From positions 1 to 64,000 of the forward strand of contig NZ_BJKB01000004.1 of the NCBI RefSeq assembly GCF_010725055.1: a stretch of DNA of 64,000 nt, given 5' to 3'. Positions 1 through 64,000 of the stretch are shown piece by piece (within the stretch, counting starts at the first letter, position 1; each line of letters opens with the position of its first letter). Below the pieces are notes generated by a model. The model made no database searches and was not told where the DNA came from. It saw only the letters and a program-made list of their open reading frames with translations. Made by a program: the position numbers and the translations under genes. Source of the DNA: Gelidibacter japonicus. GTDB taxonomy: Bacteria > Bacteroidota > Bacteroidia > Flavobacteriales > Flavobacteriaceae.

Positions 1-2
1 AT

Positions 3-56
3 AGGTTGGCAGATTCATCTGGCAACAAAGCTATGTTTTCAAGTCCGTTCGGCTGA
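3..56 (+). other. possible 3' end of an upstream gene
   Basis: One forward frame is open from the window edge and reads RLADSSGNKAMFSSPFG before a TGA at 54-56. It could be the tail of a gene lying mostly outside the window. Eighteen codons are too few to name a family, and the reverse strand is also open over part of this stretch, so this is only a possibility. The remaining bases up to 128 show nothing else. Confidence 0.2.
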
Positions 57-128
57 CAAACCTCTATAACCAACTAAATTTCAAATATTTCAAAGAACAA
101 TTTTAAGTTTTAATGGGACAGTAATGAT

Positions 129-3100
129 ATGATAACAAATATTTTGAAGCTCCCAACCAACAAGATTTTGATGCTTTTGTCAGTTCTTACACTTGCAGCT
201 TGTGCCAGTTATAATCCACAATCTAAAATTCCAGCAAAGGATAACAGTTCCACAAAAAAACCGATTCATACATTTTTCGTTGCTGGTGGTTTAGGAACTG
301 CAGAACCAAACTCCAATCTTGAATTACAAAAACTTCTTAAGTCATATTTAGACAAAGCCAGCAACGAAAGCACCTTGCTTTACACTGGCGACAACCTTCC
401 AAAAAAGGCTGACAAAAGCACAAGGAAGTCGTATATAAATGCCCAAATCGAAATCGCCAAAGACTTTAAAGGCAAGACCGTTTTTATTCCTGGACATCAC
501 GAATGGAGCAGTAAAAATACCTCAGAGATCGAATGGGTGGAGGACTACCTAAAAGACAATAACATCAAAAACTTTGAAGTACAGCCAACAAATGTGTGTC
601 CTTTAGAATATGTTGAAGTCAATGAGACACTCGATATTCTTTACGTAGATTCCAACTGGTTCTCCATCAATTGGGATCACGTTGAAGGCATGAATTTAAA
701 ATGTACCGATATTAATACCAAGCGCAGATTCAATGAAGAATTTGAAGGATATATAAAAGATTCAAGAGGTAAGAATCTATTGATTGTGATGCATCATCCC
801 ATTTTTAGCAATGGAAAGTATGCAGGAAATGCTACGTTTTTAGAGAGCATAACGCCATTGCCAATTGTAGGGAATATTGTCCATGAAGTTATTGATTTAG
901 GAGGTTTTTCAAGACAAAGACTCAAATCACATCGTTATAATTACTTGCGTACCGTCATCAGTTCCTTGGTGCAGGACAATGAGCGTGTGACTATTGTATC
1001 AGGACATGAAGAAAGCCTACAATACCTTGCCAGTGAGAATATTCGCCAAATTATAAGTGGATCTCTGGGCAGTCGCACAGGAACCAGAATGTCTAAAGGC
1101 ACCATTGCCAATATTGGGGGTTCGTTGGATTTTGACGGCAAATTTACCTATGGCGAAAAAGGATTTGCTATTATCAATTTCTATGAAGATGGCACTTCAG
1201 ACGTTAAGTTTGTTACTGAGGAAGATACGTTCTCCTTTGAGCTAAACGACAAATTCCCTGAAATTGAAGAAGAATATCCAATTCCAACATTTTCTGAGCC
1301 TACAAAAACACTGGCTATTACGACCGATAAAGATAAGCTCGATAAGTCAGGATTTTATAAATTTATATGGGGAGAACGCTATCGCAGTTATTTTGGGAAA
1401 CCCGTTACTGCAGATATTGGAATATTGGACACTTTATACTCTGGAATGAAAATCACCAAGCAAGGCGGTGGACATCAATCCTTTTCGGCACGACTTGAAG
1501 ATGAAGTAGGCAGAGAATATGCCATGAGAGGCCTACAGAAAGATGCGCTTAAGTTCTTGCGTTTTAAAGTTCCCGGAATTGCCTATGTGGAAGAAGATTT
1601 TGAAGGCACTTTTGTCGAAACAATGATTTATGACTTTTTCAGCACTACTCATCCTTATATGCAATTGGTCATTGATCCGTTGGCAAAGTCAGCAGGTATC
1701 AACCATGCCAACACCCAATTGTACTATTTGCCAAAGCAACCTGGTTTTAAAATGTTGGGAGATGACTATGGCGACCAGTTGTATTTTATTGAAGAACGCC
1801 CAATGGACAAGCAAAAAGACTTTGAGGGTTACAACCGAGCAAATCCGAAAGAAAAGGGAGAAGCTGTCAATTTTGAAAGCACCACAGATGTTCTTGAAAA
1901 ATTGAATGAAGATGAAAAATATACCATTGATCAGCGCGCCTACATTCGCGCGCGATTATTTGATATGCTCATTGGCGATTGGGATCGTCATGAAGATCAA
2001 TGGCGATGGATAGAATATGAAATCAGCGATGACGATATACGATTTATTCCAATTCCAAGAGACAGAGATGCGGCCTTTTCCAAATTTGATGGCGTGGCCA
2101 TTCCAATTATTAAAATGCTAATGCCTGATGTCAGGTTTTGGCAATCTTATGATACGGATATAAAAAATGTGAAATGGTTTAACGGTGAGGGTAACAATTT
2201 GGACGTTGCATTTTTGAACAAGCACGATGCATCGGTTTGGGTGGAAGAAGCCAAAATAATCCAATCGGGCATGACTGACGAGGTGATTGACCAAGCTTTC
2301 CAACGGTTGCCTACTGAAGTCCAAGATGAAGCATCTGAAGACATCAAAAACAAACTCAAAGGCCGATTGAAAAACCTTGATGCCATTGCCAAACGCTATG
2401 GCGACAGAATGCAGCAAATTGTAGTGATCCATGGCACCAACAAAGATGATAAAATAGAAATTACCCGATTACCACAAGGCAAAACCAAAGTCGTTTTGAA
2501 ACGACTAAAGACCGATGCTCCAAACCCTATATTCTTTGAACGTACGTTTGATAGAGAAGCCACAAAAGAACTCTGGATTTACGGTTTAAATGATGACGAC
2601 ATATTTGAAGTTTCTGGAGACGGCGATCGTGAAATTATGTTACGATTAGTCGGTGGTCATGGCGATGACGTGTTTGAGATCAACAATCGTAAAAAATTGA
2701 AAGTGTACGATTGGAAACATGAAGAGGCCGAGTTTACAGATAAAACACCGGCAAAACATTTTACACCTCTTTATGAAACCAACACCTTCATTTATCGTGA
2801 ATTTAAAGAGAATAGTAATGTCTTTTTTCCTAATTTAGGATTTAAAACAGACGAAGGCGTATTTTTCGGAGCGAAAGATACTTATACCAACCATGGTTTT
2901 AATGGTGAGGATTTTAGATACAAGCACACGCTTTCAGCCAATTATTTTTTCAATTTTGGTGCTGTAGAAGTTGAATATGCAGGCATTTTTGCCAATATCA
3001 TCCCAAATTGGAATTTTGAAGCTATTGGTTATTATGCCAGCTCTCAATTTGCCAGTAACTTTTTTGGTTATGGCAATGATACTAAATACGACGAAGATGC

Positions 3101-3836
3101 TGTAGGCAAAGATTTTAACAGAGCACGAATCAAACAAATTAAGTTAAGAAGTGGAATTGCTTATCGAAGCATCCATTTTCACGCTCTTTTTGAAAACTAT
3201 AGTGTGGAGGAAGATTCAGATCGATACTTTAATTCCAATAATTTTGGAGAAGACGTTTTCGAAACTCAAAATTATGTGGGCGCGGAGGCAGACATATTGT
3301 ATGAAAACGTTGATGCCATGGATTTTCCTACCCGTGGGCTTTATTTTAAAGCAGTGCTTGGGTACAAGAAAAACTTAAAATTGGATAATAACCAATTCGG
3401 ATATGCTGCCTTCAAATTAGGCTTTGACAAGAAATTAATTCATTCCGGAGATTTGGTTTTGGGCTCAAAAGCCGAGATTAGAACCAATTTTGGAGATGAT
3501 TATTTATTCTATCATGCTCAGTCTATAGGAGGTGACACTGGTTTAAGAGGATATAGAAATAATAGATTTGCAGGTAAAACATCCTTTTATCAGAGTACAG
3601 ATCTTAAATGGCGCTTAAAACGTTACGTCACTGCAGTTACCCCAATAACCATTGGCGTGTTTGGTGGATTTGATTATGGTCGTGTGTGGTTGTCAGATGA
3701 TGCGTCAAACACATGGCACAATTCCTTTGGTGGCGGATTTTGGATAGGCAGTTTAAATGCGTTTTCAGTGAATGCAGGTTATTTTGTATCAGATGAAGAT
3801 GCCATCATACAGGTAGGCTTAGGTTTTGGTTTTTAA
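129..3836 (+). CDS. outer-membrane lipoprotein: calcineurin-like phosphoesterase domain plus BamA/TamA-type barrel
   Basis: 1235 residues. A lipoprotein signal ends in LTLAAC with the lipidated Cys at residue 25. Residues about 45-300 resemble a calcineurin-like metallophosphoesterase: GDN at 87-89, GHHE at 122-125, HHP at 222-224 and GHEE at 292-295. The first metal motif, normally G-D, reads G-G at 53-54, and the last motif, normally GHEH, reads GHEE, so the metal site looks incomplete. A long middle region has no name I recognise. The C-terminal 300 or so residues form a surface-antigen (D15/BamA-like) beta barrel with the diagnostic GLRGY loop motif near 1138-1142, and the protein ends in F as outer-membrane barrels do. 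It probably sits in the outer membrane. The substrate is unknown. The next gene starts 25 bases later on the same strand and may be cotranscribed. Confidence 0.8.
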   Translation: MITNILKLPTNKILMLLSVLTLAACASYNPQSKIPAKDNSSTKKPIHTFFVAGGLGTAEPNSNLELQKLLKSYLDKASNESTLLYTGDNLPKKADKSTRKSYINAQIEIAKDFKGKTVFIPGHHEWSSKNTSEIEWVEDYLKDNNIKNFEVQPTNVCPLEYVEVNETLDILYVDSNWFSINWDHVEGMNLKCTDINTKRRFNEEFEGYIKDSRGKNLLIVMHHPIFSNGKYAGNATFLESITPLPIVGNIVHEVIDLGGFSRQRLKSHRYNYLRTVISSLVQDNERVTIVSGHEESLQYLASENIRQIISGSLGSRTGTRMSKGTIANIGGSLDFDGKFTYGEKGFAIINFYEDGTSDVKFVTEEDTFSFELNDKFPEIEEEYPIPTFSEPTKTLAITTDKDKLDKSGFYKFIWGERYRSYFGKPVTADIGILDTLYSGMKITKQGGGHQSFSARLEDEVGREYAMRGLQKDALKFLRFKVPGIAYVEEDFEGTFVETMIYDFFSTTHPYMQLVIDPLAKSAGINHANTQLYYLPKQPGFKMLGDDYGDQLYFIEERPMDKQKDFEGYNRANPKEKGEAVNFESTTDVLEKLNEDEKYTIDQRAYIRARLFDMLIGDWDRHEDQWRWIEYEISDDDIRFIPIPRDRDAAFSKFDGVAIPIIKMLMPDVRFWQSYDTDIKNVKWFNGEGNNLDVAFLNKHDASVWVEEAKIIQSGMTDEVIDQAFQRLPTEVQDEASEDIKNKLKGRLKNLDAIAKRYGDRMQQIVVIHGTNKDDKIEITRLPQGKTKVVLKRLKTDAPNPIFFERTFDREATKELWIYGLNDDDIFEVSGDGDREIMLRLVGGHGDDVFEINNRKKLKVYDWKHEEAEFTDKTPAKHFTPLYETNTFIYREFKENSNVFFPNLGFKTDEGVFFGAKDTYTNHGFNGEDFRYKHTLSANYFFNFGAVEVEYAGIFANIIPNWNFEAIGYYASSQFASNFFGYGNDTKYDEDAVGKDFNRARIKQIKLRSGIAYRSIHFHALFENYSVEEDSDRYFNSNNFGEDVFETQNYVGAEADILYENVDAMDFPTRGLYFKAVLGYKKNLKLDNNQFGYAAFKLGFDKKLIHSGDLVLGSKAEIRTNFGDDYLFYHAQSIGGDTGLRGYRNNRFAGKTSFYQSTDLKWRLKRYVTAVTPITIGVFGGFDYGRVWLSDDASNTWHNSFGGGFWIGSLNAFSVNAGYFVSDEDAIIQVGLGFGF

Positions 3837-3861
3837 TTAATTTGTTGAAATATATGTTGCT

Positions 3862-5685
3862 ATGAGTTTTGAAATCATCCTTGTATTCATCATTCTTGGA
3901 GTAACTATCCTACTCTTTGCAACAGAAGCTTTGCCGATAGATAAGATTGCATTCTTGATCATCGTAGCACTCGTTTTATCTGGCTTGACCTCTCCAGAGG
4001 AGGCCATTAGTGGTTTTTCAAGTTCGGCCACCATTACCATCCTCATGCTCATGATTTTGGCCATTGGTCTCGAAGACAATGGCGTGATTGATCTTTTGAC
4101 CCAATCCATCAAGAAATTGAAAATTTTACCCATGGTTTTGATGGTTCCCGTTTTTATGTTGATATCGGCATCCATTTCATCATTTATTAGTACTACTGCA
4201 GTGGTGGTTATTTTTATAAAAATTATTGCCCAACTTTCAGAGAAGTATAATTTCTCTGCCCCAAAATTATTGATGCCCATTTCCTTTGCAGGGATTTTAG
4301 GCGGCAGCTGTACTTTGATGGGAACTTCCACAAATCTCTTGGTGAATTCGGTTGCCCAAAAATTAGGCGCAGAACAATTTTCGTTCTTTGAATTTACCCT
4401 CTATGGCGTCATTTTATTGGTGGTTGGTATTGTGTTTATGACCTTCGCAAGCCGATGGCTACCAAAAACCAACAAGAACGATCTTACTGATACTTCGGTT
4501 GACAACACCTTCTTATTCTCCTTGACCGTAAAACCAGAATCAAAGTTAATCGGTACCCCAATTTCGGATGCTAAATTTTATAAAAATCCAGATATCCGTG
4601 TATTAAGACTGATTCGCAATGACATTGTCAACGACAATCCAGGCCCTAACACCACCCTAAGGCCTAATGACAAATTAGTCGTGTTAAGTGATGTCAAGGC
4701 CTATGCATCCATTTCTAAAGAAGATTTTAGACTTACCGCTGAGAATGAATTGTCTTTTCTTGAGGATATTGATCCCGATAATGAAAGTGACACTAAAAAA
4801 AGCGCCTATAGCTATGTGGAATTATTGATTCTTCCAGGATCGGAGTTTATTGACAAATCCTTTTCTGAAATTAAAAACTTGCTCTTTAATATTGCAAGGC
4901 CATTGGGAATTCAGAACAGGAGACAATTTCAAAAAGGGATGCGCCTGAATCTGCCTAAAATCATTAAAAACACCAATTTACAAGCAGGAGACAAATTGCT
5001 TCTAAAAGCAAAAAAAGAAGACATTGAACATCTCTATTCCATAAACAATACCATTGTGCTAATGCATCATGAGGAAGATTATAAAATCAATCCTTACAAA
5101 AGGACCATAAGTTTAGTAGCTCTAGTTATGGTGGTTGGGTTGGCGGCAAGTGGTGTGTTGACCATCTTATCAAGTACATTATGTGGGGTTGGATTACTAC
5201 TTATAACAAATTGTATCAGCCTATCAAAAATTTACAAAAAAGTGAACTGGCAAATCATTTTTTTATTGGCTGGCATGATCCCTTTGGGAATTGCCATGAA
5301 CAATTCCAAAACGGACATTTGGATCTCTGAGATGCTATTAAATTTCCTCACTGGACAGAACAACATTATTATTTTAGGCGTTCTCTTTGCCATTACCATG
5401 ATCATAAGTGGTTTTATATCCAACAATGCCACTGCGGTCATCATAACGCCCATAGCCATTACACTTGCTGCTGGATTAAATTTACCTGCAAAACCGTTTA
5501 TCCTTGCGGTCATGTTTGCCGCCAATTTCAGTTTTTTCACACCAATGGGCTATCAGACCAACACCTTAATTTACGGAACTGGCGCCTATAAATTCAGGCA
5601 TTTCCTAATTATAGGAGGATTGTTGTCCATAATCCTGTTAGTTGTTGGTACGCTTCTCTTGTCTACTATGCTCAATGGCCTATAA
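3862..5685 (+). CDS. SLC13 (DASS)-type anion/sodium symporter with two TrkA-C domains
   Basis: 607 residues, an inner-membrane transporter. Hydrophobic helices fill residues 1-200 and again about 420-600. Each half carries a family signature: MGTSTNLL (153-160) and SNNATAV (520-526), the latter followed by MGYQTNTL near 562-569. These are the substrate and sodium binding loops of the divalent-anion:Na+ symporter family. Between the halves, two soluble domains (about 215-280 and 320-395) resemble TrkA-C/RCK-C domains, as in bacterial SLC13 proteins annotated as sulfate or dicarboxylate permeases. Substrate cannot be read from sequence; sulfate, phosphate or C4-dicarboxylates are all possible. 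It follows the phosphoesterase-barrel gene closely. Confidence 0.85.
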   Translation: MSFEIILVFIILGVTILLFATEALPIDKIAFLIIVALVLSGLTSPEEAISGFSSSATITILMLMILAIGLEDNGVIDLLTQSIKKLKILPMVLMVPVFMLISASISSFISTTAVVVIFIKIIAQLSEKYNFSAPKLLMPISFAGILGGSCTLMGTSTNLLVNSVAQKLGAEQFSFFEFTLYGVILLVVGIVFMTFASRWLPKTNKNDLTDTSVDNTFLFSLTVKPESKLIGTPISDAKFYKNPDIRVLRLIRNDIVNDNPGPNTTLRPNDKLVVLSDVKAYASISKEDFRLTAENELSFLEDIDPDNESDTKKSAYSYVELLILPGSEFIDKSFSEIKNLLFNIARPLGIQNRRQFQKGMRLNLPKIIKNTNLQAGDKLLLKAKKEDIEHLYSINNTIVLMHHEEDYKINPYKRTISLVALVMVVGLAASGVLTILSSTLCGVGLLLITNCISLSKIYKKVNWQIIFLLAGMIPLGIAMNNSKTDIWISEMLLNFLTGQNNIIILGVLFAITMIISGFISNNATAVIITPIAITLAAGLNLPAKPFILAVMFAANFSFFTPMGYQTNTLIYGTGAYKFRHFLIIGGLLSIILLVVGTLLLSTMLNGL

Positions 5686-5824
5686 TTTCAACACTTAAGT
5701 TCCTTTATTTTGCGATATCCTAAAAGTAGACCGTCTAAATTTCGTTATTCGGTAAAAATTTCAAATAAGGCACAGTGTTCCACTTTGCTTTAGTAATTTT
5801 AGAGGTTCAATTAAATTTTTAAGA

Positions 5825-8404
5825 ATGTCAAAACAGCCAAAATTAACACGATTTAATCAGAGTGTTTTATCAAAGTATCAGATCTATAATGGTATTTTCA
5901 TGACCTTGCCTTTTGATGCCGTCACAAAAACCGGTGTCTTATTGCCATTGTTTCATGAAACATGTCAGAAAGGCTTTAGTGCTGGCGAAGACCCTACCAC
6001 TATCGTCAATTCATTTTTTAAAAAATATCAAGCCCGACGTAGTCCTGAAAGTCAAATTAATTTACTGTTTCGTTTTATTCAATACATTGAACGACAAGTG
6101 GTGTTGTTTGATGCCATAGAAGATGCCGCATTCCCCATAGTCAATAATATGGATGGGATAGGAACTTTAAGAAGTTTGAAAGAAAGCGTCTCTGCAGAAA
6201 ATAAATTGGAACTCCTCAAAAAATATTTGGAAGAGTTTAAGGTTCGAATCGTCCTAACCGCACATCCTACACAATTTTACCCAGGATCTGTCTTGGGGAT
6301 TATTACCGATTTGACGGAAGCCATCAAGGAAAACGATTTACTTCGCATCAACGATTTACTCGCTCAATTAGGAAAAACCCCCTTCTTTAAACATGAAAAA
6401 CCAACGCCTTACGATGAAGCAGTCAGCTTAATCTGGTATTTAGAAAACGTTTTTTATAAATCCTTTGGAGACATTTTTGATTATATCCAACAGAACATTT
6501 TTGACGGCAAACAAATTGACAACAACATTATCAATATCGGATTTTGGCCTGGTGGCGATCGCGATGGAAACCCTTTTGTAACGCCTGAAATTACACTCAA
6601 AGTTGCAGCACGTCTAAAAGAAACCATCATTAAGAATTATTATCGTGATGTTAGACGTCTAAAAAGAAAACTCACTTTTAGGGGTATTGAAGATAGTATG
6701 TCGTTCCTTGAAAAAGAGCTCTATGAACTTATGATAGGCAATCCTTCTGAATTGACCTTAGAGGATTTAAAAGCAGAATTGATTTCAGTAAAAGACATTA
6801 TCATCAATAAACATCAGTCTTTATATATTTCTGAAATCAACAGCCTCTTGAATAAAATCCATCTCTTCGGATTCCATTTTTCGACTTTGGATATCCGACA
6901 GGACAGTCGTGCGCACGATAAAGTATTTACCGATTTAGTGCAAACATTATTAGATAGTGGTAACGCTATTTTTCCAAAAAATTATTTCGATCTTTCTCCT
7001 ACAGAACAAGTTGAAGTATTATCTCATGTTGAAGGAAAAATTGACTTCTCATTAGTTAAAGATCCTGAAACGCTCAAAACTTTACAAATCATTGAAGCGA
7101 TTAAAACCATTCAAGAAACTAATGGCGAACAAGCTTGCAATAGGTATATCATCAGCAATAACCAAAGCACGCTACATGTCATGCAATTGTTTGCGATGTT
7201 AAAACTCGTTGCATTCCAAGAGGACATGTCCGTGGATATCGGTCCTCTTTTTGAAACCATTACCGACTTGGAAAACGCGCATTTGGTCATGGAAGAACTG
7301 TATACCAATCCTGCCTACAGTGCACATTTAAAATCGAGAAAAAACAAACAAACCATTATGCTCGGGTTTAGTGATGGCACTAAGGACGGCGGTTACTTAA
7401 TGGCAAACTGGGCCATTTATAAAGCCAAAGAACGTCTTACCGAAATTTCACGCAAGTATGATGTAACCGTAATTTTTTTCGATGGCCGTGGTGGACCACC
7501 TGCTCGTGGTGGCGGAAAAACACATAATTTTTATGCGTCTTTAGGGCCAACTATTGAAGACAAAGAAGTCCAACTGACCATACAAGGGCAGACCATTAGT
7601 TCTAACTTTGGCACTTTAGATTCTTCTCAATACAACTTGGAGCAGTTGATCAGTTCAGGTATCCACAACCGACTAAGTGATACGGACTTACGTATGGTAC
7701 CAGAAAACAGAGAGGTCATGGGCAATTTGGCAACCTTGAGTTATAAGGCTTACGCCAATTTTAAAGCGCATCCTAAGTTCATTTCTTACTTAGAGAATAT
7801 GAGTACCTTAAAATATTATTCCAAAACCAATATTGGAAGCAGGCCAACCAAACGCGGCAAATCAGAGGGACTCGTTTTTGAGGATTTAAGAGCCATCCCG
7901 TTTGTAGGATCTTGGAGCCAACTCAAGCAAAACGTACCAGGATTCTTTGGCGTTGGTACTGCATTAAAACACTATGAAGACAATAACGAATTTGAAAAAG
8001 TACAGCACCTCTTCAAAACCTCTAGTTTCTTCAAGACCTTGATAGAAAATAGTATGATGTCACTCTCAAAATCTTTCTTTGATTTGACTAAATACATGTC
8101 TGACGATCCTGAATACGGCGAATTCTGGAATATTATTTACGATGAATATTTGACCACAAAACGATTGATTCTAAAATTAACAGGTTATACTGAATTGATG
8201 CAGGAAGAACCTTCAGGAAAAGCCTCAATTAGAATACGGGAATCTATCGTATTGCCACTTCTAACCATTCAACAGTACGCTCTAAAGAAAATTCAGGAGC
8301 TGGAAAAAGAATCACCACGGGACGAAGCACAAATAAAAGTTTACGAAAAGATCGTCATGCGTTCTTTATTCGGAAATATTAATGCGAGTAGAAATTCGGC
8401 TTAA
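5825..8404 (+). CDS. ppc: phosphoenolpyruvate carboxylase
   Basis: 859 residues, close to the usual length. It carboxylates PEP with bicarbonate to oxaloacetate, the anaplerotic step feeding aspartate, glutamate and their families. Key motifs are present: VLTAHPTQ with the catalytic His at 147, GGDRDGNP (243-250), the GFSDGTKDGGY loop, and the mobile loop DGRGGPPARGGG (553-564). The C-terminus is a basic short tail (RNSA) rather than the exact E. coli QNTG. It stands alone with a terminator right behind it. Its position just before gltBD and the ilv, arg and leu genes suits a role in supplying carbon skeletons. Confidence 0.97.
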   Translation: MSKQPKLTRFNQSVLSKYQIYNGIFMTLPFDAVTKTGVLLPLFHETCQKGFSAGEDPTTIVNSFFKKYQARRSPESQINLLFRFIQYIERQVVLFDAIEDAAFPIVNNMDGIGTLRSLKESVSAENKLELLKKYLEEFKVRIVLTAHPTQFYPGSVLGIITDLTEAIKENDLLRINDLLAQLGKTPFFKHEKPTPYDEAVSLIWYLENVFYKSFGDIFDYIQQNIFDGKQIDNNIINIGFWPGGDRDGNPFVTPEITLKVAARLKETIIKNYYRDVRRLKRKLTFRGIEDSMSFLEKELYELMIGNPSELTLEDLKAELISVKDIIINKHQSLYISEINSLLNKIHLFGFHFSTLDIRQDSRAHDKVFTDLVQTLLDSGNAIFPKNYFDLSPTEQVEVLSHVEGKIDFSLVKDPETLKTLQIIEAIKTIQETNGEQACNRYIISNNQSTLHVMQLFAMLKLVAFQEDMSVDIGPLFETITDLENAHLVMEELYTNPAYSAHLKSRKNKQTIMLGFSDGTKDGGYLMANWAIYKAKERLTEISRKYDVTVIFFDGRGGPPARGGGKTHNFYASLGPTIEDKEVQLTIQGQTISSNFGTLDSSQYNLEQLISSGIHNRLSDTDLRMVPENREVMGNLATLSYKAYANFKAHPKFISYLENMSTLKYYSKTNIGSRPTKRGKSEGLVFEDLRAIPFVGSWSQLKQNVPGFFGVGTALKHYEDNNEFEKVQHLFKTSSFFKTLIENSMMSLSKSFFDLTKYMSDDPEYGEFWNIIYDEYLTTKRLILKLTGYTELMQEEPSGKASIRIRESIVLPLLTIQQYALKKIQELEKESPRDEAQIKVYEKIVMRSLFGNINASRNSA

Positions 8405-8428
8405 GAAACAGTTTTTATTCTATAAATT

Positions 8429-8463
8429 AAAGCCCTTAACCTTTGAAACGTTGAGGGCTTTTT
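8429..8463 (+). terminator. intrinsic terminator of ppc
   Basis: AAAGCCCTTAAC (8429-8440) pairs with GTTGAGGGCTTT (8450-8461) with one G-T pair and an 8-nt loop, followed by more T. It lies 25 bases after the ppc stop. Confidence 0.85.
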
Positions 8464-8955
8464 AGTCTAATTTCTCTACAATTTCTTCATCAAATGGGTC
8501 TCAATAAACAGGCATGCAGATCTAAAAAACACACCAAAACTTTTGTTGAACATGACGTTTTAAAATGAAACACAAATGCATGAGTTTTGAGTCAAAAAAA
8601 ATCAGTGGAAATCCACTCAATCAGTTTTCTCAGCATTCCATTAAATCATTATCTAAAGTCAAAAAGTAGGTTCCGAAAAATCATCAGAAAAAGGAATCAT
8701 CTAAAAACCTTCTTATTTAAACAAAAAGCTCACATAAAACTGTGTTTTAGTGAATAAAATTTAACATAATTGAAATTTTAATGAATTTAATTTATTGATA
8801 ATTTCTTAATATGAAGTTTTCAAAATGCCAATCTGATAATTATAAGACCTCTCATTATCAATCTCGAAAAAGTGAATCTGCAATTTTAAATTTCCGGATT
8901 TTCCACATAACTTAGAAACCAATAAAGGTATAAAAACCACTAAATTTTTTATTTT
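8464..8955 (+). other. AT-rich upstream region of gltB
   Basis: About 490 bases without a supported gene. Two frames of about 34 codons (8565-8669 and one starting near 8811) exist but have no recognisable motif, no run of regulatory codons and no following terminator. No exact TAnnTTTG box was found. The length suggests the gltB promoter and control region, but I cannot point to a site. Confidence 0.4.
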
Positions 8956-11900
8956 ATGTTAAAGCAACAAGGACTTTATTTACCAGAATTTGAGCATGAT
9001 AATTGTGGCGCCGGATTTATATGTAGTCTCAAGGGAAATACGTCCAATGACATCATTCATAAAGCGCTTGAAATATTGGAAAAATTGGAACATCGTGGTG
9101 CCGTAAGTTCTGATGGTAAAACTGGAGATGGTGCCGGAATTTTAATTGATATCCCTCATGAATTTTTCGTGAATAAGTGCGATTTCCAATTACCAAAATT
9201 TGGAGACTATGCGGTGAGCAATGTCTTTCTTCCAAAAAAGGAAAACCAGCGCAACTATTGTATTGATAAATTAGAGCAGTATATAAAAGCACAAGGCTTA
9301 CCTATTTTAGGATGGCGAGATGTGCCCGTTGACTCTGCAGTATTGGGAACAGTTGCCACCTTGACCGAGCCATTTGTAAAACAGATTTTTATTGGAAAGT
9401 CCGAAGAAAATCAGGACGATTTTAGCTTCAATCTAAAACTGTTCACCGCAAGAAAACAGGCAGAACATCATATCAATGCGTCCAAACTTTCTGAAAGCGC
9501 ACGCTTTTACCTTCCAAGTCTCTCAACTAAAATCATCATTTTTAAGGGACTTTTGGTACCTGAAGACATCAAACTCTACTATAAGGATTTGCAAGATCCA
9601 TCATTAGTGACCCGTTTGGCATTGGTACACCAACGTTTTTCAACGAACACCTTCCCTACATGGGATTTGGCCCAACCGTTCAGATATATGTGTCATAATG
9701 GTGAGATCAATACTTTGAGAGGTAATGCATCCCGAACGTTATCCCGTCAGGAGTTGATGGAAAGCGATTGGTTTGGTGACGAAATCAAAAGCATTTTCCC
9801 AATTATTCTCCCAGGAAAATCAGATTCTGCACAAATGGATATGATGGTGGAATTGTTGTTGATGACTGGCCGGTCCCTACCCGAAGTGATGATGATGCTG
9901 GTACCCGAAGCTTGGGAAAAAAACCCTGAGATGTCTGAAGCAAAACGGGCTTTTTACGAATATAATTCCTGCATCATGGAACCTTGGGACGGTCCCGCTT
10001 CCATTCCATTTACAGATGGCAACTATATAGGTGCCGTTTTGGACAGAAACGGATTGCGTCCATCGCGTTATACCGTCACCAAAGACGGTTTTGTAGTTAT
10101 GTCTTCTGAAACTGGCGTTATTGAAATCGATCCAAAAAATGTGGAACATCATGGCCGACTGGAGCCTGGAAAAATGTTTTTGGTCGATATGAACCAAGGT
10201 CGCATCATAAAAGATGAAGAAGTCAAGGAGGCTGTTGTTTCTAAACATCCTTATAAAGAATGGCTACAGAAAAATTTAGTGCATTTGGCCGATATCCCTG
10301 CGCGAGAAGGTCCTATTCAACATGAAGAAGAACCTTTATTGAAACGTCAGATAGTTTTTGGCTATACCGAAGAAGATATAAGTGTCATCATCAAACCGAT
10401 GGCACGACTGGGTAAGGAACCCATAGGCTCAATGGGGAATGACGCCCCCATCGCCATTCTTTCTGATAAACCACAGCTCCTTTACAATTACTTCAAACAA
10501 TTATTTGCCCAAGTCACCAATCCACCGTTGGATGGCATTCGTGAACAACTGATCACAGATATCAGTTTGACCTTGGGAAAGGATACCAATATTTTCAAAA
10601 TTAATGAAGATCAATGCCGAAAGCTGAAAATCCAGAATCCGGTGATTTCCAAGCACGATCTCGACAAAATAAAGAACTACACCCAAAATCCAGATTTTGT
10701 AGTCACAACAATTCCCATTTTATACGAAGTGGAGAAAGGCTTGAATGAGTTAGAGCGCGCTTTAGTCAATCTCGTTAAAAAAGCATCAAAAGCGATTGAT
10801 GAAGGAGGCAATATTATTATTCTATCTGATCGAGGCGTCAACAAAAAAATGGCGCCAATTCCTGCGTTAATGGCCTGTTCCTATGTTAATCATGAATTGT
10901 ACAAAATAGGAAAACGTGCCAAGGTCAGCATCATTATAGAATCAGCCGAACCGCGTGAAGTCCATCATTTTGCATTGTTATTTGGCTATGGTGCAAGTGC
11001 CATTAATCCTTATATCGTTAACGAAATTGTTCGAGATCAGGTTGACAAACAGAATATTGAAGGCATGGATTATATGACGGCCATTAAGAATTACAACAAG
11101 GCTATTGGCATGGGCATTCTTAAAGTGATGAACAAAATTGGGATTTCCACATTAAATTCCTATCGCGGATCTCAACTTTTTGAATGTGTGGGACTCAATA
11201 CAACAGTAGTCAATAACTATTTTCCACATACCGTAACCCGTATTCAAGGCATCGGCCTAAGAGAGATTGAAAAAGAAATTTACAAACGTCACCATCAAGC
11301 CTATCACAAAAAAACTATTGATGGCGACCTCGGATTGGAATTTGGAGGGATTTATAAATGGCGACGCAATGCCGAAAAGCATGCCTTTAATCCACTGACC
11401 GTTGCAAAGCTTCAAGAATCTGTAAGAAACAATAAACCGGAAACCTTTAAGGAATATTCAGATTTAATCAATGAACAGACCAAACAATTGATGACCATTC
11501 GTGGCTTGTTTGAGTTCAAAAATTATGATCCCATTCCTTTATCAGAAGTGGAACCCTGGACGGAAATCGTCAAACGTTTTAAAACGGGCGCGATGTCATA
11601 CGGATCCATCAGCAAGGAAGCCCACGAGAATTTAGCCATTGCAATGAACAGAATTGGTGGAAAAAGTAATTCTGGCGAAGGTGGTGAAGATGAAGAACGT
11701 TTTTATAAAGATGCAAATGGCGATTGGAAAAACTCCGCCATCAAGCAAGTGGCGTCTGGACGTTTTGGAGTGACCTCGAACTATCTGACCAACGCAGCAG
11801 AAATTCAGATTAAAATGGCTCAAGGTGCAAAACCTGGGGAAGGGGGTCAATTACCAGGTCCGAAAGTAAATCCTGATATTGCAAAAACCAGAAATTCTAC

Positions 11901-13461
11901 GCCATATGTCGGACTCATTTCTCCGCCACCACATCATGACATCTATTCTATTGAAGATTTGTCACAATTGATTTATGATTTAAAGTCGGCCAATCGCGAA
12001 GCGAGAATCAACGTTAAATTGGTTTCTGAAGTGGGCATAGGCACCGTGGCTGCCGGGGTTGCCAAAGCCAAAGGCGATGTAATTTTAATTTCCGGCCATG
12101 ATGGCGGAACAGGTGCTTCGCCTTTGACCTCATTAAAACATGCCGGGTTACCTTGGGAATTAGGTCTTGCCGAAGCCCAACAAACCTTAGTCATGAACAA
12201 TTTGAGAAATCGTGTAGTTTTAGAATGCGACGGGCAAATGAAAACGGGACGTGACGTCGCCATCGCTTGTCTTTTAGGCGCTGAAGAATTTGGTTTTGCT
12301 ACGGCACCATTAGTTGCTTCAGGATGTGTGATGATGCGGGCCTGCCACTTGAACACTTGTCCCGTAGGTATTGCCACCCAAAACCCAGAGCTTCGAAAAA
12401 AATTCCAAGGCAAACCCGAACATGTGGTTAACTTTATGTATTTCGTAGCTCAAGAATTACGCGAAATCATGGCAGATCTCGGTTTCAGAACCATTAATGA
12501 GATGGTAGGTCAGGTTCAAAAGCTGGACCGAAACAAAACCATCAATCATTATAAATCTTTGGGCTTGGATTTGTCGCCAATTTTACATCAAGTGTTAGTC
12601 CCGGAAGGTACCAAACTATTCAATAGTGAAAAGCAGGACCACCAACTCGAAAAAGCCTTGGATTTCAAGATCATAAGTCAAGCGCATCCTGCTTTGTTCC
12701 GAAAGGAAAAGACAGTCATTGATTCAAAAATCAATAATCGGGATCGTGCCTTTGGAGCCATATTGAGCAACGAAATTTCCAAAATTTACGGCGCGCAAGG
12801 CCTCCCGGAAAACACCTTAAAAATAAACTTTACAGGATCTGCAGGGCAGAGTTTTGGCGCTTTTGCCACCAAAGGGTTAACGCTTGTGGTTAATGGAAAC
12901 ACTAATGATTACTTGGGCAAAGGACTTTCGGGTGCCAAAATAAGCGTCAAGGTTCCTGAAGAATCCACCATTATTCCTGAAGACAATATCATCATCGGAA
13001 ACGTTGCTCTCTACGGTGCCACCAGTGGCGAGGTCTATATCAATGGAAAAGCAGGCGAACGCTTTTGTGTCCGCAATTCGGGTGCACACGCTGTAGTTGA
13101 AGGTATTGGCGACCATGGCTGCGAGTACATGACCGGAGGACGCGCAGTTATCTTGGGCGAGGTAGGACGTAATTTTGGTGCGGGAATGAGCGGCGGCATT
13201 GCTTATGTTTATGATTCTAATGGCACATTCGATAAAAAATGCAATAAAGAAGGTTTGAATTTGGAACCTGTAGCATCGATAGAGGACATCACAGAATTAA
13301 AAAACCTGGTCGAAAATCATTACAACGCCACATTGAGTCCTCTGGCACAACGCCTTTTAGAAAACTGGCAGAAAGAACTGCCTAAATTCATAAAAGTGTT
13401 ACCGGAAGAATATAAGCAAGCCTTGATCCGAATGGCCGAAGAAAATAAAGTAAGTGTTTAA
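8956..13461 (+). CDS. gltB: glutamate synthase, large (alpha) subunit
   Basis: 1501 residues, full length. It releases ammonia from glutamine and, through an internal tunnel, uses it to make glutamate from 2-oxoglutarate. The N-terminal class II amidotransferase domain has its nucleophile in DNCGAGF at Cys17, so a 16-residue propeptide should be removed. The central domain is followed by the FMN/synthase domain ([27 protein letters not shown] region) and the 3Fe-4S cysteines Cys1124, Cys1130 and Cys1135 in [15 protein letters not shown]. The C-terminal beta-helix domain (GxxGxxxG repeats, from about 1280) is intact. gltD follows after 34 bases, so the two form an operon for the NADPH-type enzyme. 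Confidence 0.98.
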
Positions 13462-13471
13462 TTGAAAAAGA

Positions 13472-13489
13472 TTTCCGTTTTTACGGAAA
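13472..13489 (+). repeat. hairpin just before the gltD start
   Basis: TTTCCGT (13472-13478), loop TTTT, ACGGAAA (13483-13489): a perfect 7-bp stem ending 6 nt before the gltD ATG. It resembles the CTTC-loop hairpins placed in the same way before several arg and leu genes in this window. Confidence 0.75.
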
Positions 13490-13495
13490 ATAACT

Positions 13496-14962
13496 ATGGG
13501 AAAGATAACAGGATTTTTAGAATACGAAAGAGTAGATGAGCCTTATATAGCGGTTGAAAAACGATTGGAAAATTACAAGGAATTCACAATTCCACTGGAA
13601 GAGAAAAAGTTAAAAGATCAAGGTGCACGCTGTATGGACTGTGGCATTCCTTTTTGCCATAGTGGATGTCCCTTAGGAAATTTGATTCCCGATTTCAATG
13701 ATAAAGTCTATAAAGGCCGTTGGAAAGAGGCTGCACAAATCTTACACTCCACCAACAATTTCCCCGAGTTTACAGGCAGATTATGTCCTGCACCTTGTGA
13801 GGAAGCCTGTGTCTTGGGAATTAATGAAGACCCTGTTTCTATTGAAAATATCGAAAAAAATATTGTTGAAAAAGCATTCGAAGAGAGGTGGATTACAGCA
13901 CATCCGCCAAAGACAAGAACCGATAAAAAAGTCGCGATCATTGGATCTGGCCCTGCAGGCTTGGCCGCTGCACAGCAATTGAACAGAGCAGGCCATTTGG
14001 TAACGGTTTTTGAACGTGACGCCAAAGTAGGCGGCCTATTGCGTTATGGCATCCCGGATTTTAAACTTGAAAAACATATCATTGATAGACGGATCGCCAT
14101 TCTTGAAGAAGAAGGCATCACGTTTACCACCAATGCCCATGTAGGCAAAAACATCAGTATAGAAACCATTAAAGCCGATTTTGATGCCGTTGTATTGTGC
14201 GGTGGTGCAACCGAGCGCAGAGGAATTCCCATCAAAGGCAATCACCTGAAAGGTGTTCATCAAGCCATGGATTTCTTGAAATTGAACAATCAATATGTGG
14301 ATGGATTAATCGATTTTAAATCGGTATTATCAGCAAAAGATAAGAACGTCATTGTAATTGGTGGCGGAGATACAGGGTCCGATTGTATTGGCACTAGTAA
14401 TCGTCATGGAGCAAAGAGTGTGACTAATTTTGAAATTTTAAGCAAGCCTTCCGTGGGCAGACCTGCGCACCAACCCTGGCCTTATTGGCCGATGAAGTTA
14501 AAAACAACAAGCTCACATCAAGAAGGTGTAGAACGGTTTTTCAGCATTTCTACCAAAGAATTCTTAGGCGATAAAAACGGCAACCTCATCGGCCTAAAAA
14601 CGGCTGAAGTTGAATGGATTTTTAAAGAAGGTCAACGTCCTGAATTAAAAGAACTTCCAAATTCTGAGAAAACTTGGAACTGTGATATGGTATTATTGGC
14701 TTTAGGATTTACTGGATCAGAAAAAACATTGGCGGACCAGTTTGGATTGGAAATGGACTTTAGAACTAACATTAAGGCCTCAGCAAAGGATTATGCCACC
14801 AATGTTCCGGGAATTTTTAGCGCAGGTGATATGCGCCGCGGACAATCCTTGATAGTTTGGGCCATTTCAGAAGGCCGTCAAGCCGCTCACCATGTGGATA
14901 AATACTTGATGGGTGCTTCTAATTTACCGTTAAAAGACGATAACGATTTACCGAGAATCTGA
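13496..14962 (+). CDS. gltD: glutamate synthase, small (beta) subunit
   Basis: 488 residues. This FAD and Fe-S subunit takes electrons from NADPH and passes them to GltB. The N-terminal cysteine sets Cys46, 49, 54, 58 and Cys97, 101, 105 match the family's 4Fe-4S binding region. The FAD-binding motif GSGPAG lies at 150-155 and the NADPH-binding GGGD at 289-292. The C-terminal GIFSAGDMRRGQ segment is the second FAD contact. It is in one operon with gltB. A small hairpin ends 6 nt before its ATG. No terminator is seen directly after it, so some readthrough toward the ilv leader is possible. Confidence 0.97.
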   Translation: MGKITGFLEYERVDEPYIAVEKRLENYKEFTIPLEEKKLKDQGARCMDCGIPFCHSGCPLGNLIPDFNDKVYKGRWKEAAQILHSTNNFPEFTGRLCPAPCEEACVLGINEDPVSIENIEKNIVEKAFEERWITAHPPKTRTDKKVAIIGSGPAGLAAAQQLNRAGHLVTVFERDAKVGGLLRYGIPDFKLEKHIIDRRIAILEEEGITFTTNAHVGKNISIETIKADFDAVVLCGGATERRGIPIKGNHLKGVHQAMDFLKLNNQYVDGLIDFKSVLSAKDKNVIVIGGGDTGSDCIGTSNRHGAKSVTNFEILSKPSVGRPAHQPWPYWPMKLKTTSSHQEGVERFFSISTKEFLGDKNGNLIGLKTAEVEWIFKEGQRPELKELPNSEKTWNCDMVLLALGFTGSEKTLADQFGLEMDFRTNIKASAKDYATNVPGIFSAGDMRRGQSLIVWAISEGRQAAHHVDKYLMGASNLPLKDDNDLPRI

Positions 14963-15030
14963 GAAATTTTAAAAATTTACATGATTTTAATTAGGTTATA
15001 TAAAATTCTTTTTTGACTTTTGACGAACAA

Positions 15031-15093
15031 ATGAAAAAACAAAACTTAAATATTATTTCTATTATTAGCGCTGTGATTATTTCACAACGGTGA
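15031..15093 (+). CDS. isoleucine leader peptide 1 of the ilv operon
   Basis: A 20-codon frame, MKKQNLNIISIISAVIISQR, with six Ile codons, one Val and one Leu. It ends at a TGA from which the 5' arm of an antiterminator starts (15092-15097). It lies 338 bases before ilvE. The Ile-rich content and the terminator that follows identify it as an attenuation leader. I see no clear promoter box just upstream. Confidence 0.85.
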   Translation: MKKQNLNIISIISAVIISQR

Positions 15094-15136
15094 GGAATGG
15101 TACACTAAGTTTAAATATATAACTAAAGCCTTCCTC
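15092..15136 (+). promoter_or_regulatory. antiterminator of ilv attenuator 1
   Basis: GAGGAA (15092-15097) pairs with TTCCTC (15131-15136). Skipping one T, GG (15099-15100) pairs with CC (15129-15130), and AGTT (15108-15111) with AACT (15121-15124). The 3' arm overlaps the 5' arm of the terminator that follows, so the two folds exclude each other. A ribosome finishing at the TGA would cover the 5' arm and favour termination; a ribosome stalled upstream at Ile codons would leave it free. Confidence 0.7.
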
Positions 15137-15158
15137 TAATTTGGAAGGCTTTTTTTTT
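15126..15158 (+). terminator. attenuator terminator 1 before ilvE
   Basis: AAGCCTTCC (15126-15134), loop TCTAATTT, GGAAGGCTT (15143-15151), then an uninterrupted T run to 15158. A strong intrinsic terminator placed directly after leader peptide 1. Confidence 0.92.
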
Positions 15159-15162
15159 ACGT

Positions 15163-15213
15163 ATGAATCAAAATATTATCATTATTAGCGTGATTATTAT
15201 TAACTCCAGTTAG
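15163..15213 (+). CDS. isoleucine leader peptide 2 of the ilv operon
   Basis: A 16-codon frame, MNQNIIIISVIIINSS, starting 5 nt after the T run of terminator 1. It has seven Ile codons and one Val. The order of residues (N, four to five Ile, S, V, Ile) and the shared bases ATTATTAGCG indicate that it is a duplicate of leader 1. The TAG stop is followed at once by the 5' arm of a second antiterminator. Confidence 0.85.
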   Translation: MNQNIIIISVIIINSS

Positions 15214-15252
15214 TTGATACAGTATGCTATTCCCATAAAAAGCCTGTATCAA
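15214..15252 (+). promoter_or_regulatory. antiterminator of ilv attenuator 2
   Basis: TTGATACAG (15214-15222) and CTGTATCAA (15244-15252) are perfect 9-bp complements. The 3' arm overlaps the 5' arm of the following terminator, so the structures compete. The 5' arm starts at the base after the leader stop codon, as in attenuator 1. Confidence 0.8.
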
Positions 15253-15272
15253 TTAAGATTCAGGCTTTTTTT
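15237..15272 (+). terminator. attenuator terminator 2 before ilvE
   Basis: The stem runs from 15237-15250 (AAAAGCCTG, mismatch, ATC) to 15257-15270 (GAT, mismatch, CAGGCTTTT) around the loop AATTAA, with T to 15272. It is a second intrinsic terminator in series with the first. Confidence 0.9.
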
Positions 15273-15431
15273 ATTTAAAAGTTTCTCATTTTGAACATCA
15301 TAAATAAAACAACCTAAGCGTCTGATTGTCATGGCTATAAATATCAAATTCAAACACTGACTTTAGTCTTAAATGCCAAACTCAAAACATTGATACAAAC
15401 CTATATTGTAATTTTAAAACTTTAAAAGATT

Positions 15432-16331
15432 ATGAACGCGTATTCCAACAACCAAACGGTTATTTACCACAATGGTGAATTTTTAAAACCTAAAGCCGCT
15501 ACTAGCAGTTTATACAGCCAAACCTTACACTATGGCAACGGCGTATTTGAAGGCATCAGAACTTATAAAACCACAGAAGGCACCAAGATCTTTAAAGCCG
15601 AAGCACATTATGAACGTCTTAAATATGGCGCAAAAGTTATGGGCATTCCTTTTAATTATACCGTTGAAGAGCTTGTAGCAATTACCTACGATCTTTTAAG
15701 AAGAAACCAATTGGAAGACGCTTATATCCGTCCTTTAATTACGACGGGCGACTCCATGGGATTATACACTTCAAAGGAATCGATCTTGACCATTCAGTGT
15801 TGGGCTTGGCCAAAATTAATGGGCGATAACTTATTACGCGTAAAAACCTCATCGTTTGAACGCCCCAATCCAAAATCCTGTTTTGTAGAGGCTAAAGTTA
15901 CCGGGCATTATATCAATTCCATCTTATCCACCAATGAAGCTAAAGACGCAGGTTATGATGAAGCTTTATTACTCGATATGTATGGTAATGTTGCCGAATG
16001 TTCGGGTGCAAACATTTTTATGGAGAAAGATGGCCAATTGTTCACGCCTAAAAAAGGCAGCATCATGGCCGGAATTACGCGTTCTACCATATTGGAAATT
16101 TGCCAAGAAGAAGGCATTCCAGTTGAAGAAAAACATTTCAAATTAGAGGAACTTAAACAAGCAGACAGCGCATTTTTCACAGGAACGGCAGCCGAAGTGG
16201 TTGGTCTCAAATCATTGGACGATTATGAATTCCCGCTAAAATGGAGTGAATCTTTAGGTTATAAATTAATGAAGTTGTACCAAAAAGAAGTTTTAGGACA
16301 ACGTAAAAATAAATTATCAAAAGTACTATGA
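15432..16331 (+). CDS. ilvE: branched-chain amino acid aminotransferase
   Basis: 299 residues, class IV PLP aminotransferase. It makes the last step to Ile, Val and Leu using glutamate as amino donor. The PLP lysine is Lys155 in [11 protein letters not shown], followed by [15 protein letters not shown] and the ECSGANIF motif, all typical of the family. It is the first structural gene behind the two attenuators, and its last four bases overlap the ilvD start (ATGA), indicating coupled translation. The long gap after the second terminator (15273-15431) shows no further gene. Confidence 0.95.
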
Positions 16332-18013
16332 GTGAATTAAATAAATTTAGTAAAACCGTTACTCAAGATCCCACACTACCGGCAGCACAAGCTATGTTGC
16401 ATGCTATTGGTTTGACCGATGAGGATTTAAAAAAACCTTTTATAGGCATTGCAAGTACAGGTTATGAAGGCAATCCTTGTAATATGCATTTGAATGATTT
16501 AGCGGTCCATGCTAAAAAGGGAACTGAAAACGCCGGATTGGTCGGGTTAATTTTTAACACGATTGGTGTGAGCGATGGCATTTCAAACGGAACTCCGGGC
16601 ATGCGTTTTTCATTGCCTTCAAGAGATATCATTGCAGACTCTATGGAAACTGTTGTCGAAGCTATGGCATATGATGGTTTGCTTACTGTTGTAGGTTGTG
16701 ATAAAAATATGCCAGGTGCCTTGATGGCAATGCTGCGTTTAAACCGACCTTCGGTATTGGTCTATGGCGGAACTATTGCGTCAGGATGCCATAACGGTAA
16801 AAAACTGGACATCATTTCGGCATTTGAAGCCTATGGACAAAAAGTTGCTGGTACAATTGATGAAGAAGAATTTCAAGCCGTAGTGCATAAAGCCTGTCCG
16901 GGCGCTGGTGCTTGTGGTGGCATGTACACAGCAAATACAATGGCATCGGCCATTGAAGCTTTAGGAATGTCACTCCCTTTTAACTCTTCAAATCCTGCGC
17001 TTAGTTCAGATAATTTAAAAGAAAAAGAAGCGGTAAAAGCTGGTGAAGCTTTGCGTTTATTGTTAGAAAGAGACATTAAACCATCTGATATCGTTACCAG
17101 AAAATCCATTGAAAATGCCTTCAGATTGGTAACGGTTCTTGGCGGATCGACCAACGCGGTACTTCACTTTTTAGCGATTGCGAAAGCAGCTCAGGTAGAA
17201 TTCACTTTAGAAGATTTCAGGAACATAAGTGATAGCACCCCTTTATTGGCCAATCTTAAACCAAGTGGCGAATTTTCGATGGAAGATTTACACAACGTTG
17301 GTGGTATTCCAGGCGTGATGAAATACCTATTGGACAAAGGCATGCTTCATGGCGATTGTTTAACCGTAACTGGGAATACTTTGGCTGAAAACTTAAAAGA
17401 CGTTTCAAATTTAGTTGAAGGCCAAACCATCATCAGTCCACTTGAAAATCCTATAAAAGAAACAGGGCACATCCGAATCCTTTTTGGGAACTTGGCCACT
17501 GAAGGAGCGGTTGCAAAAATCACAGGAAAAGAAGGTTTATCCTTTAAAGGAACAGCCAATGTATTTGATAGTGAAATTGCCGTAAACGAAGGCATAAAAA
17601 CAGGAAAAGTTAAAAAAGGCGATGTGGTCATCATCCGCTATGAAGGTCCTAAAGGCGCTCCTGGAATGCCAGAAATGTTAAAACCTACCTCTTCCATTAT
17701 GGGTGCCGGTTTAGGAAAAGATGTGGCACTCATCACCGATGGCCGTTTTTCTGGCGGATCGCATGGTTTTGTGGTGGGTCACGTATCTCCAGAAGCACAA
17801 GAAGGTGGCAATATCGCCCTTGTTAAAAATGGAGATATCATCTCAATAGATGCGGTCAACAATACCATTAACATCGAAATTTCAGATGAAGAATTAGCCG
17901 AAAGAAGAGCCAAATGGATTGCACCACCATTAAAATTTAAACGAGGCGTGCTATATAAATATGCAAAAACAGTATCGTCAGCATCCAAAGGATGTGTAAC
18001 TGACGAATTTTAA
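16328..18013 (+). CDS. ilvD: dihydroxy-acid dehydratase
   Basis: 561 residues. It dehydrates 2,3-dihydroxy-3-methylbutanoate and -pentanoate to the 2-oxo acids, the third common step of Val and Ile synthesis. Cluster-binding cysteines are Cys51 (GNPCNMHL), Cys124 (VGCDKNMPG) and Cys196 ([14 protein letters not shown]). The C-terminal [20 protein letters not shown] signature is intact. The start overlaps the ilvE stop by four bases. A dispersed palindrome (18031-18048) sits between this gene and ilvB. Confidence 0.98.
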
Positions 18014-18030
18014 AGACTATTTGAGATTCC

Positions 18031-18048
18031 TCCCGATAACTATCGGGA
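18031..18048 (+). repeat. dispersed palindrome, CCCGATAACTATCGGG type
   Basis: TCCCGAT and ATCGGGA flank a four-base centre. An identical 18-mer occurs at 36104-36121 between leuD and leuB, and a decayed relative lies near 30260. It begins 18 bases after the ilvD stop and ends 27 bases before ilvB. Confidence 0.8.
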
Positions 18049-18075
18049 TTAAAAGGAATTAATAACATTTTCAAT

Positions 18076-19812
18076 ATGAAAGACACACAAACATTAAATA
18101 AGGAAGAAAAATCCAGTGCTACCACACTGCGTATCTCAGGAAGCGAAGCCATCATCAGATGTCTGATCGCTGAAGGTGTTGACCTACTTTACGGTTACCC
18201 AGGTGGCGCTATCATGCCGGTTTATGATGAACTTTATAAGTTTAGGGATCAAATCCATCACGTCTTAGCACGTCATGAACAAGGTGCCACACATGCCGCA
18301 CAAGGTTATGCACGTATTTCAGGAAAAGTCGGTGTTGCCATAGCGACATCCGGACCAGGCGCTACAAACCTCATCACTGGAATAGCTGATGCACAAATAG
18401 ATTCCACACCATTGGTTTGCATTACAGGTCAGGTAGCCTCAAATTTATTGGGCAGCGATGCGTTTCAGGAAACGGACATCATTGGTATCTCCACTCCTGT
18501 TACCAAATGGAATCATCAAATCACAAAAGCCTCGCAAATTCCTGAAGTCATTGCAAAGGCATTTTATATTGCTAGAAGTGGACGTCCAGGACCAGTGCTG
18601 ATTGATATTACGAAAGACGCCCAGTTTGAGGAATTCGATTTTTCCTATGAGAAATGCAAAGGCGTCAGAAGCTACAATCCCGTTCCAAAAACTGATATTG
18701 ACGATGTAAAAGCTGCTGCCCTTTTAATAAATTCAGCTAAAAAGCCCTTAATTATTTGGGGGCAAGGTGTTATTTTAAGTGGAGCCGAAAAAGAACTGAT
18801 TTCTGTTATCGAAAAAGCAGGAATCCCATCGGCGTGGACTATTCTCGGTGCTTCGGCTGTTCCCACAGCGCATCCGTTAAATGTAGGAATGGTTGGAATG
18901 CATGGAAATTATGCGCCCAATATACTTACCAATGAATGCGACGTTTTAATTGCCATAGGCATGCGTTTTGATGACCGCGTTACGGGAAAATTGGAGACCT
19001 ATGCGAAACAGGCTAAAATTATTCACTTTGAAATTGATCCTGCCGAAGTTGATAAAAATGTAAAAACGGACGTCGCTGTTTTGGGAGATGCCAAAGACAG
19101 TCTCTCAAAACTATTGCCATTACTAAAATCAAATTCCCATCCTGAATGGCGACAACAATTTAAGGACTTGTATGATATAGAATACAAAAAAGTCATCAAA
19201 GATGATCTGTATCCTACAAAAGAAGGTTTGACCATGGGCGAAGTCATTAAGGAAATCAACATTCAAACCAAAGGGAATGCTGCCATTGTAACTGACGTTG
19301 GTCAACATCAAATGATTGCCTGCCGATATGCTGAATTTACTACTACCAAAAGTAATATCACTTCTGGTGGATTGGGAACCATGGGCTTTGCACTTCCTGC
19401 GGCCATTGGCGCAAAAATGTCCGCTCCAGAGCGTGATGTTGTCGCTATTATTGGTGATGGAGGTTTCCAAATGAACATTCAGGAATTGGGCACTATTTTT
19501 CAACAAAAAGTACCCGTAAAGATTGTTGTCCTCAACAACGAATTTTTGGGGATGGTACGCCAGTGGCAGCAATTGTTTTTTGACAAACGCTATGCGTCAA
19601 CCGAAATGATCAATCCCGATTTTATTGCCATTGCAAAAGGCTATTATATTGATGCCCAAAAAGTGACCAAAAGAACCGATTTGAAAAAAGCTGTTGCCGA
19701 AATGATGGCTTCTGAAGGTCCCTACTTTTTAGAGGTAGCGGTTGAAAAAGAAGATAATGTATTCCCTATGATTCCAAGTGGTGCCAGTGTATCCGATGTA
19801 CGATTGGAGTAA
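18076..19812 (+). CDS. ilvB: acetolactate synthase, large catalytic subunit
   Basis: 578 residues, a thiamine-diphosphate enzyme forming 2-acetolactate or 2-aceto-2-hydroxybutanoate. The catalytic Glu is Glu68 in ARHEQGATHAAQGYAR. The ThDP-Mg motif begins with GDGGFQMN at 460-467 and ends with NN at 487-488. The central FAD-binding domain is present. The ilvN regulatory subunit follows after 135 bases, which is a wider gap than elsewhere in the operon; that gap shows no terminator or leader. Confidence 0.97.
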   Translation: MKDTQTLNKEEKSSATTLRISGSEAIIRCLIAEGVDLLYGYPGGAIMPVYDELYKFRDQIHHVLARHEQGATHAAQGYARISGKVGVAIATSGPGATNLITGIADAQIDSTPLVCITGQVASNLLGSDAFQETDIIGISTPVTKWNHQITKASQIPEVIAKAFYIARSGRPGPVLIDITKDAQFEEFDFSYEKCKGVRSYNPVPKTDIDDVKAAALLINSAKKPLIIWGQGVILSGAEKELISVIEKAGIPSAWTILGASAVPTAHPLNVGMVGMHGNYAPNILTNECDVLIAIGMRFDDRVTGKLETYAKQAKIIHFEIDPAEVDKNVKTDVAVLGDAKDSLSKLLPLLKSNSHPEWRQQFKDLYDIEYKKVIKDDLYPTKEGLTMGEVIKEINIQTKGNAAIVTDVGQHQMIACRYAEFTTTKSNITSGGLGTMGFALPAAIGAKMSAPERDVVAIIGDGGFQMNIQELGTIFQQKVPVKIVVLNNEFLGMVRQWQQLFFDKRYASTEMINPDFIAIAKGYYIDAQKVTKRTDLKKAVAEMMASEGPYFLEVAVEKEDNVFPMIPSGASVSDVRLE

Positions 19813-19947
19813 GGTGGAAGCTTGAAGCACGGAATTTGAAACATATTTTAACAGAGAAAAGAAAACAAGAATACAGACTAATGACATGAAAAAAGAATGC
19901 ACCATCAAGTCTATTTTCTATGCTCAATCCTCTAATATCCAATAATA

Positions 19948-20478
19948 ATGAGTGAACAAAAAAAATTATATACCGTATCCATTTATACCGAAAATAACGT
20001 CGGTTTATTAAATCGGATCTCAGCAATCTTTCAAAGACGCCATCTCAATCTGGACAGCATTAATATTTCAACTTCTGAGATTGAAAACGTATCCAAATGG
20101 ACCATCGTCTTACAGCTTTCTGAAGAACGAATGAAAAAAATCATCGGTCAAATCGAGAAACAAATCGAGGTCATAAAAGCGTATTACCATACAGAGGAGG
20201 AGACCATTTACCAAGAATCTTGTTTGTTTAAAATCAAATCGCATTTACTTTTTGATGAACGTCAAATTCAAAATATCATCAAAGAAAGCAATGCCCGAAT
20301 TGTGACGGTGAACAGAGAGTTTTTCGTCATTGAGAAGTCTGGGCGTAAAGAAGAATTAGAATTATTACATCGTGAGTTAAGTGTTTTTGGCATCATGCAG
20401 TTTACCCGTTCAGGACGAATTGCAGTGACCAAGGACGAAATGAAAATATCAAAAATGCTCGAAGCATTTCAACATTAA
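19948..20478 (+). CDS. ilvN: acetolactate synthase, small regulatory subunit
   Basis: 176 residues. It activates IlvB and gives feedback control by valine. An N-terminal ACT domain is visible ([21 protein letters not shown], about 8-28, with the rest to about 80), followed by the ALS small-subunit C-terminal domain. Length fits the long IlvH-like form. It lies 13 bases before ilvC. Confidence 0.95.
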
Positions 20479-20491
20479 AAATCAAACTAAA

Positions 20492-21994
20492 ATGTCAAAT
20501 TATTTCAACACACTACCATTAAGATTACAATTGGAGCAATTAGGAAAATGCCGATTTATGGAGGCTTCAGAATTTGAAGATGGCGTCAATGCACTCAAAG
20601 GAAAGAAAATAGTTATTGTAGGCTGTGGTGCCCAAGGTTTAAATCAAGGTTTGAACATGCGCGATTCCGGTCTGAACATTTCTTATGCTTTGCGCGACGC
20701 TGCCATTAAAGAGAAACGTGCTTCTTATAAAAACGCAACGTCCAACGGATTTACCGCGGGTACTTATGAGGAATTGATCCCAACCGCGGATTTGGTGCTG
20801 AACCTAACACCAGACAAACAACATACTGATGTTGTAAAAACCGTGATGCCATTGATGAAGAAAGGCGCAACCTTAAGCTATTCCCACGGCTTTAATATCG
20901 TAGAAGAAGGCACAAAAATTCGTGAAGATCTTACGGTCATTATGGTTGCACCAAAATGTCCTGGGACAGAGGTTCGTGAAGAATATAAGCGTGGCTTTGG
21001 GGTGCCAACGTTGATAGCCGTGCATCCAGAAAATGATCCAGAGCAAAAAGGTTTGGAACAGGCTAAAGCCTATGCCGTTGCAACTGGAGGCGATAGAGCG
21101 GGCGTCCTGGAATCATCATTTATTGCCGAGGTGAAAAGTGATTTAATGGGAGAACAGACCATTCTTTGTGGTGTGCTTCAAACAGGCTCAATCCTTGCGT
21201 TCGATAAAATGGTAGAAGAAGGCGTCAATCCAAATTATGCTGCAAAATTGATTCAGTTAGGTTGGGAGACCATTACCGAAGCTTTGAAACATGGTGGGAT
21301 TACCAATATGATGGACCGTCTGTCAAATCCAGCAAAAATCAAAGCCTTTAAAATGGCTGAGGAATTAAAGACCATTTTAAAACCATTGTTTGAAAAGCAT
21401 ATGGACGATATTATTTCTGGACATTTCTCACAAACCATGATGGAAGATTGGGCCAATGATGATGTCAATCTTTTAAAATGGCGTGCCGCAACTGGCGAAA
21501 CTGCTTTTGAAAAAACAGAATTGACCGCAGACCATATTTCCGAACAAACCTATTTTGATCACGGCGTGCTCATGGTGGCTTTCGTTAAATCAGGAGTAGA
21601 ATTAGCTTTTGATACTATGGTGAGTGCTGGTATTATCGAAGATTCAGCATATTACGAATCATTGCACGAATTGCCATTGATTGCCAATACCATCGCCAGA
21701 AAGAAATTGTTCGAGATGAACCGTGTTATTTCCGATACAGCAGAATACGGTTGTTATTTATTTGACCATGCCGCCAAACCTCTATTGGTTGATTTCATGA
21801 AGAATGTCGATCCAAAAACTATCGGAACGTCGTTTTCAACCTCAAATGCGGTTGACAATCAAGAATTGATTGCGGTCAATGATGCCATCAGAAATCACCC
21901 TATTGAAACCGTTGGGAAACGATTGAGAGCTGCGATGACTGCCATGAAAGTCATAAAAACAGATGCTGAAGTTGAAGATTCAGTGTTAGCTTAA
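20492..21994 (+). CDS. ilvC: ketol-acid reductoisomerase, class II (long form)
   Basis: 500 residues, which matches the long class II enzyme with a duplicated C-terminal helical domain; class I enzymes have about 330. It isomerises and reduces acetolactate with NADPH. The NADPH loop [11 protein letters not shown] is at 43-53, with Arg68 and Arg76 in the expected cofactor-selecting loop. [27 protein letters not shown] and [10 protein letters not shown] are clear family matches, and the protein is very similar to E. coli IlvC throughout. Confidence 0.98.
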
Positions 21995-22032
21995 AATTAA
22001 GTTATGCATCTTATGGATGCATTTAATATAAA

Positions 22033-22054
22033 AGGCAGGAGGAAACTCCTGCCT
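22033..22054 (+). repeat. hairpin before ilvA
   Basis: AGGCAGGAG (22033-22041), loop GAAA, CTCCTGCCT (22046-22054): a perfect 9-bp stem with a GNRA-type loop, ending about 10 nt before the ilvA start. A second small stem (ATGCATC/GATGCAT, 22004-22022) lies just upstream. No T run follows, so it is unlikely to be a terminator in this direction; it may affect mRNA stability or ilvA translation. Confidence 0.7.
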
Positions 22055-22067
22055 ATAAAAAACTGTG

Positions 22068-23333
22068 ATGAAGGTTGAAACCAAAACATATTATCCAAGT
22101 ATGGCCGCTGTTGAAGAAGCCGCCAGAAAACTACAAGATGTTGCTGAGGTAACACCGCTTATGGCGAGCCATCGGTATTCAAAAGAATTCAAATCCAATA
22201 TCCTATTTAAACGTGAGGATTTGCAGCAGGTGCGCTCTTACAAAATCAGAGGTGCTTACAATAAAATGGCATCCTTGAGTCCCACGCAAATTGAAAATGG
22301 AATTGTGTGCGCCAGTGCAGGAAACCATGCCCAAGGTGTGGCTTTATCTTGTAAATTATTAAAAATAAAAGGCACTATTTTTATGCCTGCACCCACGCCC
22401 AAACAAAAAATTGAGCAAGTCAATATGTTTGGTGAGGAATATACCGAGGTGGTTTTGGTTGGTGACACATTTGACGATGCCAACGCTGCTGCAATGGAGG
22501 AATGCGAACGCTTAAACAAAACTTTTATCCATCCCTTTAATGATGAAAAAGTAATTGAAGGTCAAGCCACCATGGCTCTCGAAATAATTGACCAAGCCCA
22601 ACATCCTATCCATTATGTATTTGTTCCAGTTGGTGGTGGGGGATTGTCGGCCGGATTATCTTCTGTGTTTAAGGAACTATCCCCCAACACAAAAATTATA
22701 GGTGTGGAACCTAAGGGAGCTCCATCTATGTCTACTTCAATTCAGAATAAACGCAATACCAAGTTAAAAAAAATCGAAAATTTTGTCGACGGGGCTTCGG
22801 TAAAACGCGTTGGCGACTTAAATTTTGCCATCTGCCTGAAAAATTTAGATGCCATGATTACTGTGGATGAAGGTAAAGTGTGCGAAATAATGCTCGACTT
22901 GTACAACAAGGACGCCGTCATCGTGGAACCTGCCGGCGCTTTAAGTATTGCCGCTTTAGAGCAATATGCCGAGGAAATCAAGGGGAAAAACGTCGTCTGC
23001 ATTGTCAGTGGAAGTAATAATGACATCACAAGAACCGCCGAAATAAAAGAACGGGCGCTTTTATATGCCAATCTCAAACATTATTTTATCATCAAGTTTC
23101 CCCAACGTGCAGGTGCCTTACGTGAGTTTGTGGTCGATATTTTAGGTCCAACGGACGATATCACTTACTTTGAATACACCAAAAAAACAAATCGTGACAA
23201 CGGTGCTGCCGTAGTAGGATTGGAGCTCAAATCAGCCGATGATTTACAGCCCCTGATTACCAAAATGAAACTTCGAAATTTCTACGGCGACTACCTTAAC
23301 GATAAACCAGATTTATTTCAATTTTTAGTATAA
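22068..23333 (+). CDS. ilvA: threonine ammonia-lyase (threonine deaminase), biosynthetic
   Basis: 421 residues from ATG 22068; a GTG three bases earlier is equally possible. It converts threonine to 2-oxobutanoate, the committed step to isoleucine. The PLP lysine is in [11 protein letters not shown] (near residue 59), and the phosphate-binding glycine loop VGGGGL lies near 188-193. The C-terminal ACT-like regulatory segment ([21 protein letters not shown] onward) is single rather than double, as in the short, Bacillus-like form. Its place in the operon supports the biosynthetic role over a catabolic one. Confidence 0.95.
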
Positions 23334-23341
23334 AACAAATT

Positions 23342-24922
23342 ATGAATAATATCCCAGAACAGTTTCAAATCAAATCACTAATCCATCAAAACAGTTATTT
23401 AGTAGACGGCGAATTAAAATCATGGTCTGGAGAAAGTTCAGAAGTCTATTCCACCATCTCTTCAACAGAGACTTATAAATCTACATTATTGGGTACCATT
23501 CCTACCTTAGGCGAAAAAGAAGCCTTGGAAGCTTTGGATGCTGCGGTAAATGCCTATGACAAAGGTCAGGGTTTATGGCCCACCATGAAAGTCAAAGACC
23601 GAATTGACTGTATGGAAAAATTTGTCACCCAAATGAAAACCAAGCGTGAGGAAATTGTGAAATTACTCATGTGGGAAATTGGTAAAACCTTACCCGATTC
23701 TGAAAAAGAATTTGACCGAACGGTCGATTATATATATGATACCATTGAAGAGTACAAACAATTGGATCGAGATAATGCCAAATTTGAAAAAAATGATGGC
23801 GTTTATGCTCATATCCGGAGAGGGCCACTTGGCGTCGTTTTATGCTTAGGACCATACAATTATCCTTTGAATGAAACTTTTGCGCTGTTGATTCCTGCAT
23901 TGATCATGGGGAACACGGTCATCTTCAAACCCGCAAAATATGGGGTCCTGTTGATCTCTCCATTATTGGAAGCATTCCAAAGCAGCTTTCCAAAAGGCGC
24001 CGTTAATATTCTTTATGGTCGTGGTAGGACAGTAGCAACACCAATTATGCAGTCTGGAAAAGTTGATGTTCTAGCGCTTATTGGTAATAGCAAATCGGCC
24101 AATGCCCTACAGAACCAACATCCAAAAAGCAATAGATTGAGATTGGTTTTAGGCCTGGAAGCAAAAAACCCAGCCATTGTGTTGCCAGATGCTGATTTGG
24201 ACTTGGCCATCGACGAATGTATTGCAGGTACAACGTCATTCAACGGACAACGTTGTACAGCACTCAAAATAGTTTATGTACATGAAGACATTGTGGACGA
24301 GTTCAACAAACGCTTTTCTGCAAGAGTCGATGCTTTAAAATTTGGCAATCCATGGGAAAATGGTGTTAAATTAACCCCCTTACCCGAATCGGATAAACCA
24401 CAATATATTCAAGAATTAATTGATGATGCCCTTGAAAAGGGTGCGAAAATATTAAACAAGAAAGGCGGCGAAACCACTGATAACTATATTTTCCCAGCAG
24501 TTTTATATCCCGTGAATAAAGAGATGCGCGTATTCCAGGAAGAGCAATTTGGACCAGTTATTCCAGTGCTGTCGTTTAAAGATATCAACGAACCTTTAGA
24601 TGATATGGCGGAGTCCAACTACGGACAGCAAGTCAGCTTGTTCGGAAGTGATATCATAACCTTGGCACCGTTGATCGATACTTTGGTGAACCTGGTATGC
24701 CGTGTCAATTTAAACAGTTCCTGTCAACGCGGACCAGATGTGTATCCATTTACAGGTAGAAAAGATTCTGCTGTTGCAACGTTGAGTGTCCATGATGCCT
24801 TGCGCTCATTTTCCATACGAACCTTTGTAGCCTCAAAAGACAATACATATAACAATGCCATTTTAAAGAATTTATTGGACAGCAAAGCCTCAAATTTCAT
24901 GAGTACAGACTATATTCTTTAA
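23342..24922 (+). CDS. gapN: non-phosphorylating NADP-dependent glyceraldehyde-3-phosphate dehydrogenase
   Basis: 526 residues of the aldehyde dehydrogenase superfamily. Catalytic residues are Asn173 (PYNYP), Glu273 ([11 protein letters not shown]) and Cys305 (NGQRCTALK). The GapN subfamily call rests on its overall resemblance to annotated flavobacterial GapN proteins, so the exact substrate is less certain than the superfamily. GapN oxidises glyceraldehyde 3-phosphate to 3-phosphoglycerate and yields NADPH. It begins 8 bases after ilvA and is probably cotranscribed, which would tie NADPH production to the NADPH-consuming IlvC and GltBD steps (inference). Confidence 0.8.
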
Positions 24923-24938
24923 AAAAGGTTAAAAATTA

Positions 24939-24968
24939 TTTGAAATATTAAATTAAATGTTACTTTTG
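24939..24968 (+). promoter_or_regulatory. Bacteroidetes-type promoter of the arginine cluster
   Basis: TTTG at 24939-24942, an 18-base spacer, and TACTTTTG at 24961-24968, which fits the TTTG / TAnnTTTG consensus exactly. Transcription would start near 24974, just before a small Arg-containing frame. Confidence 0.7.
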
Positions 24969-24981
24969 ATCTATGATTCTA

Positions 24982-25044
24982 ATGAAAAATAAAATACGTC
25001 CATCAAGTCCCGCAATGTTATTGCGCAGACGCTGTGCATTCTAA
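24982..25044 (+). CDS. candidate arginine leader peptide
   Basis: A 20-codon frame, MKNKIRPSSPAMLLRRRCAF, whose ATG lies about 8 nt after the predicted transcription start; an in-frame ATG at 24973 is also possible. Codons 15-17 are three consecutive Arg codons (CGC AGA CGC). Two overlapping hairpins in this segment exclude each other: CGCAAT/ATTGCG (25011-25025) and TGCGCAG/CTGTGCA (25022-25038). The arginine run in front of an arginine operon suggests translational sensing of arginine. A clear terminator like those of the ilv leader is not seen. Confidence 0.55.
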   Translation: MKNKIRPSSPAMLLRRRCAF

Positions 25045-25268
25045 CCTAAAAAGAAGTCGCTAACGTATATTTATTTTTTTACCTTGATCACATCACCACA
25101 CATAATTTACTTTTCAAATCCAGTTGTTTTAAATAGCAACCGTATTAGGATATGTCCCGTATTGTTCCGTCGCCCTTAAGGGTGTGCATTATATTTGGAA
25201 CTTAGGTGAGTCCGGTTCTTTTCTCGACAACTTAATCTTAATTTTTTTTAATCTAAATATCAAAAACA
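25045..25268 (+). promoter_or_regulatory. long leader region of the arginine cluster
   Basis: A T-rich tract occurs at 25065-25080 and a T run just before the GNAT start. GTTCC (about 25164) can pair with GGAAC (about 25197) around an inner CGCCC-TTAA-GGGTG stem, and the same GGAAC can alternatively pair with GTTC about 15 bases downstream. A second short frame, MSRIVPSPLRVCIIFGT (25152-25205), loosely resembles the Arg leader. None of this proves attenuation; the region is simply long and structured. Confidence 0.35.
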
Positions 25269-25883
25269 ATGGACATTGTTATTGCTAATAAATCTCATGC
25301 TATTTACGCTCAGATTATTTGTGACACCATCGCAGAATCTGCAAAAGTAAGAGGCACAGGTATTGCCAAACGAACACCTGAATACATCATCACCAAATTG
25401 GAAAATGGAAATGCAGTGATCGCCCTAGATGGCGACATCTTTGCTGGCTTTTGTTATATTGAAGCTTGGGGCCATGGTAAATTTGTTGCCAATTCCGGAT
25501 TGATAGTACACCCAGACTACAGAGAACAAGGTTTAGCCAAGAAAATCAAAGCACGTGTTTTTCAGCATTCCAGAGAGAAATTTCCAGATGCCAAAATTTT
25601 TAGTATCACGACAGGATTAGCCGTTATGAAAATGAACAGCGAATTGGGCTATAAACCAGTCACTTTTTCAGAATTAACAGATGACCAAAGTTTCTGGAAA
25701 GGCTGTCAAACCTGTAAAAACTATGACATCCTTCAGCGCATGGAACAGAGAATGTGTTTGTGTACTGGTATGCTGTACGACCCAAAGGCCAAAGATAGGG
25801 ATGAACCAAAGGAGGTAAAAACAAAGGTGTTCCAAAGATTAAAACAAATCAAACAAGCCTTGTTTCTAAAAAAAGATAAATAA
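25269..25883 (+). CDS. GNAT acetyltransferase with Cys-rich tail; candidate N-acylglutamate synthase
   Basis: 204 residues. The GNAT acyl-CoA binding motif is VHPDYREQGLAKKI (80-93). The C-terminal part carries Cys146, Cys149, Cys163 and Cys165 (CxxC and CxC), a likely metal site, then a basic tail. It is the first gene of the arginine cluster, and its stop overlaps the argG start. The cluster has enzymes for every step from acylglutamate onward but no classic argA or argJ, so this protein is the natural candidate for making N-acetyl- or N-succinylglutamate. That assignment is inference from position; the fold assignment is firm. Confidence 0.7.
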   Translation: MDIVIANKSHAIYAQIICDTIAESAKVRGTGIAKRTPEYIITKLENGNAVIALDGDIFAGFCYIEAWGHGKFVANSGLIVHPDYREQGLAKKIKARVFQHSREKFPDAKIFSITTGLAVMKMNSELGYKPVTFSELTDDQSFWKGCQTCKNYDILQRMEQRMCLCTGMLYDPKAKDRDEPKEVKTKVFQRLKQIKQALFLKKDK

Positions 25884-27073
25884 TGAGCAAAAAATTAGTT
25901 TTAGCCTATAGCGGCGGTTTGGATACTTCCTACTGTGCCGTCCATTTGAGTAAAGATTTAGGCTATGAAGTACATGCCGTAAGTGTCAATACTGGCGGAT
26001 TTACTTCTGAAGAAATCAAAAACATAGAGTCTAATGCCTATAAAATGGGCGTTTCTACCTACAAGAATATTGATGCCGTAGCCTCGTATTACGAGAAGGT
26101 CATCAAATATTTGATTTATGGAAATGTGTTAAAAAACAACACCTATCCATTATCTGTAAGTGCCGAACGTATCATTCAAGCCATTGAAATTGTTGAATAC
26201 GCCAAAAGTATCAACGCCGGATATATTGCACATGGAAGTACGGGTGCTGGTAACGACCAAGTACGATTTGATATGATCTTCCAAACCTTGGCGCCTCATA
26301 TTGAAATCATCACGCCAATTAGGGATCTGAAATTGTCCCGACAGGAAGAAATTGATTATCTCAAAAACAATGGCGTGGATATGTCTTGGGATAAAGCCAA
26401 ATATTCTGTCAATAAAGGACTTTGGGGAACAAGCGTTGGCGGTGAAGAAACCTTAACTTCTGAAAAGCCTTTGCCTGAACATGCTTATCCGTCTCAATTA
26501 GAGAAACAGGGTGAGGAAAAAGTAACCTTGACATTCCAAAAAGGACAATTTGTAGCACTCAATGGCCAATCCAATACACCTGAAAAAAACATTGAACTTT
26601 TAAATACTATTGCATCTGCTTATGCCATTGGTCGAGACATCCATGTTGGCGACACTATTGTAGGCATTAAAGGACGTGTTGGTTTTGAAGCCGCCGCGGC
26701 ACTTATTACGGTCAAAGCACATCACTTATTGGAAAAACATACGCTTACGAAATGGCAATTGCAACATAAGGAATACCTCTCCAGTTTTTATGGTATGCAT
26801 TTGCACGAAGGACAATATTTAGATCCAGTGATGCGTAACATAGAAGCGTTTTTAGAAAGTAGCCAACAAAATGTATCGGGAGATGTCACAGTGACCTTAA
26901 AACCTTACCATTTCACTTTAGATGGCATCAGCTCTGTACATGATTTGATGAATGCGAAGTTTGGCAGTTATGGCGAAATGAACAAAGGTTGGTCCTCAGA
27001 CGAAGCCAAAGGCTTTATTAAAATCATTGGCAATCAGAATAAAATCTATCACCAAGTAAATTCAGGATCATGA
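25883..27073 (+). CDS. argG: argininosuccinate synthase
   Basis: 396 residues. It joins citrulline and aspartate using ATP. The N-terminal ATP loop AYSGGLDTSYC (9-19) and the HGSTGAGNDQVRFD segment are diagnostic. The start codon overlaps the GNAT stop by one base and the end overlaps the argC start by four, so these three genes are translationally linked. Confidence 0.97.
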   Translation: MSKKLVLAYSGGLDTSYCAVHLSKDLGYEVHAVSVNTGGFTSEEIKNIESNAYKMGVSTYKNIDAVASYYEKVIKYLIYGNVLKNNTYPLSVSAERIIQAIEIVEYAKSINAGYIAHGSTGAGNDQVRFDMIFQTLAPHIEIITPIRDLKLSRQEEIDYLKNNGVDMSWDKAKYSVNKGLWGTSVGGEETLTSEKPLPEHAYPSQLEKQGEEKVTLTFQKGQFVALNGQSNTPEKNIELLNTIASAYAIGRDIHVGDTIVGIKGRVGFEAAAALITVKAHHLLEKHTLTKWQLQHKEYLSSFYGMHLHEGQYLDPVMRNIEAFLESSQQNVSGDVTVTLKPYHFTLDGISSVHDLMNAKFGSYGEMNKGWSSDEAKGFIKIIGNQNKIYHQVNSGS

Positions 27074-28047
27074 TTGACGTAGGGATTATTGGAGGAGCAG
27101 GATATACGGCAGGCGAGCTGATCCGATTACTATTGAACCATCCAAACACAAAACTCGATTTCATCTATAGCACCTCTAATGCCGGAAATAAAGTACACAA
27201 AGTACATCAGGATTTGGTGGGCAGCACCGATCTGGAGTTTTCAAGTACTATCAATCCAGAGGTAGATGTTCTGTTTCTGTGCTTGGGCCATGGCAATTCA
27301 AAAGCATTTTTGGAAAGTCAAAAATTTTCGTCCAAAACGAAGATCATCGATTTAAGTAATGATTTCAGATTGGAAAAAGATCGCGATTTTCAAGGCATGC
27401 ATTTTGTTTACGGCTTACCAGAGTTGAACAAAGAGGCCATTAAAAAAGCTGACTATATTGCAAACCCTGGATGTTTTGCTACGGGAATTCAATTGGCACT
27501 TTTACCCTTGGCTGCACATCATCTTTTAAATAACGATGTCCATGTCAACGCCGTTACAGGTGCAACGGGTGCAGGAACGTCATTGTCAGATACAACCCAT
27601 TTTTCATGGCGCGACAATAATTTTTCACATTACAAGGCCTTTTCACATCAACATTTGGGAGAAATCAATGAAAGCATCTTTACACTGCAAAAAGATGCCG
27701 ATTCAGAAATCATTCTTGTGCCTAATCGAGGGAATTTCTCAAGAGGAATTTTTACGACGGCTTACACTCATTTTGACGGAAGTTTGGAAGATGCCAAAAA
27801 TTTATATAAAACCTATTATAGAAATGCAGTATTTACGATTGTTTCAGACGAGGACATCCATTTAAAACAAGTGGTCAATACCAATAAATGCCTCCTTCAT
27901 TTGTATAAACATAATAATAAATTATTAATCACGAGTATTGTAGACAATCTATTGAAAGGTGCCTCGGGGCAAGCCATTCAAAACATGAATTTGATGTTCG
28001 GCTTTGAAGAATCCGAAGGATTATTGCTTAAAGCAAATTATTTTTAA
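27070..28047 (+). CDS. argC: N-acyl-gamma-glutamyl-phosphate reductase
   Basis: 325 residues. It reduces the acylglutamyl phosphate made by ArgB to the semialdehyde with NADPH. GIIGGAGYTAGELIRLL (5-21) is the NADP-binding start, and the catalytic Cys135 lies in ANPGCFATG. VTGATGAGTSLSDTTHFSWRD region and the late histidines fit the family. Its start overlaps argG by four bases. Confidence 0.96.
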   Translation: MIDVGIIGGAGYTAGELIRLLLNHPNTKLDFIYSTSNAGNKVHKVHQDLVGSTDLEFSSTINPEVDVLFLCLGHGNSKAFLESQKFSSKTKIIDLSNDFRLEKDRDFQGMHFVYGLPELNKEAIKKADYIANPGCFATGIQLALLPLAAHHLLNNDVHVNAVTGATGAGTSLSDTTHFSWRDNNFSHYKAFSHQHLGEINESIFTLQKDADSEIILVPNRGNFSRGIFTTAYTHFDGSLEDAKNLYKTYYRNAVFTIVSDEDIHLKQVVNTNKCLLHLYKHNNKLLITSIVDNLLKGASGQAIQNMNLMFGFEESEGLLLKANYF

Positions 28048-28051
28048 TAAT

Positions 28052-28080
28052 CGCTTTCAGGGTTTGAAACCCTGAAAGCG
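28052..28080 (+). repeat. long perfect palindrome after argC
   Basis: CGCTTTCAGGGTTT and AAACCCTGAAAGCG are exact complements around a single G (28052-28080). It lies 4 bases after the argC stop and could act as a weak terminator or mRNA stabiliser. It is of the same general type as the AACCTGTCAGGTT palindromes in this window. Confidence 0.8.
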
Positions 28081-28156
28081 TTATGGATACTAAAGTTAAA
28101 TTAAAAAGATACCCGTCAAAGTTTATATTGAGCGGAGTCGAAATACAAGCATAAAT

Positions 28157-28957
28157 ATGAAAATAGCCATCATCGGTACAGGAAATTTAGGGAAATCAAT
28201 CGCAAAGGGTTTGATCACTACCAATGCGATCACCACGCTCTATCTCACGAAAAGAAATACGGACAGCATCGCTGAATTTGACGGATACAAAAACGTAAAC
28301 CTCACTACGGACAATACTTTGGCGGTTAAAAACTCCGATATCATAATTTTAGCCGTTCAGCCTTCACATTTAGAAGGTGTGTTAAAGGGGATCAATGCTT
28401 TACTTACTGAAAATCACGTACTGATTTCAACAGTCACCGGATTTAGTATTGAAAAAATTGAGACTATTGTTGGGGCTGATCAGTTTATCATCAGAGCCAT
28501 GCCAAATACGGCTATTGCCGTTGGAAAATCAATGACCTGTATTTGTAGCAATGTTAAAGGCACCAAACGCATTAAAGTCGCCGAGGCCATTTTTAACCGT
28601 TTAGGCCATTCATTGGTCATTCCGGAATCGCAAATGCAAGCTGCAACAGTAGTGTGTGCTAGTGGGATTGCATTTTGGATGCGATTGATCCGCGCAACAA
28701 GCCAAGCCGCCATCCAATTAGGCTTTGACGCCAAGGAAGCTCAAGAATTGGCCATGCATACCAGTGAAGGTGCCGCAAGTTTATTGATTGCCAATGGTCA
28801 TCATCCAGAAGAGGAAATTGACCGGGTAACCACGCCAAAAGGCTGTACTATTGAAGGCCTGAATGAAATGGAACACAAAGGATTAAGTTCGTCGTTGATA
28901 CAGGGAATGATTGCCTCATACAATAAAATCAGTAATATTAGAAAAGAACAACTATGA
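28157..28957 (+). CDS. proC: pyrroline-5-carboxylate reductase
   Basis: 266 residues. It reduces pyrroline-5-carboxylate to proline. The N-terminal IAIIGTGNLGKSIAKGL is the NAD(P) loop, and the C-terminal VTTPKGCTIEGLNEMEHKGL segment is the family signature. Its stop overlaps the argD start by four bases, so it is translated together with the arginine genes. That suggests that proline and arginine synthesis share control here. Confidence 0.93.
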   Translation: MKIAIIGTGNLGKSIAKGLITTNAITTLYLTKRNTDSIAEFDGYKNVNLTTDNTLAVKNSDIIILAVQPSHLEGVLKGINALLTENHVLISTVTGFSIEKIETIVGADQFIIRAMPNTAIAVGKSMTCICSNVKGTKRIKVAEAIFNRLGHSLVIPESQMQAATVVCASGIAFWMRLIRATSQAAIQLGFDAKEAQELAMHTSEGAASLLIANGHHPEEEIDRVTTPKGCTIEGLNEMEHKGLSSSLIQGMIASYNKISNIRKEQL

Positions 28958-30096
28958 GTTTATTTAATGTCTATCCGCTTTTTGATATCACGCCAGTGCG
29001 AGCCAAAGACCTTTCCGTCTTTGATGATAAAGGCATCGAATATTTAGATTTATACGGGGGCCATGCCGTAATTTCCATAGGCCATTCACACCCAGAATAT
29101 GTGTCGGCTATTTCCAATCAAGTAAATAACTTGGGGTTTTATAGCAATGCCATTCAAAATCCGTTGCAAGAATCCTTAGCCAAAGAACTTGGGCGCATTT
29201 CAAAATGCCAGGACTACCAATTGTTTTTATGTAATTCTGGTGCCGAGGCCAATGAAAACGCGCTTAAATTGGCATCCTTTCACACTGGCAAAAAGAATGT
29301 CCTTGCGTTTAAGAACTCGTTTCACGGACGTACCTCAGCAGCCGTTGCAGCCACTGATGATCCAAAAATTGTTGCGCCTTTAAACGCACAACACCACTTA
29401 GATTTTGTGGCTTTGGACGATTTGCAAGCCGTAGAAAACATATTGAAAAAAGAGGAAACATGTGCCGTCATTATTGAATGTATTCAAGGTGTGGGTGGAT
29501 TGGATGAAAGTTCAGAGGCGTTTCATCAAGGTCTGGAAAAGTTATGCAGAACGTACAATGTGATGTTGATTGCAGATGAAGTCCAATCAGGTTTTGGAAG
29601 AACCGGCGATTTCTTCGCATTCCAAAAATACGGATGGACGCCAGATATTATTTCCATGGCCAAAGGCATGGGCAACGGTTTTCCAATTGGTGGCATCTTG
29701 ATCCATCCAGATATTAAGGCATCCTTTGGATTGTTAGGAACTACATTTGGTGGCAATCATTTGGCCTGTGCAGCTTCTTTAGCTGTACTAAAAGTTTTAG
29801 AATCCGAAAACTTGATGGAAAATGCGGAGGAGATGTCAGCTTATTTTATCCAGAAAGCACATAATTTGCCCCATTTAAAAAGCATTAAGGGACGCGGACT
29901 GATGTTGGGATTGGAATTTGATTTTGCAGTAGCGGAATTGCGAAAAAAACTCATCCACACTCACAAGATATTTACTGGAAGCGCCAAAAACCCGAATTTA
30001 ATACGGATTCTTCCTCCATTAACCATTCAAAAGGAACATATCGATGTGTTTTTCGAGGCTTTAAAGCAGGAGTTGGTGATGATGAATGGTGCTTAA
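28954..30096 (+). CDS. argD: N-acylornithine aminotransferase
   Basis: 380 residues, class III PLP aminotransferase. CNSGAEANENALKLA (93-107), ADEVQSGFGRTG (207-218) and the PLP lysine Lys237 in SMAKGMGNGFPIGG are present. It transaminates the acylglutamate semialdehyde to N-acylornithine. It overlaps proC by four bases. Acetyl versus succinyl preference cannot be read. Confidence 0.93.
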   Translation: MSLFNVYPLFDITPVRAKDLSVFDDKGIEYLDLYGGHAVISIGHSHPEYVSAISNQVNNLGFYSNAIQNPLQESLAKELGRISKCQDYQLFLCNSGAEANENALKLASFHTGKKNVLAFKNSFHGRTSAAVAATDDPKIVAPLNAQHHLDFVALDDLQAVENILKKEETCAVIIECIQGVGGLDESSEAFHQGLEKLCRTYNVMLIADEVQSGFGRTGDFFAFQKYGWTPDIISMAKGMGNGFPIGGILIHPDIKASFGLLGTTFGGNHLACAASLAVLKVLESENLMENAEEMSAYFIQKAHNLPHLKSIKGRGLMLGLEFDFAVAELRKKLIHTHKIFTGSAKNPNLIRILPPLTIQKEHIDVFFEALKQELVMMNGA

Positions 30097-30433
30097 AATG
30101 AAAAGAAGTTTTAAGCAACGCACCAACCTGTAAGGTTTTAACCTGTCCGCCGAAGGAGGAAAACCTGACAGGTTTGAAAAGGACAGAAACTCATAAAAAA
30201 AGCTACCGAAAAACATTCGTGTATTAGTGGCTAAAAGAAAAGATTAATTAAAGAGATTTCCTCCCGATAGCTATTGAAATCGCGAGGATAGAGAACAGCC
30301 CCGAAGGGGCGAAATATCAATAGAAAAAGAATTAACAAACAACTAAAGTCCTGTAGGGACGGAATATCAACCTGCAAGTAGGATTAAACAGAAAATTAAC
30401 TAAAAGAAATTCCCGCCTTCGCGGGAAATAAAG
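30097..30433 (+). repeat. repeat-rich spacer between argD and argF'
   Basis: 337 bases holding no gene but at least five different small hairpins. They are a CCTGTC...GACAGG element (about 30127-30175), a decayed CTCCCGATAGC element (about 30262-30287), GCCCCGAAGGGGC (about 30299-30311), GTCCTGTAGGGAC (about 30349-30361) and TTCCCGCCTTCGCGGGAA (30410-30427). The third and fourth are each followed by a GGAATATC or GAAATATC tail. Confidence 0.75.
30410..30427 (+). repeat. CTTC-loop hairpin just before the argF' start
   Basis: TTCCCGC (30410-30416), loop CTTC, GCGGGAA (30421-30427), ending 6 nt before the ATG of argF'. Confidence 0.85.
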
Positions 30434-31369
30434 ATGAAAAAATATACCGAAATAAAAGACATTTCCAATCTCTCTGAGATGATAAAGGAAGCTATTTTAC
30501 TCAAAATGGAGCCATTTGAATTTTCGGAATTGGGAAAACACAAAACTTTAGTCATGTTGTTTTTCAACTCGAGTTTGAGAACCCGCTTGAGTACAGAAAA
30601 AGCAGCGCGAAATTTAGGGATGCACGTGAGTATTCTCAATATCAATGACGCTTGGAATATTGAATTTGAAGATGGCAGCATCATGAATACTGGCAGTTCA
30701 GAACATATCAAGGAAGCTGCACAAGTCATCTCACAATATGCCGATATTATCGCGGTCCGTGCGTTTCCAACACTTACCGATAAAGCTAAGGACGCATCCG
30801 AGTATATTTTAAATAGTTTTATAAAATATGCCACAGTACCAATTATAAATATGGAAAGCGCTACGGCACATCCCTTGCAAGCTTTGGCAGACGCCATTAC
30901 CATCACCGAACTTTCTGAGAAACACAAACCAAAAGTCGTTTTATCATGGGCGCCACATCCAAAGGCCTTGCCACAAGCGGTTGCCAATTCGTTTGTAGAA
31001 ATGATGCAAAAGATGGACGTCGATTTGACCATCACCCATCCGGAAGGTTATGAACTCGATAACAACATCACCAAAAACACGCCCATTAATTACAATCAGG
31101 AAGAAGCTTTAAAAAACGCCGATTTTGTTTATGTGAAAAACTGGAGTAATTATAAAGATTACGGAAAAGTTTTAAATCAGGACCCTAATTGGATGATGAC
31201 GACAGAGAAATTGGGCAAGGCAAAATTTATGCACTGTTTACCCGTAAGACGGAATGTGGTGGTAGAAGATGCCGTTTTAGATGGTGAAAATTCGATCGTG
31301 ATTAAGCAGGCTAACAATAGGACCTTTGCGGCTCAGGTGGTGTTGAAAAATATTTTAGAAAATTTATAA
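30434..31369 (+). CDS. argF': N-acyl-L-ornithine carbamoyltransferase (acetyl- or succinylornithine type)
   Basis: 311 residues. The carbamoyl-phosphate motif is SSLRTR (46-51), with HPLQ at 146-149 and HCLPVRR at 267-273. The downstream stretches SWAPHPKALPQAVANSF and THPEGYELD mark the branch acting on N-acylated ornithine (Bacteroides SOTCase, Xanthomonas AOTCase), not ordinary ornithine. The residue before the EH pair (Ser89-Glu90-His91) is, as I recall, where Pro favours the succinyl and Glu the acetyl substrate; Ser matches neither, so the acyl group is open. The product is N-acylcitrulline, to be deacylated by the ArgE-like enzyme two genes downstream. Confidence 0.88.
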   Translation: MKKYTEIKDISNLSEMIKEAILLKMEPFEFSELGKHKTLVMLFFNSSLRTRLSTEKAARNLGMHVSILNINDAWNIEFEDGSIMNTGSSEHIKEAAQVISQYADIIAVRAFPTLTDKAKDASEYILNSFIKYATVPIINMESATAHPLQALADAITITELSEKHKPKVVLSWAPHPKALPQAVANSFVEMMQKMDVDLTITHPEGYELDNNITKNTPINYNQEEALKNADFVYVKNWSNYKDYGKVLNQDPNWMMTTEKLGKAKFMHCLPVRRNVVVEDAVLDGENSIVIKQANNRTFAAQVVLKNILENL

Positions 31370-31388
31370 GAGATTAAGTCTCGTTGGC

Positions 31389-31421
31389 AGACCTGACAGG
31401 TTTTTGAAACCTGTCAGGTCT
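31389..31421 (+). repeat. 15-bp palindrome after argF'
   Basis: AGACCTGACAGGTTT, TTG, AAACCTGTCAGGTCT: a perfect 15-bp stem. A sister copy at 51304-51336 differs by paired changes in both arms (TG to AA, CA to TT). It lies 20 bases after argF' and may end or stabilise that transcript. Confidence 0.85.
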
Positions 31422-31450
31422 TAAATATAAGATGGAAAATTTAGAGATAC

Positions 31451-31462
31451 CCGTTTTCACGG
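31451..31462 (+). repeat. small hairpin just before the argB start
   Basis: CCGT (31451-31454), loop TTTC, ACGG (31459-31462), ending 7 nt before the ATG. The flanks GATACCCG...CGGRCAT match the element before leuD. Confidence 0.6.
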
Positions 31463-31469
31463 ACATATT

Positions 31470-32246
31470 ATGAAAACATTAAAAATCATTAAAATAGGCG
31501 GTAATATTATCGATAATGAAGCGGCATTATCCTCATTTTTGGATGTATTTGCAGCTATCGATTCGCCTAAGATTCTGATTCATGGCGGTGGTAAATTAGC
31601 TACTCAATTGGCCAATCAATTGGGCCTGGAAGTGAAAATGATTGATGGAAGACGCATTACAGACAAGGCCACTTTAGACCTCATCACCATGGTTTATGCC
31701 GGAAAGATCAACAAAAATATCGTGGCACAACTGCAATCCAAAAATTGTAATGCCATCGGATTTTCCGGTGCAGACGGCAACACCATTATTTCCAAAAAGC
31801 GCCCCGTAAAACCCATCGATTTCGGATTTGTTGGCGATGTCAAAAAAGTAAATATCGAAACACTTCAGGTCTTATTGGAACACAAGGTGACACCGGTATT
31901 TTGTGCATTGACCCACGATAAAAAAGGACAACTTTTAAACACTAATGCCGACACCATCGCCTCAGAACTGGCCATTGGATTTGCCAAACACTATCAAACG
32001 GAGTTATATTATTGCTTTGAAAAAAACGGGGTTTTAAGAGATGTAACTGATGAAAACTCAGTGATCAAAAACATCACGACCCAATCCTATCAAAATTTAA
32101 TTAATGATAAAGTCATTGTGGACGGCATGCTCCCAAAACTGAACAATTGCATTCATGCCATTGAAAAAAATGTTCATAAAGTCTGCATCGGAAAACCAGA
32201 AATGCTATTTGACACCCAGGCTAATTTTACAACCATTACCAAATGA
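31470..32246 (+). CDS. argB: N-acylglutamate kinase
   Basis: 258 residues of the amino-acid kinase family. It phosphorylates N-acetyl- or N-succinylglutamate. IKIGGNIIDN (7-16) and LIHGGGKLATQLANQLG (about 36-52) bind ATP and substrate. NTNADTIASELAIG near 150-165 is the second nucleotide motif. The stop overlaps the start of the argE-like gene by four bases. No N-terminal extension typical of arginine-inhibited hexameric enzymes is seen, so feedback control by arginine is uncertain. Confidence 0.94.
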   Translation: MKTLKIIKIGGNIIDNEAALSSFLDVFAAIDSPKILIHGGGKLATQLANQLGLEVKMIDGRRITDKATLDLITMVYAGKINKNIVAQLQSKNCNAIGFSGADGNTIISKKRPVKPIDFGFVGDVKKVNIETLQVLLEHKVTPVFCALTHDKKGQLLNTNADTIASELAIGFAKHYQTELYYCFEKNGVLRDVTDENSVIKNITTQSYQNLINDKVIVDGMLPKLNNCIHAIEKNVHKVCIGKPEMLFDTQANFTTITK

Positions 32247-33304
32247 TACAAAAACTGACCACAGATGCCATTGCATTACTAAAAGATTTGATTGAAACCC
32301 CATCCTTTTCGTCCGAAGAAGACAAAACCGCTGAGTTGATAGTGCAATGGTTTCAGAAATATAATATTGACTACAAACGTACCGTCAACAATGTTTGGGC
32401 ACTAAATAAACATTTTGACGACTCAAAACCAACCTTGTTGCTCAATTCCCATCACGATACCGTCAAACCGAATACCGCTTACACCAAAGATCCTTTTAAA
32501 GCTATTGTTGAAGACAGCAAATTATTTGGTTTGGGCAGTAATGACGCTGGAGGCTGTTTGGTCTCTTTAATCGCGACGTTTACGTATTTTTATGAGCAAC
32601 CAGACCTAAATTACAATTTGGTCATTGTCGCCTCCGCAGAAGAAGAAAGCAGCGGTCCGAATGGGCTGAACAGTATGTTAAAAGTCATCCCAAAAATTGA
32701 TGTGGCCATTGTGGGCGAACCAACCTTGATGCAACTGGCCATTGCTGAAAAAGGCCTGGTTGTTTTTGATGCCAAGGTAAAAGGAACACCAAGCCATTCA
32801 GCCCATCCTAATGATGATAATGCTATATACAATTGCATAAGCGTGCTGCAATGGTTTAAAGATTATAAATTTGAGAAAGTATCGGATGTTTTGGGTGAGG
32901 TTAAATTGACGGTGTCCCAAATAAAGGCAGGCAAGCAACATAATGCCGTTCCTGCAGAAGTGGATTTGGTGGTGGATGTGCGTGTAAATGATTGTTATAG
33001 CAATGCTGAAATTGTGGAAATCCTCCAAAAGGAAGCACCATGTGATAGCATCATCCCACGAAGCTTACGATTGAACTCATCGTCTATTCCTAAAGAGCAC
33101 GCTTTGGTTCAGGCAGGAATTGCTTTGGGTCGTGGAACTTATGGGTCGCCTACGCTATCAGATCAAGCAGTATTAACTTGTCCGTCATTAAAATTAGGCC
33201 CTGGGGATAGTACGCGATCACATTCGGCAGATGAATTTATTTATATTAGTGAGATTGAGGAAGGGATTGAATTGTATGTGAAGTTGTTGGAGAAAATATT
33301 CTAG
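32243..33304 (+). CDS. argE: M20-family deacylase, N-acylcitrulline/acylornithine deacylase (ArgE type)
   Basis: 353 residues, zinc-dependent M20 peptidase fold. NSHHDTVKP (about 69-77) supplies the first metal His and Asp, GSNDAGGCLVS the bridging Asp, and SAEEESSGPNG the catalytic Glu pair. The last metal His is probably in RSHSADEF near the C-terminus. Following argB with a four-base overlap and after a carbamoyltransferase for acylated ornithine, it most likely removes the acyl group from N-acylcitrulline. Confidence 0.87.
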   Translation: MIQKLTTDAIALLKDLIETPSFSSEEDKTAELIVQWFQKYNIDYKRTVNNVWALNKHFDDSKPTLLLNSHHDTVKPNTAYTKDPFKAIVEDSKLFGLGSNDAGGCLVSLIATFTYFYEQPDLNYNLVIVASAEEESSGPNGLNSMLKVIPKIDVAIVGEPTLMQLAIAEKGLVVFDAKVKGTPSHSAHPNDDNAIYNCISVLQWFKDYKFEKVSDVLGEVKLTVSQIKAGKQHNAVPAEVDLVVDVRVNDCYSNAEIVEILQKEAPCDSIIPRSLRLNSSSIPKEHALVQAGIALGRGTYGSPTLSDQAVLTCPSLKLGPGDSTRSHSADEFIYISEIEEGIELYVKLLEKIF

Positions 33305-33541
33305 TATAGACTAAAGAATCAAGATAAAAGAACAAAGACTTGATTTGGAATGGGTTTAAATTTGGTTCTAAAAAAATTACAATCGTAAAGTAGATGACTG
33401 TCTAAAAGTTAAGTAGCGGCATTATTTCCAAGAGCATTGAAAACCATGAATGCATTTCGACTGCGTTCAATGTGACAGTGCGATGGATTTTTTACTTTTG
33501 AAATTGATAAGTAATAATAATTAAAAAGAAGTGTAGGTGGG

Positions 33542-33561
33542 ATTCCTGCCTTCGCAGGAAT
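33542..33561 (+). repeat. CTTC-loop hairpin just before the argH start
   Basis: ATTCCTGC, CTTC, GCAGGAAT: a perfect 8-bp stem ending 2 nt before the argH ATG at 33564. An in-frame ATG at 33537 would put this repeat inside the coding region as an unlikely N-terminus. The rest of the 33305-33563 spacer shows only a piece of a dispersed sequence (TTTCGACTGCGTTCAATGTGACA). Confidence 0.9.
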
Positions 33562-33563
33562 TT

Positions 33564-34853
33564 ATGAAACTCTGGGATAAAGGTATTAGTATTGATAAAA
33601 AAATAGAGCAATTTACCGTTGGAAACGACCGAGAAATTGACTTACACATTGCTAAATATGATGTTCAGGCGTCTTTGGCTCATGCCAAAATGCTTCAATC
33701 CATCGGTATTTTATCGAGGGACGAATTAGTGCAATTAGAAGGTGGTTTAGAAATCTTAGCACGACAAATTGAAGAAGGCACGTTCACCATCGACGCACAA
33801 TTTGAAGATGTGCATTCCAAAATCGAATTTGAACTCACCAAAACCTTGGGCGAAGTTGGAAAAAAAATCCATACGGCACGTTCAAGAAATGATCAGGTTT
33901 TAGTGGCGCTACAGCTTTATTACAAGGAAAATATCGGAATAATCTACGATAAAACTGAAGTGTTTTTCAACACCTTGTTAGACTTGTCCGAAACCCACAA
34001 AAAAGCCTTACTTCCTGGATACACGCATTTACAGGTGGCCATGCCTTCATCTTTTGGTTTATGGTTCTCTGCTTATGCCGAATTGTTGATTGACGATGTA
34101 TATCTGCTTAACGCCGCTTTAAAAACCGTCGATCAGAATCCATTAGGCTCAGCGGCTGGTTATGGGAGTTCTTTTGGAATTGATCGGGAATTGACGACTA
34201 AGGAATTGCAGTTTTCGACTTTAAAATACAATGTCGTTGCCGCACAAATGGCCCGTGGTAAAAGTGAACGTACCATTGCATTGACTTTGGGAAGTCTGTG
34301 CAACACCATGGCGCGCTTTGCAATGGATATTTGCCTGTATATGAGCCAGAATTTCAGCTTTATCACGTTTCCGGATGAATTGACCACAGGAAGCAGTATT
34401 ATGCCCCATAAAAAGAATCCTGACGTCTTTGAACTGATTCGTGGGAAGTGCAATAAAATTCAAGCGTTGCAGACGGAAATGATCTTGATCACCAATAACC
34501 TTCCGAGTGGATATCATCGCGATTACCAATTGTTGAAAGAGCATATGATTCTTGCCATTAATGACGTTATGGATATCTTGGATATCTTCAACTATGCCAT
34601 TCAGCAAATAGAAGTCAAGGATATCGATTTAAATGATGCCAAATACCAGTATCTATTTACGGTTGATAATATGAATACTTTGGTTGAAGGTGGGATGAGT
34701 TTCCGGGAAGCCTATCAAATCATTGGAAAGCAAGTTCAGGAAGGAACTTATAAACCAGATACGTCTAAAGAGCATACACATATAGGGAGCATGGGGAATT
34801 TATGTTTAGAAGAAATAAAAGCAAAGTTTCCAAAACGTGAAAAGCATCCGTAA
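33564..34853 (+). CDS. argH: argininosuccinate lyase
   Basis: 429 residues from ATG 33564, chosen because MKLWDKG is the family's usual beginning and the nine extra codons upstream come from a repeat. It cleaves argininosuccinate to arginine and fumarate. The signature SSIMPHKKNP (277-286), with the catalytic serine loop, is intact, and HTARSRNDQV near 96-105 is typical. Its stop codon lies in the loop of the terminator hairpin behind it. Confidence 0.96.
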   Translation: MKLWDKGISIDKKIEQFTVGNDREIDLHIAKYDVQASLAHAKMLQSIGILSRDELVQLEGGLEILARQIEEGTFTIDAQFEDVHSKIEFELTKTLGEVGKKIHTARSRNDQVLVALQLYYKENIGIIYDKTEVFFNTLLDLSETHKKALLPGYTHLQVAMPSSFGLWFSAYAELLIDDVYLLNAALKTVDQNPLGSAAGYGSSFGIDRELTTKELQFSTLKYNVVAAQMARGKSERTIALTLGSLCNTMARFAMDICLYMSQNFSFITFPDELTTGSSIMPHKKNPDVFELIRGKCNKIQALQTEMILITNNLPSGYHRDYQLLKEHMILAINDVMDILDIFNYAIQQIEVKDIDLNDAKYQYLFTVDNMNTLVEGGMSFREAYQIIGKQVQEGTYKPDTSKEHTHIGSMGNLCLEEIKAKFPKREKHP

Positions 34854-34865
34854 AGGATGCTTTTC
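34839..34865. terminator. hairpin terminator between convergent argH and leuB
   Basis: GAAAAGCATCC (34839-34849), loop GTAAA, GGATGCTTTTC (34855-34865): 11 perfect pairs with A and T flanks, so it can serve both strands. The argH TAA (34851-34853) is in the loop. Confidence 0.75.
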
Positions 34866-34906
34866 TGAAGAGCTACTATTTGAAAATCTGACTAACTAAA
34901 TTAACT

Positions 34907-36025
34907 TTAAATAATAGTAGATTGTCCTAAATGAATGTTGGTAAAATTCATATTAGTGTCTTTTGGATTATTGATAAAATCCTCAATGAAATCGCCCACT
35001 TTAGTGGTTGATATGTGATTGAATTTGGTGTTTAAATCTGGTGTTGTAATATTTAATTTTAACGATCGCTCTACGCCCTCTCTAATTAATTCGGCTTCTT
35101 CATATAATTCAAAATGATCCAACAACATAGCTGCGGATAATATTGAGGCTATCGGATTGGCAATACCCAAATTTTTTGCCTGCGGATAAGAGCCGTGGAT
35201 AGGCTCAAACATGGCAAAATAGTCTCCAACCGATGCCGAAGCCAGCAGACCAATAGAACCACCTATAACACTCGCTTCGTCGCTGATAATATCGCCAAAC
35301 ATATTTTCTGTCAAGATGACGTCAAACTGTTTTGGATTTAAAATGATTTGCATCGCAGCATTATCAACAAATAAGTAGTCGAGTTTCACATCTTTGTATT
35401 CCTGTGAAATTTCGGTGACTACTTTTCGCCATAAACGAGATGACTCCAAAACATTGGCTTTATCTACCAAAGTGACTTTACGCTTTCTCGATTGCGCCGA
35501 TTTGAATGCCAAATGGGTGATGCGTTCAATCTCAGAACGTGAATAGACACATAAATCAGTGGCCGTATTTCCATCCTCACTAAGCGTTTTTTCACCGAAG
35601 TATATACCTCCAGTCAACTCTCTATAGATACAAATATCAGTACCTTTAATAAACTGTTTCTTTAATGGCGATTTGTCCAAAAGCGTATCATACGCTTTAA
35701 CTGGTCTGATGTTGGCATATAAACCCAATTCCTTGCGCAGTTTCAACAAACCTTGTTCAGGACGCACTTGAGCATCCGGATTATTGTCATATTTTGGATC
35801 GCCGATGGCACCAAATAGTATGGCATCAGTGGCTTTGCACAAATCGAGTGTTTCTTTAGGTAATGGATCGCCAGTTTCATCAATGGCTACAGCACCTACC
35901 GGTGCATATTTGAATTGAAACGAATGATCAAATTCTTGCGCAATCGCTTTCAACACTTTGACAGCTTGTGCGGTTACTTCAGGTCCTATGCCATCTCCTG
36001 GCAATACAGCTATTTTTAATTTCAT
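34907..36025 (-). CDS. leuB: 3-isopropylmalate dehydrogenase
   Basis: 372 residues. It oxidatively decarboxylates 3-isopropylmalate with NAD. LPGDGIGPEV (8-17), VDKANVLESSRLWRKV, NMFGDIISDEASVIGGSIGLL and FEPIHGSYPQA are all present. The last 15 or so residues (NMNFTNIHLGQSTII) go beyond the usual end but are in frame. It is the last gene of leuACDB. A hairpin of the CTTC class ends 4 nt before its ATG. Confidence 0.96.
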   Translation of the reverse strand: MKLKIAVLPGDGIGPEVTAQAVKVLKAIAQEFDHSFQFKYAPVGAVAIDETGDPLPKETLDLCKATDAILFGAIGDPKYDNNPDAQVRPEQGLLKLRKELGLYANIRPVKAYDTLLDKSPLKKQFIKGTDICIYRELTGGIYFGEKTLSEDGNTATDLCVYSRSEIERITHLAFKSAQSRKRKVTLVDKANVLESSRLWRKVVTEISQEYKDVKLDYLFVDNAAMQIILNPKQFDVILTENMFGDIISDEASVIGGSIGLLASASVGDYFAMFEPIHGSYPQAKNLGIANPIASILSAAMLLDHFELYEEAELIREGVERSLKLNITTPDLNTKFNHISTTKVGDFIEDFINNPKDTNMNFTNIHLGQSTII

Positions 36026-36029
36026 CTTA

Positions 36030-36049
36030 ATTCCTGCGAAGGCAGGAAT
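36030..36049 (-). repeat. CTTC-loop hairpin just before the leuB start
   Basis: Read on the gene's strand: ATTCCTGC, CTTC, GCAGGAAT, the same 20-mer as before argH and in the same orientation to its gene. It ends 4 nt before the ATG. Confidence 0.9.
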
Positions 36050-36103
36050 CTCTTCCTGTCTTCAATTGTTTTAGTGTTATTTTTTCTTCTCTTGTTCCCG
36101 CGA

Positions 36104-36121
36104 TCCCGATAACTATCGGGA
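36104..36121. repeat. dispersed palindrome, second copy of the 18031 element
   Basis: The 18 bases are identical to 18031-18048. It lies between leuD and leuB. Confidence 0.85.
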
Positions 36122-36198
36122 GGGAATCTATCAATTTTTCAACATCTCATCATTGAATTTGCTTTCAAACCTATATGGATTAAACGCCTTGCAGGTAA

Positions 36199-36792
36199 CT
36201 AATACGCCTGCAATGTCTTCTCAAATGCTTCAATTGTTTCTTTTTTACTCAATAAATAATCAATATCATCATAGCCATTGATCATACATGTTTTTTTGTA
36301 GGCATCAATTTCAAAGGATTCTGAATGGTTTGAGCCATCAATACCAATGGTTTGCGCTTCTAAATCTACGGTGATCTTGGTCTTTGGATCTGCTGCAATG
36401 GTTGTCATCAATTCCTTTAAAAATTCGGGAGATACCTGAACCGGTAGTAATCCGTTGTTAAGCGCATTCCCTTTAAAAATATCCGCAAAGAAACTTGATA
36501 CAATCACTTTAAATCCATAATCGGTTAATGCCCATGCCGCATGTTCTCTACTACTGCCACATCCAAAATTATCTCCAGCCACCAAGATAGGTCCATCAAA
36601 TTGAGGCTGGTTCAACACGAAATTTGTGTTGACCGAACCATCTTTTTGAAATCGCCAATCTCTGAATACATTTTTGCCAAAACCGTCGCGATTGGTGGCT
36701 TTTAAAAAACGTGCAGGGATAATCTGATCCGTATCGACGTTTTCGATATCCAATGGGATTGCTGTTGCTTTTAAGGTTATAAATTTTTCCAT
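36199..36792 (-). CDS. leuD: 3-isopropylmalate dehydratase, small subunit
   Basis: 197 residues. With LeuC it isomerises 2- to 3-isopropylmalate. The swivelling-domain motifs [14 protein letters not shown] (18-31) and [14 protein letters not shown] (about 76-89) are intact, and the length is that of the free-standing bacterial subunit. A small hairpin ends 7 nt before its ATG, and a long palindrome separates it from leuC. Confidence 0.97.
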
Positions 36793-36799
36793 CTAAATG

Positions 36800-36813
36800 C
36801 CCGCGAATGCGGG
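36800..36813 (-). repeat. small hairpin just before the leuD start
   Basis: On the gene strand: CCCGC, loop ATTC, GCGGG, ending 7 nt before the ATG. Flanks match the element before argB. Confidence 0.65.
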
Positions 36814-36860
36814 TATCTTATTAAATTATTATCACTAAAATTTTTCCAGTGTCTTTTTCA

Positions 36861-36891
36861 AACCTGTCAGGTTTTAAAAACCTGACAGGTT
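36861..36891. repeat. 15-bp palindrome between leuC and leuD
   Basis: AACCTGTCAGGTTTT, one A, AAAACCTGACAGGTT. It shares the ACCTGTCAGGT core with 31389-31421. It begins 5 bases beyond the leuC stop and may be a processing or partial termination site. Confidence 0.85.
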
Positions 36892-36896
36892 GATAT

Positions 36897-38279
36897 TTAA
36901 TTCAACTGTTTCGTAATATCAATTATCTTCCCTTCCACTGCAGTTGCAGCAGCCATCAATGGGCTTGCTAAAATAGTTCGCGCGCCTTGACCTTGTCTAC
37001 CTTCAAAATTTCTATTGGAGGTAGAGACACAATATTCGCCTTGCGGAATTTTATCATCGTTCATAGCCAAGCATGCTGAACATCCTGGTTGTCGCAATTC
37101 AAATCCGGCATCATCAAAAATAGCTTTAAGGCCTTCTTCAATAATTTGGGCTTCCACTTGTTTGCTGCCAGGAACCAACCATGCCGTCACATTATCTGCT
37201 TTTCGTTTGCCTTTGATATAATTTGCTGCGATTCTAAAATCTTCAATTCTCGAATTGGTACAACTCCCTATAAAAACAAAATTGATAGGTTTGCCAATCA
37301 AGGTTTCTCCTTTCTTAAAGTTCATATAATCCAAGGCTTTTTCAAAAGAAGCATCGCTGGTTTCGGGAATAAATTCTGAAATTTTGATTCCCATCCCTGG
37401 GTTGGTACCATAGGTAAGCATTGGCTCAATATCTTCGGCATCAAAGTGATATTCTTTATCGAAAACCGCATCATCATCGGTTGGAAGTGTTTTCCAATAG
37501 GCAACCTTTTGATCGAACTCTTCTCCTTTTGGAGCAAATTTTCGACCTTTTACATATTCAAATGTCGTTTCATCCGGAGCAATCATGCCGCCACGGGCGC
37601 CCATTTCAATACTCATATTACAAACGGTCATACGCCCCTCCATCGACATGTTTTCAAACACATCACCTGCATATTCGCAAAAATATCCTGTACCGGCATT
37701 GGTACCGATTTTTGAAATGATATATAAAATGACATCTTTGGGAAGCACACCATTTTTTAATTTCCCGTTAACCGTTACTCTTAGGCTTTTCGGTTTTGTA
37801 AGCAGCAAACACTGACTTGCAAAAACCTGCGCCACTTGACTGGTCCCAATTCCGAACGCGATGGTTCCAAACGCCCCATGGGTTGAAGTATGACTGTCAC
37901 CACATACGATGGTCATTCCGGGCTGGGTGATGCCCAATTCTGGTGCCATGACGTGCACAATGCCGTTGTATTTATGCCCTAGTTCATAAAGGGTAATATT
38001 ATTTTTTTTGCAATTGGCAGAAAGTTGTTCCAGCTGTTTTCTGGAAAGCTCATCTTTAATTGGCAAATGCTGATTGATTGTAGGCGTATTATGATCGGCA
38101 GTTGCCACAATTTGATCAGGTCTGAAGATTGGAATATTGCGTTGTTCTAGCTCATTAAAAGCCTGCGGACTCGTTACTTCATGAATCAGGTGTTTATCAA
38201 TATACAATATTTGTGGACCGTTATCTATAGTGTCCACTACATGTGCGTCCCAAACTTTATCAAACAAAGTTTTTCCCAT
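36897..38279 (-). CDS. leuC: 3-isopropylmalate dehydratase, large subunit
   Basis: 460 residues, aconitase family with a 4Fe-4S cluster. Cluster cysteines are in FIGSCTNSR and [29 protein letters not shown] is the substrate and cluster loop. The start lies one base from the leuA stop, so translation of the two is surely linked. Confidence 0.97.
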
Positions 38280-38280
38280 C

Positions 38281-39456
38281 TTAAGCTGAAATTATTTGTT
38301 GGTACACTTTACTCGTTTCAATGATTTGATGAATGTCATTGTCGTCGATTTCCTTTTTCTGATCCGCGAAATTCAAGAAGTTTGTATAAACCTCATCCAA
38401 TTGTAATTTCGTCAATTCATAGCCCACGTTTTTTGCTCTATAGGCTAAGGCTGCGCGGCCACTTCGAGCGGTCAATACAATGGCAGATTCTGTAACCCCA
38501 ACATCTTTAGGATCAATGATTTCATAGGTCTCCCGATTTTTAATCACCCCATCCTGATGGATTCCCGAACTGTGGGCAAAGGCATTAGCGCCAACAATGG
38601 CTTTGTTTGGCTGGGTATAAATTCCCATACTTTCTGAAACCAGCTGACTGATGCCGTATAGATGCTGGGTATTTATATTGGTATCCAAATTAAGATAAGG
38701 ATGTTGCTTTAATACCATGACCACTTCTTCAAGGGCCGTGTTTCCAGCGCGTTCACCAATTCCGTTGATGGTACATTCAATTTGTCTAGCACCGTTGATC
38801 ACGCCTTCTATGGAGTTGGCAGTTGCAAGTCCTAAATCGTTATGGCAATGACAGGATAAAATAGCATTTTCAATGCCTTTTACATTTTCTTTTAGGTATT
38901 TTATTTTGGCTCCGTATTCACTCGGCAAACAATAACCGGTAGTATCAGGAATATTCAGTACGGTCGCTCCAGCTTTAATGGCCATTTCACAAACACGTGC
39001 TAAAAATTCGTTGTCCGTCCGGCCTGCATCTTCCGCATAAAACTCAACATCTTCTACAAACCTCTTTGCAAATTTGACCGCCTCAAAAGCACGTTCCAAA
39101 ATGGCATCCTGATTGGAATTGAATTTATATTTAATGTGTGAGGCAGAAGTACCAATGCCTGTATGGATTCTCGGATATTTTGCATATTTTAGCGCCTCTG
39201 CAGCAACTTTGATATCGTTTTCAACTGCACGCGTCAATCCGCAAACAATGGTGTTTTTTATTAATTTAGATATTTCTTCAACAGATTTGAAATCGCCAGG
39301 GCTTGAAACTGGAAAACCAGCTTCGATGACATCAACGCCCAAATGCTCGAGCTGCTCCGCAATAATCAATTTTTGATTGGTATTTAGCTTACAGCCAGGA
39401 ACTTGCTCGCCATCTCTTAATGTGGTGTCGAAAATTTGAACATTATTATCAGACAT
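38281..39456 (-). CDS. leuA: 2-isopropylmalate synthase, short form without regulatory domain
   Basis: 391 residues from [18 protein letters not shown]; an ATG at 39465 adds three codons and an open extension to 39513 looks spurious. It condenses acetyl-CoA and 2-oxoisovalerate, the first step to leucine. [15 protein letters not shown] and [13 protein letters not shown] carry the metal ligands of the HMGL-like barrel. The chain ends after the barrel and a linker, without the roughly 120-residue LeuA dimer domain that binds leucine in the E. coli enzyme of about 520 residues. Its place in leuACDB makes isopropylmalate more likely than homocitrate or citramalate. Confidence 0.9.
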
Positions 39457-39603
39457 TTGTTGCATATTATTTTTGAATTGACAAGCTAATTTATACTTTG
39501 TATTTAAATTCAATTGAGCAACGATACGCGTTTTACGATGTTCAGTTGATTTTTAATATTATAATTAATTGATTTCTATACACTTAAGAGCTATTTTAAC
39601 GTG

Positions 39604-41151
39604 ATGACTAAAGAGCATAAAGATAATTTATTTCAGTTGGTGAAATCGTTGACCAAGTCAGAAAAGCGACAGTTTAAGCTGTATGTTGGGCGGCTTGATG
39701 TCAATGCCGATTCTAAATTTTTGAATCTTTTTAATTATATGGACAAAGCCAAGAGCTACGATGAACCCGCGATCATAAAAACGGGAATTGTCAAAAAACA
39801 ACAATTGGCGAATGTTAAGGCACATTTGTACAAGCAAATATTAATCAGCCTAAAGCTTAATCCATCACATCAAAATATCCGTTCCCAAATTCGCGAACAG
39901 CTTGATTTTGCCTCTATTTTATATCACAAAGGCCTTTATAAACAAAGCTTAAGAATTCTAGATAAGGCCAAGGAACTTGCCATGCAACATGAGGAGAAAA
40001 ATCTCGCTTATGAGATTGTAGAACTCGAAAAAATTATCGAGTCACAGTATATAACACGAAGTATCAGTACACGTGCCGATGAGCTCACCCTCCAGGCCAA
40101 AGAATTGAGTGAATTGAATGTGATCACAAGTAAACTTTCCAATTTATCGCTGCAATTGTACAGTATTATCTTAAAAACGGGCTATGTAAAAAATGCAGAG
40201 GAAGGTCAAAAAATAAAGACCTATTTTAATGATCGCTTACCAAAATTTAAAATTTCAGAGGTTGGTTTTAGAGAAAAGTTATGGCTTTATAACTCCTATT
40301 TGTGGTACAGTTTTTTACTGCAAGATTTTTTAAACTGTTATAAATACGCTTCAAAATGGGTAAATCTGTTTTATGACAATCCGCACATGATTAGCTTGAA
40401 TCCCGTCTTCTTTTTAAAAGGAAATAATTATCTTTTGGAAGCCCTGTTTTTTATCAGAAATAAGCCAAGATTTTTAAAACAGCTACAAGTTTTAGAAAAT
40501 CAATTGGAAGATCAAACCTTCCCAAAGGACGAAAACGTGGATGCATTGGTCTTTTTATATTTGAATTTTCACAGAATCAATCAGCATTTTATTGACGGAA
40601 GTTTTGAGGAAGGCTTGAATCTCATCCCAAGAATTGAAAATAAATTAAAAAAATACAACAATCGTCTTGATGAACACCATAAGATGATTTTTTACTATAA
40701 ATTTGCGAGCTTGCAATTTGGGGCAGGGAATAACAAAGCTTGTATTTATTATTTAGATAAGATTATTTCAAACAAGTCACTGTCCATGCGTGAAGATTTG
40801 CAGACTTTTGCACGTGTTTTGAATTTGGTGGCACATTATGAGGCTGGAGTGGATTATCATATGGATAGTCTTCTGAAAAGCACCTATAAGTTCCTTATAA
40901 AAATTAACGATCTGTACGAAGTTCAAAAGGAAATGATAAAGTTTATCAAAGGCTTGCAGGATATTTATCCGCATGATTTGAAAAACGCTTTTATTGAACT
41001 TCACAAAACTTTAAAAACTTATGAGGATCATCCTTATGAGCGCCGCGCATTTTTGTATTTAGACATCATTTCATGGTTGGAAAGCAAAATTCAGAATAAA
41101 CCTGTTGGACAAATAATTAGAGATAAATATTTGGCAGAGATTGCAAAATAA
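39604..41151 (+). CDS. conserved helical-repeat protein, function unknown
   Basis: 515 residues from ATG 39604 (a GTG at 39601 is directly before it). There is no signal peptide or membrane segment, so it is cytoplasmic. The chain is almost entirely helical by composition, rich in Lys, Leu and Glu, with paired-helix spacing reminiscent of TPR-type repeats between about 100 and 450 (for example ILYHKGLYKQSLRILDKAKELA). No catalytic motif was recognised. It is divergent from leuA and followed after 32 bases by a phospholipase gene. Probably a protein-interaction scaffold; function not assigned. Confidence 0.7.
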   Translation: MTKEHKDNLFQLVKSLTKSEKRQFKLYVGRLDVNADSKFLNLFNYMDKAKSYDEPAIIKTGIVKKQQLANVKAHLYKQILISLKLNPSHQNIRSQIREQLDFASILYHKGLYKQSLRILDKAKELAMQHEEKNLAYEIVELEKIIESQYITRSISTRADELTLQAKELSELNVITSKLSNLSLQLYSIILKTGYVKNAEEGQKIKTYFNDRLPKFKISEVGFREKLWLYNSYLWYSFLLQDFLNCYKYASKWVNLFYDNPHMISLNPVFFLKGNNYLLEALFFIRNKPRFLKQLQVLENQLEDQTFPKDENVDALVFLYLNFHRINQHFIDGSFEEGLNLIPRIENKLKKYNNRLDEHHKMIFYYKFASLQFGAGNNKACIYYLDKIISNKSLSMREDLQTFARVLNLVAHYEAGVDYHMDSLLKSTYKFLIKINDLYEVQKEMIKFIKGLQDIYPHDLKNAFIELHKTLKTYEDHPYERRAFLYLDIISWLESKIQNKPVGQIIRDKYLAEIAK

Positions 41152-41183
41152 CGCTTCAATAGCGTAAACAACACTACTATTTT

Positions 41184-42086
41184 ATGCCATTTATAAGATT
41201 TTCTTTTTTCATTCTGTTACTAATATTCACAAGTAATTTACACGCCCAAGGCTTATTCAGAAAAAAAGACTCCATTGTCACCCAGACGCTGTCCCAAGCA
41301 TGGGAACTTGATCGCAAGGATAGAAACGGCACGTTCAGGTTGAATTCCTACCAACCTTTTTATGTATTGCCCGTACATTGGACCAATCGCATTAATACAG
41401 TGCCTCAAAGCGTGGGACAGGAACCGGCTTTTAATGAACCGCTCCGACTTCACTCCACCGAAGTTAAGTTTCAGATCAGTTTTAAAACCAAGTTGATCCA
41501 ATCGTTTTTATTTGGTAAAGGAGATATTTGGGTAGGCTATACACAAATAGCCCATTGGCAGGTTTACAACAAACAGCTTTCACGACCTTTTAGGGAACTC
41601 AATTACGAACCTGAGCTGATTTTCAACTATCCTCTCAATTTCAATTTTTTAGGCTTTGAAGCTAAAATGGCTGGCTTTGCTTTCAACCATCAATCGAATG
41701 GCCGACCTGATCCTATTTCAAGGAGCTGGAATAGAATAATCTTTCATTTTGCGATGGAACACGATAATTTCCAAATCTATTTAAAGCCATGGATTAGGGT
41801 TAAAGAGGGCTCAGAAGATGATGACAACCCAGAGATTGAAGATTATCTTGGGCGCGCCGAAGCGAATGTGATCTATCGAAAAAACGGCCATAGCCTGAAT
41901 CTTTTGTTACGTAACTCATTGTCGTTTAAGGACAATCATGGGAGCATTCAATTTAATTATATGTACCCGATCAGAAATAACCTGAGAGGCCATTTACAGA
42001 TATTTAGCGGTTATGGCGAAAATCTGATCGATTATAACCACTATCAAACTACCGTGGGTCTGGGGATTTCTTTTGTTGAATGGTAA
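41184..42086 (+). CDS. pldA: outer-membrane phospholipase A (OMPLA)
   Basis: 300 residues. Signal peptide 1 to about 22 (ending LHAQ). The OMPLA catalytic region reads FNHQSNGRPDPISRSWNR: His, Ser and a downstream Asn at the spacing of the His-Ser-Asn triad. The rest is a 12-strand-type beta barrel with alternating aromatic residues, ending in W. The enzyme hydrolyses phospholipids that reach the outer leaflet, keeping the membrane asymmetric. Confidence 0.88.
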   Translation: MPFIRFSFFILLLIFTSNLHAQGLFRKKDSIVTQTLSQAWELDRKDRNGTFRLNSYQPFYVLPVHWTNRINTVPQSVGQEPAFNEPLRLHSTEVKFQISFKTKLIQSFLFGKGDIWVGYTQIAHWQVYNKQLSRPFRELNYEPELIFNYPLNFNFLGFEAKMAGFAFNHQSNGRPDPISRSWNRIIFHFAMEHDNFQIYLKPWIRVKEGSEDDDNPEIEDYLGRAEANVIYRKNGHSLNLLLRNSLSFKDNHGSIQFNYMYPIRNNLRGHLQIFSGYGENLIDYNHYQTTVGLGISFVEW

Positions 42087-42133
42087 AATACTTCGATGCA
42101 TGAAGCCATCATCCATAATAAAATATCAAATAG

Positions 42134-43402
42134 CTAATAAAGTAGGTAACGCTTTCTTTTTTGTTTAAAACTATCGACTTCGATTGCCCAATCCTCTATT
42201 ATTGTTTTTGGGGATTCGCCAGCCTCTAATTTCAAACGAACTTCCGGAGTACCGAGCAAACCATCTAACCTTCGCTGCCTTAGTTCAAGTCGCTCTTGAT
42301 ATAATGTTCTTAACGCGTCTAAGATATAGATGCCCGCTTGGGCCGATTTGAATGTATTCCTATCCGTTACTATCATTTCAATCCCGTCCACTTCTTCACC
42401 CAGAAATTTTGGAGGGTAAATTTTAATGCCATCCACAATACTATCCGGTACAAAACGGATTGGTTTAAATTCTATACCACTCAATTGGTAACTATTTAAA
42501 TGTTCTGCCAACTTAGTACCGTTTATCCAAGGCGCACCTATCTGTTCAAATGGACGCATCGTTCCCCGACCATCCGATACATTGGTGCCTTCAATTAAGC
42601 AGGTGGCCGGATACATCGTTGCGGTTTTAAGAGTAAGCATATTTGGGGAAGGTTTTATCCAAGGCAGCCCAGTGTCGTCATACCATTGCTGTCTGTCGTA
42701 GTTTTTCATGGGAATGACTGTTAAGTCCGCTTCTGCAAGTCCATTGTTCTTCCGATTTCCATTGAACATTAGGGCAAGTTCCCCAATGGTCATGCCATGG
42801 GTAATTGGAATCGATCCGTTTTCGGCAATTGGCTCAACAGGGCCATCTACATAATCTCCACCAATAGGGTTTGGACGATCCAACACAATGAATGGTACTT
42901 TTTGTTCTGCCGCTGCCTCTTGGGCCCACAACATGGTTTTTATATAAGTGTAATATCTTGCACCTATGTCTTGTATGTCAAAAATCAGAACATCTACTTG
43001 GGCTAACATCTCAGCGGTAGGTTTACGTGTTTTGCCGTAAAGTGAAATAATCTTTAAACCTGTCTTAGAGTCCATTCCATTCTCAACGTGATTGTCTTCT
43101 TCCCCTCGTAGTCCATGTTCAGGCCCAAAGAGTAAAGTCAGTTCAACTTCTGGATGCTTATAAAGGACATCTATGAGATGTTGACCGTCGGGCAACAAGC
43201 CAGTGTGATTTGTAATTAAGCCTATTCGTTTATTCTGAATTTTGGAAAAGAATTCCGGTGAGAGCAATTGTTCCGCTCCAACTATAACACGTGAGATTTC
43301 AGTCCGTTTGTCTAAGCTGCTCTTTTGATCTTTTTTGATCTGATGACCTGAAAAGAATATGGGAATTATGAGAAGAAAATAAAGATGTATTGAAGATTTC
43401 AT
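42134..43402 (-). CDS. namZ: exo-beta-N-acetylmuramidase NamZ (DUF1343), paralogue A
   Basis: 422 residues from ATG 43402, chosen because MKSSIHLYFLLIIPIFF is a good signal peptide; an open extension of 22 codons upstream is unlikely. The DUF1343 family includes NamZ, which releases terminal MurNAc from peptidoglycan fragments. Motifs: GLITNHTG, FGPEHGLRGEE (about 92-102), LIFDIQDIGARYYTYI, VLDRPNPIGG, HGMTIGELA, WIKPSPNM and EGTNVSDGRGT. The protein ends with KRKRYLLY, a tail shared by its two neighbours. It is one of three adjacent paralogues and probably periplasmic. Confidence 0.88.
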   Translation of the reverse strand: MKSSIHLYFLLIIPIFFSGHQIKKDQKSSLDKRTEISRVIVGAEQLLSPEFFSKIQNKRIGLITNHTGLLPDGQHLIDVLYKHPEVELTLLFGPEHGLRGEEDNHVENGMDSKTGLKIISLYGKTRKPTAEMLAQVDVLIFDIQDIGARYYTYIKTMLWAQEAAAEQKVPFIVLDRPNPIGGDYVDGPVEPIAENGSIPITHGMTIGELALMFNGNRKNNGLAEADLTVIPMKNYDRQQWYDDTGLPWIKPSPNMLTLKTATMYPATCLIEGTNVSDGRGTMRPFEQIGAPWINGTKLAEHLNSYQLSGIEFKPIRFVPDSIVDGIKIYPPKFLGEEVDGIEMIVTDRNTFKSAQAGIYILDALRTLYQERLELRQRRLDGLLGTPEVRLKLEAGESPKTIIEDWAIEVDSFKQKRKRYLLY

Positions 43403-43590
43403 AAACGTGTTTATAACAGTTAAGATAAATGATAATTTTATTCTTACGTAAGTAAATCGAATGGCCACTCTTTATTCTAATACTTTTAAAGTACTTATTT
43501 TAAATTGACCATCACATCAGTAGTTTTTTAAGTCATTGTTGAATAACTATTGATAAAAAGTACGGATTGGGAATAATTTACACCCGATGT

Positions 43591-44877
43591 TTAATAGAGC
43601 AAATATTTTTCTCTTATAGCCGCATACTTTTCCAATCCGTCTTTCCATGTCTCCTTGATTTCATCAGATGACATCCCTGATTCAACCTGTTCCTGAAGTT
43701 TTGTTGTTCCTGCCAATCTAGTGAATTTACTTTCGTTGAAAAATTTGGTTTTATCTGATGTGTTTTCATAAGCTTCTATAAGCCAATCCAGGTTGATCTC
43801 GTCAATTCTCGGGTTTTCTGACAAATCCCTTCCATAACAAGTTTCACCATTATGCTTAGGTGTTTTGGAAGCTGAATTTGGTTCAGGCACGTAAGAATAG
43901 GGAAATACCTCTGGGTCGAGGAATGGGGATCCAAATACTTGGAATTGGTTTGAAGTGCCTCTTCCTTCGTTGACATTTGTGCCTTCAAAAAAGCATAGGC
44001 TGGGATATAAATTAATAGATGTTGCATTGGGAAGATTTGGTGACGGTGGCAACGGCGGATCATAGCGCTTATTGTGGTCATAGTTCTCCATTTCGATTAC
44101 GGTCAGATCAGCCTGAATTCCATTTGCCAATAACTTCTCTCCATTCAACATTTTAGCATATTCGCCGATGGTTAACCCATGAACGACTGGGATTGGATCC
44201 ATGCCCACAAAGCTTTTATGTTCTGGTTCAAGAATAGGACCATCAATATAATGTCCTGTTGGATTTGGTCGGTCCAGTACAATGACCGGGATGTCCTGTT
44301 CGGCGGCAGCCTCCATGACATAATGCAAGGTGGAGATATAGGTGTAAAATCGAGTTCCTACATCCTGAATATCAAATATCAACACATCAACACCCTCTAA
44401 ATGCTCAGGCGTCGGTTTGGTATTATCGCCATCGGAAGTTCGTGACGCCTTTGGCTTATACAAAGAAATTGAAGGCAACCCCGTCTTTGGGTCGATACCA
44501 TCCGGAATAATGGCACCATTGGGCTCTTCGCCTCTAAATCCATGTTCAGGAGCGAATACTTTGACAACCTCCACGCCCAATGAAATCAAAGAATCCACAA
44601 GGTGTGTATAATTATTTTTTGTCTCTGAACCTGAAGACTCTTCCTGTTTGTATATCACGGTCGTATTATTGCCTACAATTCCCACTTTCTTGTTTATTAA
44701 CAAAGGAAGGTAAATCGCAGTGCGGTTTGAACCCAATACAATAGGAGCATCATCTGTTGACATGGTCATGGAATTATGAACTGTATCCAGGCCCTTCTGC
44801 TTTTCGCTTCGATTTCCACAAGAAAAAAAGGTAAGAATTAAGACCAAGAATATACTTTGAGAGAGTTTCGAAATCAT
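43591..44877 (-). CDS. exo-beta-N-acetylmuramidase NamZ-like lipoprotein (DUF1343), paralogue B
   Basis: 428 residues. The signal sequence ends in LTFFSC, with the lipidated Cys at 20, so this copy is membrane anchored, unlike A. The PEHGFRGEE motif (110-118) with its Glu is intact, as are FDIQDVGTRFYTYI, VLDRPNPTG, VHGLTIGEYA, PPSPNLP and EGTNVNEGRGT. It has an extra serine- and glutamate-rich insertion after the first strand (about 78-90). Same strand as A and C with short spacers, so probably one transcript. Confidence 0.88.
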   Translation of the reverse strand: MISKLSQSIFLVLILTFFSCGNRSEKQKGLDTVHNSMTMSTDDAPIVLGSNRTAIYLPLLINKKVGIVGNNTTVIYKQEESSGSETKNNYTHLVDSLISLGVEVVKVFAPEHGFRGEEPNGAIIPDGIDPKTGLPSISLYKPKASRTSDGDNTKPTPEHLEGVDVLIFDIQDVGTRFYTYISTLHYVMEAAAEQDIPVIVLDRPNPTGHYIDGPILEPEHKSFVGMDPIPVVHGLTIGEYAKMLNGEKLLANGIQADLTVIEMENYDHNKRYDPPLPPSPNLPNATSINLYPSLCFFEGTNVNEGRGTSNQFQVFGSPFLDPEVFPYSYVPEPNSASKTPKHNGETCYGRDLSENPRIDEINLDWLIEAYENTSDKTKFFNESKFTRLAGTTKLQEQVESGMSSDEIKETWKDGLEKYAAIREKYLLY

Positions 44878-44952
44878 AGCTTATGGTTTTATCAATTAAT
44901 GGCTGTTTAAATTTAAAGTTTTCCAAATCAGAAAAACGCTAACTGAGGAGCT

Positions 44953-46275
44953 TCAATATAATAGATATTTCGTTTTAGTCTCATTGAATGCTTTGAGTTC
45001 ATTTTCCCATGAAGCAAAAATTTCTGATGGGGTTTTATCCTCATAAATCATGTTTTCAAGTCGAGTTGTTGATACCAGCCTATTCATGGTTTCTTGATCC
45101 CATTTCATGATTTTTGGATGGGTTTTATGAATTGCCCAAAGCATCGAAATACCAACCCTGTAGCTATCAAAAAGATTACGGTCTGTTATATTCACATAAA
45201 TACCATTGCAAACCTCACCCGCTAAATAAGGATCACGACTATGGAAGGGCATCTTCTTAGGTGTAAACTGAATACTTTCAAATTGTACTCCCGGAAGTTC
45301 AAGCGTATTTAGGGTATGGACAACGGTCAAATTATCTATCCACGGTGCACCTATATACTGAAATGGTTTTTCTGTTCCTCTACCTGCCGAAACATTGATG
45401 CCTTCAAAAAGACAAGTCCCGGTATAGGTGATCATCGAATTTAAATCGGGCAAATTAGGAGATGGCTTAATCCATTTAAGACCAGTTTCATCAAACCACA
45501 TATCGCGTTGCCAGCCCAACATTTCTACAACATGAAGTTTTGCTTCCTTACCTCCTCTCAGCATTTTTTCCCCATTGTACATTTGAGCAATTTCACCCAT
45601 GGTCATGCCATGAATTACAGGCAATTTTCCAAAGGCTCCAAAACTAAATAAGAATTCATCATCAGTTATAAAACCATCTGTTTTTAGTCCTGTGATTGGA
45701 TTGGGTCTATCTAACACAACAACTTCAATATTGTTCTCAGAAGCCGCTTCCATTACAAAACCTAAAATGTTGATGTGCTCATAGAATCGAGCTCCGACTT
45801 CCTGAATATCAATAATTATTACATCAACATCTTTCAGCGCCTTATCAGATGGTTTATGCCGTTCACCGTATAACGAATATTTAGGAAGACCTGTTTGGGG
45901 GTCTATATCATCTTCTTTGTCTTTAGGTAGGGAGTAATCATTACTTCGAATATTGAAATGCATACCAAACAAAACCTTCAAATTGGCATCTTTATAACCG
46001 AATAGGGCATCGGCCAAATGGGTTCCGTTCGACAATAGTCCGGTATGATTTGAAACCAAGGCTATATTTTTTCCTTTTATCAAATAGTCGTATTCCGAAA
46101 AAAGTCGATCTGCACCAACAGTAACTTTCGGAGTTATAGTTTTATCATTGAAACCGTTTTTTAATGATTCATGGGCCTGAAGATGAAGAACGCTTATCGC
46201 CATACATGAAAGAAATAGAGACAGGGCGGTTTTGAAAAAATATGATTTCCTTTGGTTTTTTCCGGTATCATTCAT
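44953..46275 (-). CDS. NamZ-like protein (DUF1343), paralogue C with altered PEHG motif
   Basis: 440 residues from ATG 46275, preferred over a start 15 codons earlier because it gives a compact signal peptide. Most family motifs are present: SNHTGLL, IDIQEVGARFYEHI, VLDRPNPITG, HGMTMGEIA, WIKPSPNLP, EGINVSAGRGT. The conserved PEHGxRG segment, however, reads GMHFNIRS (about 104-111): the Pro, Glu and Gly are lost. If that Glu is catalytic, as its invariance in A and B suggests, this copy is inactive or has another role. It is the first gene of the trio. Confidence 0.82.
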   Translation of the reverse strand: MNDTGKNQRKSYFFKTALSLFLSCMAISVLHLQAHESLKNGFNDKTITPKVTVGADRLFSEYDYLIKGKNIALVSNHTGLLSNGTHLADALFGYKDANLKVLFGMHFNIRSNDYSLPKDKEDDIDPQTGLPKYSLYGERHKPSDKALKDVDVIIIDIQEVGARFYEHINILGFVMEAASENNIEVVVLDRPNPITGLKTDGFITDDEFLFSFGAFGKLPVIHGMTMGEIAQMYNGEKMLRGGKEAKLHVVEMLGWQRDMWFDETGLKWIKPSPNLPDLNSMITYTGTCLFEGINVSAGRGTEKPFQYIGAPWIDNLTVVHTLNTLELPGVQFESIQFTPKKMPFHSRDPYLAGEVCNGIYVNITDRNLFDSYRVGISMLWAIHKTHPKIMKWDQETMNRLVSTTRLENMIYEDKTPSEIFASWENELKAFNETKTKYLLY

Positions 46276-46584
46276 AAAATCACGGTTTTTAGTTTTTATA
46301 ATTTTGAGTACAATTTTCAATTAAGTCACTGAGATATCGCAAGGGTTTTATAACATTATTAGAGGGTCATAAAATCCTATAAAATAGCATTCGTTCTAAA
46401 TCCATTTTAATTATAAATTAAATATATGCCTTTTTAGTAGAAGATTTATACTCTTAACAATCATAATCTGAAATACATAGACTTGATTATTTTGATTTTC
46501 TGAACATTCCATTTCAAATCAATAAATCATTTATTACTTGTTCTTTTTTGTTTCCTAAAATAAAAATTCCAATCTATAACTAAT

Positions 46585-46622
46585 AAAAAAGTGCTGTTTC
46601 ATTTTTGAAACAGCACTTTTTT
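46585..46622. terminator. bidirectional terminator
   Basis: AAAAAAGTGCTGTTTCA (46585-46601), loop TTTT, TGAAACAGCACTTTTTT (46606-46622): a 17-bp perfect stem with T runs on both strands. On the minus strand it ends the SH3 gene. The rest of the 46321-46640 spacer shows nothing that I can name beyond the upstream region of the NamZ genes. Confidence 0.9.
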
Positions 46623-46640
46623 GCCATAGGCCAATTGATT

Positions 46641-47318
46641 TTAATTCTCACATTCTGATGAGTAAGCATATTGAAAAACATCGTTTTGTACTTCCGTTGA
46701 ACTCGTTAAAGAGGTCATTTTTTGTAATCTGTTATCTTTAAAAACCACGAACATTGGGCTGTCATTCACATTAAAATTGCCTTCTTCATTTGAGCTCAAA
46801 CTGATGATGTCCTGATCTTGATTTTTAAGGAGTTCTATTCCAGAATACGTTAAGGTATTTGATTTGAGCAAAATTTTATCCAATTCAACGCCATTCTTGA
46901 TGGCTCTAATTTGGAATTGTTGTTGCGCATTACTGTCCAATCCTGCTTCACCAAAAACGAATCTAATTTCAGGATTCGTGTTACTGACCATTGTTTTTTG
47001 GGAAATTAAACCACCCCAAATCCACCCTATCTGTGGTCCCATTTTTACTTTGTACCATCTGCTGGTAACGCCATCAATGGTTTGTGGGCTTTCGCTCTTT
47101 GCCAATAATCGCACATTGGTTCCTATGGCAATGGTGGTCAATTGTTGGCACTGAGTTGCAGGGCAATCTCTAAGTGCCACGTGATCTGCTAAAAGATAAC
47201 GGGAAGCCTTGGAGGCTGACGTGGTGTAAATGTCAAATTCTACTTCTTTGTTTTGTGAAATTACGGACGTTGCCAAGAGCAGCAACCCGATGAACATACT
47301 GTTTTTTAAGGTTTTCAT
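46641..47318 (-). CDS. secreted SH3-domain protein
   Basis: 225 residues. A signal peptide (MKTLKNSMFIGLLLLATSVISQ) is followed by a bacterial SH3 domain at about 40-106: LLADHVALRDCPATQCQQL, then GTNVRLLA and RWYKVKMGPQIGWIWGGLIS. The C-terminal half is a beta-rich region without a name. Such domains often bind cell-wall peptides. The NamZ genes lie nearby on the same strand, but a strong terminator separates them, so they are not in one operon. Confidence 0.78.
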   Translation of the reverse strand: MKTLKNSMFIGLLLLATSVISQNKEVEFDIYTTSASKASRYLLADHVALRDCPATQCQQLTTIAIGTNVRLLAKSESPQTIDGVTSRWYKVKMGPQIGWIWGGLISQKTMVSNTNPEIRFVFGEAGLDSNAQQQFQIRAIKNGVELDKILLKSNTLTYSGIELLKNQDQDIISLSSNEEGNFNVNDSPMFVVFKDNRLQKMTSLTSSTEVQNDVFQYAYSSECEN

Positions 47319-47481
47319 ACTGTTATATTTTAAAGATTTATATTTTATTTACCTCTAAAGTAGTATGATGTTTTGCTTGAGTTGGTGGTGTTTTAGTATT
47401 CGTCAGGAATGAATTAGTATTTGAAGGGAAATTGAGGATTCGGCAATTATAGGAAGATAGATTGCGATTTAGTATGAACAA

Positions 47482-47508
47482 AAAAACCCTTCGACGTGAA
47501 GGGTTCTT
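47482..47508 (-). terminator. terminator after the tRNA gene
   Basis: AACCCTTC, loop GACGT, GAAGGGTT with a run of T on the minus strand, starting 3 bases beyond the tRNA 3' end. Confidence 0.8.
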
Positions 47509-47510
47509 TG

Positions 47511-47584
47511 TGGTCCCACCTGGGCTCGAACCAGGGACCACTTGATTATGAGTCAAGTGCTCTAACCAGCTGAGCTATAGGACC
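47511..47584 (-). tRNA. tRNA with CAT anticodon (elongator Met, or Ile2 read with lysidine)
   Basis: On the minus strand the cloverleaf is complete: acceptor GGTCCTA with TGGGACC (one G-T pair), D-arm with AGCTCAGCTGGTTAGAGC, anticodon stem CTTGA/TCAAG with loop CTCATAA, and T-arm CCTGG-TTCGAGC-CCAGG. The stem lacks the GGG pairs of the initiator tRNA and position 1 pairs normally, so it is not the initiator. Whether it is Met or Ile2 cannot be settled by eye. CCA is not encoded. Confidence 0.95.
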
Positions 47585-47633
47585 AGTTAAGAGGATGCAA
47601 TATTACTACTTATTTTAAAATCTTACAACAAAT

Positions 47634-48038
47634 TTAAGGTTTTATCTCTTGGCACAATTCAATCAAAACACCATTGGTGCTTTTTGGGTGTAAGAAAGTC
47701 ACCAACTTGTTGTCGGCGCCTTTCTTGGGCGTTTTATTTAATACAGTAAATCCTTCTTTTGAAAGCCGTTCAATTTCTGCCTCGATATCATCAACAGAAA
47801 AGGCGATATGATGGATGCCCTCCCCTTTCTTTTCTATGAATTTAGCAATTGGGCTGTCGGCTGAAGTTGCTTCCAGCAATTCAATCTTATTCGGACCTGC
47901 CTCAAAAAATGATGTGCGAACGCCTTCGCTTTCCACGGCCTCAATTTTGTAGTGTGGTTTTCCAAGAAGTGCGGCGAATAGGTCGTTTGAGACATCTAAG
48001 TCTTTTACCGCTATGCCTATATGTTCTATTTTTTTCAT
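47634..48038 (-). CDS. mce: methylmalonyl-CoA epimerase
   Basis: 134 residues, VOC (glyoxalase) fold. It interconverts R- and S-methylmalonyl-CoA in propionate and succinate metabolism. Metal ligands fit HIGIAV near the start, GIHHIAFSVDD in the middle and GVLIELCQE near the end. It lies just downstream of several stacked hairpins (48045-48102). Confidence 0.93.
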   Translation of the reverse strand: MKKIEHIGIAVKDLDVSNDLFAALLGKPHYKIEAVESEGVRTSFFEAGPNKIELLEATSADSPIAKFIEKKGEGIHHIAFSVDDIEAEIERLSKEGFTVLNKTPKKGADNKLVTFLHPKSTNGVLIELCQEIKP

Positions 48039-48044
48039 ACTTAT

Positions 48045-48102
48045 GCCCCCGAAGGCTTGTCATTCCCGCGAAGGCGGGATTTATTCCTGCGAAGGCAGGA
48101 AT
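48045..48102 (-). repeat. three stacked hairpins upstream of mce
   Basis: On the gene strand, in order: ATTCCTGC-CTTC-GCAGGAAT (48102-48083), ATCCCGC-CTTC-GCGGGAAT (48080-48062) and GCC-TTCG-GGGGC (48056-48045), the last ending 6 nt before the mce ATG. All have the same orientation relative to the gene. A further GATTCC...GGAATC element lies near 48130-48162. No gene is seen in the rest of the 48039-48341 spacer. Confidence 0.8.
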
Positions 48103-48257
48103 CTCTTCTTATCCATTTTCCTGTTTTTCGATTCCGCTCAAGATAAACTCCAGAGGGAATCTCTTTTTAATTAATCCAAAGCTGAATTAGCTCCTTGGTA
48201 AGACGCTTCCAATCCAACTTTATGCTTTCAAAAATACGATATTCCTTAAATATGCTC

Positions 48258-48265
48258 TATTTTTG
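48258..48265 (+). promoter_or_regulatory. -7 box of the rbfA promoter
   Basis: TATTTTTG matches TAnnTTTG exactly. No good TTTG lies at the usual distance upstream. It would start transcription near 48272, giving a leader of about 70 bases. Confidence 0.4.
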
Positions 48266-48341
48266 CAGGTGATAAGCCCTAATTGGCTTTAATTTAATAA
48301 TTTAATTCAAGAGTTGATGCTCTTTTTTATAAAAACGAATC

Positions 48342-48737
48342 ATGGAAGAAAGTCATAGACAGAAAAAAATAGGAGGCATTTTGCAGGTAGACTTGGTAGA
48401 CGTGCTTCAAGGTGCAGCCACTAAAGGTGGTATGCGCGGCATCATCATTTCAGTAAGTAAGGTGAATGTAACGGCCGATTTATCATTGGCCAAAGTATAT
48501 TTAAGTATTTTTCCTAATAAGGCAGCTGCAGATTTGCTGGTCGGGATCCGTTCCAACACGGCGTTGATTCGTCATGAATTGGCACAACGCACGAGACATC
48601 AACTCCGTAGAATGCCCAACTTGGAGTTTTTTATTGATGATTCCCTCGAATATATTGAGCGTATTGATAAATCTTTAAGAGGCGAAGAGAACCCAATCAG
48701 GGACGCTGATTTACTGGACAAACGTAAAAAAAAGTAA
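48342..48737 (+). CDS. rbfA: ribosome-binding factor A
   Basis: 131 residues. It helps 16S rRNA 5'-end maturation and 30S assembly. The KH-like fold is recognised by VDLVDVLQGAATKGGMRGIIISVSKVNVTADLSLAKVYLSIFP and the late RHQLRRMPNLEFFIDDSLEYIERIDKSL motif. The next gene begins at the base after its stop. Confidence 0.95.
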   Translation: MEESHRQKKIGGILQVDLVDVLQGAATKGGMRGIIISVSKVNVTADLSLAKVYLSIFPNKAAADLLVGIRSNTALIRHELAQRTRHQLRRMPNLEFFIDDSLEYIERIDKSLRGEENPIRDADLLDKRKKK

Positions 48738-49940
48738 TTGAATTTTTCGCTTTACATCGCTAAGCGATACCTCTTTACCAAAAGCAGTAATAATGCCATC
48801 AATATCATGACCATTATTGCTGCTTCTGGTGTGGTGGTTGCCGCTGCGGCTTTGTTTATTGTTCTTTCAGGATTCGCAGGCTTAAAGGATTTTAGCCTTG
48901 AATTTTCTTCTTTTGTAGATCCTGACCTCAAAATTCTTCCTGCTCAAGGAAAATCATTTTTACTTACGGAAAAAGACTCCACTACATTATCAAAAATCGA
49001 GGGAATTGCATCCTATTCGAGAATCATTGAGGAACGGATCATTATAGAATTCGATAATAAGAATTTATTGGCTTCCTTAAAAGGGGTGGATGAACATTAT
49101 TTGGAGGTGACCAGCATTGATTCCATGATCATCCAAGGCCAATGGTTTGAAAAAGGCAGTGGCCAATTGGTTTCCGGCTGGGGCATTGCACACAAACTAT
49201 CTTTTGGGGTGTTGGATTATGGAAAAGCGCTCAACATCTACGTTCCTAAGCCGGGAGTTGGGCAGATCACTTCAATAAAAGGGGCTTTTAATTCCTTGAA
49301 CATGGTCAATATTGGCGTTTTTGATGTGAATGAAGATCTCAACGGTACTTATGTTTATACCGATATCGTAAACGCACGCTACTTGATGGATTACGCCAAC
49401 AATCAAGTGACCAGCATTGAAATAAAACTTCAGCCAAATGTTGATGAAAGAACAGTTAGAAAAGCTATTTTACATCATTTCGATACCGATGTCATTATCA
49501 AGAATAGAGCACAACTGAACGATTCACTCTACAAGATGTTAAATACTGAAAATTTGGTGGTCTATCTCATTTTTACTTTGGTGATCATCATCGCCTTATT
49601 TAATGTGATTGGCGCTTTGATCATGATGATATTGGATAAAAAAGGTTCCTTGCATACCCTTTATAATATTGGTGCAACAACCAAAGATATCCGACGTGTG
49701 TTCTTCCTTCAGGGGAGTTTAATGACTATTTTAGGTGGATTTGCCGGTGTTTTGATCGGTCTTATCCTTGTGGTGCTGCAACAGCAATTCGCATGGGTAA
49801 TGATCACACCTTCGCTCCCATATCCCGTTAAAATTCAAATCGTGAATATTCTATTGGTTTTGGTAACCATTGCGGTTTTAGGATTGATCGCTTCCAAGAT
49901 TGCTTCCGAACGGATCAATGAAAAGTTGATTAGGAATTAG
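48738..49940 (+). CDS. LolC/LolE-type ABC transporter permease
   Basis: 400 residues beginning with TTG directly after the rbfA stop; MNFSLYIAKRYLFTKSSNNAINIMT is the standard N-terminus of this family in Bacteroidetes. One membrane helix near 20-45, a large periplasmic domain, then three helices (about 270-390) of the FtsX type. It probably belongs to the machinery that releases lipoproteins from the inner membrane. No ATPase partner is adjacent; in Bacteroidetes it is often elsewhere. Immediately after its TAG begins a heptanucleotide repeat. Confidence 0.88.
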   Translation: MNFSLYIAKRYLFTKSSNNAINIMTIIAASGVVVAAAALFIVLSGFAGLKDFSLEFSSFVDPDLKILPAQGKSFLLTEKDSTTLSKIEGIASYSRIIEERIIIEFDNKNLLASLKGVDEHYLEVTSIDSMIIQGQWFEKGSGQLVSGWGIAHKLSFGVLDYGKALNIYVPKPGVGQITSIKGAFNSLNMVNIGVFDVNEDLNGTYVYTDIVNARYLMDYANNQVTSIEIKLQPNVDERTVRKAILHHFDTDVIIKNRAQLNDSLYKMLNTENLVVYLIFTLVIIIALFNVIGALIMMILDKKGSLHTLYNIGATTKDIRRVFFLQGSLMTILGGFAGVLIGLILVVLQQQFAWVMITPSLPYPVKIQIVNILLVLVTIAVLGLIASKIASERINEKLIRN

Positions 49941-50042
49941 GGTTCGGGGTTCGGGGTTCCGAGTTTCAAGATTCAGGGTTCAAGATTCAAGATTCAGGAT
50001 TCAGGATTCAGGATTCAAGATTCAAGATTCAAGATTCAAGAT
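49941..50042 (+). repeat. heptanucleotide tandem repeat (consensus RGATTCA)
   Basis: Fourteen 7-base units run from 49941 to 50038, drifting from GGTTCGG in the first copies to AGATTCA/GGATTCA in the last nine. It begins at the base after the stop codon of the permease gene. The remaining spacer to 50258 has short echoes such as CTTCGTGCTTCGTG and CCCAGCTTCCAGC but no gene. Confidence 0.92.
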
Positions 50043-50258
50043 AAATTTTATCGACTCGAGCGTGACTTGGCACTGAAAAACTTACCATTTACTTTTCAAC
50101 TGTATGGAAGGTGAAATCCTTTTGATACTGTTTTTTTTACGATTAAATCTTCCAAAACATCAATCGTCATCAATATTTATAGGTTCAAATGTACTCTACT
50201 ACCCACTACCATCTACCCTCTTCAAACTTCGTGCTTCGTGCTCCCAGCTTCCAGCTAT

Positions 50259-51251
50259 TTACACAAACTCATAGCCAGCAAAAGCTCCCAGCACCTCATC
50301 AAACGCTGCAAATACATCTGACGCGTCGTCACTCGTCACCATTTTAGTACGATATTCCTTAAAGTTTGGAATGCCTTTGAAATAGTTGGTATAATGTCGT
50401 CGGGTTTCAAAAACTCCTAATTTTTCACCTTTCCAATCGATAGCCATTTGAAGATGTCTTCTTGCGGCATCCACGCGTTCTTCCAACGAAACTGGATCCA
50501 AATGTTCACCCGTATTGAAGAAATGTTTGACTTGTTTAAAGAACCAAGGATTCCCGATACTGGCTCGGCCAATCATACACCCATCCAATCCGTAAACATC
50601 ACGCATTTCCATGGCTTTTTCAGGAGTGTCTACATCGCCATTGCCAAAGACAGGGATATGCATGCGCGGGTTATTTTTCACCTCAGCGATTGGTCCCCAA
50701 TCGGCATTGCCTTTATACATTTGCGCGCGCGTGCGTCCATGGATGGAAATAGCCTTGCAACCCACATCCTGCAAACGCTCAGCAACCTCAACAATTCTAA
50801 TCGAATCATGATCCCAACCTAAACGGGTTTTTACGGTGATGGGCAAATTGGTACGTTTAACCATTTCTTCCGTAAGTTTCTCCATCAGGCACACATCTTT
50901 CAAAATGCCCGCACCAGCGCCTTTGCTCACAACTTTTTTTACGGGACAACCAAAATTGATGTCAATAATATCAGGATTGGATTTTTGGACAATATCAATA
51001 GTTTTCAACATGCTGTCCAAGTTGGCTCCAAAAATCTGAATGCCAACTGGGCGCTCTTTTTCGTAGATATCCAATTTCATAATGCTTTTTGCGGCATCAC
51101 GAATCAATCCCTCACTGGAGATAAACTCGGTATACACCACATCGGCACCATTCTCTTTGCACAAGGCTCTGAATGGTGGGTCACTAACGTCTTCCATAGG
51201 TGCCAAAAGCAATGGAAAATTTGGAAGTTGTATGTCGCCTATTTTTATCAC
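50259..51251 (-). CDS. dusB: tRNA-dihydrouridine synthase
   Basis: 330 residues, FMN-dependent TIM barrel. It reduces uridines in tRNA. LAPMEDVSDPPFR (16-28), the catalytic Cys102 in DINFGCPVKKV, KTRLGWD and ISIHGRTRAQMYKG are diagnostic. The DusB subgroup is likely because it is the usual Bacteroidetes copy, but DusB versus DusA/C is not certain. Confidence 0.93.
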   Translation of the reverse strand: MIKIGDIQLPNFPLLLAPMEDVSDPPFRALCKENGADVVYTEFISSEGLIRDAAKSIMKLDIYEKERPVGIQIFGANLDSMLKTIDIVQKSNPDIIDINFGCPVKKVVSKGAGAGILKDVCLMEKLTEEMVKRTNLPITVKTRLGWDHDSIRIVEVAERLQDVGCKAISIHGRTRAQMYKGNADWGPIAEVKNNPRMHIPVFGNGDVDTPEKAMEMRDVYGLDGCMIGRASIGNPWFFKQVKHFFNTGEHLDPVSLEERVDAARRHLQMAIDWKGEKLGVFETRRHYTNYFKGIPNFKEYRTKMVTSDDASDVFAAFDEVLGAFAGYEFV

Positions 51252-51303
51252 TGTATAAATTTTAGTGCAAAATTAGCTTTTTTTCTGCAAATGCAGTTAT
51301 TTA

Positions 51304-51336
51304 AGACCAAACAGGTTTTGGAAACCTGTTTGGTCT
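51304..51336. repeat. 15-bp palindrome upstream of the toxin-antitoxin pair
   Basis: AGACCAAACAGGTTT, TGG, AAACCTGTTTGGTCT. Sister of 31389-31421 with compensating changes in both arms. Confidence 0.85.
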
Positions 51337-51400
51337 ATAGTAATAGATTCTACTTTTTAACCCTTTCATGTTTAATTCTTTTCCTTATAATAATATTTCG

Positions 51401-51408
51401 TAAATTTG
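51401..51408 (+). promoter_or_regulatory. -7 box before the antitoxin gene
   Basis: TAAATTTG matches TAnnTTTG. Transcription would begin close to the ATG at 51414, so the mRNA may have almost no leader. Confidence 0.4.
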
Positions 51409-51413
51409 ATATT

Positions 51414-51656
51414 ATGACTTTAGAAGCTAAAAAATTAGATTTAATAAGTTGGCTGACATCATTGCAAGATGATGCCATCATCGCCCAATTATATGCCATC
51501 AAAAATGATAGCAATTCTGATTGGTATGAGCAACTTTCCAAGGTTCAAAAAAAGCAAATTCAAAAAGGTCTGGACGATTTAGATAATGGCAGAACCATTA
51601 CACACGATGAAGTCATGCTGGCGGCAAGACAGAAAATTGAGCAACTCAAAAAGTAA
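51414..51656 (+). CDS. antitoxin of a type II toxin-antitoxin pair
   Basis: 80 residues (MTLEAKKLDLISWLTSLQDD...). A small acidic-basic helical protein of the addiction-module type common in Bacteroidetes, with the C-terminal ITHDEVMLAARQKIEQLKK helix that would wrap the toxin. Longer reading starting at 50985 would run antisense through dusB and is rejected. The toxin gene begins within three bases of its stop. Confidence 0.75.
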   Translation: MTLEAKKLDLISWLTSLQDDAIIAQLYAIKNDSNSDWYEQLSKVQKKQIQKGLDDLDNGRTITHDEVMLAARQKIEQLKK

Positions 51657-51659
51657 TTG

Positions 51660-51941
51660 ATGCAAATAACTTGGTCTATTGCTGCCAAAAATTCTTACTT
51701 AAATATTATTGAGCAACTATTTGATACATGGAATTTAACCATTATTGAAAGATTTGAAAATCAGGTCAATCTTTTGCTTCATAACCTATCTTTCCATAAT
51801 CATATATGTCCAAAATCGATATTCAAAGATTTACATAAGTGCGTTGTCAATAAGCATATTTCCTTAATATACCGTTTAAAAAATGAAAATTCCATTGAAA
51901 TTGTAATGCTTATTTTTAATAAACGTGACCATGTGTTCTAA
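51660..51941 (+). CDS. RelE/ParE-family toxin
   Basis: 93 residues from ATG 51660. ITWSIAAKNSYLNIIEQLFDTWN matches the N-terminal strand and helices of ParE-like toxins, and KHISLIYRLKNENSIEIVMLIFNKR the C-terminal sheet. RelE proteins cut ribosome-bound mRNA and ParE acts on gyrase; which applies here cannot be told. It follows the antitoxin gene by 3 bases. It looks intact. Confidence 0.8.
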   Translation: MQITWSIAAKNSYLNIIEQLFDTWNLTIIERFENQVNLLLHNLSFHNHICPKSIFKDLHKCVVNKHISLIYRLKNENSIEIVMLIFNKRDHVF

Positions 51942-52067
51942 CCTTTCCGTCTTTAATTCCTTTTCAGGGATTAAAGCTATTTCCCCTTAAAAATCACAAT
52001 TAATTTTTGATACTTTTTATCATGAAATCTCCATTAAGAAGGAATGGATTGATCTCGAATGAACTAG

Positions 52068-52871
52068 ATGAATTCAATGTGGTTTTCAAAATTTATCCTA
52101 AATTTCAAAGTTCTAAACATTGCTATTTTGACCATCCCTTTTGAGCCTTTGCTATTTGGTTACCAAATCAATATCCATTTGATCTTAGAATATTTGGCGT
52201 TTTTTATCGGCTTCCGATATTATTTGTATTTGCGAAAAGGGACTGAAGACTCCATTTCTTCCATGAATCGCTTATCCATCATTTTGGGTGCAGTCATTGG
52301 TGCCTTGATAGGATCTCGATTGGTTGGGTTTTTAGAAAACCCGATATTTGAATTTACTATGGTCAACCTCATTCAGCTTCTAAATACCAAAACCATTATG
52401 GGTGGACTCTTTGGCGGCTTATTGGGTGTTGAGTTGGCAAAAAAAATCATTGGCGAAACCAGCTCTTCTGGCGATTTGTTTACGTTTCCAATTATTGCTG
52501 GCTTATTTATTGGTCGGATTGGCTGTTTTTTATCTGGAATCAATGAGTTCACTTATGGTAAAGTGACTTCATTCTTTATGGGAATGGATTTAGGTGATGG
52601 CTTAAAACGACATCCCATTGCCTTATATGAACTGATGTTTTTAATACTGTTGTTCCTCTTCCTAAAACAGCTCCAAAAACATAAAAATTTAGAAAGTGGC
52701 ATGCTCTTCCAATATTTTATGATCAGCTATTTCAGCTTTCGATTTTTCATCGAATTTATAAAACCTAATATCTTTTTTGTAATTGGATTGAGCAGTATTC
52801 AAATTCTTTGTCTAATTTGTTTGCTTTATTACCACAAAACCATCATAAATCTGTTCCAATATGCCCGTTAG
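52068..52871 (+). CDS. divergent Lgt-family membrane protein (not canonical prolipoprotein diacylglyceryl transferase)
   Basis: 267 residues, about seven membrane helices. Lgt-like features: GSRL (82-85), GRIG (149-152), HPIALYE (182-188) and Tyr221, Arg225 and Glu229, spaced like the E. coli Tyr235, Arg239 and Glu243. Key differences: the histidine of the FHGG motif is replaced by Met111 (TIMGGL), and the Asn of RIGN by Cys153 (RIGCF). A canonical lgt would not lose these, so the substrate or reaction probably differs. The start is uncertain; the first 20 residues may be too long. Its 3' end overlaps the radical SAM gene by 11 bases. First gene of a three-gene cassette. Confidence 0.75.
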   Translation: MNSMWFSKFILNFKVLNIAILTIPFEPLLFGYQINIHLILEYLAFFIGFRYYLYLRKGTEDSISSMNRLSIILGAVIGALIGSRLVGFLENPIFEFTMVNLIQLLNTKTIMGGLFGGLLGVELAKKIIGETSSSGDLFTFPIIAGLFIGRIGCFLSGINEFTYGKVTSFFMGMDLGDGLKRHPIALYELMFLILLFLFLKQLQKHKNLESGMLFQYFMISYFSFRFFIEFIKPNIFFVIGLSSIQILCLICLLYYHKTIINLFQYAR

Positions 52872-54255
52872 AAAATATACTTATTACGATTTCACCTTGA
52901 GTCTTTGTCATGTGTGCTTGAAACGTGTGGATGCCAAGATCGTCTTTGAAAACGGCAATGTGTTTATGCTAAAACGCTGCAATGAACATGGTAACAGTAA
53001 AGTGTTAATAGCCGATGACATTGAATATTACAAGAATATTCGCAACTACAACAAACCCTCTGAAACGCCTTATATTTTCAACACCAAAACGCATTATGGC
53101 TGTCCTTACGACTGCGGCTTGTGTCCCGATCATGAGCAACATTCCTGTTTGAGTATTGTAGAAGTGACGGATCGGTGCAACCTCACCTGCCCTACCTGTT
53201 ATGCCGGTTCTTCCCCTACTTACGGCCGTCATCGGACCTTGGAAGAAATCAAGAAAATGCTTGATGTCATTGTAAAAAACGAGAAAGAGCCTGATGTGGT
53301 TCAAATTTCAGGAGGTGAACCCACCATCCATCCACAATTCTTTGAGATTTTAGATTATGCCAAAACACTTCCCATCCGACATTTGATGCTCAATACCAAT
53401 GGAATAAAAATTGCGAAAGACAAGGCGTTTGCGGCCCGATTAAAAACCTATGCGCCAGACTTCGAAATTTATTTACAGTTCGATTCTTTTGAGGACAGCG
53501 TCTTGCGCGAACTGAGAGGCGCAGATTTGGCAGCCATTCGTCAGCAGGCATTGGATAATTTGAATGAACTGAATCTCTCGACAACCTTGGTCGTTACCCT
53601 TCAGAAAGGTTTAAATGATCATGAAATAGGAAAAATTATAGATTTTGCCCTAAAACAAAAATGCGTGAGGGGCGTAACGCTTCAACCCACGCAAATTGCT
53701 GGCCGACTAGAACATTTTAATCCAGAAACTGATCGGATGACTTTAACGGAAGTGCGACGTAAAATTTTAGAGCAAACAGAGGTTTTCAATGGTGATGATT
53801 TATTACCCGTGCCTTGCAATCCTGATGCTTTGGTTATGGGTTATGCCTTAAAATTAGGTGACGAAGTCTTTCCTTTGACCCGCTATATCAATCCGAATGA
53901 TTTATTGGACAATAGTAAGAATACTATAGTTTATGAACAAGATGAAATGCTGCACGGCAAGATGATCGAGTTGTTCAGTACGGGGAATTCCGTTGAAGTT
54001 GCCGAAGAAAATCTAAAATCGATTATGTGCTGCCTCCCCAATATTGAAGCACCCAATTTAGGTTATGATAACTTGTTTAGGGTGATCATCATGCAATTTA
54101 TTGATGCCTATAATTTTGATGTGCGTGCCATAAAAAAGTCGTGTGTGCATATTGTGAACAAAGATTATAAGATCATTCCTTTTGAAACCATGAACTTGTT
54201 TTACAGAGATGACAAAAAAGACTATTTAGAAATTTTAAAAGTTCAAGCCTTATGA
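52861..54255 (+). CDS. radical SAM enzyme of the Tes (tetraether synthase, MJ0619) family
   Basis: 464 residues. Radical SAM CxxxCxxC at Cys106, Cys110, Cys113, then SGGEPT (150-155). Extra Cys sets: Cys16/Cys19 with Cys40 (knuckle-like, KRCNEHG) and Cys81, Cys85, Cys88 (GCPYDCGLCPDHEQHSC, with Cys96). Further family marks are LQFDS (205-209), QPTQIAGR (275-282), PCNPDA (318-323) and the late CVH...IPFETMNLFYR segment. This multi-cluster layout is that of archaeal Tes, which joins lipid tails by C-C bonds, and its bacterial homologues. It overlaps a divergent Lgt-family gene upstream and a small membrane protein downstream. Substrate unproven; a lipid or lipid-modified protein is the best guess. 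Confidence 0.8.
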   Translation: MPVRKYTYYDFTLSLCHVCLKRVDAKIVFENGNVFMLKRCNEHGNSKVLIADDIEYYKNIRNYNKPSETPYIFNTKTHYGCPYDCGLCPDHEQHSCLSIVEVTDRCNLTCPTCYAGSSPTYGRHRTLEEIKKMLDVIVKNEKEPDVVQISGGEPTIHPQFFEILDYAKTLPIRHLMLNTNGIKIAKDKAFAARLKTYAPDFEIYLQFDSFEDSVLRELRGADLAAIRQQALDNLNELNLSTTLVVTLQKGLNDHEIGKIIDFALKQKCVRGVTLQPTQIAGRLEHFNPETDRMTLTEVRRKILEQTEVFNGDDLLPVPCNPDALVMGYALKLGDEVFPLTRYINPNDLLDNSKNTIVYEQDEMLHGKMIELFSTGNSVEVAEENLKSIMCCLPNIEAPNLGYDNLFRVIIMQFIDAYNFDVRAIKKSCVHIVNKDYKIIPFETMNLFYRDDKKDYLEILKVQAL

Positions 54256-54452
54256 TATTTATAGAACCAAATTTTGATGGTTTGTTGACCGCTCTTATTA
54301 TAATAATGGTAGGGCCTTCAATTGTATTGGCGATTATAGGTAGCATTCTTTATTACAATCAAAAGAGAAAAGCCGCAAAGGTTTTTTTTATTTTGGCCGT
54401 AATTTATCTCGTCATCAGTTTGGGGATATGTGGGGTTCTAATATCGTCTTAA
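54252..54452 (+). CDS. small two-helix membrane protein of the radical SAM cassette
   Basis: 66 residues. Two hydrophobic helices (about 11-35 and 44-64) are joined by a basic turn NQKRKAAK. Its ATG overlaps the radical SAM stop (ATGA), so translation is coupled. No family recognised. A role as membrane partner of the other two proteins is inference. Confidence 0.65.
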   Translation: MIFIEPNFDGLLTALIIIMVGPSIVLAIIGSILYYNQKRKAAKVFFILAVIYLVISLGICGVLISS

Positions 54453-54594
54453 CCAATCTAATTTTTTGATAACTAAACCTATATACTTTCGCCGTTAATG
54501 TGACGACGGGAACCAAATGAGTTCTGGCCAAGGACATCGCATATAAATTACCAGTAGGCTCTTCGCATCTTTCTCCAGGAGATATGGTAGTTTT

Positions 54595-55821
54595 CTAAAA
54601 CTCCAAATCCGCTTCAATTTTTTCGCCATTTCTATCCACTACCACTTTGGTCCGATCACCTTCCTCAAAAACAGAAAGTGCACGCATATAGCCATAAATG
54701 TCGGTAATGGTGCTATCGCCCAATTTAATGACCACGTCACCTTTTAACAATCCCGCTCTGGAGGCAGGCGTGTCTTCCCTCAGCCCATCAATCCGCATGC
54801 CTTTTCCATCAAACAAATAATCTGGTACCACGCCTAAGCCTACTTTAAATCGCGCCATTTCCCCGCTGTCGTCCTTTGTTTTTCTAAAGGCTAATTTTCC
54901 GCTATTGTCAAGCTCTGCAATCACATCAAAAATATAATCTGAAATGAGTTCCATGCCTTCATAATTCAATTTATCGGCATCATCACTCGGTTTGTGGTAA
55001 TCTTCATGTTGTCCAGTAAAGAAGTGAAGCACTGGGATATCGTTTAAATAAAATGAGGTATGGTCAGAGGGGCCTACGCCAGATTCATCTTCAACCAATT
55101 TGAAGCTCTTGTTGACCGCATGCAAGACTTGTTTGAAGCGTGGAGACGTACCAGTACCATATACTGCCAAAGTACTATCGGCTTTTAACCGTCCAACCAT
55201 ATCCATGTTGATCATATAGTTTGCCGTATTGATATCAAAAGTGGGATGTTTCACAAAATAATTACTCCCCAACAGTCCCATCTCTTCTCCCGAAAAGGCC
55301 ATAAATAGGTAATTATTATTCGTGTTCGTTTTTTTTAGTTTTGCGGCTAAATTTAGAAGAACAGCAACGCCACTGGCATTATCGTCAGCGCCATTGTGGA
55401 TGGCTTTATCCTTTTCGCGGTATAATGACCCTTCACCACCATATCCCAAATGATCATAATGGGCGCCAATAATAATTGTATTTTTTGCATTATTATCAAT
55501 ATATCCCAAGACATTGGTACCCGTAATCATGCTGTCGGTGGCTTGGCTTTCAAAAATGACTTCCGCATGCGGATCAGATTTAGGTTTAAAACTAAAGACT
55601 TGGAAATAGCCATCAGTTCCCTTGGGCTGCAACCCCAAAGCTTTGAAACGCTCTGAGATATACTTGGCCGCTTCCTGCTCACCTTTTGTACCGGTTTCTC
55701 TGCCTTCATAGGCATCTGAAGCCAAAACTGCGATATCATCCTTGATGCTTATTTCTTTGACGGTATCTTGTTTGCAAGATGTAATTAAAACTAAAAAAAT
55801 TAATGCTATTATGGATTTCAT
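54595..55821 (-). CDS. M28-family zinc aminopeptidase lipoprotein with C-terminal PDZ domain
   Basis: 408 residues. Signal ends in LITSC, lipidated Cys at 16. Zinc and catalytic residues: HYDHLG, GADDNASG, SGEEMGLLG, NMDMVG and the final HEDYHKPSDD His. A PDZ domain covers about 315-408 (GLREDTPASRAGLLKGDVVIKLG). It acts in the periplasm or at the cell surface on peptides. A TAATTTTG box (55851-55844 on this strand) 22 bases upstream is a likely -7 element. Confidence 0.92.
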   Translation of the reverse strand: MKSIIALIFLVLITSCKQDTVKEISIKDDIAVLASDAYEGRETGTKGEQEAAKYISERFKALGLQPKGTDGYFQVFSFKPKSDPHAEVIFESQATDSMITGTNVLGYIDNNAKNTIIIGAHYDHLGYGGEGSLYREKDKAIHNGADDNASGVAVLLNLAAKLKKTNTNNNYLFMAFSGEEMGLLGSNYFVKHPTFDINTANYMINMDMVGRLKADSTLAVYGTGTSPRFKQVLHAVNKSFKLVEDESGVGPSDHTSFYLNDIPVLHFFTGQHEDYHKPSDDADKLNYEGMELISDYIFDVIAELDNSGKLAFRKTKDDSGEMARFKVGLGVVPDYLFDGKGMRIDGLREDTPASRAGLLKGDVVIKLGDSTITDIYGYMRALSVFEEGDRTKVVVDRNGEKIEADLEF

Positions 55822-55989
55822 GATTATATATGTTAATTTTATACAAAATTAGACATTATTTGTCGTTTTATTATCGAAACCTAAATTGTAAAAATGAAAC
55901 ATTTTAGGTTTTGATGGTTCAGACAGCCCCGATATTTGGCGGGATATTTAATTTATCACACTCAAACCACAGATTTAAACAATCATTTT

Positions 55990-57093
55990 ATGAATCGCTT
56001 ATTTATTGTTCTATTCCTATCCATCGTCGTTACATCTTGTAAAGACGAAAAGAAATCCAGTGCTCCAGTTGTTGAAAATATTGAAAGATCAGATACAGAC
56101 TCGCTGATTTTTCCTGATGAAAAGCATTTCAAATCCTTAAAACAAATCACTTTTGGAGGTGATAATGCTGAAGCGTATTGGAGTTTTGACGATAAGCAAT
56201 TGGTATTCCAATCCAATAACTCCAACTGGAACGTCAATTGTGACCAGATGTTTTTAATGAACGCTGACGATACTTTTGAGGATAAAATGCCACCTATGAT
56301 CAGTACTGGAAAAGGCAGAACAACCTGTGCTTATTTCCTACCTGACAATAAACATATTGTTTACGCCTCTACACATTTAGGTGATGAAGAATGTCCGGAT
56401 GCACCTTTAAAAAAGGACGGAAAATATATTTGGCCCATCTATGATTCCTATGATATTTTTGTTGCCGATTTAGAAGGGAATATCACAGCACAATTGACCA
56501 ATGAACCCGGTTATGATGCCGAAGCTACGGTCTCTCCACAAGGCGATAAAATTGTGTTCACGTCCACTAGAAATGGCGATCTCGATCTCTATACCATGAA
56601 TATCGATGGCTCAGATGTCAAACAGATTACTTTCGAGTTGGGCTATGACGGTGGCGCGTTCTTCTCGCCTGATGGCACAAAACTTATCTTCCGTTCGTCA
56701 CGTCCAAAAACTGATGAAGAAATTGCAGAATACAAAAGCTTGCTCAAAGAAGGTCTGGTACAGCCTACCGAGATGGAACTGTATATCTGTAATGCGGATG
56801 GCAGCGATTTAAGACAGTTGACCAACCTTGGAAATGCCAATTGGAGTCCGTTTTTTCTCCCTGATGGTGAACGTGTTATCTTCTCTTCGAATTTTGAGGC
56901 AGAACGTGGTTTCCCTTTTAATTTATACATCATCGGAATTGATGGCAAAGGATTGGAACGTGTGACCCACAGTGATACCTTTGATGCCTTCCCAGTGTTT
57001 TCAAACGATGGCAAAAAACTCATGTTCTCTTCCAATAGACACAATGGGGGAACTAGGGATACAAATCTGTTTGTTGCAGAATGGCAAGACTGA
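55990..57093 (+). CDS. PD40 (TolB-like) beta-propeller lipoprotein
   Basis: 367 residues from ATG 55990, which gives a lipoprotein signal MNRLFIVLFLSIVVTSC; an open extension of 18 codons upstream lacks this logic. Repeated WD40-like PD40 blades: AEATVSPQGDKIVFTSTRNGDLDLYTMN, GGAFFSPDGTKLIFRSSR, NWSPFFLPDGERVIFSSN and DAFPVFSNDGKKLMFSSNRH. Such propellers bind proteins or glycans at the envelope. The final codons RDTNLFVAEWQD recur, nearly identical, 68 bases downstream. Confidence 0.87.
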   Translation: MNRLFIVLFLSIVVTSCKDEKKSSAPVVENIERSDTDSLIFPDEKHFKSLKQITFGGDNAEAYWSFDDKQLVFQSNNSNWNVNCDQMFLMNADDTFEDKMPPMISTGKGRTTCAYFLPDNKHIVYASTHLGDEECPDAPLKKDGKYIWPIYDSYDIFVADLEGNITAQLTNEPGYDAEATVSPQGDKIVFTSTRNGDLDLYTMNIDGSDVKQITFELGYDGGAFFSPDGTKLIFRSSRPKTDEEIAEYKSLLKEGLVQPTEMELYICNADGSDLRQLTNLGNANWSPFFLPDGERVIFSSNFEAERGFPFNLYIIGIDGKGLERVTHSDTFDAFPVFSNDGKKLMFSSNRHNGGTRDTNLFVAEWQD

Positions 57094-57125
57094 AAGGATT
57101 GACATTCTGAAACAGCACTCTTCGA

Positions 57126-57162
57126 GATACAAATCTATTTGGTGCAGAATGGCAGGATTAAA
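57126..57162 (+). pseudogene. remnant copy of the 3' end of the PD40 gene
   Basis: GATACAAATCTATTTGGTGCAGAATGGCAGGATTAA and surrounding bases encode RDTNLFGAEWQD plus stop, nearly the same as the last codons of the preceding gene. It is offset by 68 bases and has no intact reading frame upstream. It looks like what remains of a tandem paralogue after deletion. Confidence 0.6.
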
Positions 57163-57175
57163 GAAATGGATAGGA

Positions 57176-59602
57176 TCAATTCTCCTTTTTCTCCAAACGT
57201 TCCGTTTCGGATTCAATTACCCGACGTTGGTTGGTCTCTAAGTTGGTATTACCAAATTTATATCGAAACCCTAACTTGATGGTCCGTGTATCTTGATCAA
57301 AAAAGGTCGAATTGTTTTGGTTCAGATAACGTGAACTGATATTAAAATCCTGTGTATTGAAAAGATCTGTAGCTACTAATGATATAGTGGCCTTATCCTT
57401 TAAAATCCTTTTCGAAATGGATAAATTTGACATTAACACATCTTTGACTTCCCTAAAGCCACTAATACTCTTGCTCAAATAAACTAAAGTGAAATTGGCA
57501 TTCAAACTGCGGTCTTTTAAAAACGTAACATCGTTGCTCAAGACACTGTAATTTGACCATTGGTTCTTTTTAAACTCAGAACCATCAATTACACCTTGAT
57601 CTTCGGCGTTATAGAATGAGGTTACAAAATAGACCGACCAGGGATCAACAATATTGAAATAGGTAATAAAATCAAGGCCGTACTCAACCGTTTTATCAAG
57701 ATTTAAAGGTGTATAGGTCACAATATTGTTGACATTGTCCTGAAGTGGCAACTCAAAAATGTTATTGTGATATGTTTTATAATAGGCCTCAATTGTGTAA
57801 ACTCCTTGACCTAAAGAAGTCCCCAATACCACATTATTGATTATAACGGGCTGCAAGTTTGGATTTCCGGTAACGATGGTCACATCGTTTAAATAAAATT
57901 GGAAGGGATTCAAACTTTGATAATCGGGTCTTCCGATGCTTCTTTTGTAATTGGTATAAAGCGAAAAATTATCTGAAAAGGCATAATTTAAACTCGCTGT
58001 TGGAAACCATTCCAAATAATCTTGTGTGTTGGTGACATTATCTATAGCTGAATGACCTTCTACCAATGTTTTTTCTACCCTTAATCCCGTCGTCAAACTT
58101 AGCTTTTCCCAATCTTTTGAAAAATTGGCATAACCCGCATAAATGGATTCATCATAGTCAAAAGCGTTGGTATTATTAGGGTCAATGGTTTCTGTTCCGT
58201 TGACACTATCAAATTGTGTGATGTCACTTGCACTTTGAATCTTTGAGCCCTTAGCCCCCATTTCTAAAATTGAAGCTTCATCGATAGGTAGGGTATAATC
58301 GGCTTTTGCAGTATAGATTTTAGTATCCTGATGGTTATCGGTTCTGTAGGCAGTACTTGCTAAAAAGCTATTATTCCTATCAAAGTAATTACTTTTTACG
58401 TTCTGATCCCGATTGTAATTATAAGTCGTGAAATGTGCGTTTGCCGAAAGCTTCTCTCCTGCTTTTTTAAATTGATGTACAAAATCCAGATCAAAGCCTA
58501 AATTGTATTTATCATCATTCGAAAAATTAGTGGCGTCAAAATAATAGTCTAAATTTTGGTTGGCATCAAAAACTTCTGTGTTATTTATGATTTTATATTC
58601 AAAATAAGGTAGAACCAACATGTTTGAAGATAAGCTTAGGGTGTTTTTTTCGTTGAGGCTATAATCAAAATTGAAGTTGAAATTATGGGTCTTTGACCAG
58701 GTGTTTCTATTGGTATTGGACATAAAGGTTTGGTCAATAGTATTGGATCCATCCAAGTAATTGACGACATCATCCTGGCCTCTATTGATTTTATCATGTG
58801 AATAGGTGTAGTTGGCAAAAAAGTCAATCTTTTCATTCTTGAAAAAGTGGCTCATGCCTCCATCGTATCTTGGAAAAACGCCCTGGGTGAAATTCGCAAA
58901 AACATTGCCCCGGTATCCGGTGACCAAATTTTTACTCATCACGATATTAATCACAGCACCGCTTTCGGCATCATATTTCGCCGATGGATTGGTAATGACT
59001 TCAACTGATTTTATAGAATTTGCCGATGAAGTCTCAAGCAACTGAACCAGCTCTTCACTACTCAAATGCACTTTTTTGTCATTAATATAGACCGTAGGGG
59101 TGGTGTTTTTTACCTGAATATTATTGTCCAGCACCAAAATACCGGGAGTGCTTTTCAGAACATCAAACATATTTCCCTCAATTAAAGCCGTGTTTTCAAT
59201 ATTAAACACCAATCGGTCAGCTTCTTTTATAAGCGTTGGTTTTTTGACGATAATATTTATTTCATCCAATTCCTCCGAGGATTCATATAACACAGTTGTT
59301 CCTAAATCTATCTCTTGATCTACGAAAACAGTTTTGTAAACATCGGTAAATCCAATAAAGCTAAATCTTATCAAATACGAGTCTGATGATAATTTATCGA
59401 AAATAAAAAAACCTTTATCATTGGATGATGCTCCCTTAACAACAGCAGAATCGGCAGCTTTCATTAAAATGATATTCGCAAACGCGACAGGTCTTCCGTC
59501 GATGTCATCTACGAATCCAGAAATACCATAATTCTGTGAAAAACCTAGAGCGGCCACTAGAAAAATAGTCAAAAATAGGAAGGTCTTCAAAAGGTGTTTC
59601 AA
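57176..59602 (-). CDS. TonB-dependent-receptor-like outer-membrane protein with carboxypeptidase regulatory domain
   Basis: 808 residues starting at a TTG; no in-frame ATG lies upstream before a stop. Signal peptide MKHLLKTFLFLTIFLVAALGFSQ. CarboxypepD-regulatory-like domain about 25-110 (GISGFVDDIDGRPVAFANIIL...GFFIFDKLSSDSYLIRFSFIGF). Plug-like region about 125-225 (DVLKSTPGILVLDNNIQVKNT). The rest is a beta barrel of the outer-membrane receptor family 3 type. No adjacent SusD or extracellular enzyme, so the ligand is unknown. It is convergent with the PD40 gene. Confidence 0.88.
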   Translation of the reverse strand: MKHLLKTFLFLTIFLVAALGFSQNYGISGFVDDIDGRPVAFANIILMKAADSAVVKGASSNDKGFFIFDKLSSDSYLIRFSFIGFTDVYKTVFVDQEIDLGTTVLYESSEELDEINIIVKKPTLIKEADRLVFNIENTALIEGNMFDVLKSTPGILVLDNNIQVKNTTPTVYINDKKVHLSSEELVQLLETSSANSIKSVEVITNPSAKYDAESGAVINIVMSKNLVTGYRGNVFANFTQGVFPRYDGGMSHFFKNEKIDFFANYTYSHDKINRGQDDVVNYLDGSNTIDQTFMSNTNRNTWSKTHNFNFNFDYSLNEKNTLSLSSNMLVLPYFEYKIINNTEVFDANQNLDYYFDATNFSNDDKYNLGFDLDFVHQFKKAGEKLSANAHFTTYNYNRDQNVKSNYFDRNNSFLASTAYRTDNHQDTKIYTAKADYTLPIDEASILEMGAKGSKIQSASDITQFDSVNGTETIDPNNTNAFDYDESIYAGYANFSKDWEKLSLTTGLRVEKTLVEGHSAIDNVTNTQDYLEWFPTASLNYAFSDNFSLYTNYKRSIGRPDYQSLNPFQFYLNDVTIVTGNPNLQPVIINNVVLGTSLGQGVYTIEAYYKTYHNNIFELPLQDNVNNIVTYTPLNLDKTVEYGLDFITYFNIVDPWSVYFVTSFYNAEDQGVIDGSEFKKNQWSNYSVLSNDVTFLKDRSLNANFTLVYLSKSISGFREVKDVLMSNLSISKRILKDKATISLVATDLFNTQDFNISSRYLNQNNSTFFDQDTRTIKLGFRYKFGNTNLETNQRRVIESETERLEKKEN

Positions 59603-59720
59603 AGTAAATTTGGTTTAAATATGCAAGATATAAATTGTTTCACAAATAGAATTACGGTATTCCCGTAGTTTTCAATGTTTTTAGATAAATAAAAATCATC
59701 TAAAAGCGTAATAAATCAGT

Positions 59721-59728
59721 TATATTTG
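59721..59728 (+). promoter_or_regulatory. -7 box of the lepA promoter
   Basis: TATATTTG matches TAnnTTTG exactly, 22 bases before the lepA ATG. No good TTTG was seen at the usual distance upstream. Confidence 0.5.
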
Positions 59729-59750
59729 CACAATAGTTAGCCCTTTTTTT

Positions 59751-61547
59751 ATGAAGAACATTAGAAATTTTTGTATTATAGCACATATTGATCACGGTAA
59801 AAGTACACTTGCAGATCGATTGTTGGATTTTACCGGTTCAGTAACCGAACGTGAAAAACAAAATCAGCTTCTGGACAGTATGGACTTAGAACGTGAGCGT
59901 GGTATTACCATAAAATCTCACGCCATACAAATGGATTATATCTATAAAGGCGAAAAATATGTTCTCAACCTCATTGATACGCCCGGTCACGTCGATTTCT
60001 CCTATGAAGTTTCCCGTTCAATCGCGGCATGTGAAGGTGCCTTATTGATTGTTGATGCGGCGCAAAGTATTCAGGCTCAAACTATTTCTAACTTGTATTT
60101 GGCTTTAGAGAATGATTTGGAAATCATTCCGATATTGAACAAAGTCGATTTACCAAGTGCCAATCCAGAAGAGGTCACAGATGACATTGTCGAGTTATTG
60201 GGTTGTAAACCGGAAGATGTCATTCATGCTAGTGGAAAAACCGGTTTTGGGGTGGACAATATCCTCGCTGCAGTAATTGAACGCATTCCTGCCCCAAAAG
60301 GTGATGTTGATGCTCCACTGCAAGCCCTGATCTTTGATTCCGTTTATAACACGTTTAGAGGAATTGAAACCTATTTTAGAGTATTTAATGGTGAAATCAA
60401 AAAAGGACAAAGAATTAAATTCGTCGCTACAGATAAAGAATACATTGCTGATGAAGTAGGTACCTTAAAACTCACTCAAATTCCCAAACAAAGCGTTAAG
60501 GCTGGGGATGTTGGTTATCTGATAACGGGGATCAAAACCGCAAAAGAAGTTAAGGTAGGTGACACCATTACTGATTTTGTCAGGCCTACCACCAATATCG
60601 TGGAGGGCTTTGAAGATGTAAAACCAATGGTTTTTGCCGGAATTTATCCAGTAGATACCGATGATTTTGAAGAGCTCAGAAATTCGATGGAAAAACTACA
60701 GCTCAACGATGCTTCCTTGGTTTTTCTTCCAGAAAGTTCAGCGGCATTAGGTTTTGGATTCCGTTGTGGATTCTTGGGAATGCTTCATATGGAAATTATC
60801 CAGGAACGATTGGAACGCGAATTTGATATGACGGTCATCACTACAGTGCCTAACGTATCTTACAACGCTTATACCAATAAAAACCCAGATGTCCCATTAA
60901 TCGTCAACAATCCGTCTGACTTACCTGATCCATCAACGATTAACAGAGTTGAGGAGCCTTATATTAAAGCAACCATCATTACAAAATCGGACTTTGTGGG
61001 CAACGTCATGTCGCTTTGTATTGAAAAAAGAGGGATTGTAGTCAATCAAACGTATTTGACCCCAGAACGGGTGGAACTCACTTTCGAAATGCCTTTGGCG
61101 GAAATCGTTTTTGATTTTTACGACCGATTGAAAACCGTTTCAAAAGGCTACGCTTCATTTGATTACCATCCTATCGGAATGAAAATTTCCAAATTGGTAC
61201 GTTTAGACATTTTACTAAACGGTCAGCCAGTAGATGCACTTTCAGCGTTGATCCACTTTGATAATGCCCAAAGTATAGGTAAGAAAATGTGCGAAAAATT
61301 AAGAGAATTGATTCCACGCCAACAGTTTGATATCCCGATTCAGGCTGCTGTTGGTGCCAAAATTATTTCGAGAGAAACCATCAAGGCACTTCGTAAAGAT
61401 GTAACTGCAAAATGTTATGGCGGTGATATTTCGCGTAAACGTAAACTACTTGAAAAGCAAAAAAAGGGCAAAAAACGCATGAGATTGGTAGGGAACGTTG
61501 AAATTCCACAACAGGCGTTTATGGCTGTTTTGAAGTTGAACGATTAA
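59751..61547 (+). CDS. lepA: elongation factor 4 (LepA), ribosomal back-translocase GTPase
   Basis: 598 residues, standard length. G1 AHIDHGKST (11-19), G3 DTPGH and G4 NKVDLP are present, followed by the EF-G-like domains and the LepA-specific C-terminal domain ending in [26 protein letters not shown]. It acts on stalled or post-translocation ribosomes. Right after its stop begins a repeat array. Confidence 0.98.
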
Positions 61548-61570
61548 CCTCCAAAGTTCCTGCGGAGGCA

Positions 61571-62379
61571 GGAACCTCATGATGGAGAGCAAGTACTTGT
61601 TTTGATAGGCTCAAATTAACTTCATTCTTTTTATTAAAAGACTAAGATTAACTTCGTTGAACCTTATAACGGATAGAGAATACTTGACTTGTACAGCACA
61701 AATCAACTTCATTTCTTTTTTAAAACAATAAGATTATCTACGTTGAAACTATAGATTCCTGCCTTCGCAGGAATGTGGCAGAGGCAGGAACCTCATGATG
61801 AAGAGCCAGTGCTTGTTTTGTACCGCTCAAACCAACCCCTTTTGTCGAATAAAACATCAAGATTAACCACGTTGAAACTAAAGATTCCTGCCTTCGCAGG
61901 AATGTGGCGAAGGCAGGAACCTCATGATGGAGAGCAAGTGCTTGTTTTGTACCGCTCAAACCAACCCCTTTTGTCGAATAAAACATCAAAATTAACCACG
62001 TTGAAACTATAGATTCCTGCCTTCGCAGGAATGTGGCAGAGGCAGGAACCTCATGATGGAGAGCAAGTACTTGTTTTGATAGGCTCAAATTAACTTCATT
62101 CCTTTAATTAAAAGACTAAGATTAACTTCGTTGAACCTTATAACGGATAGAGGATACTTGACTTGTACAGCACAAATCAACTTCATTTCTTTTTTAAAAC
62201 AATAAGATTATCTACGTTGAAACTAAAGATTCCTACCTTCGCAGGAATGTGGCAGAGGCAAGAACCTCATGATGAAGAGCCAGTGCTTGTTTTGTACCGC
62301 TCAAACCAACCCCTTTTGTCGAATAAAACATCAAGATTAACCACGTTGAAACTAAAGATTCCTGCTTTCGCAGGAATGT
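61571..62379 (+). repeat. tandem array of two related units (216 and 129 bases) in order long-short-short-long-short
   Basis: Units beginning GGAACCTCATGATG (the last AGAACC) start at 61571, 61787, 61916, 62045 and 62261, giving exact periods of 216, 129, 129 and 216; the last unit ends near 62379. Long and short units share both ends and differ in the middle. Each junction contains ATTCCTGCCTTCGCAGGAAT followed by GTGGCAGAGGCAGGAACC, the same palindrome as before argH and leuB. Both periods are multiples of three, which explains open frames through it on both strands; these look non-coding. Confidence 0.92.
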
Positions 62380-62483
62380 ATGCATTTGTTCAATAAAACT
62401 GGGTAATTTCTGCTCTAATACATCAATATTGGTGAATACATTCACCAATTATCATGTTATTTGGTGAATTGAAATCGTTTTTC

Positions 62484-62821
<338 letters not shown>

Positions 62822-62953
62822 TACCAAACCAAAGTAAATCTCATTAATACATCAAATTTTACTGATTTTATAAAGTCTTAAAATTTATTTTTTTTATAAG
62901 TATGTGATATGCTCAAATATTTTGTAGCTTTAAAGAACTAATAAAACTAACCA

Positions 62954-64000
62954 ATGAACATATTTCATATCAGTGCGGAATGCTATCCTATTGCCAAGGT
63001 CGGTGGTTTGGGGGATGTGGTCGGCGCACTTCCAAAATATCAGAATAAATTAGGTGAGACCAGTAGTGTCATCATGCCCTTTTATAATAATAAGTTTACC
63101 CAATCCCATACCTTCAAAAGAGTCTTTAGTGGCCGCTTTAATTTAGGAAGACCCTTTGGTTTTGACATCCTCACACTTGAGGATAACACTTTGGGTTATG
63201 ATCTTTATCTTGTTCATATTCCAGATTTGCTATATACTGAATATGTTTATTCTTCCAATGATACAGAGCGTTTTTTAGGATTTCAGATCGCTACTTTGGA
63301 TTGGTTGGTCCAACTGAAAGAGCAACCAAATATTGTACATTGCCATGACCATCATACAGGATTGATTCCTTTTATGATGTCACAATCTTATGCCTACCAT
63401 AAATTAAGAACGACCCCAACGGTTGTGACCATTCATAACGGGCAATACCAAGGCTGGTTCAGTCACAATAAAATACACCTCATCCCTCCATTCGATTTTT
63501 CTAAAGCCGGTTTATTGGATTGGAAACATCTCATAAATCCGTTGGCTTCAGCCATAAAATGCGCATGGAAAGTAACTACAGTATCTCCAAATTATATGGA
63601 GGAACTCAAATATGCGGCCAATGGCCTGGAAGATTTGCTACGTTACGAAAGTGGCAAGTGTGTGGGAATTTTGAATGGCATTGACGATAAGATTTGGGAT
63701 CCAGCTACGGACGATAATTTAATTCAAAATTATTCGATAAAAACATCTGCCTCTGGTAAAAAGGCCAATAAACAATGGCTATGTAAAGAATTCAATCTCA
63801 ATCCAGAACTTCCACTTTTTGCATTTATTGGACGTTTGGTAGGTGAAAAAGGTGCTGATTTGCTACCTGAAATTTTCAATAATTCATTGGTTCATAAAAA
63901 TCTATCCATTATCATGTTAGGTTCCGGAGATTCTTCGGTAGAACATCAGTTGGATCAACTAAAATACCAGCATCCAGGTTATTACAATAACTATATTGGA
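62954..64000 (+). CDS. glgA: glycogen synthase, 5' part (gene continues past the window)
   Basis: 349 codons from ATG 62954 to the window edge, no stop. The ADP-glucose binding motif KVGGLGDV is at 15-22, and HCHDHHTGLIPFM and VTIHNGQYQG are typical of GT5 starch/glycogen synthases. LFAFIGRLVGEKGADLL opens the second Rossmann domain, which continues beyond the window. It extends glycogen chains from ADP-glucose. It is preceded by the decayed ATPase gene and about 130 AT-rich bases in which I see no certain promoter. Confidence 0.95.
   Translation, partial: MNIFHISAECYPIAKVGGLGDVVGALPKYQNKLGETSSVIMPFYNNKFTQSHTFKRVFSGRFNLGRPFGFDILTLEDNTLGYDLYLVHIPDLLYTEYVYSSNDTERFLGFQIATLDWLVQLKEQPNIVHCHDHHTGLIPFMMSQSYAYHKLRTTPTVVTIHNGQYQGWFSHNKIHLIPPFDFSKAGLLDWKHLINPLASAIKCAWKVTTVSPNYMEELKYAANGLEDLLRYESGKCVGILNGIDDKIWDPATDDNLIQNYSIKTSASGKKANKQWLCKEFNLNPELPLFAFIGRLVGEKGADLLPEIFNNSLVHKNLSIIMLGSGDSSVEHQLDQLKYQHPGYYNNYIG

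Follow-up and report, generated by a model that had tools for sequence, protein, structure and literature searches.

What is the function of a divergent relative of diacylglyceryl transferase (Lgt) that is encoded together with a radical SAM enzyme resembling tetraether synthase (Tes) and a small membrane protein? This question was raised by three genes on the forward strand of a 64,000-nucleotide stretch of the Gelidibacter japonicus genome (hereafter, the window), which had been predicted from the letters alone to act as one unit and possibly to make or attach an unusual lipid, such as a tail-linked lipid. We examined their distribution, predicted structures and conserved residues, and tentatively favor a role in the modification of a protein by a lipid.

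Organization and distribution of the cassette

The predicted reading frames, their coordinates and their overlaps were confirmed. The first gene (52068..52871) encodes an Lgt-like (PF01790) integral membrane protein of 267 residues, assigned by its Pfam LGT match and an AF2 model. It overlaps by 11 nt the gene for a Tes/TrsS-like radical SAM protein of 464 residues (52861..54255; assigned with Pfam, NCBIfam and Foldseek), which overlaps by 4 nt the gene for a small two-helix hairpin membrane protein of 66 residues, the candidate lipid acceptor (54252..54452; identified as an ORF and by a fixed-rule survey). The start of the first gene at 52068 is uncertain, as the alignment of most homologues begins at approximately residue 21; judged from these homologues, 52128 is probably the true start, although the alignment of the Gelidibacter pelagius copy spans 266 residues. 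By eye, genes resembling dusB, rbfA, an FtsX/LolC-type permease and lepA were neighbors, at varying distance, in 59 to 63 of the best 80 of 443 loci. We took these genes to reflect a shared chromosomal site and not to be parts of the cassette.

Strong matches to the radical SAM protein were present in 31 of 395 Bacteroidota genomes. The divergent Lgt occurred in all 31 carriers versus 1 of 364 other genomes (Fisher p 2.8e-45, with kinship ignored and thresholds set post hoc); that is, one of the 395 genomes had the Lgt-like gene alone and 363 had neither gene at the strong level. These thresholds were chosen after viewing gaps in the scores, which fell from E 4.6e-101 to E 3.5e-55 at the next radical SAM match and from 235 to 112 bits for the Lgt-like protein. 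Both enzymes co-occurred even where their genes were unlinked (G230 and G460). The single genome with the Lgt-like gene alone was G215. Among named loci, taken from the best 80 of 443 matches, the Lgt-like gene was located at most 1 kb upstream of the radical SAM gene in 76 of 80 and inside the fetched stretch in all 80. A similar gene set was found on mycobacterial plasmids. Two further samples of the class contained carriers in 4 of 98 and 3 of 117 genomes, all of which were already known. The neighborhood survey thus supports the conclusion that the three genes are one conserved unit, as the original prediction had proposed. Chance adjacency was ruled out by the co-occurrence, including the unlinked cases, and by 245 control anchors.

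Trees of the Lgt-like and radical SAM proteins had their main groups in common, an agreement judged by eye. In both trees, G445 and G510, which belong to the same family as the window, grouped with G328, a genome from another family of the class; some weakly held placings differed (L135 and L138). Branches were long, the support for the radical SAM split was 92/85, and the TES and TrsS labels in the radical SAM tree are loose: of two TES rows, one scored 494 bits (over the cut-off of 450) and one 442 (just under it). Residue conservation was assessed in sets of 129 Lgt-like and 128 radical SAM sequences, each of which included a few non-cassette proteins. Among the titles listed by searches of open-access PubMed Central, none paired diacylglyceryl transferase or Lgt homologues with tetraether or radical SAM enzymes. 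The cassette is widely shared and, to our knowledge, undescribed.

Features of the two enzymes

The radical SAM protein matched the Pfam families Radical_SAM (91 bits) and Zn_ribbon_HMPTM (67 bits). Its best full-length NCBIfam match, which had been overlooked previously, was TrsS (NF045646; 326 bits versus a cut-off of 490), above the score for Tes (NF045702; 285 versus 450), and both scores were under the respective cut-offs. Six cassette relatives scored 143-304 bits with the Tes model and 193-359 bits with the TrsS model. Foldseek matched the structural model, in which residues 368-400 are under pLDDT 50, to the Tes structures 7tom and 7tol; the 7tom match (E 2.5e-37, TMq 0.79 over 497 columns) indicates a whole Tes fold. 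N-terminal zinc-ribbon/rubredoxin-like, N-auxiliary and radical SAM motifs were identified, as well as candidate C-terminal cluster motifs. The multi-cluster cysteines noted in the original prediction (Cys16/19/40, 81/85/88/96 and 106/110/113) were present and nearly invariant. The neighborhood of the Tes C-terminal cluster (CC pair, PFC and Tyr459) was not matched, with Ser427-Cys428, Glu442 and Ile431 at these places in the alignment. The description of the enzyme as Tes-like therefore holds for the fold and fails for the score, the first Cys of the CC pair and the PFC Cys; strict Tes membership was ruled out by the score and motif differences. In addition, a separate Bacteroidota protein (L146) exceeded the Tes cut-off with 494 bits and no Lgt was found beside it, so the cassette enzyme belongs to a different branch.

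The Lgt-like protein scored 86 bits with Pfam LGT (PF01790; gathering 24.9) and 40 bits with NCBIfam lgt (TIGR00544), below the cut-off of 118.9. Structure prediction (AF2, pLDDT 90.6) gave an Lgt fold with altered catalytic residues, and the sole significant PDB match was E. coli Lgt (5azb; E 2.1e-5, TMq 0.60). Alignments confirmed the absence of the catalytic FHGG His (His103 of E. coli) and of the essential RIGN Asn (Asn146). The former is replaced by Met111 (52398..52400) and the latter by Cys153 in the Arg150-Ile-Gly-Cys153 stretch (52515..52526). The head-group pocket of E. coli Lgt (Arg143, Tyr235, Arg239 and Glu243) is kept, comprising the Tyr/Arg/Glu already noted (Tyr221, Arg225 and Glu229; 52728..52754) plus Arg150. 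Among the 129 sequences, the Met111 column contained M 101, V 14, L 5, Y 3, A 2, I 2, T 1 and H 1, and its Y (L188, L189 and L192) and H (L191) residues belonged to non-cassette proteins. Arg150 was Arg in 129/129 and Cys153 was Cys in 128/129, including all cassette proteins examined, the single Asn being that of the canonical Lgt L191. The pocket columns contained Tyr221 in 127, Arg225 in 129 and Glu229 in 123 sequences (Asp in 6).

Mutants of His103 and Asn146 in E. coli Lgt are inactive (PMC8689077, PMC4728403), so the cassette protein may not transfer lipid at all. Asn146 is part of the Lgt head-group network (PMC4728403). The non-cassette Lgt paralogues L188, L189 and L192 have Cys at the place of Asn146 and Tyr for the His, and Cys153 is therefore not special to the cassette. 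At least one other PF01790 protein scored higher in each of 12 tested genomes with a cassette-type Lgt, which implies that the cassette copy is an extra one; a higher-scoring Lgt is likewise encoded elsewhere in the window's genome. Cassette copies formed one group apart from canonical Lgt (tree support 96/98).

The hairpin protein and the proposed function

The third gene had been described as encoding a small membrane protein. It does encode a membrane hairpin, whose conserved Cys and tandem copies had escaped attention. The window hairpin matched no Pfam family above its cut-off. Under a fixed ORF rule, which was framed once the motif was known, 27 of 31 genomes had a hairpin ORF next to the genes, versus 1 of 245 control anchors. 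Two of the four misses were Cys hairpins that failed the rule (a tail of one residue in G453 and an 80-base overlap in G555) and one was at a contig edge (G401). In the fourth, G230, which has both enzymes, no hairpin was found beside them, and the genome as a whole gave only a match with E 0.04. No hairpin was found in Nonomuraea either. A profile search of the window's genome for unlinked hairpins returned the known copy only, and is weak evidence of absence because the same profile missed the G460 hairpin found by the ORF rule. Profile matches in G215, G230 and a second one in G346 (E 0.02 or worse) were left out of the counts.

Among 26 aligned hairpins from Bacteroidota and Actinomycetota, hand-picked for the most part once the Cys was known, Cys60 (54429..54431), predicted to lie where helix 2 ends on the periplasmic side, was the sole invariant column besides Met1 (mean column identity 15%). 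In the window hairpin, it lies within the second hydrophobic stretch and is preceded by Ile. A larger set of 141 distinct homologues was selected for [GS]xC near the end; it contains the Cys by construction and measures spacing, charge and neighboring residues. The predicted cytosolic loop has its last basic residue at Lys43 (54378..54380), 17 residues before Cys60, a spacing found in 111 of the 141. The mean number of Lys/Arg residues was 0.31 in the first 14 residues, 4.55 in the loop and 0.04 in the tail, a charge pattern from which the Cys is predicted to be periplasmic, the side faced by the Lgt active site (PMC4728403). The sequence L-[ASTVIG]-x-C occurred in 103/141 homologues. A plain lipobox was ruled out, as [AGS] occupied position -1 in just 6/141. 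Hairpins were often duplicated, with up to three diverged tandem copies, in a scan of 106 loci that detected candidate ORFs in 101. In six loci (two identical in sequence), the first copy was short or lacked the Cys, and each adjoined a Cys-bearing copy.

The conserved Cys makes the hairpin the likely acceptor and shifts the interpretation from membrane-lipid synthesis to lipid-protein modification. Our preferred, still tentative, reading is a three-part system in which the altered Lgt attaches to the hairpin Cys a lipid that the radical enzyme modifies. Helix 2 would run from the lysine-rich cytosolic loop and place one Cys near the periplasmic face. Signal peptidase II prefers a small residue before the lipobox Cys; such a residue is missing here, so the hairpin would remain uncleaved, unlike a lipoprotein signal peptide. 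With its phospholipid head-group pocket kept, the Lgt-like protein would move a lipid, or part of one, onto the Cys by a chemistry unlike that of Lgt, with an active-site Cys in place of Asn and no His. Either before the lipid is attached or afterwards, the Tes-fold enzyme would alter its alkyl chain. We counted in favor the co-occurrence and shared tree groups of the two enzymes, the invariant Cys and its predicted side of the membrane, the kept pocket, the extra Lgt copy and the action of Tes on lipid tails, as well as the diverged hairpins in tandem, which would suit one enzyme acting on several substrates. The short or Cys-less first copies, G230, Nonomuraea and G215 were counted against. 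Also counted against was topology: with the radical SAM protein presumably in the cytosol and the Cys presumably in the periplasm, both would have to meet through the lipid. A bolder form, which we consider unlikely as it stands, is a new protein lipidation common to Bacteroidota and mycobacterial plasmids, in which the periplasmic Cys of a dedicated transmembrane hairpin, instead of that of a signal peptide, would bear a lipid whose tail is rebuilt by a Tes-fold enzyme and which is attached by an Lgt descendant with an active-site Cys, possibly a bilayer-spanning lipid tethered to a protein.

It is possible, if doubtful, that the cassette is instead a membrane-lipid tailoring complex, in which the radical SAM protein changes bulk phospholipid tails (for example, by coupling, desaturation or thiolation) and the Lgt-like protein and hairpin are non-catalytic membrane subunits to which the enzyme docks and which offer it the lipid. 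The whole Tes fold agrees with this, and loss of His and Asn with a kept pocket would suit lipid binding without transfer. However, a docking subunit is not expected to hold a Cys as its sole invariant residue besides Met1, and neither would one expect up to three diverged copies of it. Maturation of the hairpin itself by the radical SAM protein in a RiPP-like manner, with the Lgt-like protein as an accessory, appears improbable. A small, fast-evolving, tandem-copied gene adjoining a radical SAM gene does resemble a precursor peptide gene; yet the enzyme has the Tes fold end to end, RiPP maturases among its Foldseek matches had TMq under 0.4, its Pfam matches up to E 1 included no SPASM domain, and the hairpin is membrane-embedded, with its Cys predicted across the membrane from the cytosol.

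DHHC acyltransferases provide a model for ping-pong S-acyl transfer via Cys. By analogy, Cys153 could take an acyl chain from a phospholipid and pass it to the hairpin Cys, with the radical enzyme altering the chain. Cys153 is found in every cassette protein examined, at the Asn146 place of the head-group network, but the occurrence of the same Cys, with Tyr for the His, in L188, L189 and L192 leaves this scheme with a slim chance. Finally, although the enzyme shares the fold of Tes, which cross-couples lipid tails (PMC9433317), synthesis of tail-linked (membrane-spanning) lipids in the manner of Tes or Mss is highly improbable, given the score below the Tes cut-off, the residues at the Tes Cys and Tyr459 positions, the extra Cys319 and Cys390, and the separate over-cut-off protein in Bacteroidota. 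Of the unusual-lipid role originally predicted, a lipid-related function is plausible, and the tail-linked form was not supported as stated.

Surveys count bacterial Tes homologues as possible makers of membrane-spanning lipids (PMC8941075, PMC11868695). Such counts could mislead, because one branch of these relatives is tied instead to an Lgt-like transferase and a cysteine hairpin. If the hairpin Cys carries lipid, the preferred lipid-protein modification system would extend protein lipidation beyond the lipobox pathway and give radical C-H chemistry a new role in the membranes of ordinary mesophilic bacteria.

Comparison with known systems

Tes (GDGT-MAS; MJ0619, PDB 7tol/7tom) binds phospholipids and acts on lipid tails (PMC9433317). 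It shares with the cassette enzyme the whole-length fold, the CxxC-C-xxH ribbon, the N-auxiliary cluster motif, CxxxCxxC and the DAYNFD and IIPF stretches, and its Met439 corresponds to Met411. In the alignment, the cassette enzyme differs by Ser427-Cys428 for CC, Glu442 for the Cys of PFC and Ile431 for Tyr459, as well as by the two extra cysteines and its genetic tie to the Lgt-like and hairpin genes. The TrsS radical SAM (seleno)protein (NF045646), named once, apparently in a table row, in the accessible text of PMC13188914, is the best full-length match, yet the cassette enzyme is under its cut-off. Three plasmid genes for related proteins (L201, L202 and L205) adjoin a methyltransferase gene, with no Lgt-like gene in the fetched stretch, and the L201 and L202 proteins are themselves under the TrsS cut-off.

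Lgt (E. coli 5azb) and the cassette Lgt-like protein share the fold, RHPxxLYE and the equivalents of Arg143, Tyr235, Arg239 and Glu243, whereas the cassette protein lacks His103, has Cys for Asn146, is under the TIGR00544 cut-off and forms a separate tree group. The hairpin resembles a lipoprotein signal peptide with its lipobox in having a basic stretch, a hydrophobic helix, frequent Leu at -3 and a Cys near the periplasmic end. In contrast to the lipobox, its Cys is in the second helix, the -1 residue is mostly Ile or Val and not Gly, Ala or Ser, and the spacing is 17 versus the 14 seen by eye in two adjacent predicted lipoproteins (ORFs 54595-55821 and 55936-57093).

The hairpin protein and its conserved cysteine

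The main new observation is a small two-helix hairpin membrane protein with a conserved Cys (Cys60 in the window). It is encoded by the last (54252-54452, forward strand) of three ORFs, preceded on the same strand by those of the Lgt-like (52068-52871) and radical SAM (52861-54255) proteins, and the overlaps of 11 and 4 bases are as originally noticed. Because most homologues align from 52128, the Lgt-like gene probably starts there.

A Pfam search with the hairpin protein gave no family above its cut-off. Among 26 hand-chosen small proteins from Bacteroidota and Actinomycetota (mean column identity 15%), Met1 and one Cys were the only invariant columns. In 141 distinct homologues, selected by [GS]xC near the end, the commonest residues were I-S-L-G-I ahead of the Cys and G after it. 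The last Lys or Arg was located 17 residues ahead of the Cys in 111 of these proteins, and such residues were concentrated in the loop (mean 4.55, versus 0.31 over residues 1-14 and 0.04 downstream of the Cys), a distribution for which the positive-inside rule predicts both hairpin ends to be outside. Under a fixed rule, a hairpin-type ORF was present beside cassette genes in 27 of 31 genomes, compared with 1 of 245 control genes. Of 131 loci scanned, 46 had at least two matched hairpin gene copies, and 4 had three; in six loci the first copy was truncated or lacked the Cys, and a Cys-bearing copy adjoined it in each.

Conservation and distribution of the cassette

Within the window's family (Flavobacteriaceae, judged from names of matches), the radical SAM gene was detected in 24 of 199 genomes, the window's own included; the other carriers had 78-92% identity. 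The Lgt-like gene overlapped it or ended no more than 154 bases upstream in 22 of these 24 loci; it was approximately 1.3 kb upstream in locus L008, cut by the edge of the fetched stretch, and in L026 the contig ended. Downstream, sequence matching identified a small membrane gene in 23 loci, and in the 24th carrier (genome G113; L025, L148) it was present and had been missed by BLAST. Among 80 named loci, the closest 80 of 443 matches, the Lgt-like gene was within 1 kb upstream in 76 and somewhere in the fetched stretch in all 80.

Of 395 Bacteroidota genomes, 31 gave strong radical SAM matches (E ≤1e-100) and 3 gave weak ones, and a divergent-Lgt profile gave 32 matches of at least 235 bits, the next scoring 112 bits. 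All 31 genomes with the strong radical SAM gene also held the divergent Lgt, and 363, including the three weak cases, had neither gene at strong level (Fisher 2.8e-45, inflated by shared ancestry; the two samples were taken as the same genomes, as their size and listed handles agree). Together with the 80 named loci, this co-occurrence supports the expected conservation of the Lgt-like and radical SAM genes as a unit in related genomes. One weak case, G291, contained a divergent but linked pair, and in G230 and G460 both genes were present on separate contigs. The sole genome with a cassette-type Lgt and no radical SAM match was G215, whose Lgt-like gene (L185, G215:C10, 8653-9498) is possibly a relic.

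Lgt and radical SAM trees, compared by eye, shared several groups (G291 with Actinomycetota, G346 with G313/G555, G460 with G324, G294 with G564, and G445/G510 with G328), and some weakly held placings differed. G445/G510 belong to the window's family and G328 to another family of the same class, a grouping such as a jointly transferred cassette would give. The closest named relatives of the window were Gelidibacter (G. pelagius radical SAM, 98% identical). Silent codon changes exceeded replacing ones in all three genes against two Gelidibacter records (24/10 and 34/25 for the Lgt-like gene, 77/8 and 104/12 for radical SAM, 13/7 and 13/7 for the hairpin).

Five genomes belonging to a single family (G210, G290, G399, G453, G494) had the hairpin gene after the Lgt-like gene and immediately before the radical SAM gene. 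In G291, the Lgt-like and radical SAM genes flanked a membrane ORF that shares the terminal Cys. Three distant loci had the order radical SAM, DUF4395, Lgt-like and small membrane protein; the intervening genes occupied 9518-10516 in L142, 9271-9951 in L143 and 4784-5858 in L144, where an ICMT-family (isoprenylcysteine-methyltransferase-family) gene preceded DUF4395. A plasmid search revealed the set on pPP1 of Persicobacter. It also found the set in Mycobacterium avium subsp. hominissuis and M. branderi, whose plasmids carried Lgt-like, two small proteins and radical SAM, in that order. In Nonomuraea, the Lgt-like gene overlapped the radical SAM gene, and inspection of the locus found no hairpin gene.

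Several neighbors were identified by eye. Genes resembling dusB, rbfA, an FtsX/LolC-type permease and lepA were near the cassette in the window (48738-51251 and downstream) and in L053-L132, each in 59 to 63 of the closest 80 loci. Two small toxin-antitoxin-like ORFs were 5′ of the window cassette (51350-51941). Separately, three plasmids, one from Mycolicibacterium and two from haloarchaea, carried related radical SAM genes (L201, L202, L205), each followed by a methyltransferase gene instead.

The two cassette enzymes

The radical SAM protein contained Pfam Radical_SAM and HMPTM zinc ribbon domains and scored 326 bits for TrsS and 285 bits for tetraether synthase (Tes) in NCBIfam, both below their own cut-offs. 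Its predicted model (pLDDT 82; residues 368-400 unreliable) matched M. jannaschii tetraether synthase crystal structures along its whole length (E 2.5e-37, TMq 0.79); the remaining radical SAM enzymes listed had TMq <0.4. The extended multi-cluster Cys layout of Tes was recovered in 128 aligned sequences (a few from non-cassette proteins), with ribbon, N-auxiliary and radical SAM ligands retained: ribbon C16 and C19 in 127 and C40 in 128, C81/C85/C88 in 121, and C106/C110/C113 in 128. With Tes numbering converted from passages of PMC9433317, Met439 aligns with Met411, Tyr459 with Ile431, the CC pair with Ser427-Cys428 and PFC with PFE; Cys319 (126/128) and Cys390 (118/128) are extra. The proposed Tes likeness held for the whole predicted fold and failed for the Tes score and C-terminal residues; the protein therefore belongs to a separate subgroup of Tes-fold enzymes, and its candidate ligands for a C-terminal cluster differ. 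In a tree, 25 radical SAM proteins accompanied by cassette-type Lgt were apart from five others (support 92/85). A Bacteroidota protein above the NCBIfam Tes cut-off (L146, G261:C91, 7864-9321; 494 vs 450 bits), next to which no Lgt-like gene was found, is a better candidate than the cassette enzyme for genuine coupling of lipid tails among Bacteroidota.

The predicted fold of the Lgt-like protein was that of Lgt (E 2.1e-5, TMq 0.60). Passages of PMC8689077 and PMC4728403 state that full activity of E. coli Lgt requires His103, Asn146, Tyr235, Arg143 and Arg239, and that an Arg/Tyr/Glu network holds the head group. As had been noticed in the window, Tyr221, Arg225 and Glu229 were kept and His and Asn were absent; Arg150 was kept as well. 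Cys occupied the Asn146 position in 128 of 129 sequences, the exception being a canonical Lgt that got over threshold, and one His and three Tyr at the His103 position all came from non-cassette proteins. Cassette proteins formed one group separate from canonical Lgt (96/98). Since a second, higher-scoring PF01790 protein was present in all 12 genomes tested, lipoprotein processing need not rely on the cassette copy. Three Bacteroidota Lgt paralogues (L188, 8561-9304; L189, 8019-8810; L192, 7687-8604) had Tyr in place of the catalytic His and Cys where Lgt has Asn146; their fetched stretches held no radical SAM match of the cassette family.

Possible function and relation to known systems

The hairpin Cys is predicted to sit where a helix reaches the periplasmic side, which is also the location of the Lgt active site. 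Because of this location and the retained lipid pocket, we propose, as the most likely reading, that the Lgt-like protein would lipidate this Cys through an altered mechanism and that tailoring of the alkyl chain would fall to the radical enzyme. The strongest objection to lipid transfer is the loss of His and Asn, which makes a non-catalytic role of the Lgt-like protein a plausible alternative.

No paper joining these genes was found in the open-access literature (PubMed Central). Each enzyme passed broad Pfam domain models and scored below the curated cut-off of its nearest named NCBIfam family, and both are members of known superfamilies. Compared with the lipobox, the hairpin motif is alike in its Leu at -3 and unlike in its Ile/Val at -1.
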